Shown here one piece after another: positions 1-64,000 of a DNA stretch of 64,000 nt. The translations under genes were made by a program, and so were the position numbers. Within the stretch, counting starts at the first letter, position 1. Each line of letters opens with the position of its first letter. Under the pieces are notes generated by a model that was not told the origin of the DNA, made no database searches, and saw only the letters and a list, made by a program, of their open reading frames with translations. Where the stretch lies: assembly GCF_003248355.1 (NCBI RefSeq), contig NZ_QKWY01000001.1, positions 62,001 to 126,000 of the forward strand. Direction: 5' to 3'. This DNA is from Streptomyces sp. AC1-42W (GTDB lineage: Bacteria > Actinomycetota > Actinomycetes > Streptomycetales > Streptomycetaceae).

Positions 1-529
1 CGGCGCACGGCTCGTGCAGGAGGGCCGGTACGACGCGGCGTTCGCGGGCGAGTTCGCGGCGGCCACGTACGGGCTCGAACCGCTGGTGACCGAGATCCAC
101 GACGCGGAGAACGCACAGACCCGCTTCGTCCTGGTGGGCCGGCCGGCCCGGCCCGCGGCGCCGACCGGCGCGGACAAGACCTCCGTGGTGATCTGGCTGG
201 GCGAGGACCATCCCGGCGCCCTGCTCGAACTGCTCCAGGAGTTCGCGGTGCGCGGGGTGAACCTGATGCTGATCCAGTCGCGGCCGACCGGGGCGGGCAT
301 CGGCAACTACTGCTTCGCGGTGGACGCCGAGGGCCATATCGCCGACCGGCGGGTCGGCGAGGCGCTGATGGGGCTCAAGCGCATCTGCCCGAATGTCCGC
401 TTCCTCGGCTCCTATCCGAGGGCCGGTGTGACCCCGGCGGACGTACGCCCTCTGCGTGCCGGTACGTCGGACGCCGAGTTCACCGAGGCGTCCGACTGGC
501 TGGCGCGCAACCAGGACGGGCGGGCCTGA
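1..529 (+). CDS. pheA: Prephenate dehydratase, C-terminal part (5' end outside window)
   Basis: Reading in frame from base 2, this is the C-terminal 175 residues of prephenate dehydratase, which converts prephenate to phenylpyruvate in phenylalanine synthesis. The first ~45 residues are the end of the catalytic domain, including a TRF segment (TRFVLVGR) like the family's conserved Thr-Arg-Phe. A C-terminal ACT domain follows (SVVIWLGEDHPGALLELL, then a QSRPTG segment at the place of the usual ESRP), the site where phenylalanine binds for feedback control. The start and the active-site N-terminal half lie upstream of base 1. serS follows on the same strand after a gap of about 580 bp, so the two are probably separate transcripts. 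Confidence 0.9.
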   Translation, partial: GARLVQEGRYDAAFAGEFAAATYGLEPLVTEIHDAENAQTRFVLVGRPARPAAPTGADKTSVVIWLGEDHPGALLELLQEFAVRGVNLMLIQSRPTGAGIGNYCFAVDAEGHIADRRVGEALMGLKRICPNVRFLGSYPRAGVTPADVRPLRAGTSDAEFTEASDWLARNQDGRA

Positions 530-633
530 CGGCGGCGGTCCGCACGGCGGGGCCTGACAGCGACGGGGGCCTGACAGCGACGGGCCCGATGCCCCGGCCA
601 CCCGGCTACGCAGGCGGTGGCCGGGGAACAGCC

Positions 634-976
634 CTGTCCACACGGTTGGTGGGATCAGCGGATTGTCCTCACTGAAAAGTTATCCACAGGCGCGCATCCC
701 TGCCTGGGGACAAGTCGACACGGGAATCCGACATGGTCGACAAATCAACACAGCCCACTTGGACCCGTCCACAGAGTCCAGGTCACCCAGTGTCAGCACA
801 ATTCCATTGATCAACTCTTTAGGGCTAGCAATTCCCACCCGAATGAGCGCGCAAAGCAGGTTTGAACCATGAATCCACGCGTTTCCACCGGCCGTCCGGA
901 ATGACCCCATCCATGTCCACAGACTTCCCCCACAGCCTGTGGATAACTTTGACGAACCACCCCCCCCTGTGGACAA
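634..976. promoter_or_regulatory. Cluster of DnaA-box-like nonamers in the pheA-serS gap
   Basis: The 583-bp gap between pheA and serS holds no convincing gene. It contains six nonamers close to the Streptomyces DnaA box (TTGTCCACA): 634-642, 680-688 (TTATCCACA), 765-773, 913-921, and on the minus strand 938-946 (TTATCCACA) and 968-976 (perfect TTGTCCACA). Such density is far above chance, though GC-rich genomes favour some of these bases. The region could titrate DnaA or link serS/pheA expression to replication. It is not oriC, since dnaA/dnaN are not next to it. Confidence 0.55.
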
Positions 977-1112
977 GCGGCGAGCAACTCCCCCTTCACG
1001 CAAGGCCGATGTGGCACGAACCCAGAATGTCGAATAGCGGCAATTCGGGCAAAGCGCCACGCTTGTGCCCATCGGTTCAAGCGCCGGAAGCGGGCCCCGG
1101 TAGCCTGGGGGA

Positions 1113-2402
1113 GTGATTGACCTTCGCCTGATTCGTGAGGACCCCGACCGTGTTCGCGCCTCCCAGCGCAACCGGGGAGAGGACGTCGCACTCGTCGACG
1201 CCCTGCTCTCCGCCGACGAACGGCGCAGGTCGTCCGGGGTCGCATTCGACGAACTCCGCTCCGAGCAGAAATCGCTCGGCAAACTCATCCCCAAGGCGTC
1301 CCCCGAGGAGCGCACCGAGCTCCTGAAGCGCGCCGAGCAGCTCAAGGCCGACGTCAAGGCGGCCGACGCGGCCCAGGACGAGGCCGACGCGGAGACCAGG
1401 AACCTGCTGCTGCGGCTCGGCAACATCGTCCACCCGGACGTGCCGATCGGCGGCGAGGAGGACTTCGTCGTCCGGGAGACGCACGGGACGATCCGCGACT
1501 TCGGCGCCGAGGGCTTCGAGCCCAAGGACCACCTGGAGCTCGGCGAGGCGCTGGGCGCGATCGACATGGAGCGCGGCGCCAAGGTCTCCGGCTCGCGCTT
1601 CTACTACCTGACGGGCGTGGGCGCGCTGCTGGAGCTGGCCCTCGTCAACGCGGCGATCGCCCAGGCCACCGAGGCCGGCTTCACCCCGATGCTGACCCCG
1701 ACGCTGGTCCGCCCGCGCGCCATGGAGGGCACCGGCTTCCTCGGCCAGGCCGCCGACGACGTCTACCACCTCGACAAGGACGACCAGTACCTGGTCGGCA
1801 CCTCCGAGGTACCGCTCGCCGCGTACCACATGGACGAGATCATCGACGCGGAGAAGCTGCCGCTGCGCTACGCCGGCTACTCGTCCTGCTACCGCCGCGA
1901 GGCGGGGACGTATGGCAAGGACACCCGCGGCATCTTCCGGGTCCACCAGTTCACCAAGGTCGAGATGTTCTCGTACGTCGACCCGGCGGACGCGGAGGCC
2001 GAGCACCTGCGCCTGCTCGACTGGGAGAAGCAGTGGCTCACCGGCCTGGAGCTGCCCTTCCAGGTCATCGACGTCGCCAGCGGTGATCTGGGGGCGTCGG
2101 CCACCAGGAAGTACGACTGCGAGGCGTGGATTCCGACCCAGGGCAAGTACCGCGAGCTCACATCGGCGTCCAACTGCGGCGAATTCCAGGCACGCAGGCT
2201 CTCGGTCCGGATGCGGGACAACCGCGACGGCAAGAAGGTCATGAAGCCGCTGGCCACGCTGAACGGCACGCTGTGCGCCGTCCCGCGCACCATCGTGGCG
2301 ATCCTGGAGAACCACCAGCTGGCCGACGGTTCGGTGCGGGTGCCCGAGGTGCTCCGTCCCTACCTGGGCGGGCGCGAACTCCTGGAACCGGTCGCCAAGT
2401 GA
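1113..2402 (+). CDS. serS: Seryl-tRNA synthetase
   Basis: This 429-residue class II synthetase charges tRNA-Ser with serine in the cytoplasm. Residues 1-110 form the tRNA-binding coiled-coil arm ([15 protein letters not shown] and a long Glu/Lys/Ala helix pair). The catalytic core carries motif 2 ([24 protein letters not shown]) and motif 3 ([19 protein letters not shown]). The GTG start is preceded only 7 bases upstream by TAGCCT (1101-1106), a good -10 element, so the mRNA is probably leaderless. Length and motifs are those of the normal housekeeping enzyme. Its stop overlaps the next start by GTGA. Confidence 0.97.
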
Positions 2403-3205
2403 CATTTCCCTACAAGCTCGTCGCCACCGACCTCGACGGCACCCTGCTGCGCGACGACCACACCGTCTCCGCACGGACGCGCGACGCCCTGAAGGCCGCC
2501 GCCGCGGCCGGAGCGGCGCACATCGTCGTCACCGGCCGGGCCGTTCCCTGGACCCGGCACATCCTGGACGACCTCGGCTACGAGGGCCTGGCCGTCTGCG
2601 CCCAGGGCGCACAGGTCTACCACGCGGGTGAGCGCAGGCTGCTCACCTCGCTCACCCTGGACCGGCAGCTGGCCGGACTCGCCCTCTCCAAGGTCGAGGC
2701 GGACGTCGGCCCGCTGGCGCTGGCCGCGAGCCGCGACGGGCTCGACGGCGATGTACTGGTCGGGCCGGGCTACCAGGTGCAGGAGGGACCTCACCCGTCC
2801 GTCTTCGTCCAGGACCCGGCCGAGCTGTGGGAAGCCCCGCTGAACAAGGTGTACATACAGCACCCGGAGCTGGGCGACGACGAGCTGGCGAAGGCGGCGC
2901 GGGCGGCGGTCGGCAATCTGGTGGACGTGGTCATGGCGGGGCCGGGGGTCGTGGAGATCCTTCCGCTGGGACTGAGCAAGGCCACCGGGCTCTCGCTCGC
3001 GGCGCGCCGGCTGGGCGTGAAGGCGGCGGACACGATCGCCTTCGGTGACATGCCCAACGACATCCCGATGTTCGCGTGGGCACGGCACGGGGTGGCCATG
3101 GCCAACGCCCATGCCGACCTGAAGACCGTCGCCCAGGAGACGACCGCGTCGAACGAGGACGACGGCATCGCGGTGGTGCTGGAGCGGCTGCTCGGGGAGT
3201 CGTAG
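2399..3205 (+). CDS. HAD-superfamily (Cof-type) phosphatase
   Basis: This 268-residue cytoplasmic protein is a HAD phosphatase of the Cof/IIB class. Motif I is [10 protein letters not shown] near residue 10, motif II is VTGR near residue 45, and the C-terminal motif III/IV is [11 protein letters not shown] near residue 220. Substrates of this family are sugar or cofactor phosphates and cannot be told from sequence. The GTG start overlaps the serS stop (GTGA), so it is translationally coupled to serS. A paralogue lies at 33634-34500 on the other side of the integrated element, with the same motifs and a similar C-terminus. Confidence 0.88.
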
Positions 3206-3252
3206 CCCTCACCGCTGGTCGCGGGCCTGTTCGGCCGCGGACTCGCTCGTAC

Positions 3253-3293
3253 GGCTCAGGGGCCGGGGCACTGCCTCGGCCCCTGAGCCTTTT
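3253..3293 (+). terminator. Rho-independent-type terminator after serS-HAD
   Basis: A perfect 12-bp stem (GGCTCAGGGGCC at 3253-3264 with GGCCCCTGAGCC at 3278-3289) is followed by TTTT. It sits between the convergent HAD gene and the leftward gene ending at 3326 and could serve both strands. Confidence 0.8.
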
Positions 3294-3325
3294 CCTACGC
3301 CGTCACCGGAACCTGCGGCCCCGGA

Positions 3326-4018
3326 TCAGCGCGTGTTGCGGCGGTTCAGCTCCTTCAGGTTGCGTGCGAGGGCGTCCATGCGCCCGTCGAGCCGGTCGAT
3401 GCCCTCGGCTGCTCCGCTGAGCCGCACGCTCATGGCGCCGACGACCTGATGGGTGACCTCCAGCCTCCGGTCGAGGCTGTCCAGCCGGTGCGACATCCGG
3501 CTGAGGACCGGGCCCAACTCCTGGAGCGCGATGCCCACGCCGGCCAGATGGCTTTCGACCCGGGTGACGCGGTGTTCGAGCGACGCGTATCCCGCGCGCA
3601 GGTCCTGCTCGGCGTCGAGCAGATACGTACGCACGCACCGAGCGACGTCGCTGTCGCGAAGGAGCATGGCGACGTTGAGGACGGTTCGTCGGGTGTAGAG
3701 ACGGAGCTGAGTGGCTGCCTGTGGATAACTTCCGCCCTCCTGCGCATCCCATAGGGACAACATGTCCCTATGGAAGGTTTCCAGGTCAGAGCCACGGAGC
3801 GTCCTGAGCCCGTTTTCCTCCAGCTCGGTTCGATGGCGCTGGGTCACCTTCTTGACGACCTCTGTGGATACTTCGAAGTAACGAGCCACGTCCTCTGTGC
3901 GAACGTGAATCCCGTCCGGGAGCATGACAAGGGTCTTCACCTTGTCCAGGGCGTCGACGCGCCCCATCTGTTCGACGCGCAACGCGCGTGATTCGAGCAA
4001 GGCGACTTCTGTTGGCAT
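3326..4018 (-). CDS. Streptomyces-type putative DNA-binding protein with C-terminal coiled coil
   Basis: I do not recognise a biochemical function. Residues ~35-85 look like a helix-turn-helix segment (RTEDVARYFEVSTEVVKKV, then GLRTLRGSDLE), and residues ~105-135 (YTRRTVLNVAMLLRDSDVAR) resemble antirepressor-type proteins of phage origin. The rest is a heptad-rich coiled coil (EHRVTRVESHLAG through RLDGRMDALARNL). Similar Streptomyces proteins are, from memory, sometimes labelled restriction endonuclease; I see no nuclease motif to support that. The ATG start at 4018 has only a weak upstream purine tract. The gene is monocistronic, bounded by terminators at 3253 and 4271. A single TTATCCACA-type nonamer lies inside it near 3721. 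Confidence 0.6.
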   Translation of the reverse strand: MPTEVALLESRALRVEQMGRVDALDKVKTLVMLPDGIHVRTEDVARYFEVSTEVVKKVTQRHRTELEENGLRTLRGSDLETFHRDMLSLWDAQEGGSYPQAATQLRLYTRRTVLNVAMLLRDSDVARCVRTYLLDAEQDLRAGYASLEHRVTRVESHLAGVGIALQELGPVLSRMSHRLDSLDRRLEVTHQVVGAMSVRLSGAAEGIDRLDGRMDALARNLKELNRRNTR

Positions 4019-4270
4019 GAGCTGTCTTCTGCCTTCCGCTGGTGAAATCCACGGGAAATGGACAGGGGAAATCGACAGCCCTCTTCCCAGGGCTTCAGGG
4101 GCGGAGGACGCTCACGGTTGCCACTCACTCTGGGAACCGGCCCGCGGGTGTTCCCTCGCCGTACCGGCCATCTGCACTTTCACGAACGCTACGACGCCAC
4201 GGATTCCAGTTGCCTCCACGCACCGTGAACAACGCACCGATAACCGCACAGTTACGCGTAGGACTGTCCG

Positions 4271-4314
4271 GCATGCGAAAGCCCCCGGCCGAAGAGCCGG
4301 GGGCTTTCGCATGC
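4271..4314. terminator. Long perfect hairpin terminator
   Basis: The arms 4271-4289 and 4296-4314 are a perfect 19-bp inverted repeat with a 6-base loop (CGAAGA). The arms contain AAAGCCCCCGGC / GCCGGGGGCTTT, so each strand ends in a T-rich run: a bidirectional terminator, most likely for the leftward ABC operon ending at 4330. The rest of the 4019-4329 gap holds no ORF I can support, only the presumed promoter of the gene at 3326-4018. Confidence 0.8.
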
Positions 4315-4329
4315 CGAGGGGGCGCCCGC

Positions 4330-5049
4330 TCACTCCTCGCCGGCGAGCTTCAGCGCGCGCAGCTTCTGCCCCGCGTACCAGGTGGCCACGACGGTGACCG
4401 CGGCCAGCAGGATCGTGGCGAGCGGCAGCCCGACGTCCGAGGTGATCGCCCCGTTGCCGCCGGTCTTCTCGGCGAGCGCGAGCGCCCACTGCTGCACGCT
4501 GAGCGTGCGCGCACCGGGCACCAGGCTGCCGAACAGGGCCTCCCACACCAGCGCGTAGACGAGGCCCAGCACCACGGCGTGCCGGCTGACCGTGCCCAGC
4601 AGCAGGAACAGCGCGCTGTAGGCGATCGAGGCGACCAGGGCGGCGATCGTGTACGCCACCGCGATCTGCTGGCCGTTGCCGTTGAGGATGAGGCCCGCGA
4701 CCATCGTCGGGACGGCCGAGAACACCATGGTCACCGCGATCGCGACGATCAGCTTGGTGAAGATGATCGTCGGCCGGCTCACCGGCTTGGCCAGCAGGTA
4801 GACGATCGAGCCGTCGTCGATCTCCGGCCCGATGGCGCCCGTACCGGCGATCACGCCGATCAGCGGGACCATCGTGGCGATGGCGAATCCACCCAGCACG
4901 TCCGACGCCACCTGGTCGTCGGCCCCGGCGAACCATCGCACCGCCACCGCGATGACGATCAGCAGCACGGGCAGGACGAAGAGGATGGCGGCCCGGCGCC
5001 GGCCGAGCAACGCCCGGTAGGTGAGCCGGGCGACTGTGGGGTCGTACAT
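4330..5049 (-). CDS. ABC-2 type transporter permease
   Basis: This 239-residue integral membrane protein has about six hydrophobic segments, beginning with AAILFVLPVLLIVIAVAVRWF near residue 20. It also shows the loop typical of ABC-2 permeases, IGPEIDDGSIVYLLAKPVSR, near residue 75. It is the last gene of a four-gene leftward operon, 27 bp after the ATPase at 5077-5988, and presumably forms the channel with it. The substrate is unknown; drug or lipid export is common for this class. Confidence 0.85.
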   Translation of the reverse strand: MYDPTVARLTYRALLGRRRAAILFVLPVLLIVIAVAVRWFAGADDQVASDVLGGFAIATMVPLIGVIAGTGAIGPEIDDGSIVYLLAKPVSRPTIIFTKLIVAIAVTMVFSAVPTMVAGLILNGNGQQIAVAYTIAALVASIAYSALFLLLGTVSRHAVVLGLVYALVWEALFGSLVPGARTLSVQQWALALAEKTGGNGAITSDVGLPLATILLAAVTVVATWYAGQKLRALKLAGEE

Positions 5050-5076
5050 GACGTCACAGCTCCTTGTCGGCCACGA

Positions 5077-5988
5077 TCAGGCCGCTACGAGATAGGAAAA
5101 GACCGATTCGAGGGACTCGTCGGACGGTGAAACGGTCAGCAGACGGATGCCCTGCTCGCGCGCGACCTTGGGCAACAGCGTGGTGAACCGGGCGAAATCG
5201 ATCGCTTGGATACGCAGAGCGTTCTCGCTCAGGTCGACTTCGATCCCCGCCGTCGACGGGTCGGCGATCAGAGCGGCGGCCAGGGCCCGGTCGTCGCTGG
5301 ACCGTACGAGATAGCGGTGCGGACGATCGGTCATCAGCCGGCGGATGCGCCGGAAGTCGCCGGACGCCGCGTGCCGTCCCGCCACGATCACCTCGATGTG
5401 CGAGGCGAGCTGTTCGACCTCTTCGAGGATGTGCGAGGAGAAGAGGACCGTACGGCCCTCCGCTCCCATCCGGCGCAGCAGTTCCATCAGCTGCATCCGC
5501 TGGCGCGGGTCCATCCCATTGAACGGTTCGTCGAGCAGCAGCACGGAAGGGTTGTGGACCAGCGCGGACGCCATCTTCACGCGCTGGCGCATGCCCTTGC
5601 TGTACGTCGAGATCTTGCGGTCCTGCGCGTGCTCCATCTCGACCGTGGCCAGCGCCGCGGCCGCCTCGGCCTTGCCCAGTCCGTGCAGTTCGGCGTTGGC
5701 CACCACGAACTCGCGGCCGGTCAGGAAGTCGTACATGCCCTCCCGCTCCGGCACGATGCCGATCTCCCGGTACACCGCCTCGTTGCGCCAGATGGGCTTG
5801 CCGTCGAGCGTGACCGTGCCCGTCGAGGGGGCGAGGAAACCGGCCATCATGTTGATCAGCGTGGACTTGCCCGCGCCGTTGGGGCCGAGCAGACCGGTGA
5901 CGCCCGGACCCACGGTCATGCTGACGTCGTTGACGGCGACCACATTGCCGAACCAGCGGGAGGTGTGGTCGATCTCGATGGTGGTCAC
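5077..5988 (-). CDS. ABC transporter ATP-binding protein (ABC-2 type, first pair)
   Basis: This 303-residue ATPase has Walker A GPNGAGKST near residue 38, a signature YSKGMRQRVKMA near residue 133, Walker B VLLLDEPFNGMD, and an H-loop SSHILEEVEQL. A C-terminal domain of ~90 residues (RPHRYLVRSSDD onward) is usual for ABC-2 exporter ATPases. I chose the GTG start at 5988 because it overlaps the upstream permease stop as GTGA; a longer reading frame upstream is the antisense-like shadow of the permease. It powers the permeases encoded on either side. Confidence 0.93.
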   Translation of the reverse strand: MTTIEIDHTSRWFGNVVAVNDVSMTVGPGVTGLLGPNGAGKSTLINMMAGFLAPSTGTVTLDGKPIWRNEAVYREIGIVPEREGMYDFLTGREFVVANAELHGLGKAEAAAALATVEMEHAQDRKISTYSKGMRQRVKMASALVHNPSVLLLDEPFNGMDPRQRMQLMELLRRMGAEGRTVLFSSHILEEVEQLASHIEVIVAGRHAASGDFRRIRRLMTDRPHRYLVRSSDDRALAAALIADPSTAGIEVDLSENALRIQAIDFARFTTLLPKVAREQGIRLLTVSPSDESLESVFSYLVAA

Positions 5989-6893
5989 AGCCCGACCCTC
6001 CGGTAGCGGCGCATCAGCACGGCGTACGAGCCGGCGATCAGCGCGAGAACAACGAGCAGATAGACGACGCCGGTCCCGGCGCCCGGCCCCGCCCCGCCGG
6101 GGAAGGCCGTGGTCGCCCCGAGGAACGCGGTCTGCACCCCGTCGATCAGCGTGATCGGCGAGAACAGCCCCAGCCATTCCACCGCGTTCTCCGATCCGGT
6201 GGACCAGGCGATGCCCTGGACGGTCGAGACCCCGCCGTAGGTGATGGTCAGCAGCGCGATGACCGCGGCGACGCCGAAGCCCCGGCGCGGGGTGAGCGCG
6301 GCCATCACCAGGCCGAGGCCCGCGAAGAGAACGGAGAGCAGCAGCACGGAGACCATCCCCTGGGCGAACCACTGCGTCTGGTCCGCGAAGTCGAACTTGC
6401 CCAGCAGTGCGCCGATGTAGAGGATCACGACCGGCGCACCGGTCAGCACGAAGATCGCGGACGCCATGGCGGCGAACTTGGCGAGGACGTAGTCGCCGTG
6501 CTCGATCGGCCGCGAGAAGTACAGCGGCACGGTTTTGAACCGCAGGTCCCTGGAGACCGCCTGCGGTGCCTGCGCGGCGACGAACAGACCGATGACGGCC
6601 TGCAGATAGATGGCGAACCGCGTGTACTGGAGCGGAAGTTTCGTCGTCCCCGGAGTGGCGATGGCGACGGCGACGATGATCGCCGCCACCAGGCACATCA
6701 CGCCGAACAGCAGCATGGGCAGCACCTTGGACTTGGCCGAACGGCCGAGTCCGAAGGCGCCGCGCAGGGTCTGCGAGTACAGCGAGCGCCGGGCGTAGGC
6801 GCGGCCGAGGCGCGGGCCGTCGTAGGCGCGGTAGCCGATGTTGTGGATGCGGGAGGTCTCGCTCCCGGTCACGGCGCCGGTCTCAGTGCTCAT
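5985..6893 (-). CDS. ABC transporter permease
   Basis: This 302-residue membrane protein has a ~65-residue cytoplasmic N-terminus (IHNIGYRAYDGPRLGRAYAR) followed by about six transmembrane segments, including LLFGVMCLVAAIIVAVAIA and a last helix LLVVLALIAGSYAVLM. The loop FKTVPLYFSRPIEHGDYVLAKF corresponds to the ABC-2 loop of the permease at 4330. It overlaps the upstream ATPase gene by 11 bp and the downstream ATPase by 4 bp, so the operon alternates ATPase-permease-ATPase-permease. Confidence 0.85.
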   Translation of the reverse strand: MSTETGAVTGSETSRIHNIGYRAYDGPRLGRAYARRSLYSQTLRGAFGLGRSAKSKVLPMLLFGVMCLVAAIIVAVAIATPGTTKLPLQYTRFAIYLQAVIGLFVAAQAPQAVSRDLRFKTVPLYFSRPIEHGDYVLAKFAAMASAIFVLTGAPVVILYIGALLGKFDFADQTQWFAQGMVSVLLLSVLFAGLGLVMAALTPRRGFGVAAVIALLTITYGGVSTVQGIAWSTGSENAVEWLGLFSPITLIDGVQTAFLGATTAFPGGAGPGAGTGVVYLLVVLALIAGSYAVLMRRYRRVGL

Positions 6894-7938
6894 CGCGTCC
6901 GCTCCCCTTCTGCAGTACGGCTCCGGCCTGCTGTACGACTCCGGCCTGCGGTGCGGGCCCGGCGTGGGCCGGCACGGAGCGCGGTGCCGCTTCGTCGTCG
7001 CGGAACACTTCGGCGATGTGGTGGCGGCGCTGTTCCATCCGTACGAGGCCGAGTCCGAGGCCCGCGACGCTGTCGCGCACGAGGTCGTACGTCTCCTCGC
7101 CGGTCGCCTCGATCAGCAGGATGTGTCCGGCGCCGGGCAGTCCCTGGGTGTCCAGGCCGTCCTGCCCGAGGAGTTTGACGCCCGCGCCGGCGAGGGAACG
7201 CCGAAGGGCGTCCGTGCCGTCCGGGTGGTCGTCGCTGTCCGTGACCTCGACCGCGAGGGTCGTGGTGATCCGGGTGAAGTCACTGGTGGAGCTGGAGCGC
7301 AGAAGCGTGCCGCCGTTGATCACGACGACGTGGTCGCAGGTGCGTTCCAGCTCGCCGAGCAGGTGCGAGGTGACCAGGACGGAGATGCCGAAGTCGGTGT
7401 GGATGCGGCGGATGAGGCCGAGCATCTCGTCGCGTCCGACCGGGTCCAGACCGTTGGTCGGCTCGTCAAGGAGGACCAGCTGCGGATCGTGGACCAGTGC
7501 CTGGGCCAGCTTCACGCGCTGCTTCATGCCGGTCGAGTAGCCGCCGATGGGCCGGTAGCGCTCCTCGTAGAGCCCCACATGGCGCAGGGTGTCGGCGGTG
7601 CGCTCGCGGGCGGCGGTCGGCGGCAGCCCCGACATGCGCGCCATGTGCACGACGAACTCGGTGGCCGAGACGTCGGGCGGCAGGCAGTCGTGCTCCGGCA
7701 TGTAGCCGACCCGCTCGCGGATGGCGGCGCCACTCGTCGAGACGTCGAGCCCGAGCACCGCGGCCCGGCCCTCGGTGGCGGGGGAAAGACCCAGCAGGAT
7801 CTTGATCAACGTGGACTTGCCGGCTCCGTTCGCACCGACCAGCCCGGTCACACCGGGGCCGATGTCCAGGGTGAGCCGGTCAAGCGCGGTCACACGGGGG
7901 AACCGCCTACTCAGACCTTCGGCAACAATGACATTCAC
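6883..7938 (-). CDS. ABC transporter ATP-binding protein (ABC-2 type, second pair)
   Basis: This 351-residue ATPase is first in the leftward operon. Walker A is GANGAGKST near residue 40, the signature is YSTGMKQRVKLAQA, Walker B is LVLLDEPTNGLD, and the switch region is TSHLLGELERTCD. The C-terminal tail after residue ~310 is Ala/Gly-rich. The GTG at 7938 begins just before the conserved ABC fold (VNVIVAEGLSRRFPRVTALD). There is no clear Shine-Dalgarno sequence, which suggests a leaderless or short-leader mRNA. It is a paralogue of the ATPase at 5077-5988. Confidence 0.9.
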   Translation of the reverse strand: MNVIVAEGLSRRFPRVTALDRLTLDIGPGVTGLVGANGAGKSTLIKILLGLSPATEGRAAVLGLDVSTSGAAIRERVGYMPEHDCLPPDVSATEFVVHMARMSGLPPTAARERTADTLRHVGLYEERYRPIGGYSTGMKQRVKLAQALVHDPQLVLLDEPTNGLDPVGRDEMLGLIRRIHTDFGISVLVTSHLLGELERTCDHVVVINGGTLLRSSSTSDFTRITTTLAVEVTDSDDHPDGTDALRRSLAGAGVKLLGQDGLDTQGLPGAGHILLIEATGEETYDLVRDSVAGLGLGLVRMEQRRHHIAEVFRDDEAAPRSVPAHAGPAPQAGVVQQAGAVLQKGSGRDEH

Positions 7939-8194
7939 CCGACCGACGGTAGTGGCGCGGGCCACAGCAGTCGTCAGACCACACGGTTGGATCGGCATCA
8001 GCCTCGAGTTGTAGGGGACCCGTAAGGGCACCGTCACGAAGGACTACCCCAGCCCCGGAGCGAAGCGGCGATGGCCTGCGCGAAGGGGTTTTCCACAGGC
8101 TGCGCGACCCCCTTGACGCGGCCGCCGGGCATTGCGAGATTCATCGGTGTCACGTTACGAGCACGTACCGCACACGGCAGGGACGGACGGTCGC

Positions 8195-10036
8195 ATGGCG
8201 TCACGACGAAGGAATGAACGGCCCACGGGCACGGGCGGTTCCGGGGGGAACGGCGGCCCGCGTCTGCTCGACCTGCCGGGGGCGCGCGAGCGCCGGGTGG
8301 CCACGGGCGGCATCGAGCTGTGCGTGGTCGAGCTGGGGGACGCCGCACGGCCGACGATCGTCCTCGTGCACGGGTATCCGGACAGCAAGGAGGTCTGGAC
8401 GCAGGTCGCCGCGCGACTCGCCGGGCAGTGGCACGTAGTGCTGTACGACGTACGCGGGCACGGCCGTTCATCGGCGCCGAAGCCGCTGCGCGGCGGTTTC
8501 ACGCTGGAGAAGCTGACCGACGACTTTCTGGCCGTGGCCGACGCGGTCAGCCCGGACCGCCCGGTGCATGTCGTCGGGCACGACTGGGGGTCGGTCCAGT
8601 CCTGGGAATTCGCCACGGTGGACCGTACGAAGGGCCGCATCGCGTCGTTCACCTCGATGTCCGGGCCGTCCCTCGACCATTTCGGCCACTGGATCAAGCG
8701 GCGGGTGCGCCGTCCCACCCCGCGCCGGGTCGGCCAGCTCCTCGGCCAGGGCGCCAAGTCCTGGTACGTGTACCTGCTGCACACCCCGGTCCTGCCCGAA
8801 CTGGCCTGGCGGGGGCCGCTCGGCACCATGTGGCCGGGCATTCTGGAGCGGCTGGAGAAGGTGCCTCCGGGCGACTACCCGACGCCGTCGCTGCCCGACG
8901 ACGCTGCGCACGGGGCATGGCTCTACCGGGACAACGTGCGCACCCGGCTGCGCAGACCGCGCACTGACGCCCATGCCCACGTCCCGGTGCAGTTGATCAC
9001 GCCGGCCGGTGATGTGTTCCTCTCCGAGCAGCTCTACGACGAACTCGAATCGTGGGTGCCGCGGTTGACCCGGCGGGCGCTCCCGGCCAAGCACTGGGTG
9101 CCGCGCACCCGGCCGGACCAGCTGGCCGCCTGGATCGCGGAGTTCGCGACGACGGTCGAGTCCGCCGGGGAGACCGGCGCCCCGGTCGGGGCCCGGCCCC
9201 AGGGGGTGTACACGGAGCGGTTCGGCGGCCAACTCGTGCTGGTGACGGGGGCCGCCGGAGGCATAGGACGCGCCACGGCGCTGGCCTTCGCGGCGGCGGG
9301 CGCGCGGGTGGTGGCCGTCGACAAAGACGCCGAAGGGGCCGAACGGACGGCGGAGGCAGCCCGGTCGGCGGGGGCGCCCGAGGCGTGGGGAGAGGCCGTG
9401 GACGTCGGCGACGAGCAGGCCATGGAGAAGCTCGCCGCCAGGGTGGCCGACGCGTACGGCGTCGTGGACGTGCTGGTCAACAACGCCGGCATCGGGCTGT
9501 CCGGCCCGTTCCTGGAGACGACGTCCGAGGACTGGCGCAACGTCCTCGATGTGAATCTGTGGGGCGTCATCCACGGCTGCCGGCTCTTCGGCAAGCAGAT
9601 GGCCGAGCGCGGCCAGGGCGGCCATATCGTCAACACCGCTTCTACGGCGGCCTTCCAGCCGTCGCGCGCACTGCCCGCGTACAGCACGTCGAAGGCGGCC
9701 GTGCTGATGCTCAGTGAGTGTCTGCGCGCCGAACTCGCCGAGAAGTCGATCGGGGTCAGCGCGATCTGCCCCGGCATCGTCAACACCGGCATCACGGCCA
9801 CCGCGCGGTTCGTGGGCACGGACCAGGCGGAGGAGCAGCGGCTGCGCAAGCGGGCGAGCAAGCTGTACGGCGCCCGGAACTACCCGCCGGAGAAGGTCGC
9901 GGACGCGGTCCTGCGGGCGGTGGTGCGCAACCAGGCCGTCGTTCCCGTGACGCCGGAGTCCCACGCCGTACGGTTCCTGTCCCGTGTCGGGCCCGGTCTG
10001 CTGCGGGGCGTCGCACGGCTGAAGCCGCCGCTATAG
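8195..10036 (+). CDS. Fusion of alpha/beta hydrolase and short-chain dehydrogenase/reductase
   Basis: This 613-residue bifunctional protein has two parts. Residues ~30-325 are an alpha/beta hydrolase: oxyanion segment LVHGYPDSKEVW, then GHDWGS at the nucleophile elbow (Asp as in epoxide hydrolase/dehalogenase-like enzymes), with a late His in AKHWVPRTRPDQL. Residues ~345-613 are an SDR: cofactor loop TGAAGGIGRA, NNAG, catalytic Ser in NTAST and YSTSK. The pair may act in succession on one substrate, for example hydrolysis then oxidation, but this is inference. Start chosen at the ATG before ASRRRNERP. An in-frame earlier start near 8132 would add a non-conserved tail. Confidence 0.87.
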   Translation: MASRRRNERPTGTGGSGGNGGPRLLDLPGARERRVATGGIELCVVELGDAARPTIVLVHGYPDSKEVWTQVAARLAGQWHVVLYDVRGHGRSSAPKPLRGGFTLEKLTDDFLAVADAVSPDRPVHVVGHDWGSVQSWEFATVDRTKGRIASFTSMSGPSLDHFGHWIKRRVRRPTPRRVGQLLGQGAKSWYVYLLHTPVLPELAWRGPLGTMWPGILERLEKVPPGDYPTPSLPDDAAHGAWLYRDNVRTRLRRPRTDAHAHVPVQLITPAGDVFLSEQLYDELESWVPRLTRRALPAKHWVPRTRPDQLAAWIAEFATTVESAGETGAPVGARPQGVYTERFGGQLVLVTGAAGGIGRATALAFAAAGARVVAVDKDAEGAERTAEAARSAGAPEAWGEAVDVGDEQAMEKLAARVADAYGVVDVLVNNAGIGLSGPFLETTSEDWRNVLDVNLWGVIHGCRLFGKQMAERGQGGHIVNTASTAAFQPSRALPAYSTSKAAVLMLSECLRAELAEKSIGVSAICPGIVNTGITATARFVGTDQAEEQRLRKRASKLYGARNYPPEKVADAVLRAVVRNQAVVPVTPESHAVRFLSRVGPGLLRGVARLKPPL

Positions 10037-10075
10037 GCCGCCGGCGGCCGGGAAGAGGCGGGCTCGGGCTCGCAG

Positions 10076-10129
10076 TTGTCCACAGAATCGCCAACGAACC
10101 TGTGGATAAGTCGAGTTGGCTGTGGATCA
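10076..10129. promoter_or_regulatory. Three DnaA-box-like nonamers upstream of kptA
   Basis: TTGTCCACA at 10076-10084 is a perfect Streptomyces DnaA box. Minus-strand matches lie at 10101-10109 (TTATCCACA) and 10121-10129 (TGATCCACA). They fill the gap between the hydrolase/SDR gene and kptA and form a second, smaller cluster like that at 634-976. Confidence 0.5.
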
Positions 10130-10216
10130 AACCTCCGAGCGGGAATCGTTCCGGTGAAGCCGGGAAGAAGAGGAAATGCGGATGCGCCGGGGCGCCGCCG
10201 GGAGGACGCTGAAGGG

Positions 10217-10759
10217 ATGGACGAAAGACGCACCGTCAAGGTGTCCAAGTACCTCTCCAAACATCTGAGGCACCAGCCCGAACGGATCGGAATCACGCTC
10301 GACCCCCAGGGCTGGGTCCCGGTCGACGAACTGCTGCTCGCGGCGGCCCGCCACCACTTCCCGATCAGCAGATCGGAGCTGGACCATGTGGTCGCCTCCA
10401 ACGACAAGCGGCGCTTCGCCGTCGAGGGCGACCGCATCCGGGCGAGCCAGGGGCACACCGTGGCCGTGGATCTGGGCCTGCCGCCGGCCGAACCGCCCGC
10501 GTACCTGTACCACGGCACCGTCGGCCGCTCTCTGGACGCGATCCGTGCCGAGGGGCTGCGCCCGATGAACCGCACCCACGTGCACCTCTCGCCCGACCGG
10601 GAGACCGCCACCCGCGTCGGGGCCCGGCGCGGCCGCCCCGTCGTGCTGTCGGTGGACGCGGGGGCGATGCACCGCGCCGGTCACACCTTCTGGGTCAGCG
10701 CCAACGGGGTGTGGCTCACCGCCGCCGTGCCCGCCGCGTTTCTGCGCCTGCCGGGCTGA
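10217..10759 (+). CDS. kptA: RNA 2'-phosphotransferase (Tpt1/KptA family)
   Basis: This 180-residue protein belongs to the Tpt1/KptA family, which removes a 2'-phosphate from RNA using NAD+. The N-terminal winged-helix lobe begins KVSKYLSKHLRHQPE, with the conserved RHxP. The C-terminal ADP-ribosyltransferase-like lobe has YLYHGT, NRTHVHLSPD and the Arg-containing stretch that follows. Length matches bacterial homologues. Its role in bacteria without tRNA splicing is uncertain; NAD-dependent nucleic-acid ADP-ribosylation or RNA repair are discussed for the family. ATG 10217 follows AGGACGCTGAAGGG. Confidence 0.9.
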   Translation: MDERRTVKVSKYLSKHLRHQPERIGITLDPQGWVPVDELLLAAARHHFPISRSELDHVVASNDKRRFAVEGDRIRASQGHTVAVDLGLPPAEPPAYLYHGTVGRSLDAIRAEGLRPMNRTHVHLSPDRETATRVGARRGRPVVLSVDAGAMHRAGHTFWVSANGVWLTAAVPAAFLRLPG

Positions 10760-10841
10760 GACGAGGGCCGGAGGCGGCACGGGCCAGAGGCCACGTGCGC
10801 CCCGGACGCACCCCAGGGGAGGCCATCGCGCGCCCCGCCCC

Positions 10842-11577
10842 TCAGACGGCCAGTTGGGCCGCGCCCCGCGTCGCGATCTCCTCGAACAGCTTGTCGTCCG
10901 GCACCGCCGCGTCGAACCCCGGCCCGTCGACGGGAACCGGGGCATGGATGACGATCTCGGTGAATCCCAGTTCCGCATGCCGGCCGGCGAAGTCCACGAA
11001 CGCGTCCACGGAGTCGAACGGCCGGTCCGCGCCCACCACGAGACGCGGGTTGAACTCCGGCGTGAACCCCGTGAGCAGCACCTTGTCCAGCTCCGCCACA
11101 TCCCGCCCGGCTTTCGCGCAGGCCCGGCCCAGGCCGTCCATCTGACGCGCGAGGGCGTCGAGCGACTGCGCGCCGCTCCCTTCCTCGTACAGCTTCGGAT
11201 CACCGGTGGTCACCCATGCCTGGCCGAGGCGCGCCGCGAGCGCGAGACCGCGCGGCCCGGTGGCGGCGACGGCGAAGGGAATCCGGGGCCGCTGTGCACA
11301 GCCGGGCAGGTTCCGCGCCTCGGTGGCCGCGTAGAACTCGCCCTCGTACGACATTCCGGCCGGTTCGCACAGCAGGCCGTCCAGCAGGGTGACGAACTCC
11401 CCGAAGCGGTCGGCCCGCTGCCGGGGCGTCCACGGCACCTCGTCGCCGCGCAGGAGCGTCGTCGCGTCGAATCCGTTGCCGCCCGCGCCGATGCCCAGCG
11501 TGATCCGCCCGCCCGAGATGTCGTCGAGCGTGATCAACTCCTTGGCCAGGGTGACCGGGTGGCGGAAGTTCGGCGAG
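10842..11577 (-). pseudogene. F420-type luciferase-like oxidoreductase, C-terminal part split by the element
   Basis: This is the 3' part of a luciferase-like, probably F420-dependent oxidoreductase, from SPNFRHPVTLAKEL to the stop. Its first 72 codons lie at 33204-33421, beyond the integrated element. Rejoining the two at the shared GAG restores one uninterrupted 316-codon reading frame through the motif TLVTSPNFRHPV. In the present state the fragment has no native promoter or start. An ATG just inside the element could in principle give a 246-residue product without the N-terminal strand and cofactor contacts. A full homologue of the same gene lies in the element at 26592-27494. Confidence 0.92.
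11575..11577. other. attL crossover core (GAG)
   Basis: The left junction lies where oxidoreductase sequence ends (TTCGGC-GAG) and element sequence begins (CCCAAGCCTTGCTC). The same GAG occurs at attR (33204-33206). The element-side arm 11580-11591 is CAAGCCTTGCTC, the partner of the right-end arm at 33189-33200 (GAACGAGGCTTG). The arms match at 10 of 12 positions as an inverted repeat centred on GA of the core. This geometry and the 2-3 bp core are typical of large serine integrases. Confidence 0.9.
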
Positions 11578-11605
11578 CCCAAGCCTTGCTCATACCATCG
11601 ATGCC

Positions 11606-13039
11606 ATGCCCCGCCCCAAGCACCGAGAGCCGAGTATCACCCCAGGTGAACCGGCCGCCCTGTACTGCCGAATATCCCAGGCCGACGATGACGACCAGAC
11701 CGGCGTCGACCGGCAGGAACGCATCTGCCGGGAGATCGCCGAGCGCCGCGGCCTGGCCATCGACCCCGCCCACGTCTTCGTCGACAACAGCCGTTCCGCC
11801 TGGCGGCGCAACCGCAAGCGCCCCGGCTGGGACCAGCTCCTCGAACGAGCCCGGGGTCGCGAGTTCCGGCACATCATCGCGTACCACCCCGACCGGCTCA
11901 TGCGGCAGCCGCGCGACCTGGAGGAACTCCTCCAGGTCTCCGACGAGCAGGAGATCGTGCTGCACGGCGAGGCGAACCGCCGGAACCTCTCCGACCCCGA
12001 CGACCGGTTCATCCTCCGCATCGAGGTCGCCCACGCCTGCCGCTCCTCCGACGACACCTCCCGCCGCCTGAAGTCCGCGCTCGCGGAGCGGGCCGAGACC
12101 GGAATGCCGCACTCGGGCAAGCGGCGGTTCGGGTACGAGCCCGACGGCATGACCGTCAGGGAGGACGAGGCCGAGATCGTCCGCGAGGTCTTCGACCGCT
12201 ACCTCAAGGGCCAGAGTCCGGTCTCCATCGCCCTCGTCCTCCACAAGCGCGGCATCAAGACCGTGTATGGCAAGGAGTGGACCCAGGGCACCGTCCGGGC
12301 CCTGCTCGACTCCCGCCACGTCGCCGGTATCCGCATGCACCAAGGCGAGGAGGTCGGCGCCGGGAAGTGGCCCGCCATCATCGACGCCGGCACCTGGGCG
12401 GAGGTCCGCGCCCGCCGCGAGTACCGGTCCGCGATCCACCAGACCAACCTGGAGCTGCGCCGCTTCTACCTGCTGCGTGGCCTGGTCATGTGCAAGCGCT
12501 GCGGCACCCTGATGTCCGGTACCAAGGTCGGGGCCGTGCCCTCGTACCTGTGCACACGCAAGAGCCGCAACGACGAGAAGAAGTGCGTCCGCCGCATCGC
12601 CGCCGTGAAGCTGGAGGAGTTCGTTACCGAGGCCGCGATCGACCTGCTTGGCCGCCTCACCGTCTCCGGCCAACTCGCCTCTGCCACACCGACGAACGCC
12701 CTGACGGAGGCGGTGGAGGCTGACCAGCGGCAGCTCGCCGAGCTCAACCAGATGTGGACCGCCAAGGAGATCTCCACGGCGGAGTACCGGACGATGCGCA
12801 AGGACATCACCGACCGGATCGCCAAGGCCCAGCGGCGGATGGTTGTGCGGCCGGTGAAGCTGCTCGACGGACTCACGGGGCCGGGGGCCAGGGCTGCCTG
12901 GGAGGCCGACGAGATGACGGACGAGCGGCGCAACGCCGTGCTCCGCTTCCTCTTCTCCGGCGTGGTCATCGACGCGTCGAGCAAGCCGAGCGGAGTCTTC
13001 GACTGGGACCGCATCGACATCGAGCAGAACCAGCTCTGA
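11606..13039 (+). CDS. Large serine recombinase (integrase)
   Basis: This 477-residue integrase catalyses attP x attB recombination. The resolvase-type catalytic domain (residues 10-150) has the nucleophilic Ser in YCRISQADDD and the Arg-rich helix YHPDRLMRQPRDLEELL. A recombinase domain follows (SGKRRFGYEPDG, VREVFDRYLKGQSPVSIA). Then come a zinc ribbon with four Cys (CKRC near residue 295, and LCTRKSRNDEKKC) and a C-terminal coiled-coil region. The ATG is 29 bp inside attL. TACCAT at 11593-11598 could be a -10 element for a leaderless mRNA. The gene reads into the element. Confidence 0.95.
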   Translation: MPRPKHREPSITPGEPAALYCRISQADDDDQTGVDRQERICREIAERRGLAIDPAHVFVDNSRSAWRRNRKRPGWDQLLERARGREFRHIIAYHPDRLMRQPRDLEELLQVSDEQEIVLHGEANRRNLSDPDDRFILRIEVAHACRSSDDTSRRLKSALAERAETGMPHSGKRRFGYEPDGMTVREDEAEIVREVFDRYLKGQSPVSIALVLHKRGIKTVYGKEWTQGTVRALLDSRHVAGIRMHQGEEVGAGKWPAIIDAGTWAEVRARREYRSAIHQTNLELRRFYLLRGLVMCKRCGTLMSGTKVGAVPSYLCTRKSRNDEKKCVRRIAAVKLEEFVTEAAIDLLGRLTVSGQLASATPTNALTEAVEADQRQLAELNQMWTAKEISTAEYRTMRKDITDRIAKAQRRMVVRPVKLLDGLTGPGARAAWEADEMTDERRNAVLRFLFSGVVIDASSKPSGVFDWDRIDIEQNQL

Positions 13040-13166
13040 CGTCGGGCACGGGCTCGGGCGAGGGCGCATTATCCACGGAAACGCCGGTTAGCCCAACCGG
13101 CGATTTTCCGGAAACTGAGGGCGTCGCGTGCGGACGACCTGCCAGTCGTCCGTGAGCGCGGCATGC

Positions 13167-13274
13167 GCGGCCCCAGGTGTTGGAGCACCTGGAAGCAGCG
13201 CGACGCAACCGACCGCCCGACGACCCGCGCGGTGCGGGGACTGCCATCCCCGCACCGCCCGCAAGGAGCTGCCC
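13167..13274 (+). repeat. Structured leader repeat, copy 1
   Basis: This leader begins GCGGCCCC, then GGTGTTGGAGCACC (13176-13189), a GCAGCG block, GACCGCCC and a C/G hairpin (GGTGCGGGGACTG / CCCCGCACC). It ends in AAGGAG six bases before GTG 13275. The same order of blocks is repeated at 13480-13593 before the replication gene. It is probably a duplicated 5' leader or operator. Confidence 0.65.
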
Positions 13275-13463
13275 GTGCGCCTGCTGCCCGAGGCGAGCAC
13301 AGCACCGACCACGCCCACGACGACCCGAGCCGCACGACAGGAGGAAGCCCGGGCTCAGGCCCTGCGCCGCGTCTGCGCCGGATTCACCACGACGATCAGC
13401 CCGCACAGCGCGGCACGGCTGGCCGACCTGATGGCCGGATCGCGGTACGAGAAGGCTGCCTGA
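13275..13463 (+). CDS. Small hypothetical protein of the replication module
   Basis: This short 62-residue reading frame has a GTG start 6 bases after AAGGAG. It is preceded by the same structured leader as the replication gene, which is the main argument that it is expressed. The N-terminus is Thr/Ala-rich (VRLLPEASTAPTTPTTTRAA), and residues 22-50 are a likely amphipathic helix with basic residues (EEARAQALRRVCAGFTTTI). I recognise no family. By position it could be a small regulator or recombination-directionality factor, but nothing in the sequence shows that. Confidence 0.5.
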   Translation: MRLLPEASTAPTTPTTTRAARQEEARAQALRRVCAGFTTTISPHSAARLADLMAGSRYEKAA

Positions 13464-13479
13464 GGCCCCGTACAGAGAA

Positions 13480-13593
13480 GCGGCCCCGGTGTTGGAGCAC
13501 CAAGGCCGCAGCGACTCCCAAGACGACCGCCCAAAACGATCTACACGGTGCCGGGACCTGCCAGTCCGTATCGGCCCGAGACAAGGAAGCTCT
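13480..13593 (+). repeat. Structured leader repeat, copy 2
   Basis: This is the second copy of the leader. GCGGCCCC, GGTGTTGGAGCACC (13488-13501), CGCAGCGAC, GACCGCCC and CGGTGCCGGGACCTGCCA line up in order with copy 1, and it ends in AAGGAAG just before GTG 13594. The 14-bp motif is identical in both copies and lies 99 and 106 bp from the two start codons. Confidence 0.65.
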
Positions 13594-15135
13594 GTGCCCC
13601 AGGGTACGACCCAGCAGTGGCAAGCACCATCCGCTCACTCCCACGCCGGCCCGCAGGACGCGATCGGCGTCACGGCCGCACCGCCTCACGACGCGGACGC
13701 CGAGGCAGCCGTGCTCGGGGCCTGCATGTTCCAGAGCGCGGTCATCGACGAGGTCCGGCACGTGCTGGAGCCGGGCGACTTCTTCCGGCCCGCGCACACC
13801 ACGATCTGGCACGCCCTGCTGGAGCTGCGCAGGCAGGAGGCGCCGACCGACGCGATCGCCCTGTCCCACCAGCTGAAGTCCACGGGCGACCTCACGCGCG
13901 TCGGCGGCCCCCAGTACCTGCATTCCCTGGCGACCTCGGCGGCCGTGGGGTCGGGTGCCTCGTACTACGCGGACATCATCCGTAGCCATGCCGATCTGCG
14001 CGTCCTGCAGGCCACGGCGGTCCGCGTGCTCCAGGGCGCCACCGCGCCGGGAGCTGACCCGGCCGAGGTACGAAGCCTGCTGGCGGCATCGCTGAGCGAG
14101 GCCGCCGACCGAGCCCGCCGCAGCTCGGGCGGGCGACTCCAGAGGTATGCCGTGGACGGCTGGTCGTTCGTCACCGACACCCCTTCCAGCACCGAGCCCG
14201 TGTGGGGGACGCCGGGAAAAGCGGCCTGGGCCTCGGGTGAAAGCCTGATGCTCGTCGGGCCACCAGGCGTCGGGAAGTCGACGATCGCCCAGCAGATCGT
14301 GCTCGCCCGTCTTGGCCTGCTCGCCCAGGTCCTGGATATGCCGGTGCGCGAGGGAGAGAAGGTCCTCTACATCGCCGCGGACCGGCCCAGCCAGCTCGCC
14401 CGTGCCTTCACCCGTGTCGTGCACCAGGCCGACCGGGACATCCTGCGCCAGCGCCTGGTCTTCTGGTCGGGACCGCTGCCCGCATCGCTCAACACCGAGC
14501 CGCAGCTTCTCGCCGAGCTGGCCGCCGAACACGGGGCCGACACCGTGGTGATCGACAGCCTCAAGGACGTGGTCGGCAAGCTCACCGACGACGAGGCCGG
14601 CCTCGCGTACAACAACGCCCGTCAGCAGCTCCTGCGCGACGGCGTCGAGCTTCTCGAACTGCACCACCAGCGCAAGCAGGGCCCCGACGCCTCGCGCACC
14701 CAGCGCCCTGTCCTCGACCAGGTCTACGGCTCGGCCTGGTTCACCGCAGGCGCGGGAAGCGTCCTGTTCCTCAGCGGCGCGGCCGGGGACCCGGTGGTCC
14801 ACCTCCACCACCTCAAGACGATCGACGACGAGATCGGCCCGCTGCCGGTCATCCACGACCACCCCCGTGGCACCTCGCGCGTCGATACGAGCCTCGACCC
14901 ACTGACCCTCCTGCGGCAGGCGGGCGCGAACGGGCTCACCGCCCGCCAGCTCGCCACCCAGATCACCGGCGAGGAGAAGCCCATCGCGGCGGACATCGCC
15001 AGGGCGAGGCGTCGCCTGGAGAACCTCACCAAGAGCGGACACGCCACCCAGGAGACCGGTGCCGGCGGTGGTACCGGGGGCGGCCAGGCGACCCGCTGGA
15101 AGGCCGTCACCCGCCACATGACCGCCGTTTCCTGA
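13594..15135 (+). CDS. DnaB-like replication protein (N-terminal DnaB domain plus RecA/AAA ATPase)
   Basis: In this 513-residue protein, residues ~25-160 resemble the DnaB N-terminal domain (DAEAAVLGACMFQSAVIDEV, YYADIIRSHADLRVLQATA). The latter matches the pattern of host DnaB at the end of this window (ASYYAEIVHERAVLRRL). An ATPase domain follows, with Walker A GPPGVGKST near residue 222 and Walker B TVVIDSLKD near residue 317. The C-terminal ~90 residues look winged-helix-like (LLRQAGANGLTARQLATQI). It probably unwinds or initiates at the element origin, perhaps the repeat region just downstream. The GTG start follows AAGGAAG; earlier in-frame codons lie in the leader. Confidence 0.82.
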   Translation: MPQGTTQQWQAPSAHSHAGPQDAIGVTAAPPHDADAEAAVLGACMFQSAVIDEVRHVLEPGDFFRPAHTTIWHALLELRRQEAPTDAIALSHQLKSTGDLTRVGGPQYLHSLATSAAVGSGASYYADIIRSHADLRVLQATAVRVLQGATAPGADPAEVRSLLAASLSEAADRARRSSGGRLQRYAVDGWSFVTDTPSSTEPVWGTPGKAAWASGESLMLVGPPGVGKSTIAQQIVLARLGLLAQVLDMPVREGEKVLYIAADRPSQLARAFTRVVHQADRDILRQRLVFWSGPLPASLNTEPQLLAELAAEHGADTVVIDSLKDVVGKLTDDEAGLAYNNARQQLLRDGVELLELHHQRKQGPDASRTQRPVLDQVYGSAWFTAGAGSVLFLSGAAGDPVVHLHHLKTIDDEIGPLPVIHDHPRGTSRVDTSLDPLTLLRQAGANGLTARQLATQITGEEKPIAADIARARRRLENLTKSGHATQETGAGGGTGGGQATRWKAVTRHMTAVS

Positions 15136-15144
15136 CCGGCGGCC

Positions 15145-15285
15145 CCGTACGCGGTGCCGTACGCGCCCCGACCCGCCGAGGGCGCGTACGCACCGCCTTC
15201 GCCGCGTACGAATCTCGGGAAACCGCAGATCAGACGCCTACGCGCCATCGAACGGCGCATTCACACCCTTGGCGCGTACGCGCTG
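15145..15285. repeat. Iteron-like GTACGCG repeats downstream of the replication gene
   Basis: Within ~140 bp the core (C/G)GTACGC or a close variant occurs six times: near 15146, 15158, 15185, 15205, 15237 (CTACGCG) and 15275. There is no ORF here. Repeated short sites directly beside a replication gene are typical of plasmid origins, so this is a candidate origin of the excised element. GTACG is also common in Streptomyces DNA, which weakens the case. Confidence 0.45.
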
Positions 15286-15310
15286 CCCCCTCCTTGGAGA
15301 GGGGGCAGCG
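15281..15310. terminator. Perfect 12-bp hairpin next to the iteron-like repeats
   Basis: CGCTGCCCCCTC (15281-15292), loop CTTGGA, and GAGGGGGCAGCG (15299-15310) form a perfect stem. There is no T-tract, so it may be a terminator for the replication gene or a structured origin element (for example a single-strand origin or nick region). Confidence 0.5.
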
Positions 15311-15415
15311 TAAGCGCCCCGCCCTCACAGCTCGTGGAGAACCACCCTTGCTCGTCACCGCACCCCAGGCCGGCACCGCCCCAGCGCTTGTCGTCACAGC
15401 GACAGGAGCGCGGGC

Positions 15416-16153
15416 ATGACCAAGCAGAGCACCGAGCGATACGCGCTCGCGGCGGCCGGAGGCGTCATCGTCGCCCTTACCGTCGGCGCCTTCTGGCTCT
15501 CGTACGCACACCTCGCCGAAGTCGCGGGGCAGCATGGACTCGGCGGCTTCCCGGCCCGGCGATGGGCGTGGCCCGCCACCCTGGACGCCTTCATCGTCGC
15601 AGGCGAACTGCTTATGCTCCGTGCAGGTCTGCGCCAGGTCACCGACCGATGGGCCATCGCCATCACCGCAATCGGTTCGGTCGGTTCCATCGCGCTCAAC
15701 GTGGCGGGCGTGAGCGGAGCGGGCGACTCTCGCACTACGCACTGGCTCGACTACGTGGTCGCCGCAGTCCCGCCGACCGCCGCCCTCCTCGCCTTCGGCG
15801 TCCTGATGCGGCAGATCCACCAGCTCGTCGCCGAAACCACCGACAGCCCGGACCACGTTCCCGATCAGGTCTCTGGGCCGGTGGCCGGTATTTCCGTTCA
15901 GCGACCGGAACCCCAGCGAATAGTTCCGCAGAGTAGGGCGCGCGGCGGCCGACCGCCCGGCGCCACTCTCGACGAACTCGTAGAGATCGGCCGCATCGCC
16001 GTCGCCGAGAAGAACAGCCTCACACGGGCAATCGTCCAGCAGGCCATACGGGACAAGGGACTTTCGGTCAGCGGTAAGCGGCTGACCGAAGTGATGAACA
16101 TCCTTCGACCCGAGTTCGAGACCGAGGCCGTATCCCCCTCGGTCGGCGGCTGA
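15416..16153 (+). CDS. DUF2637-family membrane protein (Spd-like)
   Basis: This 245-residue protein has four predicted membrane segments in residues 8-135: YALAAAGGVIVALTVGAFW, the RRWAWPATLDAFIVAGELLM segment characteristic of DUF2637, WAIAITAIGSVGSIALNVAG, and DYVVAAVPPTAALLAFGVL. A soluble C-terminal tail of ~100 residues follows and ends in a helix-turn-helix-like stretch (TLDELVEIGRIAV, AIRDKGLSVSGKRLTEVM). Proteins of this class are common on Streptomyces plasmids and AICEs and are associated with intramycelial spread. ATG 15416 follows AGGAG by 7 bp. Confidence 0.78.
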   Translation: MTKQSTERYALAAAGGVIVALTVGAFWLSYAHLAEVAGQHGLGGFPARRWAWPATLDAFIVAGELLMLRAGLRQVTDRWAIAITAIGSVGSIALNVAGVSGAGDSRTTHWLDYVVAAVPPTAALLAFGVLMRQIHQLVAETTDSPDHVPDQVSGPVAGISVQRPEPQRIVPQSRARGGRPPGATLDELVEIGRIAVAEKNSLTRAIVQQAIRDKGLSVSGKRLTEVMNILRPEFETEAVSPSVGG

Positions 16154-16243
16154 CGGTCCTCGTGACCGGTCGGAACCTCAAGACCCATTCCACAGGCCCA
16201 CAGCCCAAGCCAGCTCCTCAACCCCCTCTTGGAGAAACCGATC

Positions 16244-16975
16244 GTGATGCACGACCGCCACCCCGTCGGCACCCCCGGCACACGTCCGTCGCCGGCGAAG
16301 TCGTCTACGATCCTGGGCCGTTTGCGGCTGGCGTTCGGGCGGGCTGCTCCTGGCGGAGCCAGTAGTACCCCGAGTCCGACTCAAGGCCGGTCTTCGGGGA
16401 TCTCCGCCCCGGGGGTGGCGGAGACTGCCCGACGCCAGGGGGCGCCGGACCGGGAGGTCGGGACCGAGGGCGGCCCCGACCCGGACGAGCTCCACGTCGT
16501 CCAGCAGCAGATCCTTCGCCCCGCACCCGCCACCGTGCCGACAGCCGGCGAGCGAGCGGTGCAGAGCGTGCAGCCGGCGATTCGCCGTTTCACCGGTACC
16601 AAGCGGACCGTGCGCGTCGGCCCGCTGCGGTTCACCGGCGACGAGCACGCCAGCCTCCAGGAGGCTGCCGTCGAGCATGGTTACAAGGGGGAATCCGGCT
16701 TCGCCGCTGACATCGTCCTCGCCTTCATCACTGGCCGGTTCACGGCGAACCTGCCGCTGTCCGAGGACCGCCGCCGCACCCACATGTTCCGCGCCCAGGT
16801 GTTGCGCGAGCTCAACCGGATCGGCGTCAACGTCAACCAGGTCGCCCGCGCGCTGAACAGCGACCTCACCCCGCCCGACATCCGCCACCGTCTCGACGAG
16901 CTCCACCGCCTGCTGGAGCTGATAGCCGAGGCCCTGTGCGAACCCGCCGACGCCAGGAAGGACCGGGCAGCGTGA
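16244..16975 (+). CDS. MobC-like relaxosome accessory protein
   Basis: The C-terminal half of this 243-residue protein carries the MobC hallmark VLRELNRIGVNVNQVARALN near residues 185-205, with RFTGDEHASLQEAAVEHGY before it. This is a ribbon-helix-helix-like fold that helps the relaxase bind oriT. The first ~110 residues are Pro/Gly-rich and poorly conserved. I placed the start at GTG 16244, 8 bases after GGAGA; ATG 16247 is nearly equivalent. A TTG at 16229 would overlap the ribosome-binding site. The stop overlaps the relaxase start (GTGA), so the pair is translationally coupled. Confidence 0.85.
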   Translation: MMHDRHPVGTPGTRPSPAKSSTILGRLRLAFGRAAPGGASSTPSPTQGRSSGISAPGVAETARRQGAPDREVGTEGGPDPDELHVVQQQILRPAPATVPTAGERAVQSVQPAIRRFTGTKRTVRVGPLRFTGDEHASLQEAAVEHGYKGESGFAADIVLAFITGRFTANLPLSEDRRRTHMFRAQVLRELNRIGVNVNQVARALNSDLTPPDIRHRLDELHRLLELIAEALCEPADARKDRAA

Positions 16976-18684
16976 TCGCCGCCATCAAACCGGCTGGGTC
17001 CAACACCCGTGGCCTGCTCGCCTACCTCTACGGCCCCGGCCGCCATGACGAGCACGCCGACCCGCACATCGTCGCCGGCTTCGCCATGCTCGGCATGCCC
17101 GACCCCGGCCGCGCCCCGGACGCCACCCTCACCCGGCTTGCCCGCCACCTCGACGAGCCCGTCCATCTTCGGAACAGCGAGTTCGGCAAGAGGGTCACCG
17201 ATCACGTCTGGCACTGCCCCGTCCGCACCGCCCCCGAAGACCGGCGCCTCTCCGACGCCGAGTGGGCCGACATCGCCCAGCGCATCGTCGAAGCCGCCGG
17301 CATCGCCCCGCCCGGAGACGACCTCGGCTGCCGGTGGATCGCCGTACGCCACGCGGACGACCACATCCACATCCTCGCCACCACCGTCCGCGAAGACGGC
17401 CGCCGCCCCAGGCTCCACGACAGCGGCATCCGCGTCGGCGACGCCTGCCGCCAGATCGAGACCGACTACGGCCTGCGCCAGCTGAAGAAGGGCGACCGCA
17501 CCGCCGGACGCCGGCCCACCCAGGCCGAGATGCACAAGGCCCAGCGCCTCGGCTGGGAGCAGACCAGCCGCGACTGGCTCCAGGACCGCATCCGCGCCGC
17601 CATCCCCCACGCCAGCAACACAGAGGAACTCCTCGCCTACCTCGAAGCCGACGGCATCGCGATCAAACCCCGCCGCGGACCGTCCGGAGACCTCCTCGGC
17701 TACGCCATCGGCCGCCCCGGCGACCTCAACAAGGACGGCGAACAGATCTTCCACCCCGGCGGAAAGATCGCCCCCGACCTCACCCTGCCCAAGCTCAAGG
17801 TCCGCCTGGAGGCCACCACGCCGGAGGAGCACCCCACCGCCCGCCGCGACCAACCGGCCACTCCCTGGTACCAGGCCATCGACGCCCTCGACACTCTCCA
17901 CGCCGGCATGGCCGACGACACCCACGCCCAAGCCCACATCACCGCGCTCGGTGACCTCATCGAAGCCACCGCTCAGAAAGTCCCCGCCCACCTCCACGCC
18001 GAACTCGAAGCCGCATCAAGGGCATTCGGCCGCGCCCAGCGCTCCCAGATCCGCGCCGAGAACCAGGCCGCCCACACCCTGCGCCGAGCGGCCCGGGACC
18101 TTGCCCACACCACCACCGGCCCCGACAGCAGCGCCCTGGCAACCCTGCTCGCTGCCCTCGTCTGGGCCACGATCGTCGCTGCCCGCTGGCACGACGCGAA
18201 GAACCATGCCCACCAGTCCGAAGCCGCCCGGCAGACCCTCCACCACCTTCAGGCCGCCGCCGACCGGGCCCTCACGCCCGTCGTCGGCAGCCTCGCCACC
18301 CGCCGGCCGAACGATCAGGCCCTCTGGACCCTGGCCCACGATGTCCGGGCTGCCGTCCCCGACCACGCCGACCGCATCCTCACCGATCCCGCCTGGCCGG
18401 CCCTCGCCACCGTCCTCGCCGAAGCCGAAGCCGGCGGCCACAAACCCCACCAGCTCCTCAAGGAAGCTGCGGCCCAGCGTGAACTCACCACCGCCCGCCA
18501 ACCCGCCCGCGTCCTGATCACCCGCATCCAGCGCACCAGCCGCAACCCCGCACACAACCCCCGCGCCGAAGCCGCCCGCCGCCGCTCAACCCTCGTGTCC
18601 ACACATAGCGCACACCAGGCCCGAAACCCTCTCCCCTCCACGGCATCCGTGACCCCTACCGATCAACGCCACCGACGCCGCTGA
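16972..18684 (+). CDS. Relaxase/mobilization nuclease
   Basis: The N-terminal ~190 residues of this 570-residue protein form a MobA/VirD2-type relaxase domain. It begins IAAIKPAGSNTRGLLAYLYG and has the metal-binding histidines in WIAVRHADDHIHILATTVRED near residue 125; a second motif is GDACRQIETDYGLRQ. The C-terminal ~300 residues are Ala/His-rich helices, with one hydrophobic patch near residue 400 (LATLLAALVWATIVAARW). It would nick oriT for transfer by a helper conjugation system. The catalytic Tyr is not certain from sequence; YLYG near residue 20 is the best candidate. Confidence 0.85.
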   Translation: MIAAIKPAGSNTRGLLAYLYGPGRHDEHADPHIVAGFAMLGMPDPGRAPDATLTRLARHLDEPVHLRNSEFGKRVTDHVWHCPVRTAPEDRRLSDAEWADIAQRIVEAAGIAPPGDDLGCRWIAVRHADDHIHILATTVREDGRRPRLHDSGIRVGDACRQIETDYGLRQLKKGDRTAGRRPTQAEMHKAQRLGWEQTSRDWLQDRIRAAIPHASNTEELLAYLEADGIAIKPRRGPSGDLLGYAIGRPGDLNKDGEQIFHPGGKIAPDLTLPKLKVRLEATTPEEHPTARRDQPATPWYQAIDALDTLHAGMADDTHAQAHITALGDLIEATAQKVPAHLHAELEAASRAFGRAQRSQIRAENQAAHTLRRAARDLAHTTTGPDSSALATLLAALVWATIVAARWHDAKNHAHQSEAARQTLHHLQAAADRALTPVVGSLATRRPNDQALWTLAHDVRAAVPDHADRILTDPAWPALATVLAEAEAGGHKPHQLLKEAAAQRELTTARQPARVLITRIQRTSRNPAHNPRAEAARRRSTLVSTHSAHQARNPLPSTASVTPTDQRHRRR

Positions 18685-18726
18685 CAGCTAAAAAGGACAA
18701 CAAGGAGTCTGGCCCCGCTTCGACTG

Positions 18727-19296
18727 CTATTGCTCGTATGCCCACGCCCGGCCGGTCTGGCGGTACTCCTCCACGGGGATGGGAGCGACGCCCGTCCGCA
18801 TCCGTGCGGTGTAGAGCAGACCGTCGAGGTGGTCGATCTCGTGGTGGACCAGCCGGGCGAGCCCGCGTTCGTAGGTGGTCGTCACCAGCCGGCCCTCCAG
18901 CGTCGTGGTCTCCACGGTGATCCACAGCGGCCGGGGGACCAGGCCGCGGACGTCGAAGAACGACAGGCAGCCCTCGTACTGCTCGTCCTCGTCGCTGGAG
19001 CGGTCGGTGATCCGGGGGTTCAGCAGGACGATCGCCGGAGTCCCGGGGTCGGGGGGTTGGACCACGGCTGCGGCCCGGCCGATCGCGATCTGAGGGGCCG
19101 CGATGCCCATGCCCTTGGCGAACGGGTGGACCTGCCCGACGCGCTCCATCGCGGAGAACAACTGCTCGACGACCTGCTCGGCGGTCTCACGCTCGGCTGA
19201 CAGATCGAAGGCGCGGGCGGACTCGGCGAGAACGGGGGCGCCGTTCTGCACGACGCCAAGGCCGCGCATCTGCTCGCTGGGTCGCACCTGAATCAC
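18727..19296 (-). CDS. Peptide deformylase-type metalloenzyme
   Basis: This 189-residue protein has all three deformylase motifs: GMGIAAPQ near residue 64 (motif I), EGCLSF near residue 110 with the metal-ligand Cys (motif II), and HHEIDHLDG near residue 152 (motif III, HExxH). It should remove formyl groups from N-terminal Met. An element-borne copy could act on element or phage proteins or give tolerance to deformylase inhibitors such as actinonin. It is translationally coupled (4-bp overlap) to the upstream Xre regulator. It converges on the relaxase gene with only 42 bp between. Confidence 0.88.
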   Translation of the reverse strand: MIQVRPSEQMRGLGVVQNGAPVLAESARAFDLSAERETAEQVVEQLFSAMERVGQVHPFAKGMGIAAPQIAIGRAAAVVQPPDPGTPAIVLLNPRITDRSSDEDEQYEGCLSFFDVRGLVPRPLWITVETTTLEGRLVTTTYERGLARLVHHEIDHLDGLLYTARMRTGVAPIPVEEYRQTGRAWAYEQ

Positions 19297-20264
19297 CTGA
19301 ACTCCCCTTGTTTTGCTTCACATTCGGGCCGTGCCCGGAACCGCCATTCCAGACGGTACCGGGCATGGAGTGCGGGTGTGGACGTGCTCCAGGAGAAGAC
19401 CCGCATCCCGTTCTCCTCGCGCTGGACCGGGGCCGTTCGCAGCGGTGCTGCCTCAGCGGTCATGGAGGTCTCGGTGCCCCACACCGCGGGGTCGAGTTCG
19501 GCGGGGAAGGCGAGTTCGACCGCCAGGTGCTCGGTGGGCAGGCGGACGGCGCGTTGGAACCAGCGGCCCCACTTCTCCTCGCCCACGGAGTAGGCGTACT
19601 CGATCCACACCGACTCGCCCGGGTAGAGAGGGAAGCGGCCCTGTTCGTTCTCGAACAGCAGCCACACCTCCTTGAAGGCGTCGCGGTCGTGCTTGGCCTG
19701 CCAGCGCATCGCCTCACCGCGGCAGGTCGCGGTCAGGGAGAGCTCGTCCCAGGTCAGCGGGTGCTCGCGGTAGTGGGCGTTGGAGCGTTCCGGCTCGCCC
19801 GGGTAGCGGTCGACGCTGATGCGGATCAGGTAGCGGGTGATCGGCTCACTGCCGGTGTTCCGCAGCAGCCGGCGCATCGTGAGCCGGTAGAGGTGCCCGT
19901 CGTAGTCGAGGCGGGCCGCGTCGTGCTCGACGACGATCGCCGAGCCGGTCGCGTACGGCTGCTCGGCCCTGCGGGGTGCGGGTACGGCCGTCGCCGGTGC
20001 CACGGGAGCCTTGGCCGTCTCGTAGTCCAGCCAGCGCTTCCAGATGGCCTTGCCCGCGTTCAGGGCTTCCTCCGCACGGCGGGCGAAGTCCTCGGTCGGC
20101 TTGTGCCGGCCCGACTCGACGTGGCTCACGTAGGACGGGTCGAAGCCCATCCTCCTGGCTAACTCCCGCTTGGCAAGGCCCCGCACCTCGCGCCAGTAGG
20201 CGACCTCCGCCGCGAACGCCTCGGCGGCCTGCTCGACCGTCAAGGCGTCGTCCCGCGCGTCCAT
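19293..20264 (-). CDS. Xre-family regulator with C-terminal sensor-like domain
   Basis: Residues 10-70 of this 323-residue protein form a Cro/C1 helix-turn-helix (LAKRELARRMGFDPSYVSHVESGRHKPTEDFARRAEEAL). Residues ~105-315 form a beta-rich domain (ARLDYDGHLYRLTMRRLLRN, YPGESVWIEYAYSVGEEKWGRWF) of unknown ligand. It overlaps the deformylase-type gene downstream and is divergent from the sugar-transferase operon at 20408, so it may control both from the ~140-bp shared promoter region. The ATG at 20264 is preferred over an adjacent TTG one codon upstream. Confidence 0.8.
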   Translation of the reverse strand: MDARDDALTVEQAAEAFAAEVAYWREVRGLAKRELARRMGFDPSYVSHVESGRHKPTEDFARRAEEALNAGKAIWKRWLDYETAKAPVAPATAVPAPRRAEQPYATGSAIVVEHDAARLDYDGHLYRLTMRRLLRNTGSEPITRYLIRISVDRYPGEPERSNAHYREHPLTWDELSLTATCRGEAMRWQAKHDRDAFKEVWLLFENEQGRFPLYPGESVWIEYAYSVGEEKWGRWFQRAVRLPTEHLAVELAFPAELDPAVWGTETSMTAEAAPLRTAPVQREENGMRVFSWSTSTPALHARYRLEWRFRARPECEAKQGEFR

Positions 20265-20407
20265 CAAAGCCCCCGCCCTGGCCGTCGGATGAGATGAATG
20301 AACCGTGAGTGATCTCGATTCACCATTCTGTCACGGCTCCCGTCGCCAGTTTCCTTCCTCCACCGGCCCAGGTCGACCCCCGGGCCCAAACCAGGAGGGT
20401 CCCAGCG

Positions 20408-21562
20408 ATGCGCGTGCTGTATCTGCTCAACGTCTCCAACTCCAGTCAGCTGTCCGCCGACTCCGGCTACACCTTCGCCGACATGCTCGCCCCGGCCCTG
20501 ACCGACGCCGGGGCCGAGGTGACCGTGGCCTCGCCGGTCCCGGTCGGCGACACCCGCGTGCACTTCGCGCCCACCGCCTCGCCGTCCACCAAGTACCGCG
20601 CCCGCTTCGACCCCGGCATGGACGCCCTGGTCACACTGATCCGCGACCGGCGGCCCGAGGTGGTGGTGGCCAACCAGATCGAAGCCGCCCCCGCGATCCG
20701 GGCCGCGCTCCTGGAAGCCGGGGTGGATGCGCTGATCGCCGGCTACTGCCACTACCTGCCGTTCTCCTTCACCGACACCGGCGTCCTGGAGCTGGACCCG
20801 GCGATGAACGACCGGGGCCTGGGCCGCAGCGTGCTGCTGGCCTTCGCCGCCGGCCTCGCGGCCTGCGACCGCATCCTGGTCCACTCCTCCACCGCCGCCT
20901 CCTGGACCACCGCAGCCGCCGCCCGCACAGGCGTCGACCTCGGCGACAAGCTGCACATCGTGCCCGCTCCCAGGGACGTACGGCTGGTGCGCGACCCGGC
21001 CGGCATCACCCCGCCCGGAGGCAGGGCCACCGGCATCTACAACCACCGCCTGTACAGGCACTACGGCACCGCCCGCTTCACCCAGCTCGCCCGCCGCCTC
21101 GTCGCCGACGCCCCGGTGCGGCTCACGGTGATGGACCTGTTCGGCAACCGAAGTTCCGAGCGCATCCGCCTCGACCCCAGCCCCGAACGGCACCTGGAGG
21201 AGCTGGCGACCACGGATGGCGTCACGATCGCCTCCGACCGCGGCGACCGCGTCCGCTACCGCAACCTTCTGTCTGGCGCCCACTTCGGCATCGCCCCCTT
21301 CCGCCCCGGCTGCCCCTGGTCCATGTCGGTGATCGACTGCCAGGCGATGGGCCTGCCCGTGATCGGCCCGCGTACCGGCTGGCTGGCCGAGCACATCGAC
21401 CACGAGCTGCTGTTCGACACCGACGAGCAGGCCGTCCAGATCGCCGAGCGCCTCGCCGCGGACGCCGAGTTCTACCTGGTGCACGCCAAGCGCGCGTACG
21501 CCTCTACCGCCGACCTCACGCCCACCGCGGTGGCCGCCCGCTACCTGGAGGCGATCAAGTGA
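20408..21562 (+). CDS. GT4-like glycosyltransferase (first gene of sugar-transferase operon)
   Basis: This 384-residue protein has a GT-B look. The N-terminal Rossmann half starts MRVLYLLNVSNSSQLSADSG and the C-terminal half ends in the donor-site pattern FGIAPFRPGCPWSMSVIDC, QAMGLPVIGPRTGWLAEHI, like the E-x7-E region of family GT4 though with Asp/Gln variants. ATG 20408 follows AGGAGG by 9 bases; in-frame codons upstream have no ribosome-binding site. It heads four genes joined by GTGA/ATGA overlaps. Acceptor and donor are unknown. Confidence 0.75.
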   Translation: MRVLYLLNVSNSSQLSADSGYTFADMLAPALTDAGAEVTVASPVPVGDTRVHFAPTASPSTKYRARFDPGMDALVTLIRDRRPEVVVANQIEAAPAIRAALLEAGVDALIAGYCHYLPFSFTDTGVLELDPAMNDRGLGRSVLLAFAAGLAACDRILVHSSTAASWTTAAAARTGVDLGDKLHIVPAPRDVRLVRDPAGITPPGGRATGIYNHRLYRHYGTARFTQLARRLVADAPVRLTVMDLFGNRSSERIRLDPSPERHLEELATTDGVTIASDRGDRVRYRNLLSGAHFGIAPFRPGCPWSMSVIDCQAMGLPVIGPRTGWLAEHIDHELLFDTDEQAVQIAERLAADAEFYLVHAKRAYASTADLTPTAVAARYLEAIK

Positions 21563-22263
21563 CCGGCTTCGACGCGGTCCAGCTCTCCTATGACGAGCCG
21601 CTGGCCGGCCCCCTGCACACCCGCCTCACCCGGGTGCTGGGCGGCACCGTCAAGCGCCTGCACGGAGTGCGCGGGATGCGACGCGCCTACCGGCTCACCG
21701 CTGAGCTGGTCGACACCCAGCAGTTCTTCCTCGCCGACGGTGACTTCGCCATCGACCCCGAGTTCCCCACCGCCGCGGTCCAGCCGCTGGCCGACGGGGT
21801 GGCGATGCGGGTCTGGCAGGCGGTCAACCCGGTCAACGGCCTGACCTACGGCTACGGCGGGCTCAAGCTGATCCGCCGCTCGGCGCTGAGGGAGATGGGC
21901 CAGGCCGTTGACGTGCTGGCCGCACTGCCCGGCCGGGTCGAGTTCTGCCGCCAGACCGCCGGGGTCACGCGGTTCAACCAGAGCCCGTTCCACGCGTGGA
22001 AGGCGGGCTTCCGCGAGTGCGCGATGCTCGCGCGCGGCAGCGAGTACGGCATGACCGATGCCTCCGCCCAGGAACACATCGCCGCCTGGACGGCCAGCCG
22101 CGACGGCGAATTCGCCGCCTACGCGGCGGCCGGCGCCCGCGACGGACTCGGCTTCGCCAAGGCCGCCGCCCGCGACCCGCAGCGCTTCGAGGCGCTCAAC
22201 GACCCGCCCTGGCTGTGCCAGCACTTCACCACGCTGTACGGCGAGCAGGCGGTGACCGGATGA
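21559..22263 (+). CDS. Putative nucleotide-sugar transferase (GT-A-like), operon gene 2
   Basis: The family of this 234-residue protein is uncertain. The motif FFLADGDFAI near residue 55 looks like the DxD metal site of GT-A glycosyltransferases. FNQSPFHAWKAGFRECAML near residue 140 is reminiscent of phage and plasmid sugar transferases. No signal peptide or membrane helix is seen. The GTG start overlaps the previous stop (GTGA) and the stop overlaps the next start (ATGA), so stoichiometric co-translation is likely. Confidence 0.6.
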   Translation: MTGFDAVQLSYDEPLAGPLHTRLTRVLGGTVKRLHGVRGMRRAYRLTAELVDTQQFFLADGDFAIDPEFPTAAVQPLADGVAMRVWQAVNPVNGLTYGYGGLKLIRRSALREMGQAVDVLAALPGRVEFCRQTAGVTRFNQSPFHAWKAGFRECAMLARGSEYGMTDASAQEHIAAWTASRDGEFAAYAAAGARDGLGFAKAAARDPQRFEALNDPPWLCQHFTTLYGEQAVTG

Positions 22264-23495
22264 ACACCGTCCCCGGGCCGCTGGTGCTGATCGAGCCGTA
22301 CGCGCACCAGGTCGGCGGACACCACCAGCGCACGCTGGCGGCGATCGCCGCCGCGCGGCCGGACAGCCTCGTCATCGCCCCGGGCGGCCTGAGCGAGGAC
22401 CTGGGCCCGCTGGTGCGGGCCGGTACCCGGGTCGCTGTCGGTGCGGCCGGGCCCGCGGCGAAGATCCTTCTGGCTGCCGCGCGGGCGGCAGCACGGGTCT
22501 CCGCCGCCGGCCAGCAGGTCTTCGCCTCCCGACGCTGGCCGCAGGCGGTCCGCAGGTCCCCGCACCAGGTCATCCTTCTCGCCCGGTGCCTGACCGAGGC
22601 CGCCTGCCTTCGCACCGCACGCCGCCTCGCCCCGCGGGCCTCGGCAGTGGTGATCCTCAGCGCGAGCGAGGCCCTGCACGGTGCCACCGCCCTGCTCGGC
22701 GGCACCCCGCACCTGCGGTTCATCCACGAGGCGGTCACCACCGAAGACCGCCTGATCCGGTGGCTGAGCCGACTCGCCCGCGCAGGCGAGAAGCGGGTGA
22801 TCGCGCTCTACCCGACCACCGCCGTCCGCGACCAGGTCGCGCCAGCCTTCCCTCACCTTCGTGGTGAGGTGCGGGCGTTCGCGGTCGACGACGGCCGGCC
22901 GCTGACCGACGCCGAGCGCGACGGTGCTCGCACTGCCTTCACGATCCCCGCCGACGCGAAGGCGGTGTGCGTGGTCGGAGGCTGGTGGCCGTACAAGGAC
23001 ATCGCCACCGTCGATGCCGCCCTCGCCCGCCTCACCATCCCGCTGCACGTCCTGGTGTGCGGCACCCCACTGGACGACGCCGTCCTCACGCGCTGGCGCC
23101 AGCTCCCCAACGTCCGCCTTCACACCGTGCCCGGCCCAGTCGGCGACCAGGTCCTGCGGCTCGTCTACGCCGCCGCCGACGCGGCCCTCGTCGCCCGGAA
23201 GTCCAGCGTGGGCAAGGAATCCGGACTGGTCATGGACGCCGCCCGCCTCGCCGTCCCGCTGATCGTCTCGGCACACGACCCCGAGCTGACCGCCCGGCTC
23301 ACCGGGGAGTCGTGGGCCCGACTCTTCCCGGCAGGTGATCCGGACACCCTCGCCAAGACGCTGGACCACCTCACGGCCGACGCGCCCTCCCGCCCGGGAC
23401 CGTCGGCGCGCGGGGTCCTGGATATGAATTCGGCAGCCGAGCAGGCCGCCTTCCTCACCGAGACCTACACCCGCCTGACCAAGGAGTGCCGATGA
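22260..23495 (+). CDS. GT4-like glycosyltransferase, operon gene 3
   Basis: This 411-residue GT-B-type protein has an N-terminal acceptor half that starts VLIEPYAHQVGGHHQRTLAA, with the Gly-Gly-His-rich loop usual for the family. The donor half has AVCVVGGWWPYKDIATVDAAL near residue 240 and SVGKESGLVMDAARLAVPLIVS near residue 320. Glu in the latter is in the position of the catalytic E-x7-E motif. It is coupled at both ends by ATGA overlaps. It may act sequentially with the gene at 20408. Confidence 0.72.
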   Translation: MNTVPGPLVLIEPYAHQVGGHHQRTLAAIAAARPDSLVIAPGGLSEDLGPLVRAGTRVAVGAAGPAAKILLAAARAAARVSAAGQQVFASRRWPQAVRRSPHQVILLARCLTEAACLRTARRLAPRASAVVILSASEALHGATALLGGTPHLRFIHEAVTTEDRLIRWLSRLARAGEKRVIALYPTTAVRDQVAPAFPHLRGEVRAFAVDDGRPLTDAERDGARTAFTIPADAKAVCVVGGWWPYKDIATVDAALARLTIPLHVLVCGTPLDDAVLTRWRQLPNVRLHTVPGPVGDQVLRLVYAAADAALVARKSSVGKESGLVMDAARLAVPLIVSAHDPELTARLTGESWARLFPAGDPDTLAKTLDHLTADAPSRPGPSARGVLDMNSAAEQAAFLTETYTRLTKECR

Positions 23496-24388
23496 AGACG
23501 CCCGTCTCTCCCGCCCTGGTCGCGGTGGTCGGCCCGGTCGAACCGGCCCTGCTGGCCGCCTGGACCGCCCACTACCGCCGGCTCGGCATCGAGCGGTTCC
23601 ACCTCGCCTTCCACTTCCCCGACCACGTCCACGACGCCTGGCGGCACCAGCTCATCGCGGCCAGCCACGGCCTCGGCATCATCCCCGCCCGGATCAGCAC
23701 CGGACCGTGGCACGAGCACACCAACACCCGGCTCCGCGACTCCTTGCGCGAGCAGGCGGGGACCGGCTGGCACCTGATCGCCGACTCCGACGAGTTCCAG
23801 ACCTACCCCGCCTCGCTCGCCGAGATGATCGCCCAGGCCGAGGCCGCCAGGCACAAGGTGATCGGCGGGCTGATGCTCGACCGCGTCACGAACGACGGCC
23901 GCCTGGCCCTGTGGCGCCCGGAAACCGGACTGGACCGGGCCTTCCCGCTCGGCGGGCACCTCACCCACCGGCTCCTCAAGGGCGACCCCCGTAAGATCGT
24001 CCTCGCCCATTCCTCAGTGACCGTGGCATCCGGCAACCACCGGGCACCGGGCCACAAGCCCGACCCGGACACGCTCGCGTGCGTGCACCACTTCAAGTGG
24101 CGCTCGGGCGTCCTGGACGACCTGCGCCGGCGGATCGACCGGTTCACCTCCGGTGAGTGGGCCGAGCACACCCCGGCCGTCCGCAGCGAGGCGTCCCGCC
24201 TGCTACAGCACATCGACCGTCACAGCGGCCGCATCGACGTCGCCGATCCCCGTCTGGCCTTCCGCCGCGTCACCCTCGACCGCCTGCCGGACGGCTGGGT
24301 CACCGAAGCCGCCAAGATCGCCACCACCTGGCGCCCCCACACTCCTCAGAGCCAGTCCGGCTCCACGATCTCCTCGCCCTCGCCCTGA
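23492..24388 (+). CDS. Glycosyltransferase family 2/92-like protein, operon gene 4
   Basis: This 298-residue protein resembles the DUF23/GT92 and Glyco_tranf_2_4 type. AWTAHYRRLGIERFHLAFHF near residue 25 corresponds to the W-x3-H-x3-G-I pattern, HLIADSDEFQTYP near residue 95 is a DxD-type site, and VHHFKWRSGVLDDL near residue 200 is the usual late motif. It is the last gene of the coupled operon. Its 3' end overlaps the convergent kinase gene by 43 bp. Confidence 0.7.
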   Translation: MKTPVSPALVAVVGPVEPALLAAWTAHYRRLGIERFHLAFHFPDHVHDAWRHQLIAASHGLGIIPARISTGPWHEHTNTRLRDSLREQAGTGWHLIADSDEFQTYPASLAEMIAQAEAARHKVIGGLMLDRVTNDGRLALWRPETGLDRAFPLGGHLTHRLLKGDPRKIVLAHSSVTVASGNHRAPGHKPDPDTLACVHHFKWRSGVLDDLRRRIDRFTSGEWAEHTPAVRSEASRLLQHIDRHSGRIDVADPRLAFRRVTLDRLPDGWVTEAAKIATTWRPHTPQSQSGSTISSPSP

Positions 24389-24852
24389 GGCACTTCGAAG
24401 CGGGCGAAGAAGTCGTCCAGGGCCTCCGGCGTCACAACCAGTGCGTTCGCGTCCCCGCGCTCGTTGCGCTCCGCCAGCCTGCGCAGCAGGTCGTCACGCT
24501 CCACCGGGAAGTACAGCAGCCGCCACCGCCCACCGGCCGACTCCACCAGCTCCTTCATCGCGTCGCGGTCCTTACGCGGCCACAGCCCGTGGTCCCACAC
24601 CACATCCCGGCCCTCGGCAACCAGCTCGGCAAGCCGCTCGTGCAGCTCGGCGACGACCGGGGCCTCCTTCTCGAAGTAGGTGTTCTCCGGGTAGTCGACG
24701 CCGTACCGACCGTGCCGCTCATAGACGACCTCGTCCACCGAGAGCCGCACAGCACACTGAGGCTCCAGCATCCGATGGGCATAGGTGGTCTTCCCCGAAC
24801 CGGTGAGCCCCACCAGCAGGAACACCACCGGAGTGCGCTCAGCCACCGCCAA
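24346..24852 (-). CDS. P-loop kinase-like ATPase (AAA_33 / zeta-toxin-like fold)
   Basis: This 168-residue protein has Walker A LVGLTGSGKTTYA at residues 13-25 and a following RLSVDEVVYERHGRYG, where Asp would be catalytic. RDVVWDHGLWPRKDRDAM and a lid region RRLAERNERGDANA complete the fold. Relatives phosphorylate polynucleotide ends, chloramphenicol or UDP-sugars. In this cassette a nucleotide-sugar or sugar-kinase role fits, but this is inference. It is antisense to and slightly overlapping the operon end. Confidence 0.72.
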   Translation of the reverse strand: MAVAERTPVVFLLVGLTGSGKTTYAHRMLEPQCAVRLSVDEVVYERHGRYGVDYPENTYFEKEAPVVAELHERLAELVAEGRDVVWDHGLWPRKDRDAMKELVESAGGRWRLLYFPVERDDLLRRLAERNERGDANALVVTPEALDDFFARFEVPQGEGEEIVEPDWL

Positions 24853-24947
24853 CTCCCCTCAACACCACCAGCGTTCCTTGGCCAGTCTGCCACCGCCGGC
24901 AAGCCCAGGACCCCGTTCCTCCTCACCACCACCCGAAGGAGCCGCCC

Positions 24948-25865
24948 GTGTCCGCCTCCGCACTCGCCCGCGCGCTACGGGCCTACGTCCGCCACGCCCC
25001 CGGCAGCGTGGGCAAGGCCCGGCTCGTCGGCAGCTTCCTCGACGAGCACCTGCGCACCCACCCCGTCCGCACCACCGTCCGGCTGCGGTCCGGCGACAAG
25101 GTCGGCGTCACCACCAGCGACGTCATCCAGCGCTACCAGTACCTGTTCGGCGAGTGGGAGCCGAACCTGAGCGCCTTCCTGCGCGACCGGCTCCGCCCTG
25201 GGGACACCTTCATCGACGTCGGAGCCCACCGCGGCGCCTTCAGCCTATTGGCCTCCCACGCCGTCGGCCCCCACGGCCGCGTCGTCACCATTGAGCCCTC
25301 CCCGCAGTTCCACAACGACCTGACCGCCGCGGCCACCGCCAACCACCGCACCAACATCCGGGCCGTCCGCTCCGCCGCCTCCGACACCCACGGCACCCTG
25401 ACCCTCTACCTGGAGGACCCCGCCAACCTCGGCCACACCACCGCCGTCCGGCCCCGCCACGTACACACGGCCTTCGACGTGCCGACCGCACCCCTGGCCG
25501 ACCTGATCAGCCGGCCTGAGCTCGCCACCACCCGCGTCATCAAGATCGACGTCGAAGGCGCCGAGGCAGCAGCCATCCGAGGGCTGCTGCCCGCGCTCGC
25601 GCACCTGCGCGACGATGCGGAACTCGTCGTGGAAGTCACCCCCAGACTCCTGGCCAAGCAGGGCGAGAGCGCCGCCGACATCATCGACACCCTGCGCGAA
25701 CACGGCTTGTACGCGTACACGCTCACCAACGACTACGACCCGGCCACCTACCCCCGAGCCATGCGCCGACCGCAGCCGCCCGCCCGGTGCAACGAAACCC
25801 CGAAGGACATGACCGACCTGGTCTTCTCCCGCACCAACGCCGACGGCCTCACGCTCGGGCGCTGA
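24948..25865 (+). CDS. FkbM-family SAM-dependent methyltransferase
   Basis: This 305-residue protein has SAM motif I TFIDVGAHRGAFSLLASHAVG near residue 85, the acidic loop VVTIEPSPQFHNDL, and the FkbM C-terminal pattern VIKIDVEGAEAAAIRGLLP near residue 200. FkbM enzymes are O-methyltransferases acting on sugars, polyketides and lipids, so it may methylate the product of the neighbouring glycosyltransferases. GTG 24948 follows GAAGGAG. Confidence 0.85.
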   Translation: MSASALARALRAYVRHAPGSVGKARLVGSFLDEHLRTHPVRTTVRLRSGDKVGVTTSDVIQRYQYLFGEWEPNLSAFLRDRLRPGDTFIDVGAHRGAFSLLASHAVGPHGRVVTIEPSPQFHNDLTAAATANHRTNIRAVRSAASDTHGTLTLYLEDPANLGHTTAVRPRHVHTAFDVPTAPLADLISRPELATTRVIKIDVEGAEAAAIRGLLPALAHLRDDAELVVEVTPRLLAKQGESAADIIDTLREHGLYAYTLTNDYDPATYPRAMRRPQPPARCNETPKDMTDLVFSRTNADGLTLGR

Positions 25866-25956
25866 GCAGCACCTCCATGTTCCAAGCGGCTCGGCCAGTC
25901 CGAGCCGCGCGCCAGGACCACCGACACCTTCCGGCACGTCGACGAGGAGTGGGCAC

Positions 25957-26436
25957 GTGATCAACACCAGCGTGATGAACAGCCGCAACGCAGTCTGCGT
26001 GATCGTCCACGACAAGGACGCCGACACGATCGCCGCCGTGCTCTACGGAGCCCGCAACTGGTCCCCGCAGCCAGCCTGGACCCTCCCCGGTGGCAAGGCC
26101 GAACCCGGCGAAGCCCTCGACGAGGCCGCCGCCCGCGAACTCAAGGAGGAGACCGGCCTGCTCGTCGACCCGGCGGATCTCGCCCTCGTCCACGTCATCC
26201 ACGTCGAACAGGGCTGGGACCAGGCCGGGCAGTTCGTCCTGTTCGTCTTCGCCACCGACACGTGGGCCGGTGAGCTGACCAACACCGAGCCGGACAAGCA
26301 CCTGACGGCCGAGTGGGTCGCCGCGAGCGGCCTGCACACCCCCGCGTTCCCGACCTCCACGCAGGCCCTGACGGCGTACCAGGACGAAGGCCCGTCCTTC
26401 TCCCGCTATGGATGGTCGGTCACCGCTGCGCAATGA
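25957..26436 (+). CDS. Nudix hydrolase
   Basis: This 159-residue protein has a Nudix box, GGKAEPGEALDEAAARELKEETGL, near residue 48: G-x5-E-x7-REUxEExGU with Leu-Lys at R-E-(L/K). The start GTG 25957 lies 7 bases after GAGGAG. It hydrolyses a nucleoside diphosphate linked to another moiety; nucleotide-sugar turnover would suit the cassette. On the Streptomyces element pSAM2, the Nudix-motif protein Pif blocks redundant transfer, so an exclusion role is an alternative. Confidence 0.85.
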   Translation: MINTSVMNSRNAVCVIVHDKDADTIAAVLYGARNWSPQPAWTLPGGKAEPGEALDEAAARELKEETGLLVDPADLALVHVIHVEQGWDQAGQFVLFVFATDTWAGELTNTEPDKHLTAEWVAASGLHTPAFPTSTQALTAYQDEGPSFSRYGWSVTAAQ

Positions 26437-26591
26437 GCCGGCACCAGGGTGATCGGCGGGCCCGGCCGCCACACTGAGACGGCTCCGGCGGGTGCCGCCC
26501 ACCTCGCACCAGACCGGATCGCCGCAGCGTGAAGGCGTCACGCTCCGGAGTCGCACGGGAACACCCCTGGGTCCGACGTAGGCTCGGTGGC

Positions 26592-27494
26592 ATGAGCCTG
26601 CGCCTGAGCACCGTGATCCTTCCCGTCGACCGCTGGCACGAGGGAGGCCGCGCGAAGTGGCAGCGCGCCGAGGAACTCGGCTTCCACGCCGCGTACACGT
26701 ACGACCACCTCTCCTGGCGGACCTTCCGCGACGGCCCCTGGTTCGGCGCCCTGCCCACCCTTACCGCCGCCGCCACGGCCACGGACCGCCTGCGCCTGGG
26801 GACCCTCGTCACGTCGCCTAATTTCAGGCATCCAGTGACGCTCGCCAAGGAGCTCATCTCGCTCGACGACATCTCCGGCGGGCGGGTCACCCTCGGCATC
26901 GGGGCCGGCGGCAACGGCTTCGACGCCACCGCGCTCGGCCAGGAGGCGTGGACGCCGAAGGAGCGGGCCGACCGCTTCGCCGAGTTCGTGCCGCTGCTCG
27001 ACCGGCTGCTCACCGAGGACGCGGTGACGGAGAGCGGCAGCTTCTACTCGGCCGACGAGGCCCGCAACATCCCCGGCTGCGTGGAACGCCCCCGGCTGCC
27101 GTTCGCGGTGGCGGCGACCGGCCCACGTGGCCTGAAGCTGGCTGCCTGCCACGGGCAAGCATGGGTGACGACCGGCGACCCGAAGCTGTACGAGACGGGC
27201 ACCCCGGAGCAGTCGGTGGAGGCGCTGCGCGGCCAGGTCGAGCGGCTCGGCAAGGCGTGCGCGGACGCTGACCGGGAGGTGGCCGGGCTGGACAAGATCC
27301 TGCTCACCGGCTTCACCCCGGACCGGGGCCGACCGCTGGAGTCCGTGGACGCCTTCGTCGACTTTGCCGGCCGCCACCAGGAGCTCGGCTTCACGGAGAT
27401 CGTGATCCACTGGCCGATCGCGGGCTCCGACTTCGCCGCCAACCAGGCCGTCTTCGACAAGATCGCCACGGAGGCCCTTACCCAGCTCGGCTGA
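26592..27494 (+). CDS. Complete LLM-class oxidoreductase: element-borne copy of the disrupted target gene
   Basis: This 300-residue luciferase-like, probably F420-dependent oxidoreductase is collinear with the two halves of the split chromosomal gene: the same LSTVILP start, AAYTYDHLSWR, SPNFRHPVTLAKEL, GIGAGGNGFDA, FAVAATGPRGL, AWVTTGDPKLYE and FVDFAGRH-ELGFTEIVIH. Conservation is high throughout, but the DNA differs much at third positions, so this is a diverged homologue and not a recent duplication. TAGGCT (26579-26584) lies 7 bases before the ATG, a leaderless arrangement. It probably supplies the function lost by insertion. Codons across the attB-equivalent are unusual (see 26811-26837). 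Confidence 0.9.
   Translation: MSLRLSTVILPVDRWHEGGRAKWQRAEELGFHAAYTYDHLSWRTFRDGPWFGALPTLTAAATATDRLRLGTLVTSPNFRHPVTLAKELISLDDISGGRVTLGIGAGGNGFDATALGQEAWTPKERADRFAEFVPLLDRLLTEDAVTESGSFYSADEARNIPGCVERPRLPFAVAATGPRGLKLAACHGQAWVTTGDPKLYETGTPEQSVEALRGQVERLGKACADADREVAGLDKILLTGFTPDRGRPLESVDAFVDFAGRHQELGFTEIVIHWPIAGSDFAANQAVFDKIATEALTQLG
26811..26837 (+). other. Synonymously recoded attB-equivalent inside the rescue copy
   Basis: The codons for TSPNFRHPV here are ACG TCG CCT AAT TTC AGG, then CAT CCA GTG. The rejoined chromosomal gene has ACC TCG CCG AAC TTC CGC, then CAC CCG GTC. Seven of nine codons differ with no amino-acid change, and CCT, AAT, AGG, CAT and CCA are rare in this genome. Codons on either side are again GC-ending, so the change is confined to the region the integrase would bind. 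Confidence 0.8.
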
Positions 27495-27520
27495 ACGGCG
27501 GCACTACTCAGAGTGGTACC

Positions 27521-28114
27521 TCAAGAACCATTCGGTAGCCCGGCCGGAGTTCCCTCTCCCCCTGAACGCGGAAGGTGCGTGACCCCGAGGTCTGAGCGCA
27601 TTTCATGGCGGAGATCGTGCAGGAGCCCACGGGTGGCGTCCAGATGCATACGGATCTGCTCCGAGTTGTCCTGTTCGCGCGGCGTGCGACTACGAAGGCG
27701 CTTGAGAATCCCATACGCCTGGTTCAACTCACGATTGACGGTGGAGGCGACGGTCAGGACGGTGTCGGGGACGACCATCTGCGCCTCCGCATAGCAAGCG
27801 CGGTACTGGACGCGCACCTCATCCAGCTCGGCAACCTGCGCGTCCAGCTCCGACGCATCCCGCTCAGCCAGCAACTGGTGAAGTCCATCGTTGATCGCGC
27901 CGAAGTAGCGGCGCGCAGACTGGTTCAGGGCGACGTAGCTTGTACGGCGCAGATCAAGGATGCGCTCCTCCTTTCGGGTGCTCTCCTCAATCTGGCGAAG
28001 CCTCTCGGTGTTTAGCCGCTCCGCAGCCAGCGCTCGTGCTCCACTGCGCTGGGTCAACCATGTCGCGCAGAGTGTGCCGCATACGCCAATGACAGCAGTG
28101 ATCAGTGCCTCCAC
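27521..28114 (-). CDS. Membrane-anchored coiled-coil protein, unknown function
   Basis: This 197-residue protein is of no family I recognise. Residues 2-20 (EALITAVIGVCGTLCATWL) form one transmembrane helix. A long charged helical/coiled-coil region follows (ARALAAERLNTERLRQIEESTRKEERILDLRR) to about residue 165, then a Gly/Pro-rich tail. I chose GTG 28114 because AAGGAG lies 6 bases upstream and the membrane helix then begins at residue 2; a TTG at 28288 would add a low-complexity extension. It is divergent from the giant gene at 28304, with ~190 bp between, and could be its membrane partner or effector. Confidence 0.65.
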   Translation of the reverse strand: MEALITAVIGVCGTLCATWLTQRSGARALAAERLNTERLRQIEESTRKEERILDLRRTSYVALNQSARRYFGAINDGLHQLLAERDASELDAQVAELDEVRVQYRACYAEAQMVVPDTVLTVASTVNRELNQAYGILKRLRSRTPREQDNSEQIRMHLDATRGLLHDLRHEMRSDLGVTHLPRSGGEGTPAGLPNGS

Positions 28115-28291
28115 CAATGACTCCTTGTTGCCATGACCGCCCTCCGGGAGCGACTCAGAGTCGCTCCCGGCGGCCCGGCCGGTCGTCCGTTGTGGCTCCC
28201 TGAAGCAGGAGGTCGTCGAAGACTCCCTGCGCTGGGGACAGTTCTTGTGGGAAATGGTGCCACTCTTGGTGTGCTGGGTGGTCTGCATCTG

Positions 28292-28297
28292 TAGGCT
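28292..28297 (+). promoter_or_regulatory. Putative -10 element of the giant gene (leaderless)
   Basis: TAGGCT is placed 6 bases before ATG 28304, so transcription would begin at or next to the start codon, and no Shine-Dalgarno sequence is present. The rescue copy at 26592 has the identical hexamer at nearly the same distance. Confidence 0.5.
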
Positions 28298-28303
28298 TCG
28301 GCC

Positions 28304-31300
28304 ATGAACCGCAAGGCAGCGAACAGCGACGAGGGAGCCGGTCGTGACCTGCTGGAGTCCGGACTGGCCCTGCTGCGGAACGACTTACCTGCCAGTACTT
28401 CCGTAGAGATCGTTAAGTCGCTTGCGGGCGGTTACACCGATGCCCGGGTGATGCTGTGCGACATTGGCCATGAGCCGGGTCGCGGCTCTGACGGCGTCCC
28501 AAGTGGCCAGCACATCTTGAAGGTGGGGTTCTCCACCGGCCGACTCCAGGCTGCAGCCCACAATGCCTTCACCACGGGCCTTGGCGAGTTTGGGCAGACC
28601 CGTGTTCCGCAACTAGTTCAGTCGCTCCAGGGACCCGGCACTAGCGTCGACATCTACGACATCGCAGGGTTCAGTCTCAACCGGTTGCGCTCGGCCGACT
28701 ATGTCGATGCAGAGGACCGCGAGGAGATCCTTGCCCGGGCATCCCGGGAACTACTGAGTGCTCAACTTGCCGTCGCAGGCCCGCCGAACTACCAGGGCAC
28801 AGTGGCCACAGTGCTGCGCGAATGGCTTGGAGGCGACTTCCCTGACAACCAGCGCGGCTCCCGCGTCCGTGAGGTCTTCAACCAACTTCATGGGACGGGT
28901 CGCGTCTTTCGTCACGAGGGCGAACTCCTGCCGGATCCTCTCGTCCTACTGGACCTCGACCTCGGCTTGTCCGGCCGTGACCTGGCGTGCTTCCGCGGAC
29001 CGACCCACGGCGATCTCCACTTGCGCAATGTCCTGGTCCGGGGCTCCCGCCTAACCCGGGACCTCACCTACTGGCTGATCGACGTCAACTGGGACACACC
29101 CACACCGCTCCTGTACGACCATGCGTACCTGGAGCTGTCCGCGCTGCTGTTCGGACTGGGCGCGTCCACGAGCGGCCGGGTGCTGCCCCTGCTCGCCCGG
29201 CTTGACGAAGAGGGCGTGACGGTCCCTGTCGAACTGGACTTCAACGACTCCGGGCTCGTCAACCTACTCCGTCGAATCCGCCGTGAGACTGAGAGCGTAC
29301 TGACCGCGCGCGAGCAGAAGCGGGTGGACGTCTGGCGGCAGCAGATGCTCATGGCCCGGATCGCCGCGGGCCTCAACTGGGCTGCCAAGCCTCTCGACGA
29401 CATGTCCCAGCGTCGCGCCGCTCTAGCCAGCGCGGGTTGGGCAGCCCGCCTTCTCCTGCGCGAGCGTCACCCGGAGGTGTGGGTCAACATCGCAAAGGAG
29501 GAGCGGGTTGGAGCCGTCGGCCTGGCCACCAGCGCAAGTGCCACCCCGGTCACTGCGCAGGAAGCCCTGCGTCGCTGGAAGCCGTTTCGGCAGACACACG
29601 GGGCCATGGACCTCTATCTCGTCGCCGACGGCGTGGCCGCCACACGCGAACTGGCCGCGCTCGCGCACTGCGGCTGGGCGACGGTGATCGATCTCGATCC
29701 AGACAGCGACAGCAACGGCCTGTCCCGTGTCGTCGTTCCGGAGCTCGCGGAACGACGACACGTCAGTGTCTTCGGCAGCAACCGAGTACCGGTCCCGCCG
29801 GATAACGCCACGAACTGGCTGATGGCGAACGGCTGGACTACGCACGACGAGCCGACCGCAGACTCCGACGACCAGTGGCGGCGGCGGGGTTACCTGCAGC
29901 GCGTGCGGCAGTTGGTCGACGAGACACACGCTGGTACCCCGCATCAGTCCGCAGCCGTCCTGGTCCTGCGCTCCGGGCGGCGTGACCGGGAGATCGGGCG
30001 TGTGATCGACTACATCGACGAGAAGTACGACGGCCTCGCCGAGCGTCTCGATCTGGCGCAGGCCCCCGCCATCAACGGGATCGACATCGAAGCGTTCCTC
30101 ACCGTGGTCGCCGAGTCATTGCCACCAGACGGGAGTGCCTCGACACCTTCATTGCCCGGAATCAACGGGCGACGCTGGACGCTCAACTGGTCAGATCTGC
30201 ACCGGCTCTCGGTCGACTTGGAAGTACTGCACTCCGAGCTCCTTTCCGACAGAGAGTCCGCCCAGCAGCTGACGGATGAGTTCTGGCGTGGTCGACCGCC
30301 GTCCTGGCAGGAACTGGAAGTACCGGTCGACGTCTCACGAGACGCCTACCCCGGCCTGTGGAAGGAAATCAACCAGCGTCTCAGTGACCACCAGCTAGCC
30401 ATCGTCCATCTCGACCATTCCCCGGGAGCTGGCGGCACGACACTGTCTCGTCGCGTGGCTTGGGACTTGCACCGCACCTATCCGACCGTGCTTCTGCGCA
30501 ACTACTCGGAGACCACGGCAGATCGCATCGACGAGATCTATCAGGAGACTGGACATCCCGCACTCGTGGTTGCGGAGTCGGCAATACTTCCAGACTACGA
30601 CCTCGACGAACTGGTCCATTCCCTGGCACAGCGGAACACCCGCGCCGTGCTGCTGTGGGTGAATCGCACGAACGTGGGCGACAGCGGCAACGGGCACAAG
30701 CTGCTCGACCCGCTGCAGGGCCCGGAACGGGAACGTTTCCTTAAGACATTCAAGGAGCGCGCGGAAACCGATCGGGCGCGCCGGCTCCTGGATGGCTTGG
30801 CCGAGGGAGCCACCGATGTTGTGGCCGCACAGAAGCTCTCGCCGTTCTTCTTCGGCTTGTGTGTGTACGAGGATCAGTTCGAAGGCATCGCTTCGTATGT
30901 GCACAACCATTTCGCTGGACTGACCCGGGAGCAAAGGGAGCTCGCCCGTCATCTGGCGCTGCTCACCCGATACGGGCAGGAACTCGGCCTACCGATCGTC
31001 ATGGTCGAGGCATGGCTGGGGCGCGAACGGCCTGTCTACTCACCTCTGACCGACGCTGAGCTCAGCGAACTCCTTGGCCCAGACCTGCGCCACCTGGTGG
31101 TTACGGAGCGAGGTGCCCTGAGGCTGCTGCACCCTCTCATCGCGGAGCGCGTCCTGATGGGCGAAGTTGATGGAGAGCGCTACAGCCTCGGCAACATCTC
31201 AGTGGACTTCATCAGGAAGACGACAGCGCTGCTCGGTCCCGAGAACAGAACGACGAAGCACCTGCTGAACGAGCTGTTCATCCGGCGCACCAACTCGTCC

Positions 31301-33118
31301 ACGGACGGTAGGTCGGACAACTTCTCGGAACTGATTGAGGCCATGTCCGTGGAGGCCGGCGCGGAGGTATTCGAGGTACTCACCACTCAGTGCCCGAACA
31401 ACGCGCACTTCTGGAACCATCGGGGCCGATACGACATTTACAAGGTCAAGGCGGACTTCGGCCGAGCCGAGAGCTTTGTACTCAAGGCTGTGGAGAAGTC
31501 CCATGGCCGAGACGCCACCCATCTGCACACTCTGGGGATGGTTCGCCGGTTCTGGATCGAGAACAAGCTCAACCAGCTGCTCCGGGACGGCGAACGCCAC
31601 ACGCCGGAAGAGCTGCTCGCGTCCGTCGAGCCGCTGTTCGACCGAGCGATGGAAGCCTTCACCGACGCCGGTAAGTACAAGAACACGGACTACACGTGGT
31701 CCACCCCCATCCAGCTGATCGCGACCGTTGTGGAACGCCTCAGGCAAGCCTCGGGCGAGGAGAGCCTTGCAGAGTTCATGGAGGGCGATGACCCCACGGC
31801 CGTATGGGTGACCGAGCAGATCGGGCGGGCCGAGGAGCTGCTAGACAATCTCCGCAACATCAATGCCGAAGGCAAGTACTATCGACGGCTCGATCAACGG
31901 CTGACCGTGCTCTACGGAGACGTCGAACGGCTGGTCGAGCAGTGGCAGGAGCTGCGCCGTCGCGGCGACAGCCCCGACGTAGACCTGACCATCGCCCGGA
32001 CCCTGTACGCGAAGGCCGGGCGGGACTGGTCGCAGCTGACCGAGGAGCAAGCGCGGACCATTGCTGAGATGGCGGAAGGGCCGGTTAATAGTGGCCAGGC
32101 CACCGACGCCGACCTGCGGTTGTGGTTCCAGTCCTACCGTAGGCTCCCCGAATACTCCGAGACTCACACCCTTGAGCGGCTCGCGTGGTTCGCCTCCGAG
32201 CACAACAGCCTCGACGCGAACTACTATCTCTATATCCTGCACTTCCTCATCTGGCGGCGGGGGGACGCGCAGGACGAGGAGCGTGTCCGCTACTACCTGG
32301 AGGAATGCAAGCGTCTGAGCCGTCAGCACCGAAGGCAGTGGAGCTTTGAGTGGCTCGGTGGCAGCACACGCCCGCATCCGCTGGTGCACTTCAGCGAAAT
32401 GGGCCGGCAGCGCCACGGGCCTTCGGGCTTCTGGAGTCACCCGCAGGAGCTGGTACGCGTCAGCGGGATCATCGAGGAGATCAAGAGTCCTCAATCCGGA
32501 CGACTGAGGATCACTGGAGGTCAGTTGTCGGCCTTCTTCACTCCCCGAAATCGGTTCCGGCAGACCAGTGGCGTCAATGAGTCCGTCGAGTTCTACCTCG
32601 GTTTCAGCTACGAGGGACTCCGAGCCTGGGAACCTACGCTTCCCGGAGAGACGCCTGACGCGCTGATCAACGCGGAGCCACCCAAGGTATCCGCGCCCTT
32701 GGCCACGTCGAGTGCGGTCAACCAGTCAGTCCTCGCCCCTGCGGATGGAGCGTCGATGCCTAATCCGGAACCTGAACCGCAGCCGGATGAGTCAGAGTCT
32801 GTGCCCATGGTGCCTGCCGGTCCCGATCCCTATCGGGTCGATCCGGCGGTGCTGCGTTCGCTCGCCGCCCGTCAGCGCGGCCCCGGAGGGGCTGAGGACT
32901 TCCAGCGAGCCATTCACGATCTTCTGAAGCAAGCCCGCGGGGAGGAACGCCGCCTGACCTCGTTGGAGTTGGGCAAAGCGTTGCAGACCCTGTTCGGGAT
33001 GGATGCCTACAACAAGTTCCGCAGGGAGAAGGGGAGAGGAAAGCTGAAGCTCGCCGTCGAGACTCTTGGCTTCAGGACCCTACCGACCCCGCAAGGATTC
33101 GACGTCGACCTTCCCTAA
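28304..33118 (+). CDS. Giant APH-like kinase / SAMD9-like P-loop NTPase fusion (candidate defence protein)
   Basis: This protein has 1604 residues. Residues ~25-390 form an APH/choline-kinase-like phosphotransferase: Gly loop SLAGGYTDA, Lys in HILKVGF, catalytic THGDLHLRN near residue 234 and metal-binding Asp in WLIDVNWDTP near 259. Residues ~420-620 form an alpha/beta domain of unknown family. Residues ~690-960 form a STAND-like NTPase with a P-loop HSPGAGGTTLSRRVAWDL near 705, where the usual Lys is Gly as I recall for SAMD9, ending in a winged-helix-like LGPDLRHLVVTERGALRLLHPLIAERVL. Then come helical TPR-like repeats (~1030-1370), an OB-like segment (~1380-1450, VRVSGIIEEIKSPQSGRLRI), a Pro/Glu linker and a basic C-terminal ~85 residues. 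Codon 28 is TTA. The gene is less GC-rich than its neighbours. There is no membrane segment. Confidence 0.75.
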   Translation: MNRKAANSDEGAGRDLLESGLALLRNDLPASTSVEIVKSLAGGYTDARVMLCDIGHEPGRGSDGVPSGQHILKVGFSTGRLQAAAHNAFTTGLGEFGQTRVPQLVQSLQGPGTSVDIYDIAGFSLNRLRSADYVDAEDREEILARASRELLSAQLAVAGPPNYQGTVATVLREWLGGDFPDNQRGSRVREVFNQLHGTGRVFRHEGELLPDPLVLLDLDLGLSGRDLACFRGPTHGDLHLRNVLVRGSRLTRDLTYWLIDVNWDTPTPLLYDHAYLELSALLFGLGASTSGRVLPLLARLDEEGVTVPVELDFNDSGLVNLLRRIRRETESVLTAREQKRVDVWRQQMLMARIAAGLNWAAKPLDDMSQRRAALASAGWAARLLLRERHPEVWVNIAKEERVGAVGLATSASATPVTAQEALRRWKPFRQTHGAMDLYLVADGVAATRELAALAHCGWATVIDLDPDSDSNGLSRVVVPELAERRHVSVFGSNRVPVPPDNATNWLMANGWTTHDEPTADSDDQWRRRGYLQRVRQLVDETHAGTPHQSAAVLVLRSGRRDREIGRVIDYIDEKYDGLAERLDLAQAPAINGIDIEAFLTVVAESLPPDGSASTPSLPGINGRRWTLNWSDLHRLSVDLEVLHSELLSDRESAQQLTDEFWRGRPPSWQELEVPVDVSRDAYPGLWKEINQRLSDHQLAIVHLDHSPGAGGTTLSRRVAWDLHRTYPTVLLRNYSETTADRIDEIYQETGHPALVVAESAILPDYDLDELVHSLAQRNTRAVLLWVNRTNVGDSGNGHKLLDPLQGPERERFLKTFKERAETDRARRLLDGLAEGATDVVAAQKLSPFFFGLCVYEDQFEGIASYVHNHFAGLTREQRELARHLALLTRYGQELGLPIVMVEAWLGRERPVYSPLTDAELSELLGPDLRHLVVTERGALRLLHPLIAERVLMGEVDGERYSLGNISVDFIRKTTALLGPENRTTKHLLNELFIRRTNSSTDGRSDNFSELIEAMSVEAGAEVFEVLTTQCPNNAHFWNHRGRYDIYKVKADFGRAESFVLKAVEKSHGRDATHLHTLGMVRRFWIENKLNQLLRDGERHTPEELLASVEPLFDRAMEAFTDAGKYKNTDYTWSTPIQLIATVVERLRQASGEESLAEFMEGDDPTAVWVTEQIGRAEELLDNLRNINAEGKYYRRLDQRLTVLYGDVERLVEQWQELRRRGDSPDVDLTIARTLYAKAGRDWSQLTEEQARTIAEMAEGPVNSGQATDADLRLWFQSYRRLPEYSETHTLERLAWFASEHNSLDANYYLYILHFLIWRRGDAQDEERVRYYLEECKRLSRQHRRQWSFEWLGGSTRPHPLVHFSEMGRQRHGPSGFWSHPQELVRVSGIIEEIKSPQSGRLRITGGQLSAFFTPRNRFRQTSGVNESVEFYLGFSYEGLRAWEPTLPGETPDALINAEPPKVSAPLATSSAVNQSVLAPADGASMPNPEPEPQPDESESVPMVPAGPDPYRVDPAVLRSLAARQRGPGGAEDFQRAIHDLLKQARGEERRLTSLELGKALQTLFGMDAYNKFRREKGRGKLKLAVETLGFRTLPTPQGFDVDLP

Positions 33119-33203
33119 ACCCGTGCTTTCAAAGGGTGGGTGCACGCGCCCCGTAGGGACTGTTGCCGCAGGTCAGGCTGCGATAGGTGAACGAGGCTTG
33201 ACT

Positions 33204-33206
33204 GAG
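33204..33206. other. attR crossover core (GAG)
   Basis: The right junction: element sequence (GAACGAGGCTTGACT, 33189-33203) ends here and oxidoreductase sequence resumes (GTGACGAGCGTGCC). The core is identical to attL. The 85 bp between the giant gene's stop and this core contain no gene; they include the attP half-site. Confidence 0.9.
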
Positions 33207-33421
33207 GTGACGAGCGTGCCGAGGCGGAGGCGTTCGGTGGCGGCAGCGGCGGCGGTCAGTGTGGGCAGTGCGCCGAACCACGGGCCGTCCCGGAAGGCCC
33301 GCCAGGACAGGTGGTCATAGGTGTAGGCGGCGTGGAAGCCCAGCTCCTCGGCGTGCCGCCAGCGCTCGCGGCCTCCCTGGTTCCAGCGGTGGATCGGCAG
33401 AATCACGGTGCTCAGTCGCAT
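33204..33421 (-). pseudogene. F420-type oxidoreductase, N-terminal 72 codons split off by the element
   Basis: This fragment encodes MRLSTVILPIHRW through RLRLGTLVTS and then runs out of homology nine codons into the element (VKPRSPIAA, stop). It keeps the native ATG; TAGGGT upstream suggests a leaderless promoter. The rest of the gene is at 10842-11577. The 82-residue product would lack most of the TIM barrel. Confidence 0.92.
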
Positions 33422-33633
33422 GGGGCGACCCTACGAGGGAGCGGAGCCGCCGCGCCGACAGGGCGGGCACGGACGGTGGTGTCGCAGCGACGGACGCACT
33501 TACCGGCTCCCAAGCGCCCTCCCCTGACGGACGCTGTCATATGCATCTGGAATGTTCGCCAGGTCAGGGACGTGTGCTCTCAAATGTGCGCCCCTCCGCA
33601 CGACCGTGCGACTGTGTACGCGAGAATGTACGG

Positions 33634-34500
33634 GTGACCACCGTTATCGAACAGTCCGCTCCTGCCGCTCCCCGGCTGATCGCCACGGATCTGGACGGCA
33701 CCCTTCTGCGCGATGACAAGACCGTCTCGGACCGCACGGTCCGGGCCCTTGCCGCCGCCGAGGCAGCGGGGATCGAGGTCTTCTTCGTCACCGGACGCCC
33801 GGCCCGCTGGATGGACGTCGTCAGCGACCACGTCCACGGCCACGGTCTGGCGATCTGCGCCAACGGCGCCGCCGTGGCCGATCTGCACGCGGGCGGACGC
33901 CTGCTGAAGGTGCGGGGCCTGGAGCGGGCGACGGCCCTGGACGTCGTCCACACCCTGCGGGCCGCCGCTCCCGGCACCTCGTTCGCCGTCGAGCTGACCA
34001 CCGGCATCCACTACGAGCCCGCCTACCCGCCCTTCTACCTCGACCCCGGCGCCACCGTCGCGGCCGCCGAGAAGCTGCTGCAGGAGGGGGCCGTGGGCGC
34101 CGGCGCGCCCGTGCTGAAGCTGCTGGCCCGGCACGGCGAACTCGACCCGGACGCGTTCCTCTCCCTGGCCCGTGCGGCTGCCGGGGAACGGGCCACCTTC
34201 ACCCGGTCCAGCCCCACCGCGCTCATCGAGATCAGCGGAGCCGGCGTCTCCAAGGCCAGCACCCTGGAGCTGTGCTGCGCCGAACGCGGCATCGCGGCCG
34301 CCGAGGTCGTGGCCTTCGGCGACATGCCCAACGACGTGGAGATGCTGAGCTGGGCCGGACGTTCGTACGCGATGGGCAACGCCCACCCGGCCGCCCGGGC
34401 GGCGGCCTCCGGCCGTACCGCCACCAACAACGAGGACGGCGTGGCCGTCGTCATCGAACGCATCCTGGCCGAACGCGCGGGGAACCTCACGGAGAGCTGA
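33634..34500 (+). CDS. HAD-superfamily (Cof-type) phosphatase
   Basis: This 288-residue HAD IIB phosphatase has motif [16 protein letters not shown] near residue 17, motif II FVTGRPARW near residue 50, an insertion cap domain in the middle, and GDMPNDVEMLSWAG near residue 230 as motif IV. It is a paralogue of the protein at 2399-3205, with a similar C-terminus ending in EDGVAVVIERIL. Start chosen at GTG 33634, before TTVIEQSAP; no strong Shine-Dalgarno sequence is seen. Substrate unknown. Confidence 0.87.
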   Translation: MTTVIEQSAPAAPRLIATDLDGTLLRDDKTVSDRTVRALAAAEAAGIEVFFVTGRPARWMDVVSDHVHGHGLAICANGAAVADLHAGGRLLKVRGLERATALDVVHTLRAAAPGTSFAVELTTGIHYEPAYPPFYLDPGATVAAAEKLLQEGAVGAGAPVLKLLARHGELDPDAFLSLARAAAGERATFTRSSPTALIEISGAGVSKASTLELCCAERGIAAAEVVAFGDMPNDVEMLSWAGRSYAMGNAHPAARAAASGRTATNNEDGVAVVIERILAERAGNLTES

Positions 34501-34608
34501 GAGCAGTCCGCGGCGACGGAACACGGCCTCCTCGAAGCGGGCCCCTCTGAGCAGAACCCCCTCAGAACACGGCCCCCTCGGACCGGAGCCTCTCTGAGCG
34601 GGGCCTCC

Positions 34609-36366
34609 TCAGAGCGGGGCCTGCCACACCACCGTCGTGCCGCCTCCGTCCTCCCCGATCCCCGGTCCGAACCAGCTGGCCCCGCCCAGCGACTCCGCCC
34701 GCCGGGCCAGATTGCGCAGTCCGCTGCGCCGCCCGCCCTCCGGCATGCCCACCCCGTCGTCGGCGACCGCAAGCCGTACGGCGCCCCGCCCGTCGTCCAG
34801 CGTGACGGTCGCGTCGACGACCACCTCGATACGCGCCGCTCCCGCGTGCCGGAACGCGTTGGACAGCGCCTCCCGCAGCGCCGCGATCAGGTTCTTGCCG
34901 GTCAGCTCGCTGACCAGGGAATCGACCGCCCCGACGAAGCGGTGGGACGGCTTGAAGCCCAGCGGCACGGCCGCCATGTTGATCTCGCGCAGCACCCGCG
35001 TGCGCAGCCCGGACGGCGCCTCGGCCGGCTCCTGCTGGAGCGCGAAGATCGCGGTCCGGATCTCCTGAATGGTCACGTCCAGCTCGTCGACCGCCCGGCC
35101 GACGCCGGTCTGCACCTCCGGCACGTCCGACCGCCGCTGGGCACTCTCCAGCATCATCCCGGTCGCGAACAGCCGCTGGATGACCAGATCGTGCAGGTCA
35201 CGGGCGATCCGGTCGCGGTCCTCGTACACCGCGAGGCGCTCGCGGTCGCGCTGCGCCTCGGCCATCATCAGGGCGAGCGCGGCCTGCGAGGCGAACTGCG
35301 TGGCCAGCGTCCGTTCCGTCTCCGTGAAGGGCCGGGCCCCTCTGGCGCGGGGTGTGGCGAGCGCGCCGAGCACCCGGCCTCCGCTGTGCAGCGGGAGCAG
35401 CATGTTCGGCCCGAAGGGGTCCGCGAGCCGGGTGATCATGCGGGTGTCGGTGGCCGAGTCGTCCACGAAGACCGCCTCACCGCCCAGGAGCATCCCCACC
35501 ACCGGGCTCTGCGCCGGGATGATCACGCCGAGCGAGTCGGTCGGGTCGTCCGCCGACACCGCGACGATCTCCAGGCCGCCGTCCGCAGCGGGCAGCAGCA
35601 CGATCCCCGCCGCTGCCCCCGCGAGGCGGCGGGCCTGCTCGGCGACCACCGTGAGCGCGTCGTCGGCGTCCCCGCCGGACAGGAGGGCGGTCGTCACGGC
35701 CACCGAGCCGTCGATCCACCGCTCGCGCTGCCGGGCGGCCTCGTACAGCCGGGCGTTGCCGATGGCGATCCCGGCCTCCGTCGCCAGAACGCGCACCAGA
35801 TGCAGGTCGTAGTCGCTGAACTCGCCGCCGCCGTCCTTCTCGGCGAGATAGAGATTGCCGAAGATCTCCCCCTGCACCCTGATCGGCACGCCCAGGAAGG
35901 TCCGCATCTCGGGATGGCCCGGCGGAAAGCCGGCGAACCTCGGATCGGTGGTCAGGTCCGCGAGGCGCAGGGGCCGGGGATCGTGGATGAGGGCGCCGAG
36001 CAGACCCCGGTGGCCGTCCGGCCTGTGGCCGATCTCGCGCGCCACCGAGTCGGAAACGCCGTGGGTGACGAAGTCGGAGAGCCCTTCGCCCTCCGCATCC
36101 ACCACGCCGATCGCGGCGTAGCGGGCATGGGCCAGTTCGGCCGCCGTCTCGCAGATCCGGTCGAGCGTGGAGTGCAGTTCGAGGCCGGTGCCCACCGAAC
36201 GCATGGCTTCCAGCAGGCGCGGCACACGGGCGGTCAGCTCGGTGGACAGCCCGCGCAGGCTCCGGGTCACCTCGGCCGTCTCCGCCGCGTCCACCGGTGC
36301 TTCCCCGTGGTCGGGAGGTTCCGCGTGAACGGGGGGCTCCGCGTGGTCGGGCTCCTCCTGTGCCAT
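34609..36366 (-). CDS. GAF-domain sensor histidine kinase (DevS/DosS-like)
   Basis: This 585-residue cytoplasmic kinase has two GAF domains at ~60-205 and ~225-375. A HisKA_3 dimerization helix carries the phosphorylatable His in RDRIARDLHDLVIQRLFATGM near residue 395. A HATPase_c domain has LREALSNAFRHAGA (N box) and VADDGVGMPEGGRRSGLRNLARRAESLGG (G boxes). The layout is that of DevS/DosS and NarL-type kinases, whose GAF domains sense redox, oxygen or NO. It sits 78 bp downstream of the cyd operon on the same strand, which fits a redox role. No partner response regulator is adjacent. Confidence 0.87.
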   Translation of the reverse strand: MAQEEPDHAEPPVHAEPPDHGEAPVDAAETAEVTRSLRGLSTELTARVPRLLEAMRSVGTGLELHSTLDRICETAAELAHARYAAIGVVDAEGEGLSDFVTHGVSDSVAREIGHRPDGHRGLLGALIHDPRPLRLADLTTDPRFAGFPPGHPEMRTFLGVPIRVQGEIFGNLYLAEKDGGGEFSDYDLHLVRVLATEAGIAIGNARLYEAARQRERWIDGSVAVTTALLSGGDADDALTVVAEQARRLAGAAAGIVLLPAADGGLEIVAVSADDPTDSLGVIIPAQSPVVGMLLGGEAVFVDDSATDTRMITRLADPFGPNMLLPLHSGGRVLGALATPRARGARPFTETERTLATQFASQAALALMMAEAQRDRERLAVYEDRDRIARDLHDLVIQRLFATGMMLESAQRRSDVPEVQTGVGRAVDELDVTIQEIRTAIFALQQEPAEAPSGLRTRVLREINMAAVPLGFKPSHRFVGAVDSLVSELTGKNLIAALREALSNAFRHAGAARIEVVVDATVTLDDGRGAVRLAVADDGVGMPEGGRRSGLRNLARRAESLGGASWFGPGIGEDGGGTTVVWQAPL

Positions 36367-36444
36367 ACCCAGAGCGTAATTAGTCCCATTTGGTGAGGAA
36401 AGTCGGAAGCCGGTCCCCAGAAGACTTACGGAGGCCGGCCTCGC

Positions 36445-39400
36445 TCAGGAGCACGCGCCGATGGCCATGCCCGGCGCCCCAGTGCTCTCGCGTTCCCGCG
36501 CCAGCATGCGGCGCAGCGGTCCGTCCACCGCCGCCAGCACGTCGTACGGGCCCCGCTGCGCGATCGCGCCCTCCTCCAGGACCACGACCTCGTCCACCGC
36601 TTCGAGACCGGCGAGGCGGTGGGTGATCAGGACCGTCGTACGCCCCGCCGTCGCCGCCAGCAGGTCCGCCGTCAGGGCGTCCGCGGTGGGCAGGTCGAGG
36701 TGCTCGGCGGGCTCGTCCAGCACGAGGACCGGGAAGTCGGCGAGCAGGGCCCTGGCCAGGGCGAGCCGCTGGCGCTGTCCCCCGGAGAGGCGGGCGCCGT
36801 GCTCGCCGACGAGGGTGTCCAGCCCCTCCGGCAGCGCGTCCGCCCAGTCGAGCAGGCAGGCCCCGGCCAGGGCGCTGCGGAGTTCCGGTTCGGTGGCGCC
36901 GGGGCGGGCGAGCCGCAGGTTCTCCCGGAGCGAGCTGTCGAAGATGTGGGCGTCCTGGGCGCACAGCCCGACGAACCGCCGGACGGTGTCCCCGTCCAGC
37001 GCCGAGGCATCCACCCCGCCGATCCGGTAGCTGCCCGCGCCTGCGTCGAGGAAGCGCAGGAGCACCATGGCCAGGGTCGTCTTGCCGGACCCGGAAGGCC
37101 CCACGACGGCGATGCGGCGGCCCGCGTCCAGCCGGAGATCGACCCCGGTGAGCGCATCGCGGGCGGTGCCGGGGTAGCGGGCGGCGAGCCCGCGGACCTC
37201 CAGCGGGAAGGGGCTGTCCGGCGCCGGCACCGGAGTCTCCGGCTCCCGTACAGGCACGGGGGCGTCCAGCACCTCGTACACGCGCTCCGCGCTCCGCCTG
37301 ACCCGCTGCCGGTACTGGGCAGCGAGCGGCAGACCGGTCACGGCCTCGAATGCGGCCAGTGGGGTGAGGACGACGGCCGCGAGTTCCACGCCGGCCAGCC
37401 GGCCGTCCGCCACCGCGGGCAGGGCGACCAGGGCGGCGGCGGCCACGGTGAGGCCCGAGACCAGGGCGATGAGTCCGCCGCCGAGCGCGGTCGCCGTCGC
37501 CGCGCGGGAGGCGATCCGGGTGAGGACGGCGTCGGCGGCGCGGGTCCTGGCCGTGCGGCCCGGCAGAGCGCCCGCTACGGTCAGCTCGGCCGTTCCGCCC
37601 AGCAGATCGGTGATCCGGGTGGCCAGGTCGGCGCGCGCGGGCGCCAGCAGCCGTTCCACCCGGCGGGCACAGGCGCCGCTGAGCAGGGGAACCCCGACGC
37701 CCGCCAGGAGCAGCCCCACGGCCAGGACGACGCCCGCCTCGGGAAGCAGCCAGCCGGTGAAGCCCACGGTCGCGGCGCCCACGAGGACGGCGGTGCCGGC
37801 GGGCAGCAGCCACCGCAGCCAGTAGTCCTGCAGCGCGTCCACGTCCGCGACCAGCCGCGAGAGCAGGTCCCCGCGCCGGGCGCCGCGCAGACCGCCCGGC
37901 GCGATGCGTTCCAGGCTGCGGTACACGGCGACGCGGAGTTCGGCGAGCATGCGCAGGACCGCGTCGTGCGAGACGAGGCGTTCGGCGTAGCGGAAGACCG
38001 CCCGGCCGATCCCGAAGGCACGGGTCGCCGTCACCGCGACCATCAGATAAAGGACGGGCGGCTGTTCGGAGGCGCGGGAGATCAGCCAGCCGGAGACCGC
38101 CATCAGCCCGACCGCCGACCCCAGGGCGAGGCTCCCCAGCAGCAGGGCGAGCCCGAACCGGCCGCGGCGGGCACCCGCCGCCTCCCGGACCCGTGTCAGC
38201 ACGTGCCGCCGGGCGGCGTCCGGTGCCGGGGCCCCGGGAGCGGGCGCCGGCTCCTCGTACGCCTCCGATACGGGCTCCGGCTCGACGGCGGCGAGATCGC
38301 CGGGCGCGTTCACGGGGCGGGGGACGGTCGTCGGTGCCGGTTCGGGCGCCGGGGCGGTCAGGGTCACCACCCGGTCCGCCACCGACAGCAGCGCCGGCCG
38401 GTGCACCACCAGGAGAACGGTCCGGCCCTCGGCCAGCCTCCGTACGGCCTCGACGATGCCCGCTTCCGTCTCGCCGTCCAGGCTCGCGGTCGGCTCGTCG
38501 AGCAGCAGCACCGGCCGGTCCGCCAGGAAGGCGCGGGCGAGCGCGATCCGCTGGCGCTGGCCTGCCGAGAGCCCGGCGCCGTCCTCACCGAGCAGGGTGC
38601 GGTCGCCGTCCGGCAGCCCCCGTACGAAGTCGTACGCCCCCGCGGCACGCAGCGCGGCCGTCACCGCGCTGTCGTCGGCGGCCGGACGGGCGAGCCTGAC
38701 GTTCTCCGCGATGGTGCCCGCGAAGAGGTGCGGGCGCTGCGGCACCCAGGCGATGTGCTCCCGCCAGCGTTCGAGGGACACCTCCGCGAGGTCGGTGCCG
38801 CCGATGCGGACCCGGCCCTCGTCGGGCGCGGTGAACCCCAGCACCGCGTTCAGCAGAGTGGTCTTGCCGACCCCGCTGGGGCCGACCAGGGCGACCGTCT
38901 CCCCCTCCTCGACGGTCAGCGTGGTGGGGGCGAGCGACGGTACGGAGCGGCCCTCGTGCCGGACGGTCAGCCCGTCCAGCTCCAGCCGCAGCGAGCCGGG
39001 GACCTCCCCCGTACCGCCCGCGCGGGGCTCCGTCTCCAGGACGGCGAAGACCTCCTCGGCCGCCGAAAGCCCCTCGGCGGCGGCGTGGAACTGCGCTCCC
39101 ACCTGACGGATGGGCAGATAGGCCTCGGGGGCCAGGATCAGAACCAGCAGGCCGGTGTAGAGGTCGAGTTCGCCGTGCACCAGTCGCATCCCGATGGTGA
39201 CAGCGACGAGGGCCACCGAGAGCGTGGCGAGGAGTTCCAGGGCGAAGGACGAGAGGAAGGCGATCCGCAGGGTGCGCAGGGTGGCCTGCCGGTACTGCGA
39301 GGTGATCCTGCGGATGGACTCGGCCTGAGCCTTGGCGCGGCCGAACACCTTCAGTGTCGGCAGCCCGGCCACCACATCGAGGAAGTGGCCGGAGAGCCGG

Positions 39401-39990
39401 GAGAGCAGCCGCCACTGACGGTCCATGCGCGACTGGGTCGCCCAGCCGATCAGGATCATGAACAGCGGAATGAGCGGCAGGGTGACGACGATGATCGCCG
39501 CCGACACCCAGTCCTCGGTCACGATCCTGGCGAGCACCGCCACCGGCACGACCACCGCGAGCCCGAGCTGCGGCAGATAGCGCGAGAAGTAGTCGTCGAG
39601 CGCGTCGATCCCCCGCGTGGCCAGCGTCACCAGTGAGCCGGTGCGCTGCCCGCTCAGCCAGTCCGGCCCCAGCTCGGCCGCCCGGTCCAGCAGCCGCCCG
39701 CGCAGTTCGGACTTGACCGACGCACCGGCGCGGTGGGCGGCCAGCTCGGTGAGCCAGGCGACCAGGGCCCGCCCGAGCGCGACCGCCGCGAGCAGAAGGA
39801 GTGGGGTGCGCAGCTCACCGGCCGTCAGCCCCTTCTCGAAACCGCCCACCACGATCTCGGCGACGAGCATGGCCTGACCGATGACCAGCGCCGCCCCGGC
39901 GATGCCGAGGACCACCACCGCCACCATGAACAGGCGCGTGGCGCGGGCATGACGGAGCAGACGCGGGTCGATCGGTTTCACGTGAAACAC
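36445..39990 (-). CDS. cydDC: Fused CydD-CydC thiol/heme-assembly ABC exporter
   Basis: This 1181-residue single polypeptide joins the two half-transporters needed to assemble cytochrome bd. The CydD half (1-~570) has a six-helix membrane domain, Walker A GPSGVGKTT, signature LSAGQRQRIALA and Walker B VLLLDEPTASLD. A Pro/Ala/Glu linker follows. The CydC half (from ~600) has Walker A GPSGSGKTT, LSGGQRQRLALA and VLVLDEPAEHLD. The fused form is usual in Streptomyces. A parS palindrome is encoded within the first codons (MFHVKP). It lies 36 bp after cydB in the operon. Confidence 0.95.
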   Translation of the reverse strand: MFHVKPIDPRLLRHARATRLFMVAVVVLGIAGAALVIGQAMLVAEIVVGGFEKGLTAGELRTPLLLLAAVALGRALVAWLTELAAHRAGASVKSELRGRLLDRAAELGPDWLSGQRTGSLVTLATRGIDALDDYFSRYLPQLGLAVVVPVAVLARIVTEDWVSAAIIVVTLPLIPLFMILIGWATQSRMDRQWRLLSRLSGHFLDVVAGLPTLKVFGRAKAQAESIRRITSQYRQATLRTLRIAFLSSFALELLATLSVALVAVTIGMRLVHGELDLYTGLLVLILAPEAYLPIRQVGAQFHAAAEGLSAAEEVFAVLETEPRAGGTGEVPGSLRLELDGLTVRHEGRSVPSLAPTTLTVEEGETVALVGPSGVGKTTLLNAVLGFTAPDEGRVRIGGTDLAEVSLERWREHIAWVPQRPHLFAGTIAENVRLARPAADDSAVTAALRAAGAYDFVRGLPDGDRTLLGEDGAGLSAGQRQRIALARAFLADRPVLLLDEPTASLDGETEAGIVEAVRRLAEGRTVLLVVHRPALLSVADRVVTLTAPAPEPAPTTVPRPVNAPGDLAAVEPEPVSEAYEEPAPAPGAPAPDAARRHVLTRVREAAGARRGRFGLALLLGSLALGSAVGLMAVSGWLISRASEQPPVLYLMVAVTATRAFGIGRAVFRYAERLVSHDAVLRMLAELRVAVYRSLERIAPGGLRGARRGDLLSRLVADVDALQDYWLRWLLPAGTAVLVGAATVGFTGWLLPEAGVVLAVGLLLAGVGVPLLSGACARRVERLLAPARADLATRITDLLGGTAELTVAGALPGRTARTRAADAVLTRIASRAATATALGGGLIALVSGLTVAAAALVALPAVADGRLAGVELAAVVLTPLAAFEAVTGLPLAAQYRQRVRRSAERVYEVLDAPVPVREPETPVPAPDSPFPLEVRGLAARYPGTARDALTGVDLRLDAGRRIAVVGPSGSGKTTLAMVLLRFLDAGAGSYRIGGVDASALDGDTVRRFVGLCAQDAHIFDSSLRENLRLARPGATEPELRSALAGACLLDWADALPEGLDTLVGEHGARLSGGQRQRLALARALLADFPVLVLDEPAEHLDLPTADALTADLLAATAGRTTVLITHRLAGLEAVDEVVVLEEGAIAQRGPYDVLAAVDGPLRRMLARERESTGAPGMAIGACS
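39975..39988. other. parS site 1 (perfect)
   Basis: GTTTCACGTGAAAC is the exact Streptomyces parS palindrome to which ParB binds for chromosome segregation. It lies inside the first codons of cydDC on the minus strand. Confidence 0.92.
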
Positions 39991-40026
39991 CCCATGCGGC
40001 TCGGCGCGGTCAGGACGTGCATGGCG

Positions 40027-41028
<1,002 letters not shown>

Positions 41029-41044
41029 TACTCGGCTCCCGCTC

Positions 41045-42553
41045 TCAGTAGGAGAAGGCCATGGGCCGGTCGGCGTCGGCGTGATCGCCGCCGATCCGGG
41101 TGGGCGGGTTGAGGTCGTCCTCCGTCAGCTCCGGCGGGCCGGCCTTGATGTACTTCAGGAGGAGCTTGACCTCGATCACGGCGAGCACCGCGTACAGCAC
41201 GGTGAAGACGATCAGCGAGGTGAGCACCTCGGCCTGCGAGACACCGGGGGAGACCGCGTCACGGGTCCGGAGCACTCCGTAGACCACCCAGGGCTGGCGG
41301 CCCATCTCGGTGAAGATCCAGCCCCAGGAGTTGGCGATCAGCGGGAAGAGCAGGGTCCACAGGGCGACGATCCAGTAGCACCGGGCCAGACGCGGGCTGA
41401 GGGCCTTGTTCTTGAAGAGGACCAGATGCGGCACCTCGTCCTCACCCGTGCGCATCGCCTCGGGCAGCATGAACTTCTTCCGGGTGAGCCACAGTCCGAG
41501 GATGCCGAGGCCGAAGGAGGCCATCCCGAAGCCGATCATCCACCGGAAGCTCCAGAAGGCGACGGGGATGTTGGGCCGGTAGTCGCCGGGCCCGAAGCGC
41601 TCCTGCTCCGCCTTGTTGATGTCGTTGATGCCGGGGACGTACGAGTCGAACTCGTCGTCGGCGAGGAAGGACAGGACGCCGGGGATGGAGATCTCCACGG
41701 AGTTGTGGCCCTTGCTCACGTCTCCGTAGGCGAAGATCGAGAAGGGTGCCGAGTTCTGGCCGTCCCACAGGGCCTCGGCCGCGGCCATCTTCATCGGCTG
41801 CTGCTTGAACATCACCTTGCCGAGCTGGTCGCCGCTGACGGCTGTCAGGAGGCCGGAGATCACCACGGTGATCAGGCCCAGGCGCAGCGAGGTCCGCATC
41901 ACCGGGATGTGCTTCTTGCGGGCCAGGTGGAAGGCCGCGATGCCCACCATGAAGGCCCCGCCGACCAGGAAGGCGGCGGTGATGGTGTGGAAGAACTGGG
42001 CGAGCGCGGTGTTCTGGGTGAGGACCTGCCAGAAGTCCGTGAGTTCGGCGCGGCCGCGTTCCTCGTTGATGCGGTAGCCGACCGGGTGCTGCATCCAGGA
42101 GTTGGCCGCCAGGATGAAGTAGGCGGAGAGCACGGTGCCGAGCGACACCATCCAGATGCAGGCGAGGTGGATCTTCTTGGGGAGCTTGTCCCAGCCGAAG
42201 ATCCACAGCCCGATGAAGGTGGACTCGAAGAAGAACGCGATCAGGGCCTCGAAGGCGAGCGGCGCCCCGAAGATGTCACCGACGAACCGCGAGTAGTCGG
42301 ACCAGTTCATGCCGAACTGGAACTCCTGGACGATGCCGGTGACGACACCCATGGCGATGTTGATCAGGAAGAGTTTTCCCCAGAACTTGGTCGCCCGGAG
42401 GTACTTCTCCTTGTTCGTCCGCACCCAGGCGGTCTGCAGGCCGGCGGTGAGCGCCGCGAGAGAGATCGTCAGAGGAACGAAGAGGAAGTGGTAGACGGTC
42501 GTCGTACCGAACTGCCATCGCGCCAGGGTCTCCGGCGCCAGAGCTAGCTCCAC
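41045..42553 (-). CDS. cydA: Cytochrome bd oxidase subunit I
   Basis: This 502-residue protein of about nine membrane helices binds hemes b558, b595 and d. Early segment RWQFGTTTVYHFLFVPLTI contains the His ligand region. GRQPWVVYGVLRTRDAVSP near residue 415 is the conserved CydA C-terminal motif, and the quinol-binding Q-loop lies in between. The GTG start at 42553 has AAGGAG upstream. It heads cydA-cydB-cydDC and is probably repressed by Rex at high NAD+/NADH through the operator at 42638-42653. Confidence 0.96.
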   Translation of the reverse strand: MELALAPETLARWQFGTTTVYHFLFVPLTISLAALTAGLQTAWVRTNKEKYLRATKFWGKLFLINIAMGVVTGIVQEFQFGMNWSDYSRFVGDIFGAPLAFEALIAFFFESTFIGLWIFGWDKLPKKIHLACIWMVSLGTVLSAYFILAANSWMQHPVGYRINEERGRAELTDFWQVLTQNTALAQFFHTITAAFLVGGAFMVGIAAFHLARKKHIPVMRTSLRLGLITVVISGLLTAVSGDQLGKVMFKQQPMKMAAAEALWDGQNSAPFSIFAYGDVSKGHNSVEISIPGVLSFLADDEFDSYVPGINDINKAEQERFGPGDYRPNIPVAFWSFRWMIGFGMASFGLGILGLWLTRKKFMLPEAMRTGEDEVPHLVLFKNKALSPRLARCYWIVALWTLLFPLIANSWGWIFTEMGRQPWVVYGVLRTRDAVSPGVSQAEVLTSLIVFTVLYAVLAVIEVKLLLKYIKAGPPELTEDDLNPPTRIGGDHADADRPMAFSY

Positions 42554-42637
42554 GTCGACTTCTCCTTACGTCACCGCCGGAGCACCGGCGATTTGTCCGC
42601 GAAATCCAACGGATCACGGGAGGAAGCAGGACACGCT

Positions 42638-42653
42638 TGTGAACGCGTTCACA
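42638..42653. promoter_or_regulatory. Rex operator upstream of cydA
   Basis: TGTGAACGCGTTCACA is a perfect match to the S. coelicolor Rex consensus TGTGAACNNNTTCACA. It lies 85 bp upstream of the cydA start, the known place of the Rex operator in Streptomyces. A partial second half-site (TTCACAAG) follows at 42655-42662. Confidence 0.93.
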
Positions 42654-42736
42654 TTCACAAGCAATTATGGCGCACACGCTTTCGGACCCCGCATCCGGGG
42701 GTCCCCTGTCACCTACCGGCCCATACCGGGCATACG

Positions 42737-42770
42737 AAAAGGCCCCGCACCTCTCGCGAGATACGGGGCC
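42737..42770 (-). terminator. Terminator after hisC
   Basis: GGCCCCG and CGGGGCC (42741-42747, 42764-42770) with an inner CTCGCGAG stem are followed on the minus strand by CCTTTTCG. They separate hisC from the cyd promoter. Confidence 0.75.
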
Positions 42771-42791
42771 CCGACCGCCGGGCGGTGCCGG

Positions 42792-43871
42792 CTACAGCTC
42801 CCTGCGGTACTCCTCCGCCACCTTCAGGAACAGGTCATTCGCCTCGTCCTCGCCGATGGTGACGCGCACGCCCTCACCCGCGAACGGCCGGACCACCACG
42901 CCGGCCTTCTCGCAGGCGGCCGCGAAGTCCAGCGTGCGCTCGCCCAGCCGCAGCCAGACGAAGTTCGCCTGGGAGTCGGGCACCGTCCAGCCCTGTCCCA
43001 GCAGCGCCTGCGACACCCGGTCCCGCTCGCACACCAGCGACCCCACCCGGCCGAGCAGCTCGTCCTCGGCCCGCAGCGAGGCCACCGCCGCGTCCTGGGC
43101 GAGCTGGCTGACACCGAACGGCACCGCCGTCTTGCGCAGCGCCGCCGCCACCGGCTCATGGGCCACCGCGAAGCCGACCCGCAGCCCGGCCAGGCCGTAC
43201 GCCTTGGAGAAGGTCCGCAGCACCGCCACGTTCGGGCGGTCGCGGTAGATCTCGATGCCGTCCGGGACCTCGGTGTCGCGGATGAACTCCCGGTACGCCT
43301 CGTCCAGCACCACGAGCACATCGCCCGGCACCCGGTCGAGGAACCGTTCCAGCTCGGCCCTGCGCACGACGGTGCCGGTCGGGTTGTTCGGGTTGCAGAC
43401 GAAGATCAGCCGCGTCCGGTCCGTGATCGCGTCCGCCATCGCGTCCAGATCGTGCACATCGCCGTCCGTCAGCGGCACCTTCACCGAGGTCGCGCCGCTG
43501 ACCTGCGTGATGATCGGGTACGCCTCGAAGGAGCGCCAGGCGTAGATCACCTCGTCGCCCGGCCCCGAGGTCGCCTGGAGCAGCTGCTGGGCCACGCCGA
43601 CCGAACCGGTACCCGTGGCCAGGTGCGAGACGGGCACGCCGAAGCGGTTCGCCAGCTCGTTCATCAGGCCCGTGCAGGCCATGTCCGGGTAGCGGTTGAA
43701 ATTCGCCGCGGCGGCGAGCGCGCTCTCCATCACCCCCGGCAGCGGCGGATACGGGTTCTCGTTGGAGGACAGCTTGAAAGAGGCCGGTCCGTCCGCCGAC
43801 GCCGGTTTGCCCGGCACATACGCGGGAACGCCGTCCAGCTCGGCACGCAACTTGGGGCTCGTCTCGCTCAC
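42792..43871 (-). CDS. hisC: Histidinol-phosphate aminotransferase (hisC-like)
   Basis: This 359-residue class I/II PLP aminotransferase has [13 protein letters not shown] near residue 38 and the PLP Lys in [15 protein letters not shown] near residue 222. [13 protein letters not shown] and LDEAYREFI contain the Asn and Asp-Tyr that bind the cofactor. It would convert imidazole-acetol phosphate to histidinol phosphate, although a phenylalanine/aromatic aminotransferase role is common for second copies outside the his operon. GTG 43871 follows GAGGAGG by 7-8 bases; codons before it lack support. Confidence 0.87.
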
Positions 43872-44242
43872 CGCAGATCCTCCTCGGCCATCCGTACACA
43901 TCAATACTGCTCACCTTATGAGGATTGGGCGCCGCTGCGAACGGGTGAACAGTGGATTCGTCCGGTGGACCCCGGAATGAGGGGGAGCGCGCCCGGTCGT
44001 GGCGTGCGCCGGTGGCTCACTCCGTGGCGCGCGTCCCTCGAAGAGGTGAGTTGAGACCTCTTCGAGACCTCGCCCCGACGCCAGGCCCATCCGGCCACAC
44101 GCTTGACACATGACGGTAAACCGGCTCAACACCCTTGATTAACAAGGCGATTGATGCCTGATGATCATGCAGAAACGTGCCTGTCAACGTCCGCATATGC
44201 GACCAGATCAACCCCCCTGCAGCGCCCTACTATCGGCACGCC
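43872..44242. promoter_or_regulatory. Divergent promoter region between hisC and the LacI regulator
   Basis: This 371-bp stretch has no supported gene. It includes TTGACA at 44103-44108, an A/T-rich tract CTTGATTAACAAGGCG near 44134, and TACTAT (44229-44234) about 8 bases before the LacI-type ATG, fitting a leaderless promoter. A direct repeat of CTCTTCGAGACCTC-like sequence near 44057 could be an operator. Confidence 0.45.
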
Positions 44243-45355
44243 ATGACAGCAGCAGGGAAGCACCAGGTGAGCCGGACGGAGACCCCCCGGCGCGGCGGCA
44301 GGCAGGGACGTGCCGGAATCCGTGATGTGGCGGCCGCCGCCGGCGTCTCCATCACGACCGTCTCCGACGCGCTCAACGGCAAGGGCAGGCTCCCGGACGC
44401 CACCCGCCGCCATGTCCGCGAGGTCGCAGAGCGCCTGGGCTACCGCCCTTCCGCAGCGGCCCGAACGCTCCGTACCGGCAAGTCGGGCCTCATCGGCCTG
44501 ACCGTGACGACCTACGGGGATGAACCTTTCACCTTCACCGAGTTCGCGTACTTCGCGGAAATGGCGAGGGCGGCCACCTCGGCGGCCCTCGCCCGCGGCT
44601 ACGCGCTCGTCATCCTCCCGGCCACCTCGCGCCACGACGTCTGGTCGAACGTGGCCCTCGACGGCACCGTCGTCATCGACCCCTCCGACCAGGACCCGGT
44701 CGTCACCGAGCTGGTCCGCCAGGGGCTGCCCGTCGTCTCGGACGGCCGTCCCGCCGGATCGCTCCCGGTCACCGCCTGGGTGGACAACGACCACCGGGCC
44801 GCCGTGCTCGACCTCCTCGACCATCTCGCCGCCGCCGGGGCCCGCCGCATCGGGCTGCTCACCGGCACCACCACCGACACGTACACACGGCTCTCCACCA
44901 CCGCCTATCTGCACTGGTGCGAGCGCGTGGGGCAGGACCCGGTCTACGAGTCCTACCCGGCGCACGACCCGTGCGCGGGCGCGGTGGCCGCCGACCGGCT
45001 GCTGGCCCGCCCGGACCGACCCGACGCCGTCTACGGGCTCTTCGACCCCAACGGCACGGACCTGCTGGCGGCCGCCCGCCGCTACGGACTGCGCGTCCCC
45101 GACGACCTGCTGCTGGTGTGCTGCAGCGAGTCCACGGTCTACGCCACGACCGAGCCGCCCATCACGACGCTCTCGCTGAAACCGCGCCGGATCGGCACGG
45201 CGGTCGTCCAGCTGCTCATCGACGCGATCGAGGGCGTCGACCACGACGGTCCGGTCGAGCGGGTGATACCGACGGAGCTGATCGTCCGGACGTCCTCGCA
45301 ACGCCGTCCGCCCCGCACCACGGTCAGTGCGCCGCGATCCCCGGCAGGGGACTGA
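44243..45355 (+). CDS. LacI-family transcriptional regulator
   Basis: This 370-residue protein has a helix-turn-helix at residues 25-80: GIRDVAAAAGVSITTVSDALNGKGRLPDATRRHV, with a hinge helix RPSAAARTLRTGK. A periplasmic-binding-protein-like effector domain follows (GLIGLTVTTYGDEPFTFTEF onward). The ligand is probably a sugar or small metabolite but cannot be read from sequence. It may be autoregulated from the divergent region. The N-terminus has an unusual basic extension of ~23 residues before the HTH. Confidence 0.87.
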   Translation: MTAAGKHQVSRTETPRRGGRQGRAGIRDVAAAAGVSITTVSDALNGKGRLPDATRRHVREVAERLGYRPSAAARTLRTGKSGLIGLTVTTYGDEPFTFTEFAYFAEMARAATSAALARGYALVILPATSRHDVWSNVALDGTVVIDPSDQDPVVTELVRQGLPVVSDGRPAGSLPVTAWVDNDHRAAVLDLLDHLAAAGARRIGLLTGTTTDTYTRLSTTAYLHWCERVGQDPVYESYPAHDPCAGAVAADRLLARPDRPDAVYGLFDPNGTDLLAAARRYGLRVPDDLLLVCCSESTVYATTEPPITTLSLKPRRIGTAVVQLLIDAIEGVDHDGPVERVIPTELIVRTSSQRRPPRTTVSAPRSPAGD

Positions 45356-45530
45356 TCAGCCCAATTGGGACCAATCGACCGACGAACCTGGCATGCGGAA
45401 GGATTCACCACCCCTGGTGCGTCCCAGACCACGATCCGCATTCCTATGATGGGCGCACGACACCGCGGACCAACCCGACCAGCAGGGCCCGTCAGGTGTA
45501 CGGCGGCGCGACGGTGGTGTGGAGGGGTCG

Positions 45531-46589
45531 ATGACACAGGGGGCCGGTCAGGAGCCCGTGGTGCGGACGGCGACGTTGCGCGACTTCCGCGTACCGCCCT
45601 ATGCGCAGTCCCCTGCGCCGCCCGCGTCACCGCATCCCGGAAGCGCTTTCCCCGAGGGCGAGCCCCCGGAGGGCTACACGCCGACGGCGCGCGACCTTCC
45701 CGTCATCAGCATCGACGAAACCGCTCGGGCGCAGCCCGCGCCCGAGCCGCGTCCCGCCGCCACACCCGGCCGCGGCCCGCTGTACGTCGTCGGTGACGTC
45801 CACGGCTACCTGGACGAGCTGCTGACCGCCCTCGCCGAGCAGGGCCTGATCGACTCCGAGGGCCGCTGGGCCGCCGGCAACGCCCGTCTCTGGTTCCTCG
45901 GCGACTTCACCGACCGGGGCCCGGACGGCATCGGCGTCATCGACCTCGTCATGCGGCTCTCCGCCGAGGCCGCGGCCGCGGGAGGTTACTGCAAGGCCCT
46001 GATGGGGAACCACGAACTGCTGCTCATCGGCGCCAAACGGTTCGGCGACACCCCGGTGAACTCCGGCGCCGGTACCGCCACCTTCCAGGCCGCCTGGCTG
46101 CTCAACGGCGGTCAGAAGACGGACATGGAACGCCTCCAGGACGTCCACCTGCAGTGGATGTCCCGCCTCGACGCGATCGTCGAGGAGGACGAGCACCTCC
46201 TGCTGCACTCGGACACCACGGCGTACCTCGACTACGGCTCCACCATCGAGGACGTCAACGACACGGTGCACGCCATCCTCACGCGCAACGACGCCGACGA
46301 GTGCTGGGACCTGTTCCGCAAGCTCACCAAGCGGTTCGCCTTCCGCGACGACTCCGGCTCCGGCGCCGTCCAGGAGCTGATGACGGCGTACGGCGGGCGG
46401 CGCGTCGTCCACGGCCACAGCCCCATCCCGTACCTGACCGGCGAGGTCGGCTCCGAGGACGGCGAGGACGGCGCCGGACCCCAGGTCGACGGTCCCCACG
46501 TGTACGCGGACGGGCTCGCCATCGCCATGGACGGCGGGGTGACCATGGCCGGAAAGCTGCTGGTCGCCCAACTCCCCCTGCGTGACTGA
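45531..46589 (+). CDS. Calcineurin-like metallophosphoesterase (PPP-type)
   Basis: Residues ~1-80 of this 352-residue protein are a Pro/Ala-rich extension. The phosphoesterase core follows, with metal motifs YVVGDVHGYLDEL (GDxHG), FLGDFTDRGPDGIGV (GDxxDRG), LMGNHELLLIG (GNHE) and VVHGHSPIPYL (GH). These are the four hallmarks of PPP-family Ser/Thr phosphatases and Ap4A hydrolase relatives. ATG 45531 follows GGAGGGG. TATGAT at 45445-45450 is a candidate -10 element. Confidence 0.87.
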   Translation: MTQGAGQEPVVRTATLRDFRVPPYAQSPAPPASPHPGSAFPEGEPPEGYTPTARDLPVISIDETARAQPAPEPRPAATPGRGPLYVVGDVHGYLDELLTALAEQGLIDSEGRWAAGNARLWFLGDFTDRGPDGIGVIDLVMRLSAEAAAAGGYCKALMGNHELLLIGAKRFGDTPVNSGAGTATFQAAWLLNGGQKTDMERLQDVHLQWMSRLDAIVEEDEHLLLHSDTTAYLDYGSTIEDVNDTVHAILTRNDADECWDLFRKLTKRFAFRDDSGSGAVQELMTAYGGRRVVHGHSPIPYLTGEVGSEDGEDGAGPQVDGPHVYADGLAIAMDGGVTMAGKLLVAQLPLRD

Positions 46590-46771
46590 CGCGTCACGGG
46601 GAAGAGACGTCCCGGCCCGACCGCGCCGAGCGGCGGGCCTATTTCCGCAAATCCCCTGTCACCCCGTGCTGTACGCGCTCTAACATCGGGCCTATCAGTA
46701 GCAGGCTCTCCTCCGTTTCCGCCCAACTGCCCGCCCCCAGCGGGCAGACAGGCTCGACGGAGCATCGGGGG

Positions 46772-47584
46772 ATGCACATGAACAGCGCTCCGCACCTGCT
46801 GACCGAGGACCGGCCCGAGTACGAACGGCTCCTCGACGACGCACTGCGTCACGCTCATGAACGACCTGAACTGGCCGCCGTCGGGGAACACCTCAACGCC
46901 GCCCAGTTGCGCACCATGGCGCTCGCCGCCGTCGCGCTGATCACCGCCACGGCCTCCGCCGAGTACGAGCAGTACGTGAAGACCCGCGAGGAACTGCGCG
47001 CCCCCGTCCGGCGCACCGGCCCGGACACCGCGCCGGACGACCACCCGCAGTCGGGCGCCGGCATAGGAGCGGTCGTCACGGTTCTGACGCCGATGCTGGC
47101 GGGTACGGCGGCGGCCATATTCCTGCTGGTCGGCTACCTCCTGAGAATGCTGGACCCGCCACCGGCGTTCGCCGGGACCATGGTCGGCGCCGGATGGTTC
47201 TTCGCCGCCGTCACGGCCGCCGCCATCCTGGTCGCCGCCATCGGCCTGCTCCTCGCCGCCCTGCGCAACGGCTCCACGTCCCTGGCGGCCCGCGACGCCG
47301 CCGACGCACTGCCCGACGAGGTGGCGCTGGCCAAGGACGCCTGGCGCCTGGCGCTGCTGGAACGGGGCATCGTGCCCTTCCTGCGCGACGCGCTCGCCGA
47401 ACCCGCCACCGGCACCGTGATCCCCGCCCCGCACCGCCCGGCGGGCCGCCTCCCGAAGATCGGCTACACCCGGCCCGACTTCGCCGGCCCGGCCGAGGGA
47501 CCGGCCGCCGCGCCCCGCCCCACGTACACCAGCCCGGACTTCTCCAGCCCCGATTTCGGTGGGCCGGAGCACGAACCGGACTGA
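46772..47584 (+). CDS. Two-helix membrane protein, Streptomyces-type, unknown function
   Basis: This 270-residue protein has an N-terminal cytoplasmic helical part (EYERLLDDALRHAHERPELAAVG). Two membrane helices follow, near residues 92-120 (VVTVLTPMLAGTAAAIFLLV) and 133-160 (GAGWFFAAVTAAAILVAAIG). The soluble C-terminal part ends in repeated TRPDF/TSPDF/SSPDF motifs. I recognise no enzyme domain. It may be a lineage-specific membrane or envelope protein; it converges on thiC. Confidence 0.65.
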   Translation: MHMNSAPHLLTEDRPEYERLLDDALRHAHERPELAAVGEHLNAAQLRTMALAAVALITATASAEYEQYVKTREELRAPVRRTGPDTAPDDHPQSGAGIGAVVTVLTPMLAGTAAAIFLLVGYLLRMLDPPPAFAGTMVGAGWFFAAVTAAAILVAAIGLLLAALRNGSTSLAARDAADALPDEVALAKDAWRLALLERGIVPFLRDALAEPATGTVIPAPHRPAGRLPKIGYTRPDFAGPAEGPAAAPRPTYTSPDFSSPDFGGPEHEPD

Positions 47585-47672
47585 CGGGGCGGCGCCGGCC
47601 GGCGCCGCGTACGAGCTACCGCAAGCGCGCGGAGACGCGGACGTCCGGCAGAAGCAGGCGACCAACGGGCTC

Positions 47673-47705
47673 AGGTGTCCGGCCCGGCGACAGGGCCGGA
47701 CACCT
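47673..47705. terminator. Bidirectional terminator between the membrane-protein gene and thiC
   Basis: AGGTGTCCGGCCC (47673-47685) pairs perfectly with GGGCCGGACACCT (47693-47705) over a 7-base loop. It lies between the two convergent genes. No T-tract, as is common in Streptomyces. Confidence 0.72.
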
Positions 47706-47721
47706 CGGTCGCGTACGCGCG

Positions 47722-49648
<1,927 letters not shown>

Positions 49649-49726
49649 GTGCAAAGGTGCCACCACGCTAGCCTCCGCACGGGCGGGCTGAACAGAGGGC
49701 CCCTTCCTCCTTGCGATGATCGGCCG

Positions 49727-51058
49727 GTGACGCCCCCTCCTCACGACTCAGAACCGCAGGGCCACCAGCACGGCCACACGCACAGCCACGGCCCCGCCGC
49801 ACCCGTCTCCGCCCGTCTGCGCAGGGTGATCGCCGCGGTGCTGATCCCCTTCGCGGCCGCCGTGCTCGTCGGTCTCGTGGCGCTGTGGCCGGGCAGCGCG
49901 CCGGCGCACGAACGGACCGGGGTCGGCTTCGACCGGCAGACCCAGCAGGGGAAGGTGGTGAGTGTCGTCAGGATCGACTGCCAGGACGTCAACGCCTCCC
50001 AGCTGCCCGTCGACGCCGGAACCGCCCCGCCCGGGGAACGGCCGGCGACCGGCCGCGGTCTCTGCGGGAAGGCAACCGTCGAGGTCACCAGCGGTCCGGA
50101 CGAGGGACGCCGGTTCGCCGAGGTGGTCCAGCCGGACGCGCCCCGGCAACTGCGCGCGGGGCAGGGGGTGGTGGTGGCGTACGCCCCCGACGCGCCCCAT
50201 GACCTCCAGTACTCCGTGACGGATGTGAACCGGAAGTTTCCGCTGGTGCTGCTGGCCGGCATCTTCGCCGTCGCGGTGGTGCTCGTGGGCAGGATGCGCG
50301 GGGTCATGGCCCTGGTGGCGCTCGCCCTGTCGTTCGCCGTGCTGACGTTCTTCATCCTGCCGGCCATACTGCAGGGCTCGAACCCGCTGCTGGTGGCGGT
50401 CGTCGGAGCAGGCGCGATCATGCTGATCGCGCTCTACATCTGCCACGGGCCGACCGCCCGCACCTCCGTCGCCGTCATCGGCACCCTGGTGTCACTGATG
50501 CTGATCGGGCTGCTCGGCTCGCTCTTCGTCGGCTGGGCGAGTCTGAGCGGGAACACCGACGACAACACCGGTCTCATCCACGGCCTGTATCCGCACATCG
50601 ACATGAGCGGCCTGCTGCTGGCCGGTGTCATCATCGGCTCGCTGGGCGTGCTCGACGACGTCACGGTCACCCAGACCTCGGCGGTCTGGGAACTGCGACA
50701 GGCGAACCCCACCATGAGTACGCGGCAGCTCTACCGGGCAGGGATCAGGATCGGACGCGATCACATCGCCTCCGTGGTCAACACCCTGGTGCTCGCGTAT
50801 GCGGGCGCGGCCCTGCCCCTCCTTCTCCTGTTCACGGTCGCGCAGAGCAGCATGGGAACAGTCGCCAACAGCGAGCTGGTGGCGGAGGAGATCGTGCGCA
50901 CGCTCGTCGGGTCGATCGGGCTGGTCGCCTCCGTGCCGGTGACGACCGCGCTCGCGGCGGCGGTCGTCTCCGCGGACCGCACGGGGATCGGCGCGGAAGC
51001 CATGGCTTCGGCACCCGTACGGGCCGGCCGGGGCCGGCGGCGGCGGGCGAGGTCCTGA
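49727..51058 (+). CDS. YibE/F-family membrane protein
   Basis: This 443-residue protein has a His-rich N-terminus (QGHQHGHTHSHG), one membrane helix near residue 35, and an extracytoplasmic beta domain with RIDCQDVNASQLP. About seven helices follow (FPLVLLAGIFAVAVVLVGRMRG onward) and HIDMSGLLLAGVIIGSLGVLDDVTVTQTSAVWELRQANP, which is characteristic of YibE/YibF. The transport role is unproven; the His-rich end suggests metal binding. Divergent from thiC. Confidence 0.82.
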   Translation: MTPPPHDSEPQGHQHGHTHSHGPAAPVSARLRRVIAAVLIPFAAAVLVGLVALWPGSAPAHERTGVGFDRQTQQGKVVSVVRIDCQDVNASQLPVDAGTAPPGERPATGRGLCGKATVEVTSGPDEGRRFAEVVQPDAPRQLRAGQGVVVAYAPDAPHDLQYSVTDVNRKFPLVLLAGIFAVAVVLVGRMRGVMALVALALSFAVLTFFILPAILQGSNPLLVAVVGAGAIMLIALYICHGPTARTSVAVIGTLVSLMLIGLLGSLFVGWASLSGNTDDNTGLIHGLYPHIDMSGLLLAGVIIGSLGVLDDVTVTQTSAVWELRQANPTMSTRQLYRAGIRIGRDHIASVVNTLVLAYAGAALPLLLLFTVAQSSMGTVANSELVAEEIVRTLVGSIGLVASVPVTTALAAAVVSADRTGIGAEAMASAPVRAGRGRRRRARS

Positions 51059-51136
51059 CCGAACGACGGAGGGTGATTCACCCGATCGGCAGATGTCCTG
51101 TTCGAGTGGCATGAATGCCCGTGGGCAGGCTCCCTC

Positions 51137-51574
51137 TCAGCCGGCGTTCTGCTCTTCGGTCAGGATGCGACCCAGCGCCTCCTCCAGGTTGCCGTCGAAA
51201 TCACCCAGCGTGCACTCCTGTCCGAGCGGCACGAGCTTGTCCGTACGGTCGAGGAAGGCGACCAGCGGTGCCGTACCCGCCCGGAAGAGCGCACGGTCGG
51301 CGCCGACCTGCAACCGGATGTGGACATCGGACAGGCCCTCGGGCTCGGTCGGCGCGATGTGCACATCGCCGTCACCGCTGGGGCTGTTGAGGCCGTCGAG
51401 CAGCAGCTCGCGGCCGAAGGCCCAGGTGACGGGGGCGTCGCCGGGCAGATGGAAGGTCATCCGGATCGCGTACGGATCGCACACTTCGTACCGGAGCTCC
51501 ACCGGGATACGGAATGAGAGCTCCTCGGAGACGAGGAAGCTCATCATGACCTCAGCTTGAACCGACTCACGCAT
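51137..51574 (-). CDS. ssgA: SsgA, sporulation-specific cell-division activator
   Basis: This 145-residue SsgA-like protein activates septum-site selection by recruiting SsgB and then FtsZ during sporulation. The core MSFLVSEELSFRIPVELRYE, DPYAIRMTFHLPGDAPVTWAFGRELLLDGL and GDVHI segments are those of SsgA rather than SsgB. The start is uncertain: ATG 51574 gives 145 residues, while ATG 51547, preceded by GAGG, gives 136. The IclR-type regulator SsgR is immediately upstream, as in S. coelicolor. Confidence 0.92.
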   Translation of the reverse strand: MRESVQAEVMMSFLVSEELSFRIPVELRYEVCDPYAIRMTFHLPGDAPVTWAFGRELLLDGLNSPSGDGDVHIAPTEPEGLSDVHIRLQVGADRALFRAGTAPLVAFLDRTDKLVPLGQECTLGDFDGNLEEALGRILTEEQNAG

Positions 51575-51675
51575 CGTTCAACCCCGCAGTAGATGAATCT
51601 GGCCAGGAATGATCCCCCATGGCCCTATTGACGCCATCGTGGTGCACGCGATAGCAGATCACAAGGAGTGATTTT

Positions 51676-52446
51676 TCAGATACTGATAGAGAACACGAAC
51701 GAACGCAAGAGGCTGGCCACTTCACCGCGTAGCCGTTCGACTGCGGGGAGCAACCGTTCTTCCTCGTGCAGGGGTACGGAAATGGCCATCGCGGCAGCCG
51801 TGAATCCGGCCGTGATGGGGATGGCGGCACAGACCGTGCCGAGCGCGTACTCCTGCCGTTCGATGACCGGCTCCGTACGCTCCAGCGAGCGCAGCCGTGC
51901 CAGGAACGCCGCACGATCGCGGACGGAATACCTGGTCAGGGGGCGGACCGGGTGCCGGTCCAGGTGATCTTCACGGGCCTTCTCGTCGATCCGGCTCAGC
52001 AGGCACTGCCCGATCGCGTGTGCGTGCCCGGTCTCGCGGAAGGCCGCCCATTCGTCGACCGCCGGGCGCTCCGGGCTGTCGGCGACGGCGAGGAGTTCGA
52101 TCTCGCCCTCGCGGTAGATGGCGCAGTACACGGGGGCCTCGACGATGTCCCGCCAGCGGTGCAGGGACCGGGACAAGGTGCTGCGGCGGTTCTGCAGGGC
52201 GCCGTCACCCATCAGCCGTTCGGCGGCGGCGCCGAAGAGGAAGACGCCGTTCTCCCGGCGCAGATAGCCCTCATAGGTCAGGGTGCGCAGCAGGTGGTAG
52301 GCGGTGGGGAGGGGCAGTCCCGCTTCCCTCGCGAGCTGTTTGGCCGGGGCCCCGTCGCGATGGGTACCCACAGCCTCCAGCAGCCTCAGCGCCCGCTGCA
52401 CCGACCCGATGAGCGTCGGAACAGCCGTACTCGATGCCGTGGTCAA
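51676..52446 (-). CDS. ssgR: SsgR, IclR-family activator of ssgA
   Basis: This 256-residue protein has an N-terminal winged helix (SVQRALRLLEAVGTHRDGAPAKQLAREAGLPLPTAYHLLRTL) and an IclR effector domain (VAVADSPERP-like core, RLRSLERTEPVIERQEYALGTVCAAIPI). Its place 101 bp upstream of ssgA on the same strand identifies it as SsgR, the known activator. The start appears to be TTG 52446 after GGGGGTGA, an unusual codon. Confidence 0.9.
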   Translation of the reverse strand: MTTASSTAVPTLIGSVQRALRLLEAVGTHRDGAPAKQLAREAGLPLPTAYHLLRTLTYEGYLRRENGVFLFGAAAERLMGDGALQNRRSTLSRSLHRWRDIVEAPVYCAIYREGEIELLAVADSPERPAVDEWAAFRETGHAHAIGQCLLSRIDEKAREDHLDRHPVRPLTRYSVRDRAAFLARLRSLERTEPVIERQEYALGTVCAAIPITAGFTAAAMAISVPLHEEERLLPAVERLRGEVASLLRSFVFSISI

Positions 52447-52678
52447 CGGTCACCCCCAGGCGTGGTGACGGGCGGTCAGCCCGCCCGTGGGGGCCGCCCC
52501 CACAGGTCTGCCGCGGAACCGGAGGCCGGATTCCGTACAAACCACTGGTCGGGGTGGTGACTTACGGCGCTTTCCCAGGCGGCGGCAGCGGACTGTCACT
52601 GTAACGGCAGCCTTCTGCCCGAGTGCCGATTCGCCTTTCCCTTAGCTCACCTGGGCTAATCCCCCGTCGGGCGTGCGG

Positions 52679-52894
52679 TCACCACCCGTTGCGTGAGGAC
52701 GACGACATGAACTTCCGTACGACGAAGACGAGCCCGCCGACCAGGATCACGAAGACCAGAATCTTGAACAGCAGACCGACCACGAACGCGAGCAGGCTGG
52801 CGATCAGACCGCCGAACACGACGATCGCGATCACGGGCACCGCGATCCACTTCACCCACCAGGGCATCCCAGCGAATATCTCCCGCACGGCCAT
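52679..52894 (-). CDS. Small DUF5326-type membrane protein
   Basis: This 71-residue, strongly hydrophobic protein has two membrane helices (WVKWIAVPVIAIVVFGGLIA and VVGLLFKILVFVILVGGLV) and a basic Ser-rich tail ending SRNGW. From memory it belongs to the Streptomyces DUF5326 family; function unknown. The GTG/ATG start at 52894 precedes AVREIFAGMPWW. The 230-bp gap to ssgR holds no other gene. Confidence 0.75.
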   Translation of the reverse strand: MAVREIFAGMPWWVKWIAVPVIAIVVFGGLIASLLAFVVGLLFKILVFVILVGGLVFVVRKFMSSSSRNGW

Positions 52895-53024
52895 CGTCCT
52901 TACCTCGTCTCTGTGAGTTCCTGCTTCGATGCTAGAGGCGAAAGGGCGGCCACCGGGGCCTGGGAAGCCCTTGTACTCCCCTGATCGATCCCCTAGGGAA
53001 CCCGGAGAAGCGCCGGCCGCCGGC

Positions 53025-53342
53025 TCATCCCTCGGGCGGCGAGAAGACCACCATCACCCGCAGGTCCTCGGTGATGTGGTGGAACTTGTGGGCCGTGCCC
53101 GCGGGCACGTACACCACACTCCCTCTTCCCACCTGTGTCGTTTCCATGCCGACGGTGATCGAAGCGCGACCGCTGACCACGAAGTACACCTCGTCCTGGC
53201 CGTGCGGCTGCTGCGGGTCGATCTGTCCCGCGTCCAGGGCGTACAGGCCGACCGACATGTTCCGTTCGCGAAGGAACTGCAGGTACGCCCCGTCGTTGGC
53301 GGCCCGTTCCGCCTCCAGTTCGTCCAGCCTGAACGCCTTCAT
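53025..53342 (-). CDS. Small cupin-domain protein
   Basis: This 105-residue single-domain cupin has motif 1 PHGQDEVYFVVSGRASITVG near residue 48 and motif 2 YVPAGTAHKFHHI near residue 80. The His and Glu positions look able to bind a metal. Function is not evident; such proteins may bind small sugars or act as simple dioxygenases or isomerases. It is divergent from the holin-like gene at 53411. Confidence 0.8.
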   Translation of the reverse strand: MKAFRLDELEAERAANDGAYLQFLRERNMSVGLYALDAGQIDPQQPHGQDEVYFVVSGRASITVGMETTQVGRGSVVYVPAGTAHKFHHITEDLRVMVVFSPPEG

Positions 53343-53410
53343 GGCCCGTCCGCCCCTTGCCTCTGCTCAGCCGGTGTCCGCCACCGATCATGTCTGCCAC
53401 GATCAGACAC

Positions 53411-53788
53411 ATGAAGAATTTCGTAGTCAAGACGATCGCCAACGCGGGTGCGCTGGCCGTGGCCATCTGGCTGCTCCAGGACATCACGCTGACCGGCGGC
53501 AGCACCGGCCGCAAGGCCCTGACCCTGATCCTCGTCGCGCTGGTCTTCGGCCTGGTCAACTTCGTGGTCAAGCCGATTGTGAAGCTGCTCACCCTGCCCC
53601 TCTTCATCCTCACGCTGGGCCTGATCACCCTCGTGGTGAACGCGCTGATGCTCCTGCTCACCTCGTGGCTGGCAGGCGTACTGGACCTGAGCTTCCACGT
53701 CGACGGCTTCTGGACCGCCGTTCTCGGCGGCCTGATCGTCTCCATCGTGTCCTGGGCGCTGAACGTCGTCCTCCCGGACGAGGACTGA
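53411..53788 (+). CDS. Phage-holin family IV membrane protein
   Basis: This 125-residue protein has four membrane helices: NAGALAVAIWLLQDI, LTLILVALVFGLVNFVV, LLTLPLFILTLGLITLVVNALM and WTAVLGGLIVSIVSWAL. It carries the LVNFVVKPIVKLLTLPLFILTLGL pattern of the mycobacterial phage-holin IV / DUF360 family. It is a core membrane protein here, not a lysis gene. Start ATG 53411. Confidence 0.85.
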   Translation: MKNFVVKTIANAGALAVAIWLLQDITLTGGSTGRKALTLILVALVFGLVNFVVKPIVKLLTLPLFILTLGLITLVVNALMLLLTSWLAGVLDLSFHVDGFWTAVLGGLIVSIVSWALNVVLPDED

Positions 53789-53874
53789 GCCGCCCGGCGG
53801 GGCACGCCCCGCGTCCAACCGAAACAGTGCGGCCGGGACCGAGGACCGGCCGGGGAGAGAAGCGAGGACGACAC

Positions 53875-55005
53875 ATGAGCACCATGGGCGACGGAACCCG
53901 TGCGGTACGCGCGGGCCTGCCGGAACCGCAGCAGTACGAGCCCACCCTCCCCGGACCGGTCTTCGCCGCGCACTACCACCTGTCCGGCGAGCCGACCGGC
54001 CCCTATGCCTACGGCCGGGAGACCAACCCGACCTGGACACATCTGGAACGGGCCATCGGGGAGCTCGAAGCACCGGGGGAGAGCGTGGAGACCACCGTCT
54101 TCGCCTCCGGAATGGCGGCGATCTCGGCCGTCCTGCTCTCCCGGGCGCGCAGCGGCGACACCGTCGTCCTCCCCGACGACGGCTACCAGGCACTTCCTCT
54201 GCTGCGGGCCCAGCTGGAGGCGTACGGAGTCGAGGTGCGGACCGCGCCGACCGGCGGCGACGCACAGCTGGCCGTGCTGGAGGGCGCCAAGCTCCTGTGG
54301 ATCGAGACGCCTTCGAACCCGGGGCTCGACGTCTGCGACGTACGGCGGCTGGTGGAGGCCGCACACGCCGGCGGCACGCTCGTCGCCGTCGACAACACCC
54401 TCGCCACCCCGCTCGGCCAGCGCCCGCTCGAACTGGGCGCCGACTTCTCGGTGGCCAGTGACACCAAGGGCATGACGGGCCACGGCGACCTGCTGCTCGG
54501 CCACGTCACCTGCCGCGATCCGGAACTCGCGGCGGGCGTACGGCACTGGCGCAAGATCGTCGGCGCCATCCCCGGCCCGATGGAAGCCTGGCTGGCGCAC
54601 CGGGCGCTGGCCACCCTGGAACTGCGGATCGAACGGCAGTGCGCCAACGCCCTCTCACTCGCCGAGGCGCTCGCCGGACACCGGGCCGTTTCCGGGCTGC
54701 GCTACCCCGGTCTCCCCACCGACCCCTCGCATCCGAACGCGGTGCGGCAGATGCGGCGCTTCGGCTCGGTGGTGTCGTTCGTACTGGCCGACCGGGAGAC
54801 CGCGGAGCGCTTCCTGGCGGCCCTGCGGCTGGTCGATGACGCCACGAGCTTCGGCGGGGTGCGCTCCACCGCCGAGCGGCGGGGCCGCTGGGGCGGCGAC
54901 GCCGTGCCGGAAGGGTTCATCCGCTTCTCCGTCGGCGCCGAGAACACGGACGACCTGCTGGCCGATGTCGCACAGGCGCTGGCCGCGGCCACCGGCGGAA
55001 ACTGA
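53875..55005 (+). CDS. Cystathionine gamma-lyase/synthase-type PLP enzyme
   Basis: This 376-residue Cys/Met-metabolism PLP enzyme has the PLP-phosphate loop FASGMAAISAVLL near residue 80 and the PLP ring Asp in VAVDNTLATPLGQRPLELG near residue 172. The lysine segment is SVASDTKGMTGHGDLLLG near residue 200. The C-terminal FIRFSVGAENTDDLLADV is diagnostic. It may be a gamma-lyase or a synthase of transsulfuration. ATG 53875 follows GAGGACG. Confidence 0.87.
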   Translation: MSTMGDGTRAVRAGLPEPQQYEPTLPGPVFAAHYHLSGEPTGPYAYGRETNPTWTHLERAIGELEAPGESVETTVFASGMAAISAVLLSRARSGDTVVLPDDGYQALPLLRAQLEAYGVEVRTAPTGGDAQLAVLEGAKLLWIETPSNPGLDVCDVRRLVEAAHAGGTLVAVDNTLATPLGQRPLELGADFSVASDTKGMTGHGDLLLGHVTCRDPELAAGVRHWRKIVGAIPGPMEAWLAHRALATLELRIERQCANALSLAEALAGHRAVSGLRYPGLPTDPSHPNAVRQMRRFGSVVSFVLADRETAERFLAALRLVDDATSFGGVRSTAERRGRWGGDAVPEGFIRFSVGAENTDDLLADVAQALAAATGGN

Positions 55006-55034
55006 CGTCGCGGCCCTGGTCCGCAGCGCGGTAC

Positions 55035-55073
55035 GGGCGGTCCGAGCCTCCCCCCTCGTGGCTCGGACCGCCC
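55035..55073. terminator. Hairpin terminator after the Cys/Met enzyme
   Basis: GGGCGGTCCGAGCC (55035-55048) pairs perfectly with GGCTCGGACCGCCC (55060-55073) around an 11-base loop. Confidence 0.78.
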
Positions 55074-55231
55074 TCGGCTCTTCTCGTTCGCCCTCGGAAG
55101 AACCGCCTCGACAAGGCTAGTTGACTCTGCGTCAGTGTCCAATCACAGTAGCGGCAGCGACCTATCGACATATTTATCGTTGACCGGGGCGCATCGGATG
55201 CGTCACATGGGAGGGCGAGGAGGGACGACAC

Positions 55232-56128
55232 GTGGATCTGGCCCTGCTGCGCACCTTCGTCACCGTGCACCGCGCCGGCTCCTTCACCCGCGCCGCCGCG
55301 CTCCTCGGCCTCTCCCAGCCCGCGGTGACCTCGCAGATACGCACGCTGGAACGGCAGCTGGGCCGGCCGCTCTTCCTGCGCCGTGCCCGCGGCGTGACGC
55401 CGACGACGATCGGCGACGAACTCGCCCACCGGGCCGCTCCCCATCTCGACGCGCTCGTCGAGATCTCCGAGACCGGCCTCGACGAGGAGGCGGGCGTACA
55501 GACCCTGCATCTGGCGGGGCCCCCGGAGTTCCTCTCGCTGCGGGTCCTGCCCGCGCTCACCCCGCTGATCGCCCAGGGCCTCGCGCTGCGCGGTTCGTTC
55601 TCCGCCGACACCGACGAGACCCTGGAGGGCCTGGCCGCCGGGCACCACGACCTGGCCGTCGTGACGGCCCGGCCGCGCGGGGAACTGCTCTCCACCACTC
55701 CGCTCTGGGACGAGGAGCACGTCCTGGTCGCCGCACCCCGCTGGGCCCGCCGACTCGGTCCGGGAACGCTGCGGCGCAACGGCCCGGTGGTCCTGGAACA
55801 GCTCCCCGTGGTCGAGGTGCACGAAAGCCTGCCGCTGGTCTCCCGGTACTGGTCCGCCGTCTTCGACAGCCCGCCCGCGGCCACCGGCACCGTCATCACG
55901 CCGGACCTGCGCGCGGTCCTGGAGTGCGCGGCCGCCGGCGCCGGGCTGGCCGTTCTGCCGCGCTATCTGTGCGAAGGCGCATTGGAGCGCGGCGAGGTGG
56001 TGGCGCTGCTCGACCCCCCGGTCCCGCCGCTGCGCACCTACTTCCTGGCCGCGCGCACCGGCACACTCGCCCTCCCGCGTCTCTCACGGGCCCACGAAGG
56101 GCTGCTCCGGGCCGCCGCCGACTGGTGA
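55232..56128 (+). CDS. LysR-family transcriptional regulator
   Basis: This 298-residue protein has an N-terminal winged HTH: LRTFVTVHRAGSFTRAAALLGLSQPAVTSQIRTLERQLGRPLFLR. A LysR substrate-binding domain follows from residue ~90. The target is not evident. The A/T-rich stretch GACATATTTATCGTTGA near 55167 is a likely promoter or operator. Start GTG 55232 follows GGAGGG. Confidence 0.88.
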   Translation: MDLALLRTFVTVHRAGSFTRAAALLGLSQPAVTSQIRTLERQLGRPLFLRRARGVTPTTIGDELAHRAAPHLDALVEISETGLDEEAGVQTLHLAGPPEFLSLRVLPALTPLIAQGLALRGSFSADTDETLEGLAAGHHDLAVVTARPRGELLSTTPLWDEEHVLVAAPRWARRLGPGTLRRNGPVVLEQLPVVEVHESLPLVSRYWSAVFDSPPAATGTVITPDLRAVLECAAAGAGLAVLPRYLCEGALERGEVVALLDPPVPPLRTYFLAARTGTLALPRLSRAHEGLLRAAADW

Positions 56129-56191
56129 CATCGCGAACGCCGGACCGCGCCCCGGTGTTTCAGAACGCGTCTCTTGGGCCACGCTTCTGCC

Positions 56192-56671
56192 ATGACCGAA
56201 CGTCCTGTGGTCAAGCGAACCGCACGTGCCATCCTGCTCGACGGTGACGACCTCATCCTCATCAAGCGCACCAAACCCGAAGTGGACCCGTACTGGATCA
56301 CACCGGGCGGCGGGGTCGAGCCCGAGGACGCCACCGTGGTCGATGCCCTGCACCGCGAGGTGGACGAGGAGCTGGGCGCGAAGATCACCGATGTGGTGCC
56401 CTGCTTCGTCGACACCGTGGAACACATCGAGGAGGGCGGGGTGAAGGGCGTCAAGGTCCAGCACTTCTTCGTCTGCCGCCTCGACTCCATGGACCTGTCC
56501 CTGCGCCACGGCCCCGAGATCGACGACCCCTGCGGGGAGTACGACATCGTCCGGGTGCCCTTCAGCCGCGTCGGCATCGCCGCCGTGCACCTGGTGCCGT
56601 TGTCGCTGCGGCACTATCTCGACGGCAATATCGAAGGGGTACGCGCCTTGCACGCCGCCGATCTGGGCTGA
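56192..56671 (+). CDS. Nudix hydrolase
   Basis: This 159-residue protein has a Nudix box near residue 38: GGGVEPEDATVVDALHREVDEELGAKI, a G-x5-E-x7-REUxEE variant with Val-Asp between R-E and the second E pair. This makes hydrolase activity likely but not certain. The ATG start is 56192; an upstream frame (GHASAM) lacks a ribosome-binding site. Substrate unknown. Confidence 0.83.
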   Translation: MTERPVVKRTARAILLDGDDLILIKRTKPEVDPYWITPGGGVEPEDATVVDALHREVDEELGAKITDVVPCFVDTVEHIEEGGVKGVKVQHFFVCRLDSMDLSLRHGPEIDDPCGEYDIVRVPFSRVGIAAVHLVPLSLRHYLDGNIEGVRALHAADLG

Positions 56672-56770
56672 CGCGGCGATCGGTGCGGTGTCTCGGCGCA
56701 CACGACTCGGCGCAGGCGGCTCGGCACGCATGGTCCGGCGCACGTGGCTCCGCGCGGGTCAGGGCGTCGT

Positions 56771-56784
56771 GTTTCACGTGAAAC
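56771..56784. other. parS site 2 (perfect)
   Basis: GTTTCACGTGAAAC again matches the Streptomyces parS palindrome exactly. It is intergenic, between the Nudix gene and the GNAT gene, in a region without other features. Confidence 0.93.
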
Positions 56785-56885
56785 CGTGTGTGCCGCCCGC
56801 TGTGGCCCAATTTTCGGCTGCGCGTCTCGGCCAGTTCCGGTAAAGCGGTGGACGGGCGATCATCGCGTCGGACAGCCTAACCCGT

Positions 56886-57764
56886 ATGCCCAGCTCACTG
56901 CCCCGCCCGCTGTCCGATCTACCCATCCGGCGCCTCACTCGGGACGACTTGGTCGCCTGCGCCGATCTCAGCGAGAACCGCGGCTGGCCTCGCGACGAGG
57001 AGCGCTGGGCGCTGCTGCTCGCCGCCGGAACGGGCTACGGAATCGACGACCCCGACAGCAAGGGGCTGATGGCGACCTGCGTGGTGGTCTCGTACGGCAC
57101 CGGCATGGCTGCCGTGGGCATGCTGCTGGTCGCCGGGCGCCATGCCCGGCGCGGGATCGGCCGGTACATGATGCAAAGGGTGATCGAGGCCGCCGGAGAA
57201 ACCCCGCTCAGCCTCCACGCCACCTCGGCGGGACGCCCCCTGTACGAGGAGCTCGGCTTCGTCCCGGTGGGGCGCGCCCTCCGGCTGAACGGCTTCTTCC
57301 AGGCGCCTGCGGCAACCGGCCCGCTCGGTGACCCGGGGACCGTCGTCCGCCCCGCTTCCGCCCACGATCTGCGGGCCCTGGTGGAACTGGACTCGGTCGT
57401 GTTCGGGCTCGACCGGACGCATCTGCTGACCCGGCTCCCCACGTTCGCCGACCATATGAGGGTCGCCGAGAGGGACGGGGAGCTGATCGGATACGCCGCG
57501 CTCTCCCCGAGCGCGGCAAACCATGCGGTCGGGCCCCTGGTCGCCGCGGACACGGCTACGGCGAAGCTGCTTCTGGCCTCGCTGGCGGAAGCGACGGACC
57601 GGCCACTGCGTGCGGACATCGACGCCCGCCACGAGGACCTGGTCGACTGGCTCGGTGCCTGCGGGCTGGGGACCGGTTCGGAGACCACGGTGATGGTCCT
57701 CGGTGGGGACCGGCACGGGGACTGGACCCGGTACTTCGCACCCTTCAGCCTGGCGACGGGCTGA
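56886..57764 (+). CDS. Tandem GNAT-fold N-acetyltransferase
   Basis: The first half of this 292-residue protein is a GNAT domain (IRRLTRDDLVACADLSENRGW; acetyl-CoA loop ARRGIGRYMMQRVIEA; then RPLYEELGFVPVGR). The second half (residues ~160-290) is a degenerate second GNAT-like domain (VVRPASAHDLRALVELD, IGYAALSPSA). Acceptor unknown. TAACCC 8 bases before the ATG suggests a leaderless transcript. Confidence 0.83.
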   Translation: MPSSLPRPLSDLPIRRLTRDDLVACADLSENRGWPRDEERWALLLAAGTGYGIDDPDSKGLMATCVVVSYGTGMAAVGMLLVAGRHARRGIGRYMMQRVIEAAGETPLSLHATSAGRPLYEELGFVPVGRALRLNGFFQAPAATGPLGDPGTVVRPASAHDLRALVELDSVVFGLDRTHLLTRLPTFADHMRVAERDGELIGYAALSPSAANHAVGPLVAADTATAKLLLASLAEATDRPLRADIDARHEDLVDWLGACGLGTGSETTVMVLGGDRHGDWTRYFAPFSLATG

Positions 57765-57802
57765 CCCCGGGCGCGGACCGGCTCCGGGACCGGGGCCCCG
57801 GA

Positions 57803-59068
57803 TCAGCTCCGCGCCGCCGGGATCTGCGCCGGTTCCGGGGTGTGGGCAGGCTCCGGGGTGTCCGCGGGTTCCGGAGTGCGTCCCGGCTCCGGGGTGTGGG
57901 TGGCGACGAGCCTGCTCGGGGTGGCCGTACGGCGCTCCAGGGCGCTGGAGACGGCGGCAAGCACCAGGGCCGACGCGGCCAGCGCCGCTCCGACCCAGTT
58001 GGGCGCGGTGTAACCGAGGCCCGCCCCGATGACGAGGCCGCCGAGCCAGGCGGAGAGCGCGTTGCCGAGGTTGAAGGCGCCGATGTTCATTGCCGAGGCC
58101 AGGGTCGGGGCGCCTGCCGCGTGGTCGAGCACCCGCTTCTGCAGCGGGGGCACGGTGGCGAAGCCGAGCGCCCCGATGAGGACGAGGGTGACGGCGGCCG
58201 TGATCTTGTTGTGGGCGGTCCAGGTGAACAGGGCCAGGACCAGGGCGAGGCCGGCCAGCGCCGCATGCAGCAGCGGCATGGTGTGCCGGTCGGCGAGCCT
58301 GCCGCCGAGCAGATTGCCGCCGAGCATGCCGACCCCGAAGAGGATCAGCAGCCAGGTGACCGCGGAGGCCGGGTATCCGGCGACCTTCGTCATCATCGGC
58401 GTGATGTAGGTGATCGCCGCGAAGACACCGCCGAAGCCGAGGACCGTCATCGCCATGGCGAGAAGGACCTGGACGTTACGGAAGGCGGCGACTTCCTGCC
58501 GCAGCCTGACCCCTTCGGCGCGAGGCTGCTCGGGGACGAGCCGGGCCACACCGAGCAGACCGAGGATGCCCAGCGCCGCGACGACGAAGAAGGTGACCCG
58601 CCAGCCGGAGTGCAGACCGATGTACGTCCCCGCCGGTACACCGACGACGTTGGCGACGGTGAGGCCGGTGAACATCAGGGCGATGGCTCCCGCCTTCTTC
58701 TGCGGAGCCACCAGATCGGCCGCCACCACCGCTCCGATGCCGAAGAAGGCTCCATGGGCGAGCGAGGCGACCACCCGGCCTGCGACCATCACCTCGAAGA
58801 CGGGCGCGGTCGCGGTGGCCACATTGCCCGCGACGAACAGGCCCATGAGGATCATCAGCATCCGTTTGCGGCTGACCCTGGTGCCGAGCACCGTCATCAG
58901 CGGGGCTCCCAGCACCACGCCGAGCGCGTACCCCGTGACGAGAAAGCCGGCGGCCGGGATGGAGACCTGGAAGTCGGCGGCCACCTCGGGAAGCAATCCC
59001 ATGATCACAAACTCGGTGGTTCCGATTCCGAAGGCCCCGATGGCCAGGGCCAGAAGTGCGAGTGGCAT
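57803..59068 (-). CDS. MFS efflux transporter (DHA1 type) with TPEP-repeat tail
   Basis: This 421-residue protein has about 12 membrane helices. N-terminus LLALAIGAFGIGTTEFVIMG and the loop GTRVSRKRMLM are typical of the Cmx/AraJ-like DHA1 group that exports chloramphenicol-type drugs or sugars. The C-terminal ~35 residues are a repeat (TPEPGRTPEPADTPEPAH) from a short tandem DNA repeat at 57834-57900. It is divergent from a MarR regulator with operator-like repeats between. Confidence 0.87.
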   Translation of the reverse strand: MPLALLALAIGAFGIGTTEFVIMGLLPEVAADFQVSIPAAGFLVTGYALGVVLGAPLMTVLGTRVSRKRMLMILMGLFVAGNVATATAPVFEVMVAGRVVASLAHGAFFGIGAVVAADLVAPQKKAGAIALMFTGLTVANVVGVPAGTYIGLHSGWRVTFFVVAALGILGLLGVARLVPEQPRAEGVRLRQEVAAFRNVQVLLAMAMTVLGFGGVFAAITYITPMMTKVAGYPASAVTWLLILFGVGMLGGNLLGGRLADRHTMPLLHAALAGLALVLALFTWTAHNKITAAVTLVLIGALGFATVPPLQKRVLDHAAGAPTLASAMNIGAFNLGNALSAWLGGLVIGAGLGYTAPNWVGAALAASALVLAAVSSALERRTATPSRLVATHTPEPGRTPEPADTPEPAHTPEPAQIPAARS

Positions 59069-59118
59069 GGGTATACCTTCCCGAAAAATTGCTACTGCGC
59101 CTTACATGCGTAGACAAT

Positions 59119-59147
59119 AATTGCAAACGCAAGTTAATTGCAAGCGC
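59119..59147. promoter_or_regulatory. Operator-like repeats between MFS and MarR genes
   Basis: AATTGCAAACGC (59119-59130) and AATTGCAAGCGC (59136-59147) are direct repeats 17 bp apart in a locally A/T-rich stretch, with TTGC/GCAA dyads. They are a probable binding site for the MarR protein that would control both divergent genes. Confidence 0.6.
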
Positions 59148-59206
59148 GGACTATTGCGGACGTCGGCTACCCTGGTCGTAAGCAGCTCCGGCACGGAGGA
59201 GAGACC

Positions 59207-59668
59207 ATGACTGCCACGGACCCGGCCCTGACCGCCCTCTCCCAGGGCTGGATCGCGCTCTCCCTGCTCCACGGCAGGATCGAGAGCCGCATCGAGCGGG
59301 CCCTGCAGAGCGGCCACGACCTCAGCGTGCGGGAGTACTCCCTGCTGGACGTGCTCAGCCGGCAGCACAGCGGTCCGGGCGGACACCTCCAGATGAAGCA
59401 GGTGGCGGACGCCGTGGGACTGAGCCAGAGCGCCACCACCCGGCTGGTCACCCGCCTCGAGGACCGGGGACTGCTCACCCGGTACCTCTGTGACACCGAC
59501 CGCAGAGGCATCTACACCGACGTCACCGCCGATGGCCTGGCCCTGCTCTCCGACGCCCGGCCGACCAACGACAGCGCCCTGCGGGCCGCGCTCGACGAGG
59601 CCGCCGAGAACCCCGAGCTGGCCCCGTTGGTCAGGGCCGTCGAAGAACTGAAGGCCGTCCCCGTATAG
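59207..59668 (+). CDS. MarR-family transcriptional regulator
   Basis: This 153-residue winged-helix repressor has YSLLDVLSRQHSGPGGHLQMKQVADAVGLSQSATTRLVTRLEDRGLLTRYLCDTDRRGIYTDVT (HTH and wing). Helices at both ends would dimerize. ATG 59207 follows GGAGGAGAG. The divergent MFS gene and repeats in the gap suggest a drug-responsive pair. Confidence 0.88.
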   Translation: MTATDPALTALSQGWIALSLLHGRIESRIERALQSGHDLSVREYSLLDVLSRQHSGPGGHLQMKQVADAVGLSQSATTRLVTRLEDRGLLTRYLCDTDRRGIYTDVTADGLALLSDARPTNDSALRAALDEAAENPELAPLVRAVEELKAVPV

Positions 59669-59698
59669 CGGCGGGCCGAACTGCGTAGGCTGCCGCAC

Positions 59699-60151
59699 AT
59701 GAGCGACCTGGACATACGGCGTGCGACCGCTGACGATCTGCCCGCGATCGTGGCACTGCTCGCCGACGACCCGCTGGGCGCCCAGCGCGAGTCGCCGGAC
59801 GATCTCGCCCCCTACCGGACGGCACTCCGGCGGCTGGCCGACGACCCGAATCAGCGTCTGATGGTCGCCGTGCGCCGGGAGCGCATCGTCGGGACCCTCC
59901 AGCTCACGGTGATCCCCGGCCTGTCCCGGCGCGGCTCGACCCGTTCCCTGATCGAGGGCGTCCGCATCCACGCGGACGAACGGGGGAGCGGCCTCGGTAC
60001 CCGGCTGATCCAGTGGGCCGTGGACGAGTCGCGCCGCCAGGGCTGCCAACTGGTGCAGCTCACCTCGGACACGACCCGCACCGACGCGCATCGCTTCTAC
60101 GAGCGCCTCGGCTTCATCGCCAGCCACGTGGGTTTCAAGCTCGCTCTCTGA
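59699..60151 (+). CDS. GNAT-family N-acetyltransferase
   Basis: This 150-residue, single-domain protein begins IRRATADDLPAIVALLADDPLG. The acetyl-CoA loop is ERGSGLGTRLIQWAVDESRRQG, followed by TRTDAHRFYERLGFIASHVGF. The residues are typical of a general amino-acid or peptide acetyltransferase. It starts 30 bp after the MarR gene and may be co-transcribed. Confidence 0.87.
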   Translation: MSDLDIRRATADDLPAIVALLADDPLGAQRESPDDLAPYRTALRRLADDPNQRLMVAVRRERIVGTLQLTVIPGLSRRGSTRSLIEGVRIHADERGSGLGTRLIQWAVDESRRQGCQLVQLTSDTTRTDAHRFYERLGFIASHVGFKLAL

Positions 60152-60177
60152 CCTCACCGCGTTCCCTGGGAGTCGCC

Positions 60178-61341
60178 GTGCAACGCATCAGTGACGAACA
60201 ACGGCGCATCCGGATCGGCCGCCGCCATCTGCTGACCCCCGAGGCACGGGCCTCGTCGCCCGTGGACGTGGCCGACGCCCTGGTGGCGCTCCACGCGACC
60301 GACGCGGCCACGGTGTTCCTGTCCGTCTGTGCCCGCCTCGCCGAACCCGGCGTCGCCGCGGTGGAGCGGTGCCTCTACGAGGACGTCTCGCTGGTGCGGA
60401 TGCTGTCCCTGCGCAACACCCTCTTCGTCGTATCGGAGGAGACGGCCCCGCACGTCGAGGCCGCCAACGCGCGTGCCGTGGCCGCCAAGGAGCGCCGTAC
60501 CCTGCTCAAGCACCTGCGGGAGGACGGCAACGGCCTGGACGAACGCTGGCTCGATGAGGCCGAGCGGAGCGCCCTCGCGTTCCTGGACCGGAGCGGACCG
60601 GTCTCGGGCAGCGAACTCGCCGCCGGTGTCGCTGCCCTTCGCACCAAGATCACCGTGTTCCCCGGGAAGAAGCAGGAGACGGTCCAGGAGGTCGCGACCC
60701 GGGTGATCCGGGTGCTGGCCGCAGAGGGCAGGATTCGCCGGGACCGACCGCGCGGCTCCTGGACCTCCAGCCAGTTCCGCTGGGCGCCGGCCCTCCCCCG
60801 GCCGGTCGAGGAGACCGCTCCGGCCCAGGCGGAGCTGGCCCTGCGCTGGCTCCGCGCATACGGGCCGGGCACCGAGGGCGACCTCAAGTGGTGGACCGGG
60901 TGGGGGACGCGCGAGGTCCGTACGGCGCTGGCGGCAGCCGGAGCCGTGGAGGTGCGACTCGAAGACGGCGCTGTCGCCTGGGTCGCCCCCGGCGACACGG
61001 AGCCCGAGCCCGCCCCCGCCCCATGGGCGGCCCTGCTGCCCGCGCTCGACCCGAGCGGTATGGGCTGGGCGGACCGGGCCTTCCACCTGCCGGCCGAGCA
61101 CCGGGCAGCCCTCTTCGACCGCTCGGGCAACATCGGACCCACGGTCTGGTGGAACGGCCGGATCGTGGGCGGCTGGGCACAGCGCGGTGACGGCGAGCCG
61201 GTGTGGCGGCTGCTGACCGATCCCGGTGCGGAGGCCACGTCCGCCATCGAGACCGAGGCGTCCCGGCTGGCGTCCTGGGTCGGAGACGCACGGGTCACCC
61301 CGCGCTTCCGGACACCCCTGGAACGGGAGTTGACGGCATGA
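60178..61341 (+). CDS. Winged-helix DNA-binding protein (HTH_42/AlkX type)
   Basis: This 387-residue protein belongs to the DUF1006/HTH_42 family. VADALVALHATDAATVFLSV near residue 30, VSLVRMLSLRNTLFVVSEE, and a helix-turn-helix GSELAAGVAALR near residue 145 support the assignment. Relatives such as YcaQ/AlkZ are DNA glycosylases opening interstrand crosslinks and sit in resistance clusters; whether this one is enzymatic is uncertain. GTG 60178 lies 24 bp after the acetyltransferase. Confidence 0.8.
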   Translation: MQRISDEQRRIRIGRRHLLTPEARASSPVDVADALVALHATDAATVFLSVCARLAEPGVAAVERCLYEDVSLVRMLSLRNTLFVVSEETAPHVEAANARAVAAKERRTLLKHLREDGNGLDERWLDEAERSALAFLDRSGPVSGSELAAGVAALRTKITVFPGKKQETVQEVATRVIRVLAAEGRIRRDRPRGSWTSSQFRWAPALPRPVEETAPAQAELALRWLRAYGPGTEGDLKWWTGWGTREVRTALAAAGAVEVRLEDGAVAWVAPGDTEPEPAPAPWAALLPALDPSGMGWADRAFHLPAEHRAALFDRSGNIGPTVWWNGRIVGGWAQRGDGEPVWRLLTDPGAEATSAIETEASRLASWVGDARVTPRFRTPLERELTA

Positions 61342-61356
61342 AGCAGGGGCCCGGCT

Positions 61357-61370
61357 GTTCCACGTGAAAC
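61357..61370. other. parS-like site 3 (one mismatch)
   Basis: GTTCCACGTGAAAC differs from consensus parS at one base. It is flanked by GGCT and AGCC, giving a longer near-perfect palindrome. It is intergenic, just after the winged-helix gene. Confidence 0.85.
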
Positions 61371-61452
61371 AGCCGGATGCCTTCTCTCCTCCGGCCATGA
61401 CCCGCCGGGCGGCGCCCAGGGCGTGCCGGACGCCGCCCGACAGGCGGGACTT

Positions 61453-62844
61453 TCAGGACGCGCCCTGGTCCCCCAGTCCGCGCCAGCCCTTCTCGTCCAC
61501 GCCGCCGGGTACGGCCGCCGCCGGATCGTACGGCTCACGCGTGAAGACGAAGGACCCCAGATCGAGGTGGCTCACGCTGCCGTCCGGGTTCCGCACGATC
61601 CGCAGCGTCTCCCCCGCGTAGTAGCCGTCCAGCCCCACCCAGGTGCCATCGGGACGTGCCACGAAGCGGGCGCCCCTGCCCTGGCCGTTCACCTGCCGCA
61701 GCTCCAGCCCGCGATCAGCGGTCAAGCGCAGGAGGGTGGGGCGCGTTGCCCAGTACCAGGCACCGGTCAGGGCGAGGAGTTCCGCGTCGATCTCGGGCAG
61801 CGGGCGCCACGGCTCCGGGATACGGGGCTCGGCCTCGGCGACGATGTCCACGAGGTCGGCGGCCACCTCACCGATCGCCACCCCGGACGTCGCGTTGACG
61901 AGCACCACGGCGGCCACATCGTCCTCGGCGCTCACCCAGAGGGCTGCCAGGAAGCCGGGGAGCGAGCCGGTGTGCCCGATGAAGGTGCGGCCCTTCCGCC
62001 GGATCAGCTGGAGCCCCAGGCCGTATTGGTCGAGGCTTGCGGTCTCGGGAGCGGCGGACGGTTGCTTCATCTCCTCGACCGACGCGGCGCCGAGCACCCG
62101 GTCGTCGCCCTCGGCGAGAAAGGCGGCGAAGCGGAGCAGATCGGCGGTGGTGGACCAGAGCTGCCCGGCCGGCGCCATCAGCCCCAGGTCCTCCGCCGGT
62201 TCGGGAAGCATCGCGTCGGCCCACGGGTGCACCGCCCAGCCGCCCGCATGCGGAGCCCGGGGAAGGGAGCCGGTGCGGTGCATGCCGAGGGGTTCCAGGA
62301 CCTCCCGCCGCAGTACCTCCTCCCAGGAGGCCCCGCGCACGGCCTCGACCAGCGAACCGAGCAGCGTGTATCCCGGATTGGAGTAGTGGTGGCGCTGACC
62401 GGGCGGGTGCATGGCGATCTGCTCACCGAGCACATCCGCGAGAGTCGGGCGCAGGCTGCCGGGGGTCCGCTCCCACCACGGCGCGGTCGTCTCGGCTCCG
62501 AGGCCGGCGCTGTGCCCCAGCAGTTGGTGGATGGTCACCTCGCCCGCACCGGTGCCGGGCAGATGCCTCTCCAGCGGATCGGGCAGGTCGAGCAGCCCCT
62601 CGTCGCGCAGCCGAAGCACCAGCACCGCGGTGAACGTCTTGGTGAGGGACCCGATCCTGAACTGCGTGTCGGAGTCCGGGGCATGGCCGTCGACACAGCT
62701 GCGCGAGCCGTCCCAGACGGTCTGCCCCTGCCGCCGCACCGCGGCGACCAGGGAGGGGGCACGCCCTTCGGCCTGTGCCGTGGCGATGCGGTGCAGCAAC
62801 GCACGCCGGGTACCGGGGAGCAACGGTTCAGCGGGAGAAGTCAT
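61453..62844 (-). CDS. Beta-lactamase-family serine hydrolase
   Basis: This 463-residue class C-like hydrolase has the nucleophile motif SLTK in FRIGSLTKTFTAVLVLRL near residue 70, a YSN motif in HHYSNPGYTLLGSLVEA near residue 155, and HTG in IGHTGSLPGF near residue 295. There is no clear signal peptide. The substrate may be a D-peptide, ester or beta-lactam. I chose ATG 62844, the third of several near-adjacent starts. Confidence 0.85.
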   Translation of the reverse strand: MTSPAEPLLPGTRRALLHRIATAQAEGRAPSLVAAVRRQGQTVWDGSRSCVDGHAPDSDTQFRIGSLTKTFTAVLVLRLRDEGLLDLPDPLERHLPGTGAGEVTIHQLLGHSAGLGAETTAPWWERTPGSLRPTLADVLGEQIAMHPPGQRHHYSNPGYTLLGSLVEAVRGASWEEVLRREVLEPLGMHRTGSLPRAPHAGGWAVHPWADAMLPEPAEDLGLMAPAGQLWSTTADLLRFAAFLAEGDDRVLGAASVEEMKQPSAAPETASLDQYGLGLQLIRRKGRTFIGHTGSLPGFLAALWVSAEDDVAAVVLVNATSGVAIGEVAADLVDIVAEAEPRIPEPWRPLPEIDAELLALTGAWYWATRPTLLRLTADRGLELRQVNGQGRGARFVARPDGTWVGLDGYYAGETLRIVRNPDGSVSHLDLGSFVFTREPYDPAAAVPGGVDEKGWRGLGDQGAS

Positions 62845-62953
62845 CATCAACAACTACCGCCCGCGCCCCCGGAAGGCGACTCCATTTCCCCGCCACCGCA
62901 CGGACCCGCCGCGGAAGCAGCTCCGTATCCCCCGTGCCGTGCGTGCGCTTCGA

Positions 62954-64000
62954 TCAGGTCTGGGCCATGTCCACGAAGCGGGAGTAGTGGCCCTGGAAGG
63001 CGACCGTGATCGTCGCCGTCGGACCGTTTCGGTGCTTGGCCACGATCAGGTCCGCCTCGCCGGCGCGCGGCGACTCCTTCTCGTACGCGTCCTCGCGGTG
63101 CAGCAGGATCACCATGTCGGCGTCCTGCTCGATGGAGCCGGACTCGCGGAGGTCGGAGACCATCGGCTTCTTGTCCGTGCGCTGCTCGGGGCCACGGTTC
63201 AGCTGGGAGAGCGCGATGACCGGGAGTTGCAGCTCCTTGGCCAGCAGCTTGAGGTTTCGCGACATGTCGGAGACCTCCTGCTGGCGGCTCTCGGCGCGCT
63301 TGGAGCCGCCGGACTGCATCAGCTGCAGGTAGTCGATGACCACGAGCTTGAGGTCGTTGCGCTGCTTCAGGCGCCGGCACTTCGCCCGGATCTCCATCAT
63401 GGAGAGGTTGGGGGAGTCGTCGATGTAGAGCGGCGCGGCGGAGACGTCCGGCATCCGCCGGGCCAGCCGCGTCCAGTCCTCGTCGGTCATCGTGCCGGAG
63501 CGCATGTGGTGCAGGGCCACCCGCGCCTCGGCGGACAGCAGACGCATGGCGATCTCGTTGCGGCCCATTTCCAGGGAGAAGATCACGCTGGGCATGTTGC
63601 TCTTGATCGAGCAGGCACGGGCGAAGTCCAGCGCGAGGGTGGACTTACCCATGGCGGGGCGGGCCGCGATGACGACCATCTGACCGGGGTGCAGGCCGTT
63701 GGTCAGGGCGTCGAGGTCGGTGAAGCCCGTGGGCACGCCCGTCATCTCGCCGCTGCGGGAGCCGATCGCCTCGATCTCGTCGAGGGCGCCCTCCATGATG
63801 TCGCCGAGCGGGAGGTAGTCCTCGCTGGTCCGCTGCTCGGTGACGGCGTAGATCTCCGCCTGCGCGGAGTTGACGATGTCGTCCACATCGCCGTCCGCCG
63901 CGTATCCCATCTGCGTGATCTTCGTACCGGCTTCGACGAGTCGCCGCAGGACCGCTCGCTCGTGGACGATCTCCGCGTAGTACGAGGCGTTGGCCGCCGT
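62954..64000 (-). CDS. dnaB: Replicative DNA helicase DnaB, C-terminal part (5' end outside window)
   Basis: The last 348 residues of the replicative helicase, which unwinds DNA at the fork. The visible part begins at the N-terminal-domain end (ASYYAEIVHERAVLRRLVEAG). Walker A is ARPAMGKST, Walker B is LVVIDYLQLM, and QQEVSDMSRNLKLLAKEL and the motif PVIALSQLNRGPEQR follow. The reading frame continues beyond base 64000. In Streptomyces this gene lies close to oriC. Confidence 0.96.
   Translation of the reverse strand, partial: TAANASYYAEIVHERAVLRRLVEAGTKITQMGYAADGDVDDIVNSAQAEIYAVTEQRTSEDYLPLGDIMEGALDEIEAIGSRSGEMTGVPTGFTDLDALTNGLHPGQMVVIAARPAMGKSTLALDFARACSIKSNMPSVIFSLEMGRNEIAMRLLSAEARVALHHMRSGTMTDEDWTRLARRMPDVSAAPLYIDDSPNLSMMEIRAKCRRLKQRNDLKLVVIDYLQLMQSGGSKRAESRQQEVSDMSRNLKLLAKELQLPVIALSQLNRGPEQRTDKKPMVSDLRESGSIEQDADMVILLHREDAYEKESPRAGEADLIVAKHRNGPTATITVAFQGHYSRFVDMAQT

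What the first reader, a model, noticed from the sequence alone, without database searches (positions are those of the whole stretch)
26592..27494. Integrative element carries a recoded rescue copy of the gene it disrupts
The element splits an LLM/F420-type oxidoreductase gene and carries a full homologue. Within that copy, the codons spanning the attachment site (26811-26837) differ synonymously at seven of nine positions from the host gene, with rare A/T-ending codons (CCT, AAT, AGG, CAT, CCA) found just there, while flanking codons are ordinary. The simplest reading is a copy that restores function and escapes the element's own integrase. I know partial gene restoration by phages (replaced 3' or 5' ends). 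A full, selectively recoded spare is, to my knowledge, unusual.
Basis: partly seen in the sequence, partly recalled or inferred. Interest (0 to 1): 0.95.

Follow-up and report, generated by a model that had tools for sequence, protein, structure and literature searches.

The report
Mobile element carries recoded rescue gene
A family of Streptomyces mobile DNA elements sits inside one near-universal enzyme gene, splitting it, and carries a complete spare copy whose DNA spelling differs at the insertion site without changing the protein there, so the spare likely restores the lost enzyme and is predicted to escape the element's own integrase.

Summary
A ~21.6-kb element (11577-33205) with a large serine integrase and relaxase genes splits an LLM-class oxidoreductase gene and carries a full homologue in which codons 74-82 differ synonymously from the host at 7 of 9 positions. 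The window pair alone is weak evidence (p = 0.036). The family makes it strong: 20 of 20 genomes found with this integrase (or its remains) and a split gene also hold a full-length copy. In 23 element copies versus 94 native genes, codon 76 is CCT/CCA in 21 vs 2, 79 is AGG in 18 vs 1, 81 is CCT/CCA in 12 vs 0; rare-codon excess peaks at codons 73-81 of 300. Copies are under purifying selection. The only copy with an internal stop lies in a genome whose native gene is intact. A sister integrase clade splits an aminotransferase gene and also carries a full copy with altered site codons. Best reading: a rescue gene with a disabled attachment half-site. Integrase escape and in-vivo rescue are inferred, not shown. 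Closest precedent: tRNA-dependent lysogeny; the protein-gene, site-recoded version appears new.

The parts
10842..11576 (-). host LLM oxidoreductase gene, 3' part (codon 75 of copy numbering to stop), begins at attL
   Evidence: tblastn; stop coordinate
11575..11576 (-). crossover dinucleotide TC at attL
   Evidence: junction comparison
11606..13039 (+). large serine recombinase (integrase), 477 aa
   Evidence: Pfam Resolvase, Recombinase, Zn_ribbon_recom
13489..15135 (+). DnaB-like helicase N-terminal domain protein
   Evidence: Pfam
16229..16975 (+). MobC-like mobilisation protein
   Evidence: Pfam
16936..18684 (+). MobA/VirD2-type relaxase
   Evidence: Pfam
26579..26584 (+). TAGGCT, -10-like motif just upstream of the copy's ATG
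   Evidence: same motif before the start in 17 of 20 element copies (G313 apart) and 7 of 16 natives compared; promoter function inferred
26592..27494 (+). full-length rescue copy of the LLM oxidoreductase, opposite in orientation to the host gene
26811..26837 (+). recoded attB-equivalent (codons 74-82); recoding concentrated in codons 76-82
28304..33118 (+). 1604-aa protein with STAND NTPase and weak TCAD9 matches (cargo at the right end)
   Evidence: Pfam
33204..33205 (-). crossover dinucleotide TC at attR
33204..33421 (-). host LLM oxidoreductase gene, 5' part, ends at attR and runs into an early stop in the element (ORF 33173-33421)

Best explanation
This integrative element splits a near-universal Streptomyces oxidoreductase gene and carries its own complete copy with a synonymously recoded attachment site, which likely replaces the lost enzyme and is predicted to be a poor substrate for the element's integrase. 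Shown: the split gene, the full copy, the local recoding, the recurrence in 20 genomes and the purifying selection. Inferred: (1) the integrase recombines attP with attB inside the LLM gene at the TC in the Ser75 codon; (2) the copy is expressed from its own upstream motif and restores activity, so integration costs little; (3) recoding of the right half-site weakens integrase recognition, so neither the excised circle nor a sibling element integrates into the spare; (4) copies were taken from, or re-converted by, more than one host lineage while the recoded patch was kept or rebuilt. A sister integrase clade with another target (a PLP aminotransferase gene) has the same arrangement.
For: Split host gene, complete copy and TC core. 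All 20 genomes found with this integrase (86-100% identity; in G417 an 83% fragment) and a split LLM gene have both halves and a full-length copy. Copies (23) vs natives (94): 76 CCT/CCA 21 vs 2; 77 AAT 17 vs 3; 79 AGG 18 vs 1; 81 CCT/CCA 12 vs 0; 74 not ACC 23 vs 12; two or more recoded codons at 76-81 22 vs 5. Rare-codon excess per 9-codon window peaks at 73-81: 0.391; outside windows mean 0.036, sd 0.036, largest 0.212. Against a profile of used sites (31 left, 19 right half-sites) 23 of 23 copies score below the native 5th percentile; right half 25.9 vs 40.0. A CCT/CCA site pattern hits 15 of 392 Streptomyces genomes: 12 known element copies, G313 (a remnant without a close integrase), and G144 and G345, which have one full-length gene and no half genes. 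The gene is in 195 of 199 genomes, once in 189 of them at that cut-off. Median dN/dS 0.17 among 22 copies, 0.21 among natives. 22 of 23 copies have no internal stop; the exception, G414, has an intact native gene. Where this integrase is a fragment or absent from the locus (G417, G075, G408, G313) the copy is still open. 22 copies as one clade rejected, p 6.6e-5. Sister clade: C-half, integrase, full-length copy, N-half in 7 of 7 elements fetched; site codon GTT in 12 of 12 of its copies vs 1 of 69 natives, and the gene's top rare-codon window.
Against: No integrase assay; escape is inferred. The TC core is unchanged in 23 of 23 copies, and the left half-site is not significantly recoded (p 0.058). 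4 of 94 natives score below the best copy on the site profile. One split host gene (G025) itself has AGG CAT in its right half-site, so those two codons alone do not block integration. Recoding is mild in some copies (G397, G399: 2 rare codons of 10; natives have 0-2). Codon column 90, outside the site, is also strongly divergent. Copies partly share ancestry: only 2 copy/native contrasts fall on strongly supported branches, too few for a sign test. The pattern search misses one known copy in its sample (G358, CCG at 76). In the aminotransferase clade, copy vs own N-half shows no clear excess at the site (15 of 36 vs 421 of 1194; two of seven rows misaligned), codon divergence is as high at the gene's start, some copies also change amino acids beside the site, G415's copy reads in two frames, and G080, an aminotransferase insertion with no hit to this integrase at the cut-off, lacks GTT. 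Expression and enzyme activity are unknown.
Confidence: 0.82

Rival explanations
1. The copy is ordinary cargo: a horizontally acquired LLM homologue whose site codons happen to be A/T-ending through drift, a foreign donor, or incomplete amelioration.
For: The window copy is only 66-79% identical to the host halves in protein, and some copies are richer in rare codons overall (up to 52 of 290, G358; native mean 17).
Against: Rare-codon excess peaks at the attachment site; the largest window elsewhere is about half as high. 20 of 20 split-gene genomes have the copy, while the gene is single in 189 of the 195 genomes that have it. Copies nest among Streptomyces natives at more than one place.
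Confidence: 0.05
2. The copy does rescue the gene, but the codon patch serves something else (a binding site, RNA element, or an old recombination scar) and not escape from the integrase.
For: The patch is partly shared by descent (AGG in 18 of 23, ACG in 21 of 23), as a conserved motif would be. The TC core is kept.
Against: The patch varies between copies (CCT, CCA; AAT, AAC; AGG, CGT, CGC; CCA, CCT, CCG, CCC), lies on the right half-site, and a sister clade with another gene has altered codons at its own site.
Confidence: 0.1
3. Recoding mainly prevents homologous recombination between the copy and the host halves, not integrase action.
For: Copy and host gene lie in inverted orientation and recombination would cause inversions.
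Against: A 20-30-bp patch adds little to the gene-wide divergence (1060 of 3186 synonymous differences after the site), and it sits on the crossover site.
Confidence: 0.03

Closest known systems
tRNA-dependent lysogeny of mycobacteriophages (Guerrero-Bustamante and Hatfull 2024, PMC10865867; abstract, section list and passages seen)
   Same: Integration destroys a host gene, and the element carries a complete functional replacement needed for integrants to survive.
   Different: tRNA gene, tyrosine integrase, phage. Here a protein gene, serine integrase and a non-phage element with relaxase; the replacement is recoded at the attachment site. No site recoding of the phage tRNA was seen in the passages read.
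WHO homing elements of yeasts targeting FBA1 (eLife 2020, PMC7282813; passages read)
   Same: A selfish element targets a conserved enzyme gene and brings sequence that makes the gene resistant to the element's own enzyme.
   Different: Only a 3' fragment is supplied and it replaces the gene's 3' end in place after a double-strand break; no separate full-length gene.
Genomic islands and IMEs that restore the gene they enter (review PMC5704250; also PMC12884075; passages read)
   Same: The cost of integration is lowered by keeping the target gene functional.
   Different: In the review one end of the gene is kept through the att repeat, and serine-recombinase IMEs are said to disrupt dispensable genes; here a nearly universal gene is disrupted and replaced in trans.
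Synthetic Cleave-and-Rescue gene drives (PMC7951863; search listing and start of abstract only; details recalled)
   Same: An enzyme disrupts a gene and a recoded resistant copy rescues it.
   Different: Engineered, eukaryotic, nuclease-based; here natural, bacterial, and disruption is by integration of the element itself.

Membership tests
Integrative and mobilizable element (IME) | site-specific recombinase with attL/attR at the ends | tested here: met
   large serine recombinase; split gene with TC core at both junctions
Integrative and mobilizable element (IME) | relaxase and mobilisation genes | tested here: met
   MobC and MobA/VirD2 relaxase by Pfam
Integrative and mobilizable element (IME) | no type IV secretion genes of its own | tested here: inconclusive
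   no such Pfam hit among the 20 ORFs scanned (19 of them in the element), but not every ORF of the element was scanned
Integrative and mobilizable element (IME) | mobilised by a helper element | not testable with these tools
   needs mating experiments
Gene-restoring island (3' or 5' end replaced at the junction) | target gene ORF restored across attL or attR | tested here: not met
   at attR the 5' part runs into a stop after 82 codons; at attL the 3' part lacks the first 74 codons; the full copy is elsewhere
Replacement-gene-dependent integration (as in tRNA-dependent lysogeny) | element carries a complete gene for the function it destroys | tested here: met
   full-length copy in 20 of 20 split-gene genomes; on the same contig between the halves in 14
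Replacement-gene-dependent integration (as in tRNA-dependent lysogeny) | the replacement is required for integrants to survive | not testable with these tools
   the gene is in 195 of 199 genomes; essentiality unknown
Homing element with resistant target (WHO type) | resistant fragment joined to the target gene in place by homing | tested here: not met
   separate full-length gene with its own upstream region

The most novel reading that the evidence does not exclude
A natural 'disrupt and rescue' selfish system in bacteria: a large clade of serine-integrase elements in Streptomyces takes over near-universal host genes, each subfamily pairing its integrase with a full, site-disabled replacement of its own target (LLM oxidoreductase, PLP aminotransferase), so that the host becomes dependent on the element and the spare outlives the element after the integrase dies.
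Probability: 0.45. Interest if true: 0.9.

Novelty: new variant of a known kind. Interest (0 to 1): 0.82.

Why it matters
It shows how a mobile element could occupy the middle of a conserved protein gene, a site that should be costly, by bringing its own replacement made resistant to its own integrase. That would explain why such internal sites are usable, how hosts become dependent on elements, and how element genes take over housekeeping roles. The recoded copies also mark which att bases probably matter for recognition, so the specificity of a new serine integrase clade can be read from sequence and tested directly. It gives a natural counterpart to engineered cleave-and-rescue designs.

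Tried and rejected
Rejected: chance or codon drift (site peak far above the rest of the gene); a native hot spot (no peak in native vs native); recoding of both half-sites alike (left half-site p 0.058); a CTC core (L042 attR has CTTC, so TC); copies as one clade.

A search for duplicates within 10 kb of the sister-clade integrases found none; in the 7 elements fetched later the copies lie about 14-51 kb from the integrase.

Full report
What is there. The window lies in a 7.6-Mb genome (G000:C1:62001-126000) of the same genus group as records named Streptomyces. A gene for an LLM-class (luciferase-like, Pfam PF00296; best NCBIfam hits are F420-dependent subfamilies, below their cut-offs) oxidoreductase is cut in two on the minus strand: the 5' part at 33421-33204 and the 3' part at 11576-10842. 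Between them lie about 21.6 kb with a large serine recombinase next to the left junction, a DnaB-like protein, MobC, a relaxase, sugar- and methyl-transferase genes, a NUDIX gene, a STAND NTPase, and, on the plus strand at 26592-27494, a complete 300-aa homologue of the split gene. The junctions read ...GTCACC|TC|AGTCAAGCC and ...AAGGCTTGGGC|TC|GCCGAAC. A related element (L042) has ...GTGACT|TC|AGTC at its right junction, so the shared crossover dinucleotide is TC, the first two bases of Ser75 in copy numbering. The attP arms read from the two junctions, AGGCTTG / CAAGCCT, are inverted repeats, as expected for a serine integrase (sequence; expectation from general knowledge).

The observation. 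Codons 74-82 of the copy differ synonymously from the host at 7 of 9 positions. In this one pair the contrast with the rest of the gene is modest: 6 of 7 at codons 76-82 against 66 of 150 after them, p = 0.036.

Other elements. The integrase was sought in 392 Streptomyces genomes (33 with E <= 1e-60) and in a species-level genome collection (28 loci). Counting the window, 20 genomes have this integrase (86-100% identity; some truncated, frameshifted or cut by a contig end; in G417 only an 83% fragment) and a split LLM gene. In 20 of 20 both halves and one full-length copy are present. In 14 of them all three lie on one contig, with the copy between the halves. In the other six (G393, G394, G397, G398, G400, G409) they are spread over two contigs, so the order is not fully shown. 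In the 15 where C-half and copy share a contig, the copy is opposite in orientation to the host gene and 0.5 to 44 kb from the integrase. Three further genomes have the recoded copy without this integrase at the locus (G075, G408, G313). In G414 the integrase is truncated, the host gene is intact elsewhere, and the copy has an in-frame stop: the one genome where the spare is not needed is the one where it has decayed.

Is the recoding site-specific? Twenty-three copies (the 20, plus G075, G408 and G414; G313 was found later and is not in these counts) were aligned with 94 intact native genes. Residues 75-82 (SPNFRHPV) do not vary in these 117 genes, but the codons do: 76 is CCT/CCA in 21 of 23 copies and 2 of 94 natives; 77 AAT 17 and 3; 79 AGG 18 and 1; 81 CCT/CCA 12 and 0; 74 is not ACC in 23 and 12. 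Across 9-codon windows, the excess of rare codons in copies over natives is highest at 73-81 (0.391), against 0.036 (sd 0.036, largest 0.212) for windows away from the site. Codon-usage divergence ranks columns 74, 76, 79, 90, 77, 73, 81 first of 256 informative columns; column 90 lies outside the site and is unexplained. Copies against their own host C-halves (19 pairs; G397, G408, G409 and G414 were not in this test): 81 of 132 at 76-82 and 1060 of 3186 at 83-300. Copies against nearest natives: 110 of 207 at 74-82 and 1405 of 5300 elsewhere. Natives against nearest natives: 168 of 846 and 4240 of 22996, so there is no natural hot spot. A pattern for the recoded site hit 15 of 392 genomes; 12 were known element copies, one (G313) a remnant without a close relative of this integrase, and two (G144, G345) genomes with one full-length gene and no half genes at E <= 1e-15. 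It missed one known copy, G358, which has CCG at codon 76.

Which part of the site? A profile was built from half-sites at real junctions: 31 left half-sites from attR-like junctions, some of them old and partly decayed, and 19 right half-sites from attL junctions. 23 of 23 copies score below the 5th percentile of natives. The loss is in the right half (mean 25.9 against 40.0); the left half is not clearly different (32.1 against 33.7, p 0.058). The TC core is intact in all 23 copies; it sits in a TCN serine codon that cannot lose TC by a single synonymous change. Four natives score below the best copy. One split host (G025) has AGG CAT in its right half-site, so those codons alone are tolerated.

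Function of the copy. The gene is present in 195 of 199 Streptomyces genomes at E <= 1e-100, with one match in 189 of them. Copies evolve under purifying selection (median dN/dS 0.17 over 231 pairs of 22 copies; 0.21 over 400 sampled native pairs). A TAGGCT motif stands shortly before the ATG in 17 of 20 copies and 7 of 16 natives compared; the other three copies and most of the other natives have a near variant, and the copy of G313 has none there. That it is a promoter is inference. Where the integrase is a fragment or absent from the locus the copy is still open (G417, G075, G408, G313). In G313 only a short fragment of the host gene was found near the copy, so the spare appears to be the only close LLM gene there.

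Origins. On a tree without codons 68-87 the copies are clustered but do not form one clade; holding 22 of them together (without long-branched G410) is rejected, p 6.6e-5. A second test, of six copies from large-genome hosts, did not reject their unity (p 0.51). Only two copy/native contrasts fall on strongly supported branches, so the number of independent recodings cannot be fixed. Either the spare was acquired more than once and recoded each time, or host sequence keeps replacing the body of the copy while the patch is kept. Both readings need selection on the patch.

A second target gene. Twelve loci with integrases at about 75% identity share another left-flank gene, the 3' part of a PLP aminotransferase (NF005855). 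In 7 of 7 elements fetched the order is C-half, integrase, full-length aminotransferase copy, N-half; the G415 copy reads in two frames there, as does its integrase. In these the copy has the same orientation as the host gene and lies 0.1-3.3 kb inside the right end, unlike the LLM copies. The codon before the GlyTrp at the site is GTT in 12 of 12 of the clade's copies (11, G402) and in 1 of 69 natives. The glycine codon three before it is GGA/GGT in 10 of 12 copies (11 of the clade, G415 left out as split, plus G080) against 6 of 69. The top rare-codon window of that gene is at the site (243-251). Against this: codon divergence is as high at the gene's start, some copies also change amino acids just after the site, copy vs own N-half shows no clear excess (15 of 36 vs 421 of 1194, with two of seven rows misaligned), and G080, a further aminotransferase insertion with no integrase hit at the cut-off, lacks GTT. 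So the architecture recurs with a second gene; the recoding in this clade is well supported at two codons only.

Prior work. Eight answered searches of the held library showed, in the listings seen (in only the first 25 of 54 and 15 of 116), no description of a full-length, site-recoded spare carried by an integrative element. The nearest are tRNA-dependent lysogeny (PMC10865867, abstract and passages), WHO homing elements (PMC7282813, passages), and gene-restoring islands (PMC5704250 and PMC12884075, passages). A survey of Streptomyces conjugative elements (PMC9513070, passages) did not mention it in the passages seen. Most subscription papers and bioRxiv preprints are outside this library.

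Verdict. Observation confirmed. Rescue by a full copy: very likely. Recoding as escape from the integrase: likely, untested. New variant of a known kind (replacement-gene-dependent integration), with features not seen in the precedents read: a protein gene, a serine integrase, an attachment half-site altered by synonymous change, and two unrelated targets.

Noticed in passing
L099-L100 (G392), L108-L109 (G290), L121-L123 (G401), L106-L107 (G057), L114-L115 (G358): Several elements have two or three 5' halves of the LLM gene, many ending in an attR-like junction, but only one 3' half. The stretch between two halves is 98% identical in G057 and G358, so it seems to travel with the element. Mechanism unexplained; repeated insertion and repair or nested excision are possible.
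   Followed up: partly
L028-L033 (upstream of the integrase): A third integrase group (53-55% identity) shares another left-flank gene fragment (looks like a small membrane protein, by eye); PF00893 hits were not near it, so target and any copy are unknown.
   Followed up: partly
L022-L026, L038: A fourth integrase group (about 48-58% identity) shares yet another short left-flank similarity.
   Followed up: no
L348 (G080): An aminotransferase gene split into N-half and C-half with a full-length gene between, in a genome with no hit to this integrase at E <= 1e-60: perhaps another integrase using the same target.
   Followed up: no
window 28304-33118: 1604-aa STAND NTPase/TCAD9 protein at the element's right end; no PADLOC hit; possibly a defence gene.
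   Followed up: partly
window 18727-19296: Peptide deformylase gene inside the element; a similar reading frame, judged by eye, lies near the decayed left end of the G075 element.
   Followed up: no
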